Part shown: positions 1 to 26,229 of the stretch, piece after piece | How positions within the stretch are numbered: the first letter of the stretch is position 1 | Layout of the letters: each line of letters starts with the position of its first letter | Virus record (IMG/VR): IMGVR_UViG_3300008261_000178 | Coordinates: 1 to 26,229 of that record | Strand: one strand, 5' to 3' | Origin: a virus | DNA length: 26,229 nucleotides | The notes under the pieces: model-generated | Database searches by the model: none | Told to the model about the DNA's origin: nothing | What the model saw: only the letters and a program-made list of their open reading frames with translations | Program-made: the position numbers and the translations under genes

Positions 1-346
1 TAGGAAGCCCAACATATCTAGGGTCTGTTCCATAATCTTGGGCAGTGCGACTTGCGCTACGCAAATTTTTAGCAGCCTTTGAAGTTGCACTATTATATCG
101 TGCTTTTCCTACAGTCCTAGACACAGGATTCTTTGCGTATACTGACTGAGCAGAAGCAGAACGGCGTTTAGCCATAAGAGTTTCGTGACGATTAGAAATC
201 ATTTTTGCTTCTTTAGCCAAAGCACTTCTATGTGTCTTTGCAGTTCTGCGAATAATCTTTTTAGCAACAGGAATCAAAAAGTCATCAACTAGACCCCCAG
301 GATGTCCTTGGTTTGCTTGAATGGCGGGTTTCTTTCCAGCAGCCAT
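1..346 (-). CDS. Basic small phage protein, C-terminus cut by the window edge
   Basis: An open frame reads leftward from an ATG at 346 to the edge without a stop, giving about 115 residues. It begins MAAGKKPAIQ and is rich in Lys, Arg, Ser and Ala (for example KKIIRRTAKTHRSALAKEAK). A purine-rich AAAGGG lies upstream of the ATG, and the gene follows the 49-residue gene in the same direction, downstream of the capsid gene. The strong positive charge suggests nucleic-acid binding or a small virion-associated role, but I recognise no family. The gene is partial, so its length and C-terminal half are unknown. Confidence 0.6.
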   Translation of the reverse strand, partial: MAAGKKPAIQANQGHPGGLVDDFLIPVAKKIIRRTAKTHRSALAKEAKMISNRHETLMAKRRSASAQSVYAKNPVSRTVGKARYNSATSKAAKNLRSASRTAQDYGTDPRYVGLP

Positions 347-371
347 AATTAGCGACCCTTTCTGCGGTTAA

Positions 372-521
372 TTATATTTTTTTAGGTGTCTTGGGAACTT
401 TACGACTTAAAACGGGAATGTCTTTGTCTGCACCAAAACGGCTAGCGGAACTGCTTGCACCCTTAGATTTTGGAAACTTTAATGTTCCCATTCTTTCTCT
501 AAACGGGGGATTAATCTCCAT
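372..521 (-). CDS. Small basic protein, 49 aa, unknown function
   Basis: A 50-codon frame (starting MEINPPFRERMG, ending PKTPKKI) has an AGGAG Shine-Dalgarno sequence about 8 nt before its ATG. That is the same strong signal as the scaffold and capsid genes upstream. It lies between the hairpin after the capsid gene and the partial basic gene at the left edge, all in one direction. The sequence is Ser/Lys-rich, with no transmembrane segment or motif I recognise. The good ribosome site and clean spacing make it a likely real gene. The function is unknown; a minor virion or head-completion protein is a guess from position. Confidence 0.55.
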   Translation of the reverse strand: MEINPPFRERMGTLKFPKSKGASSSASRFGADKDIPVLSRKVPKTPKKI

Positions 522-561
522 TATAAACTCCTAGTTTGAACTTTTATATTACTGCAGTAAA

Positions 562-594
562 GGGGGCAGGTCTGGTCATGACAGACCCGCCCCC
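562..594 (-). terminator. Strong hairpin after the capsid gene
   Basis: Arms GGGGGC+GGTCTG (562-567, 569-574) pair with CAGACC+GCCCCC (582-587, 589-594), with a single A/C mismatch and a 7-nt loop. On the minus strand the stem is followed by only a short TTT, so it may be a partial terminator or a stability element that limits read-through from capsid into the small downstream genes. Confidence 0.6.
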
Positions 595-614
595 AAAACC
601 ATTTAAAACCGTTA

Positions 615-683
615 TTAGGCGGTCTTAGCAGTCAACTTACCTTGCTTAGCACGGTTACGGATTGTAAGGTTACCGTAACACAT
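615..683 (-). CDS. Possible 22-residue ORF coupled to the capsid stop
   Basis: The capsid stop and a new ATG share one base (TAATG at 681-685). The new frame runs 22 codons (MCYGNLTIRN then RAKQGKLTAKTA) to a TAA just before the hairpin at 562-594. The stop-start overlap is the coupling pattern used by many gene pairs in this window, and the product is basic. It is very short, and I see no independent ribosome site beyond the capsid gene end. It could be a tiny head protein or chance. Confidence 0.3.
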   Translation of the reverse strand: MCYGNLTIRNRAKQGKLTAKTA

Positions 684-1492
684 TACTTAGAGTTGATGAA
701 GAACATGGTACCAGCAGGTGCATGCACATCATAAACAACAGGTGCCGACTTGAACAACAGGTTCTGGAAACCAGCATCTGCTGTCTTGGTGTCGGTGTAA
801 CGCAACTGTGGTTGCAACAATGACTCATACTTTTCAAACAATGTTTGAGTAGTGAGAACCATGTCGGGATGGTCGTTACCAACAGACACGCTGTTGTATG
901 CGGTAGCCATCTGGGCAAGAGTCAAAGCACCAGCGGTGTTTTGCTCGTATGAACGCCACCAATCGTTACCCTGACCTGAAGCCGAGTTAATACCACCAAC
1001 AGTGTTGCCTGATTCAATCAAGTTACCAAGACCGTTCCAAGACTTACCTGAGTTAGTACCACCAGCACCAAGGGTGTCAGTTCCGTCACCAAAGAACATC
1101 TGGTTAAAGCCTTCACGCAGAGACTCTTCAGCCTGCATAATCTTGGCTTCCAACAGGTTGATAACTTCCTGCTCACCGTTGTTCTTTGCTTCTTCAATAC
1201 CGCTGATAGCGATAGAAGCAGCATACTGCTTCCATTCAAATTCTGCTGCCGAGATACCATCTTGTGGTGTAAGGTCAATTGAATCGTAACCTGAGTATGG
1301 CTTCACAGTAGAGTTCTGACCATAAATAAGTGGTTCAACAATCTTCGTACCGCCGTTTACGAGACGGATACGACCCTTGTCCATAAGGTGGTATGTCAAC
1401 GGACGAGCCGTGAACACATTGTCTGTCAACTGGTCACGATAGTTCGCAAGCGTAGTAGACAGAATTGCATCAAAATTAGCATTTCCAGCCAT
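683..1492 (-). CDS. Major capsid protein
   Basis: A 269-residue protein that forms the icosahedral shell. It starts MAGNANFDAILSTTLANYRD, typical of phage capsid proteins that follow a scaffold gene. It then shows the common capsid pattern: a basic turn near residue 45 (GGTKIVEPL), a central helix-rich part with AKIMQAEESLREGFNQMFFGDG, a loop rich in Gly/Asn/Ser, and a C-terminal region with TTQTLFEKYESLLQPQLRY ending APAGTMFFINSK. An AGGAG ribosome site precedes the ATG. The scaffold gene lies immediately upstream and the portal two genes earlier, the classic head-gene order. The C-terminus stops soon after the strand MFFINSK, a little shorter than I expect for this kind of protein. Confidence 0.85.
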   Translation of the reverse strand: MAGNANFDAILSTTLANYRDQLTDNVFTARPLTYHLMDKGRIRLVNGGTKIVEPLIYGQNSTVKPYSGYDSIDLTPQDGISAAEFEWKQYAASIAISGIEEAKNNGEQEVINLLEAKIMQAEESLREGFNQMFFGDGTDTLGAGGTNSGKSWNGLGNLIESGNTVGGINSASGQGNDWWRSYEQNTAGALTLAQMATAYNSVSVGNDHPDMVLTTQTLFEKYESLLQPQLRYTDTKTADAGFQNLLFKSAPVVYDVHAPAGTMFFINSK

Positions 1493-1507
1493 TTTATTTC
1501 TCCTAGT

Positions 1508-2308
1508 TTAAAAATTAGCGTTTAATTGTCTTTTGGCTGCAATCCAAGCATCCGTCAGATTAGTAATAGGTTCAAAAGATTCAGTAGTTGTAGACTGTGT
1601 TGCTGACGCTCCACCTTCTACAACAGCCGCTTGTCGTTTTGCTTCAACAACTTTAGATTCCTGCAGTTGTTGTTGCTGACCAGCAGCCTGTTCTATTTCT
1701 TTTTGCCTAGTAAACTTATCAAAAGCGATTTGCTTATAGACTGCTTCCAAGTCAGTTGTATTACGCTTTAAAGCGGCATTGACAACTTCATTTGTGTCAA
1801 AATCCTGATACTTGGACTGCAAGCGAGAAATTTCTCGTTCAATCTCCTGCTGAGATTGATATTCTTCAAACTGTGCAATACGCTGGTCAAGTTCCCGCAT
1901 CTTACGGTCAACAGGGTCTAAATCTTCAAAAGATTCATCCATCCCCGAAACCATTTCAGCAGCCTGCGCTGTTGAAATGCCATAATGACGGCTGAGAAGT
2001 TGTAGTGTTCCAGCAGGGTCATTCTCAAGAGCCGCCTGAAGAGTAGATGCAAACTGTAAAGATTGTCTCTGCTCTGCAAGTTCTTGGGTCTTGCGAGTAT
2101 AATCTGCTTGACGCTGGTAACCAGCAATTGCCTCAGAAAGCGGAACTTGTAGTTCTTCCCCATCCAACTTGACAGGAATGCGGTAATCCGAATACTCGTC
2201 TACATTAAGAGTGGGAATATCTGGGCTTTGACTAACCTCACTGGAATCGGGTGACCCACCTTCTACGATAGGTTCCACTTCAGATACGGGTGCGAGTTCT
2301 TCGCTCAT
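1508..2308 (-). CDS. Capsid assembly scaffold protein
   Basis: A 266-residue, acidic, Gln/Glu-rich protein predicted to be mostly coiled coil (roughly residues 60-220), with a disordered N-terminus (EELAPVSEVEPIVEGG) and a short C-terminal helix ending AWIAAKRQLNANF. It contains LDGEELQVPLSEAIAGYQRQADYTRKTQE (read in two parts here: LDGEELQVPLSEAI and AGYQRQADYTRKTQE), a signature often seen in phage scaffolds. The role is to guide capsid assembly and then leave the prohead. It sits directly upstream of the capsid gene, with an AGGAG ribosome site before its ATG. No protease domain is fused to it. Confidence 0.8.
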   Translation of the reverse strand: MSEELAPVSEVEPIVEGGSPDSSEVSQSPDIPTLNVDEYSDYRIPVKLDGEELQVPLSEAIAGYQRQADYTRKTQELAEQRQSLQFASTLQAALENDPAGTLQLLSRHYGISTAQAAEMVSGMDESFEDLDPVDRKMRELDQRIAQFEEYQSQQEIEREISRLQSKYQDFDTNEVVNAALKRNTTDLEAVYKQIAFDKFTRQKEIEQAAGQQQQLQESKVVEAKRQAAVVEGGASATQSTTTESFEPITNLTDAWIAAKRQLNANF

Positions 2309-2368
2309 ATGTTATTTTTCTCCTAGAGTCCAAACGGTTGCTCTATATATAGAAACCTTGTTCCCTAA

Positions 2369-3163
2369 TTAGATATATCTAACAGGGCGGGTCTTTTTAG
2401 AATTAGACCTACCATCGGCAGGTCGGGATTTAGGCTTTTGTTGAGATTGTGTCTTTTTGTTAGAAAGTTGTGGATTACCAGAATCCATGCTTTTCAAAGA
2501 TTTCATGCTACCCACCGTGTCCCTTACGGGGTCACGGAGAAGAGAATCAATCATAGACAGAACCGAAGCGGGATGACTAGGTGCGTTGCTGGCAAAGTTA
2601 TCATTAATATACTTTAGGGTTCTTTCATCAAGGGGTTTTTCAAGAATGTCCCTGTTGTATCGTTTCTTAATAAAATCAATTACCCTACGCCCATCTGGGG
2701 TTCCTTTGGGTTGAAAATGCCAGTTTTCTCCAGTTGAATCAACCCGTGTAATGCCGTATTGGTCGGCAAGTTTTGCCGCCAATCCAGAATCACCAACAAA
2801 GTCAACAGCAAACCCACCAGTATGCCAACTAGCATTAGGAGTAGCGGAAGGAGCCATACCTTTTTTTAATCGGTATATTTTACCTTCATATTCTTTTAAA
2901 CGACCCTTTTTAAACTCGTTGTATGTTTTAGGGTTTGTAATATCTATGTTTTCATCTGTCGGAGCATAGCGTTGTTTCCACAAACGAAGAACTTCTTCAG
3001 TGTCTCTATCTGCTCCGCCTACACCAATGGTTGGATTTTCTGTAATTAATCTAATAATGTTTTCACGAAACCCAGGGGCAAGGCTTTGAATCATTGGGTC
3101 GTTGGCAACAGCGGAAAGTGGAATTTTTCCACCATAACCCCATGGCACATATGTTTCAGCCAT
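2369..3163 (-). CDS. M15-type peptidase (VanY/D-Ala-D-Ala carboxypeptidase-like) in the head cluster
   Basis: A 264-residue protein with the zinc-binding pattern of M15 peptidases: His114 and Asp121 in SWHTGGFAVDF, and His149 in GENWHFQP. An N-terminal part of about 100 residues precedes the domain, and the C-terminal 60 residues are basic and Ser/Lys-rich (ending SKKTRPVRYI). M15 enzymes cut peptidoglycan stem peptides. Here the gene sits between portal and scaffold, with its start sharing a base with the portal stop (TAATG), which is where many phages carry a capsid-maturation protease. It may be a virion-associated cell-wall hydrolase used at entry. A role in prohead processing would be unusual for this fold and is not supported by sequence alone. 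Confidence 0.75.
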   Translation of the reverse strand: MAETYVPWGYGGKIPLSAVANDPMIQSLAPGFRENIIRLITENPTIGVGGADRDTEEVLRLWKQRYAPTDENIDITNPKTYNEFKKGRLKEYEGKIYRLKKGMAPSATPNASWHTGGFAVDFVGDSGLAAKLADQYGITRVDSTGENWHFQPKGTPDGRRVIDFIKKRYNRDILEKPLDERTLKYINDNFASNAPSHPASVLSMIDSLLRDPVRDTVGSMKSLKSMDSGNPQLSNKKTQSQQKPKSRPADGRSNSKKTRPVRYI

Positions 3164-4689
3164 TACATACCGCCTTGTTGTTGAATCATAGCCATAATTT
3201 CTGGTGGAAGTTCACCAGCCATTTGCGGACCCGCAGGAAGCGCACCTTGTGGTGGCGCACCTTGCGGTCCACCCATAGGGGGTTCACCTTCTGGTGGCAT
3301 TTGCTGTTCGGGCATGGACAAAAACTTCTCTGGGTTCTTAATGTTGAAACCTTGTTGTAGGACATAACCAGCCAACTCCTGCATGTTAACAATACCAGCA
3401 CTAGCAAACGGTGCCATAGCGTCAACCATTTGCAAAGCCATTTGACGGCGAACCGCTTCATTGTTGGGTTGCGTAGAGCCACCGACTACTTCAAAGTCAA
3501 AATCACCTTCAAGATATTCACGGTCATAAGTAACCCAGATAGGTTCTCCGTCCTTGCCCATAAGGCGTGCAACTTGCTCACCAGTCATATACTGTTGAGC
3601 CAGCATCAACATGCGGCGAGCCACTTCAGAAATAGACATTTCAACAATAGCCAACTTGTCTGCTGTACGGGCATTAGCGGCATCCTGAATAGCCGACACT
3701 TCAGTAGCGGTACGGCGAATCTCAGGCAAACCACCAGTCATGAACTCAGGCAAACCAGTAATACGGTCAATGTCGCTAGAAATCATCTCCGACTGATTAT
3801 AAAACTCAGGCGGAGAAATAACAGCAGGCATAGGTGCAATAACACCACCGAGTGGTTCGTCACCCACAACAGGAACCATCACATTGTCCGCATCCGACTC
3901 CAAGGCGGTGCGACCAAACTGGTCAAACGCTGATTCCTTATAGAGCCACTTACGAGCAAAACGCTTACGATGATTCATCATCTGAGAACGAGTCTCGTTC
4001 AGTTCACGCTGCAACGGTTCAATCTGCTCCAAATCACCAATAGGATAGAAAGAATCAGGAACATCATAGTTACGCAACATAACAAAAGGATGACCAAACG
4101 CATAAGGCATACGCATAGGCTTAATCAGAAACTGGTCACCATTCTCAGTGAACACACACATTGTGCGGTTCTGAATATCATAGTATTCCCAAATTTCAGC
4201 ATACCCATAGTTCTTGTCGTAAATTTTACGCTGACTAGGGTCATCCGTGTAACGGCTGACAGCCATCATTTCAACAAGTTCACGAGCAGCCTTGTTGTAA
4301 CGCTTATCTGCTTTAACATCCTTTACAGGTCGGCGGATACGCTGAGCAATCCACTTAATGTCATGCATGCTAGTAGCATCGGAGTCTACAAAGACATCAA
4401 ATGGGGATACACGCTCCGCAAACGGCGAGTCCTGAACAATGACGGTTGTGCTGGTGGATTCTCCACCTGCTTGCGGGTCATCGTTATCGCCTTCATCCAT
4501 AACGGCTGACTCTTCAACAAAACGCAACATTCGGTCTTCATCAGAATACTGGTCGTAATGCTTGCCCTTGTATAGGTCTAGCAATCTACGCCATGTAGCG
4601 TCTGTGCCTTCATCTTTACGCCACTTCTTTGAAGCGGCTAGATGGGCACGGTAAACACCAAGTTGTTCCGACTGTGACTTTCTAGCCAT
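3163..4689 (-). CDS. Portal protein
   Basis: A 508-residue portal, the dodecameric ring through which DNA is packaged and leaves. Features typical of the P22-like portal group are visible: WRRLLDLYKGKHYDQ at the N-terminus, SPFDVFVDSDATSMHDIKWI, the long helix EQIEPLQRELNETRSQMMNHRKR, the region RITGLPEFMTGG, and RRTATEVSAIQDAANAR. The C-terminus is Pro/Gly/Gln-rich (about residues 450-508). The ATG shares a base with the preceding holin-like gene's stop. The protein is short for the group: after YSDEDRML it jumps directly to RFVEESAV, whereas relatives usually have several tens of residues there (see findings). Confidence 0.85.
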   Translation of the reverse strand: MARKSQSEQLGVYRAHLAASKKWRKDEGTDATWRRLLDLYKGKHYDQYSDEDRMLRFVEESAVMDEGDNDDPQAGGESTSTTVIVQDSPFAERVSPFDVFVDSDATSMHDIKWIAQRIRRPVKDVKADKRYNKAARELVEMMAVSRYTDDPSQRKIYDKNYGYAEIWEYYDIQNRTMCVFTENGDQFLIKPMRMPYAFGHPFVMLRNYDVPDSFYPIGDLEQIEPLQRELNETRSQMMNHRKRFARKWLYKESAFDQFGRTALESDADNVMVPVVGDEPLGGVIAPMPAVISPPEFYNQSEMISSDIDRITGLPEFMTGGLPEIRRTATEVSAIQDAANARTADKLAIVEMSISEVARRMLMLAQQYMTGEQVARLMGKDGEPIWVTYDREYLEGDFDFEVVGGSTQPNNEAVRRQMALQMVDAMAPFASAGIVNMQELAGYVLQQGFNIKNPEKFLSMPEQQMPPEGEPPMGGPQGAPPQGALPAGPQMAGELPPEIMAMIQQQGGM

Positions 4690-4886
4690 TACTTACGACC
4701 AAAAGCCTTATCGTCAGGGTTCAACCAACGGATAATAGGTGGCACAAAAGCCGCCACAGCGGCACCGAAAACAGCCTTGGGGTCTGTTTCTCCAGCCAAC
4801 AGCACCGTCAAAACGGTGGCTGTTGCGGCACGCAAATACGAAAAAATCGCTTCACGGCACTCTCGTGTAATAGTGAACTTACTCAT
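4689..4886 (-). CDS. Small membrane protein, holin candidate
   Basis: A 65-residue protein, MSKFTITRECREAIFSYLRA onward, with two hydrophobic stretches (about 19-32 and 38-52) separated by a short charged turn (GETDPKA), and a charged C-terminus (NPDDKAFGRK). This two-helix layout fits small phage holins, which open the inner membrane for the endolysin. I chose the ATG at 4886, just after the purine run GGGAAAGA, rather than an earlier in-frame start, because it overlaps the upstream gene's stop by 8 nt in the usual coupled style. Lying between portal and terminase is unusual for a lysis gene, so an alternative is a virion membrane-associated protein. Confidence 0.6.
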   Translation of the reverse strand: MSKFTITRECREAIFSYLRAATATVLTVLLAGETDPKAVFGAAVAAFVPPIIRWLNPDDKAFGRK

Positions 4887-5076
4887 TATCTTTCCCTTCA
4901 TGCCATCCAATATGGCGGTCAATTTTACTTCCGACTTCATCAACCTTGTATAACACACGGTTAATTAACTCACGACCTTCGGCGTGTTGGCTGGTGTTTT
5001 CTCGTCGTAGCCTTTGGAGAACCACCACAACAGGTCCACCGATAATAGCCACCACAACAGGTACCAGCCATTCCAT
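4879..5076 (-). CDS. Single-pass membrane protein, DUF2746-like
   Basis: A 65-residue protein with one N-terminal transmembrane helix (residues 3-21, EWLVPVVVAIIGGPVVVVL). A basic stretch follows (QRLRREN) and then an amphipathic, charged tail (INRVLYKVDEVGSKIDRHIGWHEG). This resembles the small DUF2746 proteins of actinophages, from memory. The basic residues after the helix predict a cytoplasmic tail. Paired with the next gene (8-nt overlap), it may work in lysis as a holin or anti-holin partner. Its own ATG shares a base with the zinc-ribbon gene's stop. Confidence 0.6.
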   Translation of the reverse strand: MEWLVPVVVAIIGGPVVVVLQRLRRENTSQHAEGRELINRVLYKVDEVGSKIDRHIGWHEGKDNE

Positions 5077-5309
5077 TAGAAGCCATAGTCTTTCGCTGGA
5101 ACAGCGTTAACACCCGCTGCTTTAGCATCAGAAACAATCTTATCTTGGCGTTCCTTAATGGTCGGACCGTGAAAATTCTCTTTGCCGAACTTGAAACCGA
5201 TGTCAACAGTCTTGATATGGCATTTGAAACAGATATTTCCACGGCGTGGCACCTCATTGACCGACACAAAACCGCCACATTGTACGCAATTGAACTCGTA
5301 AACTTCCAT
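5076..5309 (-). CDS. Small zinc-ribbon protein, 77 aa
   Basis: Two CxxC knuckles near the N-terminus (CVQC at residues 8-11 and CFKC at 27-30) predict one bound zinc. The rest is KTVDIGFKFGKENFHGPTIK then a helix (ERQDKIVSDAKAAG). Similar short proteins with an FG..FHG.T motif are familiar in actinophage genomes, but no function is established that I know of. It follows the large terminase by 20 nt and is coupled to the next gene. A DNA-packaging accessory is a guess from neighbours. Confidence 0.65.
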   Translation of the reverse strand: MEVYEFNCVQCGGFVSVNEVPRRGNICFKCHIKTVDIGFKFGKENFHGPTIKERQDKIVSDAKAAGVNAVPAKDYGF

Positions 5310-5329
5310 AATAATACTAAACCTGTTCC

Positions 5330-6931
5330 CTAAAGTGGATTTTTGGTACTGGAACGAATATTATGTGCCCCAATCGGCACTTTTCCTTCCCCAACATCAC
5401 TCATAAGGTGCTGTTCCCACCACATAAGACTATTTTTAGGTACAACAGTGTCCCCACGGTACTCAGGAAGCCAAACATACTTCAACATTTGGTTACAAAT
5501 AGCCAAAGACATCGTTCTGTCGTCATGTGGGCTACCAGCCATCTTTCCGTTGTCCTTGCGTACATAGGTACGCAACTCGGCAATGGTCTTAAAACAGTAC
5601 ACAACCACATCTTCGTTGCGTAAAGCCGCAACTAACTCGTCAATAGCCAAAGGTTTAGTCGTACTAGTGGTTCTCCAACCCAAAGTTTCAGTTTGGGTTG
5701 GGTTACGCATGGACAACTTACGCTGGCGGTAAATGTTTTTGTATCCAGACCGCTGAGCAGCCTTAATGGTCGTCAAACCATGGTTGTTGGACTCAATGCC
5801 CAATAGTGCCTGATTATACCACCATGATAAATCAGCCAATAGTTCACCAAATAGGTCTGGTTCAATATGTCCATGCCAGTGTGCCACAACTTCACCTGTT
5901 GTAGCGTTTACAATGTGAGCAGAACTGTAGTCACCGTGCGATAAACCTTCCGCCACATCAGCCCCGACCACATAAACTCCTTCAGGTCGTGGATAATCCC
6001 AAATAGACAACGGACCATCATCGCCGTCACGGAACTCATAGTTACGGTCAGAGTAAACATGCAGATACCCAACATCAGGGTCAATCACACCCATAGCATC
6101 CAACAAGTCCACATCAAATACAGGGTTACCTGACTTAACAAATGCTTCTTCAGGGCTACGGGGGTATTCCTGATGTAACTGCCAAGACTGCATGTTGCGT
6201 GACTTTACCGCATACCAGTCTTCGTCACGGTCACCAGCAGACCAAGGAAAGAAAATACCCACAAACTGGTTAGTACCAGTTTGTGAACCAACCCACATCT
6301 GATGAAAAAAGTTACCAGAACCATTAGCAGTGGACAAGCCGATGACTCGTCCGCCGACATCGGCAATAGGTTCAATAGAAGCCCACGCTTCTTCAGGGTT
6401 AGGTAAGAAAGCCCATTCGTCAACAATAACCAAATACACAGACTCACCACGAGCAGGGTCAGAACCAGATGGCAAAGATTCAATAGCAGACTCGTTATCA
6501 AACATCATTTTCTGCTGATGGTCCGTGGTTTGACGGGGACCCCGTTCTTTCATCCACTGCGGAATAAAACGATACCCATACTTAGATTTAGCAAGCAACT
6601 TAACCGATTCACGCTCGGTACGAGACAACATAACAACAAAACGGTCAGGCTGAAAGAATACCAACCAAAAAGCGTATGCAGCCGCTAGTGTGGAGAAACC
6701 AATCTGTCGTGCTTTAAGAACAATACTATAGCGTTCCGACATCCAAGTTTCCATAGTTTCAATCTGCGCTTCACGCATCTCAAAAAGAATACGACCCTTT
6801 TCAGGATGTTTAATATACCAGTAATGTTCACAAAAATAAATGAACGCATCCAGTTGTTCATCCAAAGTGGCGTTATCGGGTCCACGGCAAAGTCGCCATT
6901 CCCGTTCGTTAATTAATGCTTGAAGGTCCAT
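5330..6931 (-). CDS. Terminase large subunit
   Basis: A 533-residue DNA-packaging motor. The N-terminal ATPase has a Walker A-like element (KARQIGFST, 73-81), Walker B (YLVIVDEW, 166-173, with catalytic Glu172) and the coupling motif GLSTANG (198-204). The C-terminal RNase H-fold nuclease shows its acidic residues: Asp325 in VVGADVAEG, Glu380 in LGIESNNHG and Asp470/Asp471 in PHDDRT. Length and layout are normal. It begins 2 nt after the fibre gene's stop and lies downstream of the small terminase in the same leftward run. Confidence 0.93.
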   Translation of the reverse strand: MDLQALINEREWRLCRGPDNATLDEQLDAFIYFCEHYWYIKHPEKGRILFEMREAQIETMETWMSERYSIVLKARQIGFSTLAAAYAFWLVFFQPDRFVVMLSRTERESVKLLAKSKYGYRFIPQWMKERGPRQTTDHQQKMMFDNESAIESLPSGSDPARGESVYLVIVDEWAFLPNPEEAWASIEPIADVGGRVIGLSTANGSGNFFHQMWVGSQTGTNQFVGIFFPWSAGDRDEDWYAVKSRNMQSWQLHQEYPRSPEEAFVKSGNPVFDVDLLDAMGVIDPDVGYLHVYSDRNYEFRDGDDGPLSIWDYPRPEGVYVVGADVAEGLSHGDYSSAHIVNATTGEVVAHWHGHIEPDLFGELLADLSWWYNQALLGIESNNHGLTTIKAAQRSGYKNIYRQRKLSMRNPTQTETLGWRTTSTTKPLAIDELVAALRNEDVVVYCFKTIAELRTYVRKDNGKMAGSPHDDRTMSLAICNQMLKYVWLPEYRGDTVVPKNSLMWWEQHLMSDVGEGKVPIGAHNIRSSTKNPL

Positions 6932-6933
6932 AA

Positions 6934-8550
6934 TTATGTACGAATAATGAAGTTAATCCCTAAAAATGGTGTCATGTTTTCATGTGCTGCACTAGCGTTC
7001 GCTGCTGTAGAGTTAGACACGGCACCACTAAAATAAACAGGGTGACGGTGCTGAACACTCTGTCCAGATGAAGTACCACCCAAAGCATAGTTGGTTGCGC
7101 CAGCGTTGCTGGCTGCAGTTGCCGCAGTAGTTACACCTGTATGTCCGTGTGATGCTGTAGCAGACTGGCGACCATTAACCGTATAAGTATGGCTATGGTC
7201 GTTATCGTTAACACCAGTTCTATCTGCCACGCCATCACTAACAGAAAAAGTATGTCCATGACCATGTGCTGAAGTACCAGACTGTGCGCCAGTAAGCGTT
7301 ACGGATTCAACACCGCCAGTAGCACCCAAAGACCTAGAAGTTAAACCAGAACCAGTACCGACACCAACAGGCATGCGTCCACGCATGTCTGGAAGGTTAA
7401 AAGTAGTAGAACCATCACCAACACCAAAAGTTGTGCCAACAATACCAAACAAAACAGAATAAGTTGTTCGTGACACAGCGGAACCATCACACAATAACCA
7501 ACCGCTAGGTGCGCTAGAACCACCATACATGTGAATGACACCAGCCACAAGACCAACACCATCAGCACCTGCAGGACCTGTAGCCCCTGTAGGACCAGTA
7601 TCACCAGCGGGTCCTTGTGGACCAGTTAAACCAATAGGTCCCTGTGCGCCAGTGGCACCCGTAGCACCCGTAGCACCCGTGGGACCTTGTGGTCCCGTTG
7701 CACCTGTATCGCCTGTTAGACCTATAGGTCCTTGAATACCTTGCGGACCTTGTGCACCTGTTGGACCAGTTGCTCCAGTAGCACCTGTTGGACCTTGCGG
7801 ACCTTCTGCACCGTCAAGGTTTACATTCCAAGAAGAATATGTTCCACTTCCATTAGAATCATTTAAATCAAGAACCAACGCACCCGTAGACTGGTTATAA
7901 GAAACAACTTGTCCGTGCATGTGGTTTGTCAAGTTATAAGCAACAATAACGGTTTGAGCAACAGAATAATCAAGATGCAAATCAACCGTATACAAAGTAA
8001 TAGTACCAGTATTAGCAATCGTTAAACTGGTGGTAGATGTGGTGTGGTAACGGTCACCATCAAGACCGTCATTACCTGCAATACCAGTAGCACCAGTTGC
8101 TCCTGTGGCTCCAGTGGGTCCCTGTGGTCCTGTAGGACCCGTGGGACCCGTCAAACCAGTTGGACCCTGCGGACCTGTCGGTCCTGTCGCACCAGTAGGT
8201 CCTGTAGGACCCTGTGAACCTGTTGCGCCTGTAGCACCAGTTAAACCCTGTATGCCTTGTGGACCTGTTAATCCAATCGGACCAGTGGCACCAGTTGCGC
8301 CAGTCGGTCCTTGTGCGCCTGTCGCACCAGTTGGACCTTGCGGTCCAGTAGGTCCAGTCGGTCCCGTCAAGCCAATTAATCCTTGTGGACCACGGGGACC
8401 GACATTTGCGGCAGCGACAACCGTCACAGTACCGCTGGAAAGAGTGTTGCCAGTAAGAGTATTAACAGCAACATTGATATCAGTTAAAGTCACATTCAAC
8501 TGAGATTCTTCATTAGACCCCAATTGGACTTCAATATCACGAATAGCCAT
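6934..8550 (-). CDS. Collagen-like tail fibre with phage tail collar domain
   Basis: A 538-residue fibre. Residues 1-50 form a non-repetitive head that probably attaches to the virion. Residues 51-165 are uninterrupted Gly-X-Y triplets, mainly GPT, GAT and GPQ. Residues 166-247 are a non-collagen beta-rich domain. Residues 248-332 are a second Gly-X-Y block, and from about 335 a phage tail collar domain follows ([20 protein letters not shown], then [13 protein letters not shown]). The C-terminus is rich in Gly, Ser and His ([20 protein letters not shown]). It should trimerise and bind the host surface. Its position between small and large terminase genes is unusual. Confidence 0.88.
7555..7809 (-). 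repeat. Collagen-type Gly-X-Y codon repeat, C-terminal block
   Basis: This 255-nt stretch encodes about 85 residues of Gly-X-Y triplets within the fibre gene. It is locally repetitive at DNA level (variants of GGACCT/GGTCCT and CACC/CACCCGT), so it is prone to length change by recombination. Confidence 0.8.
8056..8400 (-). repeat. Collagen-type Gly-X-Y codon repeat, N-terminal block
   Basis: This stretch encodes about 115 residues of Gly-X-Y triplets. Together with the second block, it gives the fibre two stiff rods separated by an 80-residue globular domain. Confidence 0.8.
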
Positions 8551-8551
8551 A

Positions 8552-8887
8552 TTAGCGAGTTACATCAGCAAGAATCGTACACTTACCAGCAACAATAGTA
8601 GTAATAACACCAATGTCGCTACGCTGAAGGTCCCAATACGCTGTACCAGCAACCAAAGTAGCACTAGTCACAGCAGACAAAGTTAACCGCACTTCACCAG
8701 CAAGAGCGTCTACTATGTCGCAGGTAAAACTAGCCGCAGCACTAGAGTCATCACGGTTATAACGAATTTGGCTAGTAAAGACATCACCAGTCAAGTTAAC
8801 AGGCGCACCAGCAGAATCGGTGACGGTAATGTTAAACACTTCGGTGTCTCCACGCATAATTTTAATATCTTGTTTTGCAGGAACCAT
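8552..8887 (-). CDS. Ig-like tail/baseplate protein, 111 aa
   Basis: The sequence [20 protein letters not shown], then [19 protein letters not shown], and a closing strand [12 protein letters not shown], match the small beta-sandwich domain common in phage baseplate and tail-tip proteins (BppU N-terminal type). It has no signal peptide and no transmembrane segment. It ends 1 nt before the fibre gene's ATG, so the two are probably translated together, and it likely anchors the collagen fibre to the tail. The family call is from memory of the pattern. Confidence 0.65.
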
Positions 8888-8905
8888 ATAAATACCTAGT
8901 TTGTT

Positions 8906-9040
8906 CTAATCTGAGTCTCGCATACGCTTAACTCTGGGTTCAGGTTCTTCAAAGAAACACTCTGGACAACCAAATTCAAAGATAGGCGGATACTCACAAC
9001 CGCATACCTTACACTCTACCAAGTCAGGAGTTTGACTCAC
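8906..9040 (-). CDS. Tiny zinc-finger protein, 44 aa, GTG start
   Basis: From a GTG at 9040, overlapping the small terminase end by 17 nt, a 44-residue protein is read with two cysteine pairs: CKVCGC near residue 10 and CPEC near residue 25. An acidic then basic tail follows (EEPEPRVKRMRDSD). The pairs suggest a small zinc ribbon. A weak GGAAAG precedes the start. The spaced cysteines and the fit between neighbours argue that it is real. The function is unknown; it could assist DNA packaging. Confidence 0.55.
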   Translation of the reverse strand: MSQTPDLVECKVCGCEYPPIFEFGCPECFFEEPEPRVKRMRDSD

Positions 9041-9449
9041 GGCTTTCCAACCTAGCGGACTTCTCAGCAGAAGCCACACTAGCAATAAGGTCTTCTAAGT
9101 CCTTATCTGAAATCTCAGCCAAAGACTGAGTATGAGTAATGTTAACCTGTTGGGGGGCTAAACGGTTAGTAGCCTGAAGATACAATTGGGCGGCTTTGTT
9201 ATCGCCGCCGAGCGCACGCTGATAGATTTCATCTAGTAGTTTCTGGGTGCGTTCTGGGGACCCTTGTAGTTCTTCTACTCGTTTTTGCCATTCGGCTTTG
9301 AAGTGGGGTTTCTTTTGCCACCGTCTTAGGGTGGTGACATCTATGTTTTCTTCTTTGGCGTATGCGTCTTGTGTTTTGGGTGTGCGGTGCCCTGTTGGCA
9401 CCAGCAGCCAGTTCAAGTATTTTTCTTGTCGTTCATCTAGGATGTCCAT
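9024..9449 (-). CDS. Terminase small subunit (HTH, phBC6A51-type)
   Basis: A 141-residue DNA-recognition subunit. The N-terminal half is a helix-turn-helix of the kind found in phage small terminases and related transposase-like domains (RQEKYLNWLLVP, then KTQDAYAKEENIDVTTLRRW). It is followed by a helical segment (LLDEIYQRALGGDNKAAQLYLQ) and a Ser/Glu-rich tail. It is the first gene of the leftward late run and starts at the divergent control region. It would bind the packaging site and load the large subunit. Confidence 0.75.
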   Translation of the reverse strand: MDILDERQEKYLNWLLVPTGHRTPKTQDAYAKEENIDVTTLRRWQKKPHFKAEWQKRVEELQGSPERTQKLLDEIYQRALGGDNKAAQLYLQATNRLAPQQVNITHTQSLAEISDKDLEDLIASVASAEKSARLESRESNS

Positions 9450-9527
9450 GCAAATAGGTGTGTTGTTCTATTGGACTGATGGTTTAGAACAGTGGGGGGG
9501 ATTATAGGGGGGGTAAGGAAACCTGTA

Positions 9528-9557
9528 GGTTTACCATAACGCAAGTGACGGTAAACC
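9528..9557. promoter_or_regulatory. Inverted repeat, candidate operator between divergent arms
   Basis: A perfect 8-bp inverted repeat, GGTTTACC (9528-9535) and GGTAAACC (9550-9557), is separated by 14 nt. It lies between the leftward late genes and the rightward genes, and its right arm overlaps the -35 region of the rightward promoter candidate. That is the expected place for a dimeric repressor or activator site. Confidence 0.45.
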
Positions 9558-9573
9558 GACTATAGTATATAGT
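9545..9573 (+). promoter_or_regulatory. Candidate rightward promoter
   Basis: The hexamer GTGACG (9545-9550, four of six matches to TTGACA), a 17-nt spacer and TATAGT (9568-9573) form a plausible sigma-70-type promoter facing the rightward genes. Start of transcription would be near 9580, just before a hairpin at 9583-9606. Confidence 0.4.
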
Positions 9574-9582
9574 ATGGCTAAT

Positions 9583-9606
9583 GTGCTGCCCGTAGGCAGG
9601 CAGCAC
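9583..9606. promoter_or_regulatory. Hairpin in the early leader
   Basis: GTGCTGCC (9583-9590) and GGCAGCAC (9599-9606) form a perfect 8-bp stem with an 8-nt loop that can itself pair further (TGCC/GGCA). No T-run follows, so it is not an ordinary terminator. It would lie at the extreme 5' end of the rightward transcript and may stabilise it. Confidence 0.4.
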
Positions 9607-9635
9607 GACAGTACAGTTAGGCATGGACAACAAGA

Positions 9636-9755
9636 GTGAAACTAGCATTTAAGATTATAGTTGGACTGGCGAGTGGGACCGTTTTGACGGTTGCTGTTGT
9701 CGTTGCCTTCGTGTATCAGCAGGTGAAGAATTTTCAAACAGAATCGTTTGATTAG
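9636..9755 (+). CDS. Small single-pass membrane protein, 39 aa, GTG start
   Basis: From a GTG at 9636, the frame encodes a short basic N-terminus (VKLAFK) and a hydrophobic helix (IIVGLASGTVLTVAVVVAFV, about residues 7-26). A short polar tail follows (YQQVKNFQTESFD). The composition is exactly that of a one-helix membrane peptide, which is unlikely by chance. The ribosome site is weak. It could be an early host-membrane-acting peptide; no family is recognised. Confidence 0.45.
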   Translation: MKLAFKIIVGLASGTVLTVAVVVAFVYQQVKNFQTESFD

Positions 9756-9786
9756 ACCATAATCCTAGAACCCCTAGACTAATAGT

Positions 9787-10083
9787 ATGGAATACATTGA
9801 ATCCCAACTAAGGAATCTAGCAGACTGGACAGAAGTCCGAGTCACATGGCGAGATGCCTATGCGCCACACTCAGGCTGGCACGAAGTAGAAGAGTACGAA
9901 CCTGAAGAAGCCATAGCCGTCACCTTGGGACGGATATGGCATAACTGTCAAGAACACTATCTTACGATTGCAGGGACAATCTTCAAACCTGAAGATGGTA
10001 CAGTAAAAACCGTCGGAGACATTAACCACATTCCACTATCGTGGATTATAAAAATAGAAGTAATTAATGAGCCAGCCGTATAG
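9787..10083 (+). CDS. Conserved hypothetical phage protein, 98 aa
   Basis: The N-terminus MEYIESQLRN leads into a beta-rich pattern, VRVTWRDAYAPHSGWHEVEE then YLTIAGTIF, ending with IPLSWIIKIEVI. This resembles small single-domain phage proteins with a V.W.DA....GW start and an IPR..I..I end that I have seen in actinophages, but no function is known to me. The ribosome site is weak. It overlaps the next gene by 17 nt, so translation is probably coupled. Confidence 0.65.
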   Translation: MEYIESQLRNLADWTEVRVTWRDAYAPHSGWHEVEEYEPEEAIAVTLGRIWHNCQEHYLTIAGTIFKPEDGTVKTVGDINHIPLSWIIKIEVINEPAV

Positions 10084-10522
10084 CAACCCAACCCTTAGAA
10101 CCCGCCTAAAGAATAAAATAATGGCAGGCACAAAAGGCGGCAACGCAGGTCAATGGTCAGCCCGCAAAGCACAACTGCTGGCGGCTGAATACAAAAAAGC
10201 AGGTGGCGGCTACACTGGTTCACGCACAAAAGCACAATCCAACCTGAAGAAATGGACCAAAGAAGAATGGACCACCAAATCAGGAAAACCATCAACCCAA
10301 GGACCCAAAGCCACAGGAGAACGCTACCTGCCTAAAAAGGCTATAAAGTCTCTTAGTGCTTCAGAGTATGCCAGCACCAGCCGCAAAAAGCGGGCTGGCA
10401 CATCATCAGGGAAACAATTCGTAGCAAACACACCCAAAGCAAAGGCTGCGTCCCGCAAAGCCAGAAACACACATGTAATGCCAGACGGCAGAATAATGAA
10501 AGGTGCCAAACATGGTCGCTAA
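10067..10522 (+). CDS. Basic DUF5872-like protein
   Basis: A 151-residue, strongly basic protein. The core GGNAGQWSARKAQLLAAEYK, then KAGGGYTG, LKKWTKEEW, PKATGERYLPKKA and ASEYASTSRKKRAGTSSGKQ match the DUF5872 pattern as I remember it, a domain shared by phages and some large eukaryotic viruses. A DNA- or virion-associated role is plausible from the charge, but unproved. The ATG at 10067 lies within the end of the previous gene. An internal ATG at 10121 (MAGTKGGN) is a possible alternative start. Confidence 0.75.
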   Translation: MSQPYSNPTLRTRLKNKIMAGTKGGNAGQWSARKAQLLAAEYKKAGGGYTGSRTKAQSNLKKWTKEEWTTKSGKPSTQGPKATGERYLPKKAIKSLSASEYASTSRKKRAGTSSGKQFVANTPKAKAASRKARNTHVMPDGRIMKGAKHGR

Positions 10523-10799
10523 CAAAGACCCACGACTCGCTAGGGCTGGAGTATCAGGCTATAATAAACCCAAAGCCACACCAAGCCACCCAACCAAATC
10601 CCACATCGTAGTAGCCAAATCAGGCGGCATGGTAAAAACCATCCGCTTCGGACAACAAGGCGTAAAAGGGTCACCCAAAAAGAAAGGCGAATCAGCAGCC
10701 TATGCTAGCAGACGCAACCGCTTCCAAACACGCCACGCCAAAAACATAGCCAAAGGACCAATGTCAGCCGCATACTGGGCAAACAAAGTCAAATGGTAA
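10512..10799 (+). CDS. Basic DUF6321-like protein, 95 aa
   Basis: The protein contains DPRLARAGVSGYNKPKATPS, HPTKSHIVVAKSGG, KTIRFGQQGVKG and the C-terminal RHAKNIAKGPMSAAYWANKV. I associate this pattern with a small domain (DUF6321, from memory) found in phages and giant viruses. I chose the ATG at 10512 over the GTG at 10503, because an AAAGG ribosome site lies 8 nt before the ATG. It overlaps the DUF5872-like gene by 11 nt, so the two probably act together. The function is unknown. A terminator follows. Confidence 0.72.
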   Translation: MVANKDPRLARAGVSGYNKPKATPSHPTKSHIVVAKSGGMVKTIRFGQQGVKGSPKKKGESAAYASRRNRFQTRHAKNIAKGPMSAAYWANKVKW

Positions 10800-10838
10800 G
10801 GTATCAAACCCTTATATAACAAGGCTCATACGGTACTT

Positions 10839-10873
10839 AAAAAAAGACCCCCACCCCCATGGGGGCTTTTTTA
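10839..10873 (+). terminator. Rho-independent terminator, likely bidirectional
   Basis: An A7 run and G (10839-10846), CCCCCA (10848-10853), a 6-nt loop, TGGGGG (10860-10865) and CTTTTTT (10866-10872) form a long stem with T-runs on both strands. It closes the small rightward operon ending with the DUF6321-like gene. Confidence 0.85.
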
Positions 10874-10942
10874 TGCCCCCTATCCCCAAACCCCAAAATA
10901 CAACGCATCGGCTATGGCATAGATACTACTTTAGCACTCGTG

Positions 10943-10971
10943 CCCCCGTACCCCCCCGTGCCCCCCTGCCC
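10943..10971 (-). other. Potential G-quadruplex on the minus strand
   Basis: Four C-runs on the plus strand (10943-10947, 10951-10957, 10961-10966, 10969-10971) are separated by 2-3 nt. The minus strand therefore has four G-runs of 3-7 with short loops, the standard G4 pattern. It is next to the terminator in the gene-free region. Confidence 0.55.
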
Positions 10972-11130
10972 GTGTGTGGCTAGAGTGTTGATGACCAATG
11001 GATAAAGGTGCTTTATACCTTAAATGATTATGGTTAATACGACTTTAAACCCCCCAATGCGGGCGTATGCGGGCGTGATTACCCGTGTGTGCGATGGTGT
11101 GCGCCTATGTGTGTTTTTCCTGCGACATGT

Positions 11131-11159
11131 GTCACCGTGTGCATTATGCACGGGGTGAC
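11131..11159. repeat. Long hairpin with GCATTATGC apex, copy 1
   Basis: The 29-nt near-palindrome has outer arms GTCACC/GGTGAC and inner arms GTGC/GCAC around the apex GCATTATGC. It is one of three hairpins in the window sharing that apex with different lower stems (others at 11428-11448 and 12026-12054). Confidence 0.6.
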
Positions 11160-11279
11160 GGTGTTTGGGGGTGACGGCTTCGCCGTATACCTGCGTGTGT
11201 GTGTGCTAAGTCGCCGACTGTTCCCAAATTTTTTTCCGTTATTTTGCAAGGGTTTGCGGGGGGTGAGAAAAATTAGTGG

Positions 11280-11309
11280 TTGACAAGTGGTGGAATTGCT
11301 GGTTATGGT
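11280..11309 (+). promoter_or_regulatory. Candidate early promoter
   Basis: A consensus -35 TTGACA (11280-11285) and TATGGT (11304-11309) are separated by 18 nt. It faces the hairpin-rich early block, and transcription would begin near 11316, leaving a leader of about 405 nt before the first gene. Confidence 0.55.
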
Positions 11310-11315
11310 GTTTGG

Positions 11316-11720
11316 CAACCTCATCGGTTCGCCGTTGAGAGTCGTACTCCCCGATAGTGGGGCGATAGAGGTACGGCACGACTAACGGGGTCACGGGATG
11401 TGTCCTTCGTTAGCGTATCTGGTGTCGCACTTTGCATTATGCCAAGTGTTGCTAGCGACGGGTATCGTAGATACCGCTAAGGGCAGAAGACACGGCGATA
11501 ATCCGTAGGATTAGACAGATAAGGTGTTTCTGTCCCCTACGGGGAGTTATCGTAAGTGACCTATTGTGGACGGTATTTATACCGTCCCACACGGACTCAG
11601 TAGCACGGACATTATCCGTGTAGGGTGCAATTCCCTTTCCGTGTACTACTACCTAACGGTAGTTAGGTGCTGGTTTAAGACTTGCACCGTCCTTAATCCC
11701 TACTATGAACGGAGTTCATA
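11316..11720 (+). ncRNA. Structured long leader or non-coding RNA
   Basis: Perfect nested stems fill this segment. GGTATC/GATACC (11461-11475) is one. A three-tier stem spans 11496-11552 (CGATAA/TTATCG, CCGTAGG/CCTACGG, ACAGA/TCTGT), followed by GACGGTAT/ATACCGTC (11569-11586). A three-way junction spans 11589-11644: ACACGGA/TCCGTGT closes a CACGGA/TCCGTG arm and an AGGG/CCCT arm with the 7-nt loop TGCAATT. Next is ACCTAAC/GTTAGGT (11651-11668). GGTGCAA (11624-11630) can pair with TTGCACC (11682-11688), either as a pseudoknot from the 7-nt loop or as an alternative fold. The three-way junction is tRNA-like, with no D-arm. Large phage RNAs such as GOLLD are a possible relative; this is unverified. 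The 5' end is inferred from the promoter. The final 24 nt are the first TCCCTACTA/hairpin element. Confidence 0.55.
11697..11720 (+). promoter_or_regulatory. TCCCTACTA plus Shine-Dalgarno hairpin, copy 1
   Basis: TCCCTACTA (11697-11705) is followed by the stem TATGAAC/GTTCATA (11704-11720) with loop GGA. The Shine-Dalgarno GGAG is split between loop and stem, and the stem abuts the ATG of the 92-residue gene. Confidence 0.65.
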
Positions 11721-11999
11721 ATGTCCCTGCTAGTTATCACCAACCCAGACGCTTTTCTGGAAGAAAAGCGTGCTTTGGGCTGGTTCATCTCTGATGAAGA
11801 GCGTTTCCTTGACCCTTGCTACCCTTTGGGTAGCGCAAACTGCACCGAGTATCACTTGTCTTCCGAACTTGGATACGAAGGTATCCTTTTCGTTGCTGTT
11901 GGTACGGGCTTCGTAGAAGCCGAGTTTATGCCGTTTGAAGTTCGTGCAGAATACTCAGATAGTGAGTATTACAACAACTATGGACGCTACGAAGACTAG
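11721..11999 (+). CDS. Hypothetical early protein, 92 aa
   Basis: An acidic, aromatic-rich protein (MSLLVITNPDAFLEEKRALG, ending EYYNNYGRYED), with no transmembrane segment and no motif I recognise. It is the first gene after the structured leader and starts right after a Shine-Dalgarno hairpin. Its DNA is itself built from inverted repeats, including ACGCTTTTC/GAAAAGCGT (11749-11771) and AATACTCA/TGAGTATT (11950-11970). Its TAG lies at the centre of an 18-bp perfect palindrome (11989-12006). High early expression is plausible from position; the function is unknown. Confidence 0.6.
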   Translation: MSLLVITNPDAFLEEKRALGWFISDEERFLDPCYPLGSANCTEYHLSSELGYEGILFVAVGTGFVEAEFMPFEVRAEYSDSEYYNNYGRYED

Positions 12000-12025
12000 T
12001 CTTCGTTTGTCCTTGCAACTAGTTT

Positions 12026-12054
12026 CCCACCGTGGGCATTATGCTCACGGTGGG
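12026..12054. repeat. Long intergenic hairpin with GCATTATGC apex
   Basis: CCCACCGTG (12026-12034) pairs with CACGGTGGG (12046-12054) around GGCATTATGCT, a 29-nt near-perfect hairpin between the first two early genes. There is no T-run, so it looks like an RNA-processing or stabilising element rather than a terminator. Confidence 0.6.
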
Positions 12055-12064
12055 AGTCACCTAA

Positions 12065-12088
12065 TCCCTACTAATGAACGGAGTTCAT
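12065..12088 (+). promoter_or_regulatory. TCCCTACTA plus Shine-Dalgarno hairpin, copy 2
   Basis: TCCCTACTA (12065-12073) is followed by ATGAAC/GTTCAT with loop GGA (12074-12088). Two bases then separate it from the ATG at 12090 of the AAA+ gene. Confidence 0.65.
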
Positions 12089-12089
12089 A

Positions 12090-13403
12090 ATGGCTAATAA
12101 AGCATCCACCATTCTAAGTATCAACTTAGAGACTGACCGTGTCACGGTTCAACCTTACGGTTGGAGCAAGGACAAGGTTGACCGTTTCACTTGGCTTGCC
12201 AAGGTTGACCGTATTCAAACTCTCAAGGCGATGGGAGTAACCTTTACAGGTTCTCCCATGCACCGCAAGGACTTTGAGTTGAACGCTTTCTACGAAAAGA
12301 AGAAAGAAGAGTTGCTCAAAAACGGTGTAACCGTTATTGAAGTTGGTGTTCGTCCGACACCACAACCAACACCACCGAAGGTGGAGAAAGAGAAGGCTCC
12401 AATGCCTACACAGCCACGAACCACCGAAGGTGGACTTGACGGGGCACTTCGTGCCATTGTTGAAGCCGTTATCGGGGACTTCGTCCCTGAATTGCCTAAG
12501 GATGAAATTGCTAACACCGTAAACGGTGCAATGGAAGGTTATGTCACCATTTTCAATGGTGTTGTTGAAGAAGTAACATCCTTGAAGGATGTTATTGCAA
12601 CTATGCAACCTAAGGTTACGGAAGTGAAACTTCCGTCTGGTGAAGTTCGCAAGTTGGACGGAGTCCAACACCATAACTTCAACAAGGTATTGTTGAACCT
12701 TCAATGCCGTGTCCCAACCTATTTGGTTGGTCCTGCAGGTACAGGCAAGTCAACCATTGCCGAGAACGCTTCTCAAGCCTTAGGGCTTGACTTTTATAGC
12801 AAGTCGTGTTCTAGTCAAGCCACGGAATCATCCCTATTGGGATATATGTCGGCTACGGGGCAGTATGTCGGAACAGGGTTCCGAACAGCGTTTGAGTTTG
12901 GTGGAGTTTATCTACTTGATGAAGTAGATAACGGTAACGCTAATGTGCTTACGGTGTTGAACTCCGCTTTAGCGAATACCTTTATGGCTTTCCCCGATGG
13001 AATGGTGAAGCGTCACAAGGACTTCGTCCTTGTTGCTACGGCGAATACCTTCGGTCATGGTGCTACCGCCGAGTATGTGGGTCGTAATCCTTTGGATGCG
13101 GCTTTTCTTGACCGTTTCGCTAGTGTCGTTATCGGTTACGATAACGCTATTGAAGAAGCGATGCTTAATGCGGTTGGCTTGGAGCCAACGGTATCGGCTA
13201 AGTGGCTCAACATCGTCCGTATGGCACGACAGAATGTGGAGAACTACGGCTTGCGTGTCGTGGTTTCACCACGAGCCACTGTTAACGGTGCCAAACTTCT
13301 CAAGGGTGACGCTTACACCATGAAAGAACTTGTAGACACAGTTCTTCTCAAGGGTGCGAAGCCTGAAGTTGCCGACAAGGTTATGATGGGTGTGGCACTT
13401 TAG
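12090..13403 (+). CDS. AAA+ ATPase, MoxR/CobS type
   Basis: A 437-residue protein. The N-terminal 85 residues form a small mixed domain, then a Pro-rich linker (about 88-110) and a helical segment (115-175) lead to the ATPase. There, Walker A is GPAGTGKS (214-221), Walker B is VYLLDEVD (273-280), sensor 1 is ATANT (316-320) and the arginine finger is in LDRF (340-343). This matches MoxR/CobS-type AAA+ proteins that remodel or insert metals into partners, usually with a von Willebrand A-type partner. The next gene is a likely partner. The stop codon lies in the loop of a 9-bp hairpin (13390-13411). The target is unknown. Confidence 0.85.
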   Translation: MANKASTILSINLETDRVTVQPYGWSKDKVDRFTWLAKVDRIQTLKAMGVTFTGSPMHRKDFELNAFYEKKKEELLKNGVTVIEVGVRPTPQPTPPKVEKEKAPMPTQPRTTEGGLDGALRAIVEAVIGDFVPELPKDEIANTVNGAMEGYVTIFNGVVEEVTSLKDVIATMQPKVTEVKLPSGEVRKLDGVQHHNFNKVLLNLQCRVPTYLVGPAGTGKSTIAENASQALGLDFYSKSCSSQATESSLLGYMSATGQYVGTGFRTAFEFGGVYLLDEVDNGNANVLTVLNSALANTFMAFPDGMVKRHKDFVLVATANTFGHGATAEYVGRNPLDAAFLDRFASVVIGYDNAIEEAMLNAVGLEPTVSAKWLNIVRMARQNVENYGLRVVVSPRATVNGAKLLKGDAYTMKELVDTVLLKGAKPEVADKVMMGVAL

Positions 13404-13426
13404 TGCCACACTCATTACCCCAATTA

Positions 13427-13452
13427 TCCCTACTATTGAAACGGAGTTTCAA
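13427..13452 (+). promoter_or_regulatory. TCCCTACTA plus Shine-Dalgarno hairpin, copy 3
   Basis: TCCCTACTA (13427-13435) is followed by TTGAAAC/GTTTCAA with loop GGA (13436-13452), directly abutting the ATG at 13453. Compared with copy 1, several stem bases differ on both sides and still pair. Confidence 0.68.
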
Positions 13453-14328
13453 ATGAGAATTATAAACGAAACTAACAATAAGGCTATGCCTAAAGGTAAG
13501 AAACTGCATTGTGAGTTATTTAACTCACTAGGTGAGTTCATTAAGTATGCCCAAACTAATCCTAATACGGGTTCTTCGGATAAGAAGTACGATGAAGAAT
13601 GGCACGGACCACACGCCAGAACACTAAAGGCTACTTGCGAATTAGCAACCGAAGGTTGGACTGAGTTGCGTCCACAAGTTGATAACATCCTTACGGATGT
13701 TACTGAACGACTTGCCGATAGATTATCGGAACTTTATAAACCAACTTACGACTTTGGCGGAGCCTATGTGGATATGGGGCGTTTCGTGGAAGGTGACCCC
13801 GAATGTATGGTGAACTTTTCCGCTAGTGCCGATAAGTCTATCGGCAGAGTTATTAAGGTTGTCGTTGCAGGAACTGCAAGTTGTTACATTACTGCCGAAT
13901 GGCTTATGAAGCGTGGCATTGCGGTGTTGTCGCTTATTGATACCATCAATAAACTCGGCTTTGGTGTTGAGTTGTGGTGGGATTCCACGGTATCGGGTGA
14001 CGGCGGTAACGCTTATAGTACGGCAGTGAAACTGCACGACTCGGCGGATACTTTGGACATTAACTCCGTTATGTTTGCTTTGGCTCATCCTTCAATGTTG
14101 CGCCGTCTAACATTCTCTGTTCAAGAACAGAGCGAAACCGCTAACCAACAACACGCCACAATGGGAAGTGGCTATGGCTCACCCCATAAAATGGGGTTGC
14201 CTATGGTTGACGAGTACGATGTAATCGTGGAGAAACTTCAGGACGGTAGCGGTGACATTGTCCGTGACCCTATGGGTTGGGTTATGCAAACTCTCAAGGG
14301 GATGGAACTTATTCCATCCGACATTTAA
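13453..14328 (+). CDS. Putative partner of the AAA+ ATPase (DUF7192/vWA-like)
   Basis: A 291-residue protein beginning MRIINETNNKAMPKG. I recall similar proteins next to MoxR/CobS-type ATPases in phages (DUF7192, from memory). Residues 130-180 have the strand-helix-strand rhythm of a von Willebrand A fold: VIKVVVAGTASCYITAEW, then RGIAVLSLIDTINKLGFGVE. The metal-site motif DxSxS is not present at the expected place (AGTAS instead). An N-terminal region reads LHCELFNSLGEFIKYAQ. It probably forms a functional pair with the upstream ATPase. The ATG at 13453 follows a Shine-Dalgarno hairpin, so I prefer it to an earlier frame extension. Confidence 0.6.
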   Translation: MRIINETNNKAMPKGKKLHCELFNSLGEFIKYAQTNPNTGSSDKKYDEEWHGPHARTLKATCELATEGWTELRPQVDNILTDVTERLADRLSELYKPTYDFGGAYVDMGRFVEGDPECMVNFSASADKSIGRVIKVVVAGTASCYITAEWLMKRGIAVLSLIDTINKLGFGVELWWDSTVSGDGGNAYSTAVKLHDSADTLDINSVMFALAHPSMLRRLTFSVQEQSETANQQHATMGSGYGSPHKMGLPMVDEYDVIVEKLQDGSGDIVRDPMGWVMQTLKGMELIPSDI

Positions 14329-14346
14329 AGAAAGGTAAACATTATA

Positions 14347-14607
14347 ATGTTTAACAGATTACCTATTGTGAAACGGCTACGCCGTAACATTCACAACTTG
14401 CAGATTCTAGCAACGCAGTTGCAGAATCAGGTTGACGAAAAACATCAGGAAGTAATTGACCTAAAGGCTCAATTACATAATGCAGTCCATAAATACGAAC
14501 ACCGTATTGACCAACTCAAGGATGAGTTGTACGACCTAGACATTGCATACGAAAACCTATACCGTGCCTATAATCAGGCACAAGTATCCTTGAAAGGGGA
14601 CAAGTGA
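14347..14607 (+). CDS. Coiled-coil protein, 86 aa
   Basis: A basic N-terminus (MFNRLPIVKRLRRNIHNLQI) leads into a long heptad-patterned helix (about 15-80: QLQNQVDEKHQEVIDLKAQL and onward), predicting an oligomeric rod. An AAAGG ribosome site precedes the ATG. The DNA contains a nested hairpin, GATTCT-CAAC/GTTG-AGAATC (14403-14428). No family is recognised. It could be a scaffold or adaptor for the ATPase module just upstream. Confidence 0.6.
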   Translation: MFNRLPIVKRLRRNIHNLQILATQLQNQVDEKHQEVIDLKAQLHNAVHKYEHRIDQLKDELYDLDIAYENLYRAYNQAQVSLKGDK

Positions 14608-14849
14608 TGACCACTCAAACATCGCCAACTTATGTTGGCTTCCATAAAGAATCGGGGCTATGGGCTTTCAGTCCTAGTATGATAGGAAATGTTGACTTCG
14701 TATGGGATGTATCCCATTGGGGGTTTCAACAGATTCAGGACCTTATGGAATTGCCTAGCGATAAGGACCGACTAGTTTATCTAACTAGTCAGTTGGGTAT
14801 GCCGTTGGAAATGAATCGTGATTACCTTTCAGAATTGAAAGGTGAATAA
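14607..14849 (+). CDS. Hypothetical protein, 80 aa
   Basis: I start at the ATG at 14607, which shares a base with the previous stop (TGATG); a GTG at 14604 is possible. The sequence is TTQTSPTYVGFHKESGLWAF, with WDVSHWGFQQIQDLMELPSD and a C-terminus LKGE. It is soluble and aromatic-rich, with no recognised motif. Its last codons form a hairpin (CCTTTCA/TGAAAGG, 14825-14842) holding the next gene's ribosome site. Confidence 0.55.
   Translation: MTTQTSPTYVGFHKESGLWAFSPSMIGNVDFVWDVSHWGFQQIQDLMELPSDKDRLVYLTSQLGMPLEMNRDYLSELKGE
14825..14842 (+). promoter_or_regulatory. Hairpin that sequesters the next gene's ribosome site
   Basis: CCTTTCA (14825-14831), loop GAAT, TGAAAGG (14836-14842). The AAAGG Shine-Dalgarno of the membrane-protein gene at 14852 is fully paired unless ribosomes finishing the upstream gene open it, a classic coupling arrangement. 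Confidence 0.55.
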
Positions 14850-14851
14850 TT

Positions 14852-15109
14852 ATGAACACGGACAAACTTTGGGAATGGGGCGTAGCCCTATTTGGTTGGT
14901 TCTTCCTGCTGTCCCTGCTCCTAACGCTTAGGGAACAGTGGGTGGAAGACGAGATGATGACCGTGAACCTGATTATGGTTGTTGTTATGTTAGTAACAAC
15001 AGGGTTCTTTTTCTATGGCTTCGTGTTGGTGACTTATTGGATTTACATCCTAATAAAGGACAGCGACATTATCAGAACTATCCGTTCTCTATGGTGGAAA
15101 CGGAGATAA
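14852..15109 (+). CDS. Small membrane protein, 85 aa
   Basis: Two hydrophobic segments: LWEWGVALFGWFFLLSLLL (about 6-24) and a long one, TVNLIMVVVMLVTTGFFFYG and FVLVTYWIYILI (about 37-68), which may cross the membrane twice. A charged loop (REQWVEDEM) lies between, and the end is basic (IRSLWWKRR). It is probably an inner-membrane protein made early, perhaps altering the host membrane or acting as a superinfection-type protein. No family is recognised. Confidence 0.6.
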   Translation: MNTDKLWEWGVALFGWFFLLSLLLTLREQWVEDEMMTVNLIMVVVMLVTTGFFFYGFVLVTYWIYILIKDSDIIRTIRSLWWKRR

Positions 15110-15228
15110 CAACCGATAAACTAACTGCAGACAATAGTCTGCACCAACCAATTCCCGTTGGTTGCGTGATACATAGTGGACACCGCAGATGCTCGCTATG
15201 TGTCACGGAGTCAACGGCTCCAAACAAA
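15110..15228 (+). other. Intergenic chain of hairpins
   Basis: No gene is seen. Four consecutive perfect or near-perfect stems follow: TGCAGAC/GTCTGCA (15126-15143), CAACCAA/TTGGTTG (15145-15164), an 11-bp stem with one G-U pair (15166-15176 with 15196-15206), and GGAG/CTCC (15207-15221). They lead straight into the fourth TCCCTACTA element. The layout resembles a short structured leader, similar in style to the one at 11316-11720. Confidence 0.5.
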
Positions 15229-15250
15229 TCCCTACTAACCTGAAAGGTTA
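15229..15250 (+). promoter_or_regulatory. TCCCTACTA plus Shine-Dalgarno hairpin, copy 4
   Basis: TCCCTACTA (15229-15237) overlaps the stem TAACCT/AGGTTA (15236-15250) with loop GAA. The ribosome-binding AAAGG/AGG lies in the stem, and 4 nt separate it from the ATG at 15255. Confidence 0.58.
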
Positions 15251-15254
15251 CATT

Positions 15255-15896
15255 ATGTCATCAATTACCGTAGGATTATTCCTACCAAGCGGGGTTAATG
15301 TTGAACCCGAACCTATCTTCGTAGAAGATTATAAATCAATTCAGTCCGCCGTAGGCGGTACCTTTGACGCTATTACCACAAATTGTGGTATGGAAGAAAT
15401 GTTGTTCGTTGGTTATGTAAATGATGAGTTTCTCATCAACGGCATGGAGATGAACTATCTCGCAACTAATCTCTTCAAGCGTGAAATTCACGGCAACTGC
15501 GTAGTTGTGTGGGGCTTGTCGGAAGACGGCGAGTATGACGGCGACAACCACGACATTCCTGAAGGAGTATACGGAGTATTAGTTGACGGATTAACCGAAG
15601 GAACTGCTAGTGCTTATAACCTTGCGGTTAGTATGGCTACTATTTGCGACTTCGCCATTCAACACAACATCTCCGATGAAGAAACACTTGACCGTGCCAC
15701 TTTCACAATGTATGACTGTTCCACCAACGGTGACCGTTCATCAGAACGGTATAACAACGCTATGGCTACCCTAAAGGGTATGTTGGATGATGTTGCTACA
15801 TTTGCCGAAGATAATGCCGAAGGCATCGGTGAACTCAACGCAGACGAAATGCAACAAATTGCAGGCTTCTGCCGACATATGAACGAGATGCTTTAA
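15255..15896 (+). CDS. DUF3846-like protein, 213 aa
   Basis: Begins MSSITVGLFLPSGVNVEPEP, then KSIQSAVGGTFDAI, FVGYVNDEFLINGMEMNYLA and HGNCVVVWGLSEDGE. This matches the DUF3846 pattern (a VGG-type strand, an N..G-type centre and a final I.G..VV strand), common in phage and plasmid proteins of unknown function. The C-terminal 90 residues are acidic and helical. The ATG at 15255 is chosen for the hairpin element just before it; longer upstream frames run through the hairpin chain. It is coupled to the next gene (TAATG). Confidence 0.65.
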   Translation: MSSITVGLFLPSGVNVEPEPIFVEDYKSIQSAVGGTFDAITTNCGMEEMLFVGYVNDEFLINGMEMNYLATNLFKREIHGNCVVVWGLSEDGEYDGDNHDIPEGVYGVLVDGLTEGTASAYNLAVSMATICDFAIQHNISDEETLDRATFTMYDCSTNGDRSSERYNNAMATLKGMLDDVATFAEDNAEGIGELNADEMQQIAGFCRHMNEML

Positions 15897-16087
15897 TGGC
15901 TAATGCTATTAAAACACAAACAAACAACGGGGGGCGTAAGCCCCCTGTTCAGTTGTTTAAAGCAGGTATTTGGGTATGTCCACGGTGTAAAAACACCGTA
16001 GAGATTTTTATAAAAATGACGGCTCCGCCGTCGTGTAATAACCACATCGGTAAAGGAATTACCGTTATGGAATTGAAAGGAAAATAA
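15896..16087 (+). CDS. Small zinc-ribbon-like protein, 63 aa
   Basis: A CPRC knuckle (residues 28-31, in AGIWVCPRCKNTVEIF) and a later C..H pair (SCNNH) form a plausible zinc site. The N-terminus is polar (ANAIKTQTNNGGRKPP). It overlaps the previous stop by one base. Its DNA includes ACGGTGT/ACACCGT (15982-15999). It may be a nucleic-acid or protein adaptor. No family is recognised. Confidence 0.55.
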   Translation: MANAIKTQTNNGGRKPPVQLFKAGIWVCPRCKNTVEIFIKMTAPPSCNNHIGKGITVMELKGK

Positions 16088-16089
16088 TA

Positions 16090-16356
16090 ATGGAAACAGA
16101 AAACTACACCGAAGAACAGGCGTTGAAACTTATGTGGGAATTTGCCCATAAGTTTGGATGGAAGGGTGTAATGTTCACCCGTGATTATGTACGGCAAGCA
16201 GTCATTGACCATTATGGATGGTCAGAAAGCCTTGACGACAAGGTGGACGCTGTTATGTCTGGTCGTATGTGGGTGAAGGACCTTGAAGAAGCCATTGTTG
16301 GTGAAGGTATGGAGTGCATCTATGATGCAGTGAAAGAAACAGAACAGGAGCAATAA
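16090..16356 (+). CDS. Hypothetical acidic protein A of a paralogous pair
   Basis: An 88-residue helical protein: LMWEFAHKFGWKGVMFTRDY, then SLDDKVDAVMSGRMW, then ECIYDAVKETEQEQ. It aligns by eye with the gene at 16478 (KFG[W/F]KGV, LD..VDAVM, I.DAV). An AAAGG ribosome site precedes it. The function is unknown. The pair and the zinc ribbon between them suggest a three-gene unit. Confidence 0.6.
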   Translation: METENYTEEQALKLMWEFAHKFGWKGVMFTRDYVRQAVIDHYGWSESLDDKVDAVMSGRMWVKDLEEAIVGEGMECIYDAVKETEQEQ

Positions 16357-16358
16357 AA

Positions 16359-16478
16359 ATGGAAACAGAAGAGAAACGCTATTGTGACCAATGCGGTTAT
16401 GACCTAGCCGATTACGAGTTTGACGAAACCGTGTGCGGTGCTTGCCTATCGGCAATGGAAACAGGGGAGAAAGAATAA
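16359..16478 (+). CDS. Tiny zinc-ribbon protein, 39 aa
   Basis: CDQC (residues 9-12) and CGAC (about 26-29) give two CxxC knuckles in a 39-residue acidic protein (METEEKRYCDQCGYDLADYE). An AGGAG ribosome site lies just before the ATG, and its stop shares a base with the next ATG. The small size and regular cysteine spacing suggest a treble-clef or zinc-knuckle adaptor. Confidence 0.6.
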   Translation: METEEKRYCDQCGYDLADYEFDETVCGACLSAMETGEKE

Positions 16479-16780
16479 TGGACACTGAAACAATTCAATA
16501 CATTGAATCATTGGAATGTCCTGATACTGCGTATCGGGTTATAAAGGAACTTATGTATAAGTTCGGTTTCAAGGGAGTAGTTTGGTGCGCCGAAGACATT
16601 ATAACCGTCCTAGAGTCTAGGTTGGTGGAACCAACAGGTGAACTGTTGGATGCGGTTATGGCAACTAGAGAGTGGGATTACAGCATAGATGCTGTTGCCG
16701 ACTTATACGGTTGGGACTTTATTAGCGATGCCGTCACTAAAGTGACAGGTGTTGAAGATAACTATTTGGATGACCTTTAG
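16478..16780 (+). CDS. Hypothetical acidic protein B of the paralogous pair
   Basis: A 100-residue protein starting MDTETIQYIESLECPDTAYR. It contains ELMYKFGFKGVVWCAEDI, GELLDAVMATREW and LYGWDFISDAV, mirroring the gene at 16090. I take the ATG at 16478 rather than an earlier start, because of the GGGGAG ribosome site and the TAATG overlap with the zinc-ribbon gene. The function is unknown; it probably arose by duplication of the other copy. Confidence 0.6.
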   Translation: MDTETIQYIESLECPDTAYRVIKELMYKFGFKGVVWCAEDIITVLESRLVEPTGELLDAVMATREWDYSIDAVADLYGWDFISDAVTKVTGVEDNYLDDL

Positions 16781-16789
16781 GAGAAAGTT

Positions 16790-17023
16790 ATGGTTATGCA
16801 ACTGATTACAGTAGATGCGCCCGACATTGACGGGTATTATGAAGTGCAATACGCCAATGCGTATAAGGGATGGGTGGTAACTCGTTACCATAATGTCTTC
16901 AAATACGGTGGGCAATGCTCTATGGAATACGAACATGAAACTGTTTTCAGTTTCATTATTGAAGCACTAGAATGGTGTTTAGCAGATTATGACGAACTCA
17001 TTGAAGAAATAGGATACGACTGA
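16790..17023 (+). CDS. Hypothetical protein, 77 aa
   Basis: Starts MVMQLITVDAPDIDGYYEVQ, then YKGWVVTRYHNVFKYGGQCS, and an acidic helix at the C-terminus (EALEWCLADYDELIEEIGYD). AGGAG lies about 6 nt before the ATG. The strand-rich first half and helical second half suggest a small globular fold. No family is recognised. Its stop overlaps the next gene's ATG (TGATG). Confidence 0.55.
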   Translation: MVMQLITVDAPDIDGYYEVQYANAYKGWVVTRYHNVFKYGGQCSMEYEHETVFSFIIEALEWCLADYDELIEEIGYD

Positions 17024-17781
17024 TGGACATTGAAAATGAACTAGGATGCGGTGTTGCGGAACACGACTTGTCGTGTTTATGTGATGTTGTCATACCACAT
17101 GACATTGTTCCTATAACTAGGAACGGCGTACATGACATGTGGATGGGGCGTGAGTTGTGCGAATTGAAAGGTTATGGTGTCCCTTGGACACGGCAGACTA
17201 TCCTTGACTATCTGGTTGACCTTGAAACTTTTTATGATGCTTATCATTATTCCAAACACTCCCTTCAGGGGGAGAGTTTGCTTGAAATGGAACCTGTTGA
17301 GATTAACGATGACGACTCTCCGTTCGTTCAATGGGGTCAAGTGCGTGAAGTCGTGCAGTATGCCATGGACAAGTTCAACGATAGTCTCGTTGAGATTATG
17401 AACTACCACGAATTAGAACCACAGTTTCTAATGGACAGCCTAACGACAGGTAAGGCAGGTGACGGTTGGACTCAGGAACGCATAGCGGAACTAGACGAAC
17501 TGTTTATGGGTGATAATCTTAATTATCGGGAAATTGCCAGACAGTTAAATTTAACTGTTGCTATGGTGAACGGTATCCGCAAGTATTGGTCGGAACGCCG
17601 TGAGCGTTTGAAAGGCGGGGATAAACCCGCACAGAAAATGCTACACCAATTAGCGAAAGAAACAGAGTTAACTTCACGGGAAATTGTGGACATAGTCCAT
17701 AAAGAGTTCGGTAAACAATACAGCCCCACCGTAGTTAATAAGGTTCGTGAACGCCACCGCAAGAAACTAGCGGGTGCGTAA
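17023..17781 (+). CDS. HTH-containing regulator-like protein, 252 aa
   Basis: The N-terminal half (residues 1-145) is acidic with no recognised domain. The C-terminal half carries a clear helix-turn-helix: WTQERIAELDELFMGDN then LNYREIARQLNLTVAMVNGI, at about 148-186. A second HTH-like stretch follows near the end (SREIVDIVHKEFGKQYSPTV then NKVRERHRKK). The double HTH and basic tail suggest a DNA-binding regulator. It is the last gene before the repeat-rich region at 17788-17870, a possible binding site. The early-to-middle switch is one possible job (inference). Confidence 0.6.
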   Translation: MDIENELGCGVAEHDLSCLCDVVIPHDIVPITRNGVHDMWMGRELCELKGYGVPWTRQTILDYLVDLETFYDAYHYSKHSLQGESLLEMEPVEINDDDSPFVQWGQVREVVQYAMDKFNDSLVEIMNYHELEPQFLMDSLTTGKAGDGWTQERIAELDELFMGDNLNYREIARQLNLTVAMVNGIRKYWSERRERLKGGDKPAQKMLHQLAKETELTSREIVDIVHKEFGKQYSPTVVNKVRERHRKKLAGA

Positions 17782-17787
17782 CACATA

Positions 17788-17870
17788 ACTATACACTATA
17801 GACAGTATTGGCAGGGACAATGGAACAGTGACAATAGACTGTCCTTGTCCGTGCTATACTGTCCCTGTAA
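17788..17870 (+). promoter_or_regulatory. Repeat-rich promoter/operator region upstream of the nuclease gene
   Basis: CAGGGACA (17812-17819) and TGTCCCTG (17860-17867) are inverted copies. ACAGTAT (17802-17808) and ATACTGT (17856-17862) are another inverted pair overlapping it. GACTGTCC and GACA/TGTC half-sites recur between them. TATACT (17855-17860) could be a -10 element, but I see no good -35. This looks like a regulated promoter starting the replication genes. Confidence 0.4.
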
Positions 17871-17900
17871 ACAGCAGACTATCCTTGCACTGGAGAAAAA

Positions 17901-18800
17901 ATGAGAATAGACCATCACGCTGGCGTTATTTATTTGCGCCAATCGTGGCTAAACGACAGCATTATCTGTCCTGAAAGGTCACGGTTCAAACTAGCGAAAC
18001 CTGAGTTGTCGGGTCCGAGCGATGCGACCATTATGGGTACAGCAATTCACTATGGAATTGAGACTATCCTTGGCGGTGGCAACCCTGATGAAATGGTTGA
18101 CACCGTATTAGAACATTGGGAAATGCTAAAACAACAACCATATAAGGTTACTAACCTTGATATGGATAAAGCCGTCGCCCAGATAGGCGGTATGTGTGAA
18201 GCGTTCAAAACGCAGATTATGCCTGAAGTTACCTTCGGTGGTCAGGTTGAGATGCGTTTCAGTTTCCCGCTTGGTCTAACCATTGGCGAGTATGACATTT
18301 GGTGCGAAGGCACTATGGATTACATTGACCCTAATGGTGTTGTGTGGGACTGGAAAACAGCGTCCCGTCCTTATTATATGAAGGAGAAACAGTCACAATC
18401 TATTCAGGCTACAGTTTATTGTGCCGCAGCGGTTGACCGTTTGATGACTAAGTATCCTGCCGAGTTCCGTTATGGCGTTATGGTACGCCAAGAAAAACCT
18501 AAAGCCCAAATCGGTATTCTTCGCCGTACCGAAGAACACCAGCAGTGGCTTATTCATAATGTGAAACCAGTAATCCAAACTGCCCTTGTTATGGGCACGG
18601 ACAGAAACTGGCTTATGAACGACACCAGTGCGCTATGTAGCGAAAAGTGGTGCGACTATTGGAGTATGTGTAAAGGCGCATTTGTCAGCCCGAATGGACT
18701 GTCCTTGCCCTTACAGGAAACTCCAGTGACATTGACAGAACCAGTATCTGATACAGTGTCAACCAACTACTCAACAAAGGAGAGTACAAATGGTCAATAA
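17901..18800 (+). CDS. Cas4/RecB-family PD-(D/E)XK nuclease with iron-sulphur cysteines
   Basis: A 299-residue exonuclease-like protein. Signatures: Cys23 in IICPERSRFK, His50 in GTAIHYG, Asp140 in EGTMDYID, and Asp150-Trp-Lys152-Thr. A helix with SQSIQATVYC follows, then Cys246, Cys251 and Cys257 in CSEKWCDYWSMC. The four cysteines (one N-terminal, three C-terminal) are the arrangement of Cas4- and AddB-type nucleases with a 4Fe-4S cluster. It likely resects DNA ends for recombination-dependent replication. A GGAG ribosome site precedes the ATG. It is not beside a CRISPR array, so it is a phage recombination nuclease, not an immunity gene. Confidence 0.82.
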   Translation: MRIDHHAGVIYLRQSWLNDSIICPERSRFKLAKPELSGPSDATIMGTAIHYGIETILGGGNPDEMVDTVLEHWEMLKQQPYKVTNLDMDKAVAQIGGMCEAFKTQIMPEVTFGGQVEMRFSFPLGLTIGEYDIWCEGTMDYIDPNGVVWDWKTASRPYYMKEKQSQSIQATVYCAAAVDRLMTKYPAEFRYGVMVRQEKPKAQIGILRRTEEHQQWLIHNVKPVIQTALVMGTDRNWLMNDTSALCSEKWCDYWSMCKGAFVSPNGLSLPLQETPVTLTEPVSDTVSTNYSTKESTNGQ

Positions 18801-19242
18801 AGACCAATCCATTATCATGCAAGTAGCCGCAAAAATTGCGAGCGAATTAACACCCAAGAGCAACGATGTTAATGCAAACATTGTTGCGTTCAATGAAGCA
18901 TACGAAGCAGTGTGTGACATTATCCTTACTTCACAAGGTATGAGCGTCACAGCCCCTGCCACGACACCAGCACCACAGCAGGCTCATAATCCTGCTCCAG
19001 CACCAGCAGATGAGCAACTGTTTACACAGTCGTTCCCTGAAGCGAAGCCAGTAAGCGGATTCACAGTCAGCATTAAAGGCAAGCAACACGGTCCAATCCC
19101 CGAATGGCTTAACGAACAGTGCGCTATGAAGGGTGTAAGCGAAGTGTGGGATAACCGTGACGGTCTTCAGTCAAACCCGAAGCGTCCTTGGTTTAAGTCC
19201 ACAACATCCAATGATGCCTTTTGGGCACCAAAGGGTAAATAA
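18790..19242 (+). CDS. Nuclease-linked protein with a degenerate zinc-ribbon C-terminus
   Basis: A 150-residue protein. The N-terminal helical part (about 1-50) is followed by a Pro/Ala-rich linker (TAPATTPAPQQAHNPAPAPA). The C-terminal 60 residues, KGKQHGPIPEWLNEQC then GVSEVWDNRDGLQSNPKRPW and FKSTTSNDAFWAPKGK, resemble the phage zinc-ribbon module usually read as CxxCGG.MWDNR...NPKAP.FKC...C....WPP. Here the cysteines are largely replaced. The start overlaps the nuclease stop by 11 nt, after an AAAGGAG ribosome site. It may bind single-stranded DNA or the nuclease (inference). Confidence 0.6.
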   Translation: MVNKDQSIIMQVAAKIASELTPKSNDVNANIVAFNEAYEAVCDIILTSQGMSVTAPATTPAPQQAHNPAPAPADEQLFTQSFPEAKPVSGFTVSIKGKQHGPIPEWLNEQCAMKGVSEVWDNRDGLQSNPKRPWFKSTTSNDAFWAPKGK

Positions 19243-19269
19243 ATCTAGTCACAACAAGTAGGGATACAA

Positions 19270-20343
19270 ATGACTCCGAATTATGCGGAGCGTTGGGACG
19301 CACTAGGGCGTGGGGAGTTAATCCCCACGCCTGATGTGTCTAACGCAACAAAAACAAGACAATACTATAATCCCCTAGCGCACGCAGCGGATGACTTTAT
19401 CCATTGGGCGCAACACCCACAAGAGCGTATCTACCTAGGCTTTAAGGACCTAGACGAAGAGATGCGTGGAATCGCACCATCGGAGATGTGCCTGATTAAC
19501 GGGTACTCGCACTCAGGTAAAACAATGTTCCTGTTACAGATACTTGTAGCGAACGCAGACAAACCTGTTGTGTACTTCTGCCCAGACGAACCACGCACGC
19601 TAACATTAATCAAGTTAACTTGTTTAATGCATGGTATCCCTGCGGACATGTTGGAAGACCAAGTAGCGAATAACGACTATAAAGCAATTGAACTGTTGAA
19701 AGAAACAGCGAACCAGTCGTTCCCGAACCTTGCTGTCTTTGACCAAATGATGACATTAAACGAAATGGAAAACGCACTCGGAGAGATTCGTGACATGTGG
19801 GGCAAACCAGCGTTGCTTGTGTTTGACTATTTGGAACTGTTAAACGGCGGTGGTGAAGATGTACCATCCAAGGCTAACACGCTTAAAGCGTTCGGTAAAC
19901 GACACAACATCCCGTTGTTAGTTCTTCACCAGTCATCACGCACCGCAGGTGCAGACGGCAAGAAGATGACTATCTCATCAGGTGCGTATGGTGGTGAGCA
20001 ACAAGCAACACACATTATAGGTGTACGCCGAAAGAAGTTTGAGATAGAAGCGCAGATTCGTGAAATAGAAGAACGCTTAGATACATCTAAAAACACAGAG
20101 CGACTTTTGGAGAGATTAGATGCGTTACGGTACGAACTTCGTATTCACCAAAACACAGTAACCGTCAACCTTGTTAAATGTAAAAGACCTGCGTCTAAAC
20201 TACTGGACGACATTGACTTTGAAATTGAACAAGGCACAGGGCGATTAACACGCCTGAAGAACGGAGAGTTCCCGTCCGAGTTCCCAACCGTAGCCAATGA
20301 AATTGGTGAACAACTAAGTATCCTAGATGATGATTGGATTTAA
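19270..20343 (+). CDS. DnaB-like replicative helicase (RecA-fold)
   Basis: A 357-residue ATPase. Walker A GYSHSGKT (78-85), VYFCPDEP (101-108, with the catalytic Glu), Walker B ALLVFDY (181-187) and LLVLHQSSR (216-224, the DnaB H4-like segment) are in order. The C-terminal part is charged and helical (IREIEERLDTSKNTERLLER). There is no N-terminal DnaB primase-binding domain, so it is a short phage version. The primase follows 2 nt after its stop, giving a helicase-primase pair. The ribosome site AGTAGGGA is also a near complement of the TCCCTACTA motif. Confidence 0.82.
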   Translation: MTPNYAERWDALGRGELIPTPDVSNATKTRQYYNPLAHAADDFIHWAQHPQERIYLGFKDLDEEMRGIAPSEMCLINGYSHSGKTMFLLQILVANADKPVVYFCPDEPRTLTLIKLTCLMHGIPADMLEDQVANNDYKAIELLKETANQSFPNLAVFDQMMTLNEMENALGEIRDMWGKPALLVFDYLELLNGGGEDVPSKANTLKAFGKRHNIPLLVLHQSSRTAGADGKKMTISSGAYGGEQQATHIIGVRRKKFEIEAQIREIEERLDTSKNTERLLERLDALRYELRIHQNTVTVNLVKCKRPASKLLDDIDFEIEQGTGRLTRLKNGEFPSEFPTVANEIGEQLSILDDDWI

Positions 20344-20345
20344 AC

Positions 20346-21239
20346 ATGGAAAATACAACACGGTTCATTAAACTGTTCCGTGGTCGTGGAGATGTGTACG
20401 GCTCTGAAGAAGGGTCGTGCATCAAGTCACCATTAACCACGGATGTGTTCACATCCCACCTAGACGGGACCACACCTATTGGTGTGTACCCTATGGTGCC
20501 CATTAAGGGCGACTGGTACACAGTATGGGGATGCACGGACATTGACACAGGTGACCTGCAAGCAGCGAAAGATTTACGAGATGCATTTGCTGTCGCCAAT
20601 GTCCATGCCTTTATAGAAAAGTCAAGGTCTAAAGGTTATCATGTGTGGGTGTTCGCCACAGAGCCAGTGCTTGCACGGGATATGCGGCGTATGTTCCTAG
20701 CGTGTCATCAGGTTGTTGACTACCCTGCCCGTGAAGTAAACCCTAAACAGGAAACACTCGCAAGCACAAAACAATACGGCAACTATGTACGGCTTCCGTA
20801 CCCAAACTGTTCGGATTTATCCATTCCCAACAGGCGTGTCATCACAGACACGGAAGAACCGTATTCGTTTGACGAGTTTCTTAACATGGCAGAAGCCAGT
20901 CTGGTTTCACCAGAAACAATAACACGACTCGCTGGCTTTTATAAAGAACCACCCAAGTCCACACTGATTAACACTGACCACACCCAATGCGAATCCCTAC
21001 CTGACGCTATGCGTAAACTTAGCCCACTCGGCAAAGTTATTTGGCGTGACGGACCGTTAGAAGGTGGTGACCGTAGCCGTGCCCTAGCCAAGTTGGCACA
21101 CGAATGTGTACGAGCAGGATTAAACCCATCAGAAACCAAAGTTGTTTTGGTTGACGCTGATTTGCGGTGGGGTAAATACCACAGCAGGACTAACGGCGAA
21201 CTAGAAATTGATAAACTAGTGGCACGAGTATACACCTAA
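20346..21239 (+). CDS. Archaeo-eukaryotic-type primase (TOTE/PrimPol-like)
   Basis: A 297-residue protein with AEP primase signatures: Asp65 and Asp67 in WGCTDIDTGD, SRSKGYHVWVF (93-103, with His99) and EVNPKQ (130-135, with a third acidic residue). These are followed by YGNYVRLPYP, typical of primases in the TOTE-type group. The C-terminal 100 residues (LPDAMRKLSPLG onward) are helical and may contact the helicase. I use the ATG at 20346. It probably makes RNA or DNA primers, perhaps with polymerase activity. No other polymerase is visible in this window. Confidence 0.8.
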   Translation: MENTTRFIKLFRGRGDVYGSEEGSCIKSPLTTDVFTSHLDGTTPIGVYPMVPIKGDWYTVWGCTDIDTGDLQAAKDLRDAFAVANVHAFIEKSRSKGYHVWVFATEPVLARDMRRMFLACHQVVDYPAREVNPKQETLASTKQYGNYVRLPYPNCSDLSIPNRRVITDTEEPYSFDEFLNMAEASLVSPETITRLAGFYKEPPKSTLINTDHTQCESLPDAMRKLSPLGKVIWRDGPLEGGDRSRALAKLAHECVRAGLNPSETKVVLVDADLRWGKYHSRTNGELEIDKLVARVYT

Positions 21240-21247
21240 GGAGTGTT

Positions 21248-21403
21248 ATGGATAACGAAGAAATGCAAAACCGCTTGCGTATTCTGGAAGATTATGTTTA
21301 TAAACTAGAGCAAGAAGTTTCTGAACTAACAAAAGAACTTCTGATGTGGCGACTTAAAGACGACCCCACATACCCACACCCTGACGCTGAAGAGCCGTTC
21401 TAA
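21248..21403 (+). CDS. Short coiled-coil protein, 51 aa
   Basis: MDNEEMQNRLRILEDYVYKL followed by EQEVSELTKELLMWRLKD forms one continuous heptad-patterned helix with a Pro-rich end (DDPTYPHPDAEEPF). AAGGAG lies just before the ATG. It shares one base with the RusA ATG (TAATG). It may be a small oligomerisation partner of the primase or resolvase. No family is recognised. Confidence 0.6.
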   Translation: MDNEEMQNRLRILEDYVYKLEQEVSELTKELLMWRLKDDPTYPHPDAEEPF

Positions 21404-21759
21404 TGGCTACACGCAAAAAGAAACCAGCGCAACACACCGTTGTTATCCAAGGCAGACCCGTACCTAAGGGACGACCCCGACTAGGTAGAAGGGGGCGTGT
21501 GTTTACACCTGAGAAAACTTTAATCGCTGAAGCCGCCATTCGTGAAGCATGGGACGGACCACTCTTTGAAGGGTCTGTCGCTATTCGTGTATTGTTTAAC
21601 GACACCACCACAGAAGTGACCGTCATAGAATATGACGGCACTAAGTCTAAGTTGCGTGGCGACCTAGATAACTATGTTAAAACCCTGATGGACGGTTTGA
21701 ACGGTGTTGCATGGACAGATGACAAGCAGGTGCATTATGTTGAAGCAACTAAGGAGTGA
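21403..21759 (+). CDS. rusA: RusA-family Holliday junction resolvase
   Basis: A 118-residue protein with the RusA layout: GRPVPKGRPRLGRRGRVFTP (17-36), then GDLDNYVKTLMDGLNG (86-101) with the acidic pair Asp87/Asp89, Lys93 and Asp97, and DDKQV (106-110). These residues form the metal site that cuts four-way junctions. The length is typical. It sits between the primase and another nuclease, so it likely resolves recombination intermediates before packaging. Confidence 0.85.
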   Translation: MATRKKKPAQHTVVIQGRPVPKGRPRLGRRGRVFTPEKTLIAEAAIREAWDGPLFEGSVAIRVLFNDTTTEVTVIEYDGTKSKLRGDLDNYVKTLMDGLNGVAWTDDKQVHYVEATKE

Positions 21760-21762
21760 CCC

Positions 21763-22248
21763 ATGGGCAAGTTCTCCGATTATGATTTACCTGCAAAAAA
21801 GTTTAACTTCCATGAAGACCTTAAGTTTGGGCAGAAAGGCGAGCAACTTGTTGCCGACTTCCTTAACGCAATGGAAGCAGGTTCCTTTGAAGTTAAAACA
21901 GACCGCTACCGTAACGGTAAAATGGTGCTTGAAATTGAACACAACCCACGCAAACGCAGAGATGAAAACGACAAACCCGTATGGGAACCATCAGGATTAA
22001 GCGTCACCAAAGCAGCATGGTGGGTGTATGTATACACGCTGGATGGCGAACAAGGAGCGTTCGTCATTGTTTCAACTAAACGCATTAAACGCTATTTGAA
22101 GATAAACAAAGAAACCTTTAACCGTAAAACAATGTCCAACTTTGCATGGAACTCATCCAACCCATCCAAAGGATACTTACTTTTACCTGAACATGTAAAC
22201 GACCTTATGACAAACCCCGCATACGATGAAGTACGACCCGACAAATAA
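21763..22248 (+). CDS. PD-(D/E)XK-like nuclease, 161 aa
   Basis: Glu28 in GEQLVADFL, FEVKTDRY (42-49), MVLEIEHN (54-61) and SGLSVTKAAWWVYVY (77-91) follow the order of a small restriction-endonuclease-like family found in phages (VKTD, an E-containing strand, then SG.S.TKA.WWVY). AAGGAG precedes the ATG. It may act as a structure-specific nuclease with RusA. The catalytic residues should be confirmed by alignment. Confidence 0.6.
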   Translation: MGKFSDYDLPAKKFNFHEDLKFGQKGEQLVADFLNAMEAGSFEVKTDRYRNGKMVLEIEHNPRKRRDENDKPVWEPSGLSVTKAAWWVYVYTLDGEQGAFVIVSTKRIKRYLKINKETFNRKTMSNFAWNSSNPSKGYLLLPEHVNDLMTNPAYDEVRPDK

Positions 22249-22633
22249 ACTAGGAATCTCCGAAATAGAACTCTTAATGATGCCGTATACAGACACGGAC
22301 ATCACAGACCTAGAACCCAATTGGGAACTCGTAGATGCAGTCACGCAGGCAATGTCCATGCTGACAGAAGAAGAACAATGGGTGCTATACAGAATGTTCT
22401 ACGACAGGGTGACATACGAAGAACTGAAAAACAACCTAGGTATAAAAGCGAAGTCGCACGCATGGCGTAAGACTCGCCTTGCATTAGAAAGCCTAAAAAC
22501 AGAACTACTTAAAAATCCCTTATTTGAAAAAATGAAAGACAATAATGGCAAAACAAACCGACCTAGAACAACTAAGAACACTGCTAGTGGCTCTGAAAAA
22601 AGAAGCGACAAAAATGGGTCTACCGCTGGCTAG
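22226..22633 (+). CDS. Sigma-70 region-4-like HTH protein
   Basis: A 135-residue frame. Residues 40-95 (LTEEEQWVLYRMFYDRVTYE then ELKNNLGIKAKSHAWRKTRL) read like the HTH of sigma-70 region 4 or a small phage transcription activator. The start at 22226 overlaps the nuclease gene's end. The last ~30 residues (NNGKTNRPRTTKNTASGSEK onward) overlap another gene and look like a low-complexity or out-of-frame tail. The function might be late transcription activation (inference). Confidence 0.55.
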   Translation: MKYDPTNKLGISEIELLMMPYTDTDITDLEPNWELVDAVTQAMSMLTEEEQWVLYRMFYDRVTYEELKNNLGIKAKSHAWRKTRLALESLKTELLKNPLFEKMKDNNGKTNRPRTTKNTASGSEKRSDKNGSTAG

Positions 22634-22700
22634 AATCAGAGACATAGAAGACCTAGAAAAAACAATCAACCTAGTGGAGAAAAACCGTGGACTACGATAA
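22545..22700 (+). CDS. Small helical protein, 51 aa, overlapping the sigma-like gene
   Basis: MAKQTDLEQLRTLLVALKKE, then ATKMGLPLARIRDIEDLEKT, ending VEKNRGLR. It is an amphipathic helical protein with good codon flow. It overlaps the previous frame by 89 nt, more than usual here, and the next gene by 14 nt. The natural-looking sequence makes me think this frame is real and that the long tail of the sigma-like protein may be dispensable or mis-called. The function is unknown. Confidence 0.5.
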   Translation: MAKQTDLEQLRTLLVALKKEATKMGLPLARIRDIEDLEKTINLVEKNRGLR

Positions 22701-22974
22701 AGCAAACAAATACAAGCAATACAGCACATGGCTTAAAGCAAAATCAACACAAGAATACGAAGCAGAAATTGCTAGATTAAATGCGGAAGTAGAACGACTG
22801 AATAAGTTAAACAACCAAACAAAATGGGGTCAACCCGTGTGGGAACAACTCTGCCACGAACTAGTGTGGGGACTAGGGCTGTTGGAGCAAGACCCGACAA
22901 GCCCGAAGGCTTGGCGTAAGGTCTTTAATGTGTTAAAAGCATACGAGAACGCAGTGCGAACTGGCGGCGAATAA
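22687..22974 (+). CDS. Hypothetical coiled-coil protein, 95 aa, GTG start
   Basis: Begins with GTG (read as Met): MDYDKANKYKQYSTWLKAKS, then EAEIARLNAEVERLNKLNNQ, a short coiled coil, and a Trp-rich C-terminal part (KWGQPVWEQLCHELVWGLGL). A GGAG ribosome site lies before the GTG. Its stop and the next ATG share one base. Similar helix-plus-Trp small proteins occur in phage replication regions. No function is known. Confidence 0.6.
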   Translation: MDYDKANKYKQYSTWLKAKSTQEYEAEIARLNAEVERLNKLNNQTKWGQPVWEQLCHELVWGLGLLEQDPTSPKAWRKVFNVLKAYENAVRTGGE

Positions 22975-23219
22975 TGAGTGACGAAAACTTTAACCCTTCC
23001 GACATGGACGAACTAAACAAAAAGTTTGACCAAATCATCCGTGACACAGAAAACGGATACTGCGTAGAGTTTCATTTAACACGACTAGCAGCCCGTGACA
23101 TGGTTAAAGAATGGATGCAAGCCCTATTAGGTGACAAAGAAGCATCTAAAAGTTGTATGGACAACTACGATTACATAATGTCCTGCATCATGGAAGAACT
23201 GCAGAAGGACCCAGAATGA
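22974..23219 (+). CDS. Hypothetical acidic protein, 81 aa
   Basis: MSDENFNPSDMDELNKKFDQ, then CVEFHLTRLAARDMVKEWMQ, ending MEELQKDPE. It is helical and acidic, with no recognised motif. It is coupled to both neighbours: TAATG at its start and ATGA at its end. Confidence 0.55.
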   Translation: MSDENFNPSDMDELNKKFDQIIRDTENGYCVEFHLTRLAARDMVKEWMQALLGDKEASKSCMDNYDYIMSCIMEELQKDPE

Positions 23220-23443
23220 CATTTGAAGAATGGATTAACGAAGGCATCAAACTAGGATACTGCAGTCCACTCGTGTGCTACACACACGATGGATTACCGC
23301 TATCAAAAATAGAAGACGAATTAATGTGGGACTCAGGAGAAGTCTGTATCCCCATAATCCGACTCTATGAAGACAGGGACACCAAGATGGCTGTAGAAAC
23401 ACACAGCCTACCAGCCGTGTGGCGCAAACTTAAAGACGATTAG
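23216..23443 (+). CDS. Conserved small phage protein (MTFEEW family), 75 aa
   Basis: MTFEEWINEGIKLGYCSPLV, CYTHDGLPLSKIEDELMWDS, IPIIRLYEDRDTKMAVETHS and LPAVWRKLKDD form a pattern I recognise from many actinophage genomes, function unknown. The ATG overlaps the preceding TGA (ATGA), a better start than the longer upstream frame. It is the last rightward gene, and its end overlaps the convergent endolysin-like gene by 14 nt. Confidence 0.7.
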   Translation: MTFEEWINEGIKLGYCSPLVCYTHDGLPLSKIEDELMWDSGEVCIPIIRLYEDRDTKMAVETHSLPAVWRKLKDD

Positions 23444-23879
23444 CCAACGGTGTTTTAACACCCCACGAAGACTTCGTTGTTTCAATGTGCAACCACTTCG
23501 CCCACGCCTGACCCATGCCGTGCTTGTTGGGTTCCTGCTTGCGCCAACCCTTCTTAGGGGTCCAAATTGTCCCTGCCACATAATCAATAATCATTTGGAT
23601 GCCCCACTCATGAGAGTGGGCAATCATCTCTTTCATAGCGTTCATAGCACTAGCCCGTGTACTATAACGCCAATCTAACGCAGCACCAAAGTAATGCGTG
23701 GACAACGAACCGCCACCACGAACTTCACGCTTATTAACTATACCAACACTGGTACCGCCATGTCGCTTAATCAGGTGGTCCTTAATAGCCACAATGTTCG
23801 GACTAGCCTTGCCACCAAACCGCACCTTATCAAGTGCGGTTGCTTTCTGCCAGTTGTACTGCTCAGTTTTGTTAATCAT
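23430..23879 (-). CDS. M15-type peptidase, endolysin-like
   Basis: A 149-residue single-domain protein with the M15 zinc triad: His62 and Asp69 in STHYFGAALDW, and His131 in WLHIETT. The intervening EWGIQMIIDYVAGTIW fits the VanY/L-alanyl-D-glutamate peptidase fold. Its compact size, with no targeting domain, suits an endolysin domain released through holin pores. Alternatively it is a virion-associated cell-wall enzyme, because it is coupled (8-nt overlap) to a large virion-protein gene. It is the second M15 enzyme in this window. Confidence 0.75.
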   Translation of the reverse strand: MINKTEQYNWQKATALDKVRFGGKASPNIVAIKDHLIKRHGGTSVGIVNKREVRGGGSLSTHYFGAALDWRYSTRASAMNAMKEMIAHSHEWGIQMIIDYVAGTIWTPKKGWRKQEPNKHGMGQAWAKWLHIETTKSSWGVKTPLANRL

Positions 23880-26229
23880 TCTTTTCTATCTTTCCTTTAC
23901 GGGCAAGTTCCTGAAGTGCTTCACGAATCTTGAACTGACGGTTAATCGCTTCACCACGCTGTTGTCGTGGACCAATATCACGGTAAGGAACACCAAAGAA
24001 GTTAGCCACATTAGAACCTTGACGCTCCTGATAAGTTGACTTACCACCCAATTCTCCACCAGCCAAACGCTGCAAGGTGGCGATAGTAGGCAAAGCGTTA
24101 CCAAGAGCGTAGTTAATCTTAGGGTTAATTTCCAGTTTACCTTCAGCGTTTCTACGACCTATACCTTCAAGGTCTGCTAAACTTCCTAAACCAGCGATGA
24201 TTTTGTCAATACCTTTCGCTTCTTCGTATTTATCGGTGAAAGGAATGTCCATAGCCAACTGTTTATCAGCAAGCATTTCAATAGGCAACTTCATAATAGG
24301 GCTGAACTGTCCAACCAACTTACTAGGGCTAATGAACTGACCAACTGTTTGCTCCAAACGAGTCATAGGCATATCAGGTGTCAACACTTTAGTGCCACCC
24401 AAACTAAACGGACCAGCATCGTTAATCCAGCGTGGCATCAAAATGTCACCAGCAGCAGGGTTACGCTCACGCAACTGGTAATAAGCATTATAGTAACTAG
24501 GACGCAACACCATCTCCGTCATCTGCAACGGCAAGTTACGGCTAGTCCACACCCAGAACGGAATAAAGTTCTTCGCCGCTTCGTCAAAACCACTAAGGTC
24601 CGTATAGTCAAAGTGGAATCGTGAAATACGCATAACGGCTTCATCATAAGAGTTACCCTTACGAAGAGTGTCAATAGCCATAGGAAGACGCACAGCGTTT
24701 TCCGTGAACTCGTTAGCATCACCTAAGAAACGGGTAGCCTTGTTGTTCGCAATCTTCTCTGCGAAACCACCACGAAGAGTAGGGTTAACAAAGTCTGACT
24801 GGATACCACGACCCGTAGCCTGAACAGAACGCATAGCCGACTCGTACATCTCACGCTCAGCCAAATCAGTAATGCCCATCTCATCCAACCACTTTACTGG
24901 ACCATGCTGCTTATAGGCGATAGCAGCCTTAATTCCGTCCATGATGTTCTTGTTATCTACACCCGCAACTTTATTCATAAAGGTTGCGGACATAGCATTA
25001 CGCACCACAAACCCAGGGGTCATCGTAGCGTAAATCTTAAAGATTTGGTTATAACGCTTAATTGCACGCAGCCACAAAGCCTGCTCTGCTTTCTTAACCA
25101 ACTTGTCAACATTAGGTCGGATAACCTTATAGAACTCGTCGGGAATCATAACACCAGTGGATTCTAATGCCTTCCATCCATCAAGGATGTCGTCACGCAT
25201 AGAACCACCAATAATGCCAAGTTCAGCATCGGTTAACTCACGAGCAGCCCGTGGAATAGCATCAAACTCCAGCAACGCTAACTGTGCTTCATCAGCATGC
25301 AACTGTGTAACAACACGCTCCCAAGCATCCTTAGCACCAGTGCCTTCAAGACGACTAATAGCGTCCATACGGGCAGTGACACGCTCAGACCACTCCCTTG
25401 ACATTGTCCCTGCAAAACCAGTCGGTGGGTCAGTATAAATAGTGGTCTTTAATAAATCAATGTCTGCACGCAGGGCATCGCCCGTGCGTTCATTCCAGCG
25501 TTCAATAACTTTACGCTGTTCAAACAACGATGCCAAACGCTCTTCCATCTTAGCCTTGCGTTCAAGAACACTGCCTGTTTGGCGACCAGTTTCTGTTGCA
25601 ATCTTAGACTCCAACAACTCAACCTTACGAGCCAACTTAGATTCCTGCTTAGCAAGAATTTCCAAAGCCTTTTCACGGGTAACACGAATGTTTTTACCAC
25701 CAATAGAAACATTAACCATACCCGATTCGGCATAATCAGCGTATGCTCTTTCTGCTGCTTTAACACGGCGAGAACCAGCAGACTTGGCACCACCAACCTT
25801 GCCAGCAGTGCTACGCAAATCACCAGCAATGGATTGACGGGCAGCCAACTCTGCTTGGAGTTGCTGACCAGTTTCACTAACAGCGTCCAGCATTTCGTTA
25901 GCGTCAAGAGAAGCGGTGTGGTAATCTCCATCAACAACGCTACGCAAGAAAGCGTTACCGCTTGTCTGCTGAACAGGGGCACCATTACCAACCATTAAAT
26001 CATCAGTGATGGTTTTCTTACCGAACCGTTCAGCATAGTTGAAGTTATCAGGCAACAAAACCGTATAGGCACCTTCTGCTGCTTCATCCATTTCGTCCAT
26101 AAAGCGTGAAGGAAGAAGCAAAGGTCGTCCATTGGTTCCTTCTTCAATCATTGCTCGCATTGTGTTAACAAACATTTCGTTTGCTACTTGGTCCGAGTTT
26201 TCCAAACCAAGCGAAGCCGCTTGGGCTTG
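23872..26229 (-). CDS. Large virion or polyvalent protein, 5' end outside the window
   Basis: About 785 residues are visible, and the frame stays open through the right edge (QAQAASLG precedes the TTG at 26205), so the true start lies further right. Long coiled-coil-type stretches lie in the first half (KQESKLARKVELLESKIATE). A conserved C-terminal block follows: YNQIFKIYATMTPGFVVRNA, EFTENAVRLPMAIDTLRKGN, RISRFHFDYTDLSGFDEAAK, then FIPFWVWTSRNLPLQMTEMV. This block resembles the C-terminus of internal virion proteins of podovirus-type phages and of DarB-like polyvalent proteins. It is probably ejected with the DNA. It is coupled to the endolysin-like gene. Confidence 0.7.
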   Translation of the reverse strand, partial: QAQAASLGLENSDQVANEMFVNTMRAMIEEGTNGRPLLLPSRFMDEMDEAAEGAYTVLLPDNFNYAERFGKKTITDDLMVGNGAPVQQTSGNAFLRSVVDGDYHTASLDANEMLDAVSETGQQLQAELAARQSIAGDLRSTAGKVGGAKSAGSRRVKAAERAYADYAESGMVNVSIGGKNIRVTREKALEILAKQESKLARKVELLESKIATETGRQTGSVLERKAKMEERLASLFEQRKVIERWNERTGDALRADIDLLKTTIYTDPPTGFAGTMSREWSERVTARMDAISRLEGTGAKDAWERVVTQLHADEAQLALLEFDAIPRAARELTDAELGIIGGSMRDDILDGWKALESTGVMIPDEFYKVIRPNVDKLVKKAEQALWLRAIKRYNQIFKIYATMTPGFVVRNAMSATFMNKVAGVDNKNIMDGIKAAIAYKQHGPVKWLDEMGITDLAEREMYESAMRSVQATGRGIQSDFVNPTLRGGFAEKIANNKATRFLGDANEFTENAVRLPMAIDTLRKGNSYDEAVMRISRFHFDYTDLSGFDEAAKNFIPFWVWTSRNLPLQMTEMVLRPSYYNAYYQLRERNPAAGDILMPRWINDAGPFSLGGTKVLTPDMPMTRLEQTVGQFISPSKLVGQFSPIMKLPIEMLADKQLAMDIPFTDKYEEAKGIDKIIAGLGSLADLEGIGRRNAEGKLEINPKINYALGNALPTIATLQRLAGGELGGKSTYQERQGSNVANFFGVPYRDIGPRQQRGEAINRQFKIREALQELARKGKIEKND

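Follow-up and report, generated by a model that had tools for sequence, protein, structure and literature searches.

Short perfect hairpins with DNA-like, strand-symmetric loops tile the early operon of a tailed phage

Genes and features of the early block

The window analysed here is the whole 26,229-nucleotide stretch (positions 1 to 26,229) of the IMG/VR virus record IMGVR_UViG_3300008261_000178. Its early block, in which every gene lies on the + strand, begins with a candidate early promoter (TTGACA-18-TATGGT, 11280–11309, + strand) and an untranslated, hairpin-dense leader (11316–11720, + strand), which carries hairpins at 11461–11475, 11499–11513, 11568–11587, 11604–11620 and 11651–11668 and a T-arm-like element (AGGG-TGCAATT-CCCT) near 11625–11641. 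A tRNA scan of the window found none and an Rfam scan gave no match. The leader ends in the hairpin TATGAACggaGTTCATA (11704–11720, + strand), which contains Shine-Dalgarno bases and abuts the ATG at 11721; hairpins at 12074–12088 and 13436–13452 repeat this arrangement before start codons.

The first early ORF (11721–11999, + strand, 92 aa) has no family match, and in the relative L003 its place is taken by an unrelated but likewise tiled sequence. The gene for an AAA+ ATPase (12090–13403, + strand, 437 aa; AAA_5, phrog_249 'porphyrin biosynthesis') is the most strongly tiled ORF, with 15–17 hairpins compared with 1.7–2.6 in codon shuffles (z = 10). Genes for a DUF7192 protein (13453–14328, + strand; phrog_1909) and a DUF3846 protein (15255–15896, + strand) carry 10 and 5 hairpins, respectively, where 1.4 and 0.8 are expected. 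The last tiled ORF (17023–17781, + strand), a weak match to helix-turn-helix regulators (phrog_323), has 7–8 hairpins compared with 0.5–1.0 in shuffles. The exonuclease gene (17901–18800, + strand) is the first untiled ORF past the block and marks its right boundary; with 1 hairpin against 0.8 in codon shuffles (loops of 3–5 nt), it stands at background.

Density, pairing and loops of the hairpins

Statistics of the sequence demonstrate that the hairpins are enriched and perfectly paired and that their loops are DNA-like and strand-symmetric. Counted per kb along the window as perfect stems of at least 6 bp with loops of 3–8 nt, the tiled block (11301–17800) holds 84, or 12.9 per kb, compared with 2.9 and 2.7 per kb in the flanks. 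The 1-kb bins from 11 to 17 kb contain 15, 14, 13, 12, 11, 12 and 8 stems, and nearly all other bins 1–5. The initial annotation, which described an early-gene block tiled from 11300 to 17800 through coding and non-coding DNA and much sparser hairpins elsewhere, was correct in both respects: its coordinates are good, and the two kinds of DNA within the block have similar densities (12 hairpins in 736 bp of non-coding and 65 in 5744 bp of coding sequence). Base by base, 15 of its 17 examples within the block proved perfect (6–9 bp, loops of 3–5 nt) and two did not stand as given: 16547–16564 pairs either as 8 bp with a 2-nt loop or as 7 bp with a 4-nt loop, and 16126–16155, listed as a small-loop hairpin, has an interior of 12 nt.

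Neither chance nor codon usage explains the tiling, as had been suspected. Dinucleotide shuffles of the block yield 8.4±2.7 stems of at least 6 bp (a 10-fold excess in the block), and the excess reaches 25–30-fold for longer stems (at least 7 bp, 50 observed and 1.9 in shuffles; at least 8 bp, 18 and 0.6), compared with a weak general excess of 2.3–2.4-fold for stems of at least 6 bp in the flanks. The 13 early ORFs carry 63 hairpins, whereas synonymous-codon shuffles give 6.4±2.4 (maximum 13 in 300 shuffles); for the seven late ORFs the figures are 18 and 8.1±2.8. A density no higher than that of the shuffles or of the structural arm, the outcome named beforehand as speaking against the tiling, is thus not what was found.

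With loops of 3–5 nt, 74 non-overlapping stems cover 1305 nt of the block (111 stems if those of at least 5 bp are admitted). The typical tile has arms of 6–8 bp and a spacer of 3–4 nt, and tiles are spaced at ~85 bases; examples are TTCAACAAggtaTTGTTGAA (12678–12697, within the ATPase gene), CGTTATCGgttaCGATAACG (13127–13146) and TGTTGTTAtgttagTAACAACA (14980–15001). Tiles start near 11.45 kb, the last lying at the end of ORF 17023–17781, and a search for helical phasing or fixed spacing among them found none.

Enrichment peaks at a spacer of 3 nt (20.8-fold) and is about 1.2-fold at 8 nt and 1.2-fold at zero spacer. The triloops GNA (60) and TNC (71; ~18 expected each) make up about half of all triloops and occur in matched pairs (GAA 27/TTC 35, GTA 22/TAC 18, GGA 10/TCC 9), and the loop-closing pair is mainly 5'-C-G-3'. 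On either strand alike, the loops of the block are of kinds that are stable in DNA. Both members of the GCA/TGC pair are low (1 and 9), and the depletion of GCA, which is expected to be stable in DNA, counts against a DNA hairpin. On the + strand T-rich loops are also commoner than A-rich ones (TTT 23, AAA 13), which argues against a purely two-strand DNA model, as such a model does not predict this excess. Stem GC equals background except in the two pairs nearest the loop; a background value is expected where stem pairs replace equal duplex pairs.

Eight leviviruses (ssRNA phages), analysed by the same method, served as the RNA calibration. Expressed as a ratio of excesses, single-wobble stems per perfect stem amount to 0.076 in the block and 0.92 in leviviruses (~12 times rarer in the block), in which stems with a single G.U are almost as frequent as perfect ones. 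Leviviruses favour GNRA tetraloops, whereas the block shows no such enrichment (8 observed, 11 expected), and they contain 2.5 perfect hairpins per kb against about 12 in the block at the same MFE excess. The sense RNA of the block has an MFE far below that of codon shuffles (z down to -10), and G.U is in slight excess over A.C. Mean folding excess is about equal on the sense and antisense strands of the block. We dropped the argument that this equality alone excludes RNA, because leviviruses themselves show only mild asymmetry (sense -5.68, antisense -4.70), which makes the strand-asymmetry test weak.

Conservation, confinement and loss among relatives

Comparative statistics likewise demonstrate that the tiles are conserved with compensation, confined to the region past the early promoter, fade along it and have been lost repeatedly. 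Between the window and L003, third positions of the block diverge by 0.073 within stems and by 0.171 elsewhere, compared with 0.152 and 0.136, respectively, outside the block. In the G010–G015 group, compensated changes at codon-position 3-3 pairs are roughly ten times as frequent as independence predicts. Among relatives, the comparison proposed as a check in the initial annotation, synonymous positions within stems are conserved and compensatory changes occur. Comparison of the window with its relatives shows tiles arising through spaced synonymous changes in both arms; tiles also occupy sequence found in one relative only, and where the window has tile 14980–15001, L003 shows another perfect hairpin, TTATCGTTAtgcTAACGATAA, with changed amino acids. 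Heavily tiled pairs of relatives show strong conservation of stems but lightly tiled ones weak conservation or none, which counts against selected DNA hairpins.

The same tiling is seen in about 35 related loci of IMG/VR, with early ATPase identity down to 38%, and has been lost about 4–5 times across the ATPase tree. Each of the 17 tiled phages encodes the AAA ATPase; a DUF7192 gene was called in 16 of them, as was a DUF3846 gene. The ATPase gene is also present in 14 untiled phages, and gene content was rejected as the cause of the difference, as no further gene correlates convincingly with tiling. Gordonia Kudefre, Tunturi_4 and Rhizobium P106B, which have the same ATPase, are untiled, and phiX174 shows no tiling (0–2 per kb). 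A helicase-based search for the host in 84,980 bacterial genomes gave no useful match.

Several relatives have a conserved form of the early promoter, TTGACA-N17/18-TATTGT. Tiling sets in ~190–250 nt past the early promoter (six genomes), peaks ahead of the ATPase gene and falls to background at about +5.5 kb; the minimum of cumulative GC skew, near 10.5–11.5 kb, is close to its start. Promoter strength was rejected as the switch, since among untiled genomes G004 and G005 have lost TTGACA but L192 and L193 have it.

Possible roles of the tiles

Selection apparently keeps the tiles via the DNA itself and not via messenger RNA. That the immediate-early operon of this family of uncultured phages is tiled by selected hairpins formed in the DNA of either strand seems to us an evenly balanced proposition; selection would build and maintain them mostly by synonymous changes. 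The functional state would be hairpins or cruciforms extruded from negatively supercoiled DNA, by analogy with the promoter hairpins of phage N4, for which such extrusion has been shown experimentally (PMC4496689). The N4 early (virion RNA polymerase) promoters are hairpins with a 5–7 bp stem and a 3-nt loop, a C:G closing pair and a required 5'-G and 3'-A in the loop, extruded by gyrase-driven supercoiling (PMC4496689). As in N4, a dsDNA phage here carries short perfect DNA hairpins in its early region, and the tiles share the 5–7 bp stem, G-N-A triloop and C:G closing pair as a statistical consensus. Unlike N4, where three hairpins of conserved sequence upstream of genes are read by its polymerase, there are ~74 non-overlapping tiles of arbitrary stem sequence, most of them within genes; they share no consensus and have no fixed N4-like promoter sequence beside them. 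In the search for a virion RNA polymerase, a ~1774-aa late protein had no match in Pfam, PHROGs or PDB sequences, which distant polymerases would escape, and a PF00940 search gave no T7/N4-type match, a weak negative as it gave none in control genomes either. Stems of 6–8 bp are short for cruciforms, and the N4 hairpins are their sole close precedent.

The most speculative part is a topological purpose. Spread over a heavily transcribed early operon, the tiles would serve as sinks of negative supercoiling; by simple arithmetic, 74 tiles at about 17.6 bp apiece would absorb ~125 turns, or a superhelical density of about 0.035 for a ~37 kb circle. In this way they would keep early DNA free of R-loops, or of silencing or defence proteins that require relaxed or regular duplex.

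Hairpins might instead be selected in single-stranded DNA intermediates, such as resected ends, recombination intermediates or the strand displaced at an origin close to 11 kb; their role there may be to obstruct nucleases, SSB or RecA or to flag sites of priming. This we consider unlikely: the loops would be of the same DNA type, the GC skew minimum and the gradient away from it would fit, and exposure of either strand would give symmetry, but at a single fork it is mainly one strand that is exposed, and GNA and TNC should then differ, the preference for the smallest loops and the indifference to stem GC better suit duplex replacement, and the onset follows the promoter and leader, not a mapped origin. 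Pervasive secondary structure with coevolving pairs is known from ssDNA and RNA virus genomes (PMC6993869); here, too, paired sites coevolve, often synonymously, but in a dsDNA tailed phage and within one operon with a gradient.

It is still less likely that early mRNA is selected as a string of small hairpins, whether for translation control, RNase protection or escape from an RNA-targeting defence. Since the tiling is aligned with the transcription unit, an RNA function would be natural too, and the block is an early transcription unit with co-oriented genes, Shine-Dalgarno bases in hairpin loops before several start codons, strong sense folding and the slight G.U excess. Against it, ssRNA phages show the opposite combination of fewer perfect hairpins, enriched GNRA and common G.U, and the loop preferences and folding excess of the block are mirrored on the antisense strand. 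The block thus resembles leviviruses and other genomes with ordered RNA structure (GORS-like) in distributed coding-sequence folding beyond codon shuffles, but its tiles are perfect, DNA-like and strand-symmetric; it lacks their frequent G.U pairs and RNA-stable loops (GNRA/UNCG) and, by the weak strand test, a larger folding excess on the sense strand. Two mechanisms offered by the initial annotation, folded early mRNA and protection from an RNA-targeting defence, find no support in these comparisons.

Its third, template switching, which might perfect quasi-palindromes at a high local rate with no need for function, we regard as improbable. This process, known to generate short inverted repeats without mismatches in coding sequence (PMC8604942), would yield perfect Watson-Crick stems, ordinary GC and strand symmetry. 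However, where hairpins differ between relatives, the changes fall binomially on both arms and are not concentrated in one (8 one-sided, 7.6 expected), none of 236 conserved hairpins (43 of them with changed loops) has an inverted spacer, stems are conserved instead of turning over in concert, and restriction to the early operon is left unexplained. Template switching is a suggested origin of the few long coding palindromes in mitochondria of Nematomorpha (mean arms of 43 bp, spacing ~37 bp; PMC6649704), which share with the tiles perfect inverted repeats within conserved coding DNA and dynamic gains and losses, but the tiles are short and numerous. The initial annotation is thus partly supported, its observation being right and its three mechanisms not. 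Finally, operators or stoperators of a sequence-specific dimeric protein would be palindromic, and an HTH protein is encoded at 17023–17781, but this can hardly be the answer, as tiles share no sequence and their arms, of background composition, vary freely with compensation.

We found no precedent for a tiled early operon. In the usual view, local structure is tolerated in coding DNA and structural selection acts on RNA; the statistics here point to DNA as the selected molecule across 5–7 kb of genes. Returning to hairpins formed in DNA, we give somewhat less than an even chance to the view that the whole operon is a DNA topological device, in which about 75 selected mini-cruciforms, written into coding sequence by synonymous choice, deeply maintained and repeatedly lost, would overlay the genes with a second code, one of DNA structure. 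As nature offers both tiled and untiled relatives that share these genes, together with partly decayed intermediates, function is directly testable by recoding, which could expose a new connection of early transcription in phages with DNA supercoiling and with silencing or defence in the host.

Hairpin density in the early block

The window (a 26,229-base IMG/VR record) represents a tailed dsDNA phage whose late genes, among them that for the terminase large subunit (5330–6931), lie on the minus strand; its early/replication arm is plus-strand and starts at ∼11.3 kb. The early block (11301–17800) encodes an AAA+ ATPase, a DUF7192 protein, a DUF3846 protein, small unknown ORFs and a weak HTH protein; genes for an exonuclease, a DnaB-type helicase, a primase and a RusA-type resolvase follow. 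Ahead of the early promoter, a non-coding, repetitive, GT- and C-rich stretch (10850–11270) coincides with the GC-skew minimum and is a candidate origin or packaging site; a similar stretch occurs in the untiled relatives G004 and G005.

Perfect stems ≥6 bp long that enclose 3–8 nt loops number 12.9 per kb in the block versus 2.9 and 2.7 per kb in its two flanks, which bears out the initial annotation that the block is denser in hairpins than the rest of the genome. Chance and codon usage are indeed insufficient to explain them: the excess over dinucleotide shuffles is 10-fold (25-fold for stems of at least 7 bp), and the 13 early ORFs contain 63 hairpins versus 6.4 ± 2.4 in synonymous-codon shuffles (late ORFs, 18 versus 8.1 ± 2.8). 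Fifteen of the 17 examples originally listed in the block are perfect hairpins with loops of 3–5 nt; the other two have other loop sizes. The primase gene (20346–21239) holds a second small cluster (5 hairpins versus 0.7 in codon shuffles, with 0 of 200 shuffles as high).

Tiling among related phages

Relatives were retrieved by ATPase protein (41 loci), by helicase (80) and by ATPase alignment (80, partially overlapping the first 41); all genomes except the controls are metagenomic contigs. Tiling with such inverted repeats was found in most loci with the ATPase cassette, starting ∼1 kb upstream of the ATPase gene and fading over 4–7 kb. Mean density in nine genomes rises from ∼1 per kb to 21 per kb immediately upstream of this gene and reaches background at ∼+5.5 kb; six genomes have a conserved promoter whose −35 element is 190–250 nt upstream of the first tile. 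Of the 49 sequences in the ATPase tree, ∼35 come from tiled loci (codon-shuffle z-scores up to 17.7), and four or five separate lineages are untiled or decaying; one example is the sister pair L174/L175, which falls within tiled phages. Thus, tiling is old, maintained and repeatedly lost. Comparable tiling was not described in the open-access literature searched, which does not prove the absence of any description.

A GenBank podovirus with the same cassette (MW202803) has a modest hairpin excess at 2.4–7 kb, owed partly to a repeated operator-like palindrome, TGTTTC-N4/5-GAAACA, a phenomenon distinct from tiling. The leader (11316–11720) carries a conserved tRNA T-arm-like element, a stem with the 7-nt loop TGCAATT, common to tiled and untiled phages; in G004 the element tops an acceptor-like helix, CCACACC...GGTGTGG (∼−530 to −440 from the ATPase start in the oriented contig). 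In the untiled pair L008/L009, the DNA upstream of the early region includes a tRNA-like sequence (anticodon GTT, Asn), ∼−1480 from the ATPase start. Hairpin loops with purine-rich Shine-Dalgarno-like bases adjoin the start codons of several early genes (11704–11720, 12074–12088, 13436–13452 and 15236–15250); the persistence of this arrangement (ATTTACggagGTAAAT) in untiled G004 and G005 suggests a separate translational role.

Probable selection on DNA hairpins

Selection is likely to act on the tiles as DNA hairpins. Spacer length peaks sharply at 3 nt, with no effect left by 8 nt, and stems have a neutral composition except for the two loop-proximal pairs, as would be favoured if hairpin pairs replaced duplex pairs. 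Extrusion from the duplex as the functional state is less certain, and its strongest rival is that the hairpins form in single-stranded replication or recombination intermediates.

Selection for folded early mRNA, as proposed in the initial annotation, is disfavoured by three tests calibrated on eight ssRNA phages (genomes rather than phage mRNAs). Related sequences are non-independent; each distinct hairpin was counted only once and redundant blocks were left out. Scaled to that of perfect stems, the excess of stems carrying a single internal G·U was 0.076 in tiled blocks versus 0.92 in ssRNA phages (A·C-containing stems, 0.048 versus 0.54). ssRNA phages have more tetraloops than triloops, with GNRA enriched (19 of 120) and GNA triloops rare (4 of 73), whereas tiled blocks have 457 triloops versus 255 tetraloops, no GNRA enrichment (8 observed, 11 expected) and enriched GNA triloops. 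With ribosome-binding-site hairpins set aside, GNA (60) is enriched to the same degree as TNC (71), its reverse complement, with agreement for each individual loop. Excess folding energy is equal on the sense and antisense strands of tiled blocks, a weak test on its own because ssRNA phages are only mildly asymmetric. Together, the wobble, loop and symmetry tests give the pattern of DNA hairpins on both strands. In pooled tiled blocks, GAA, GTA and GGA triloops are strongly enriched, whereas GCA is depleted (1 observed, 4.8 expected).

The window and its relative L003 diverge at third codon positions by 0.073 within stems, compared with 0.199 in loops and 0.171 in the remainder of the block; outside it, stems are not conserved (0.152 versus 0.136). 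Stem conservation is also strong in the pair G010/G012, there outside the block too; G008/G009, G011/G015 and G013/G014 show little or none. Where two third codon positions pair, compensated changes are numerous (in G010/G013, 7 compensated and 11 broken), ∼10 times our own estimate for independent changes. New tiles, as compared with a relative, involve third-codon-position changes in both arms. Sequence that one close relative has and the other lacks is likewise tiled, so the pressure is tied to the region rather than to particular genes. Template switching, also suggested initially, predicts changes confined to one arm and inverted spacers, and fails on both: 8 of 63 broken hairpins were one-armed versus 7.6 by binomial, in a test that loses power at high divergence, and 0 of 236 conserved hairpins had inverted spacers.

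Comparison with phage N4

The nearest physical precedent is the early promoter hairpin of phage N4, which has a 5–7 bp stem and a 3-nt loop and whose extrusion from gyrase-supercoiled DNA needs a loop with 5′ G and 3′ A and a C:G closing pair (PMC4496689). As a population, the tiles share this stem, loop and closing-pair consensus; unlike N4 promoter hairpins, they number ∼74, are mostly intragenic and have no common sequence, and no test supports them as promoters. A PF00940 search for RNA polymerase is uninformative because no control genome gave a match.

Since the tiles share the N4 consensus as a population yet are not promoters by any test, we propose that they are DNA hairpins extruded, or able to extrude, whose joint effect would be topological or protective in a heavily transcribed early operon. 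A topological purpose is a guess; it would account for why the tiles are confined to the early operon and form a gradient, why their stem sequence does not matter and why both strands show the same pattern.
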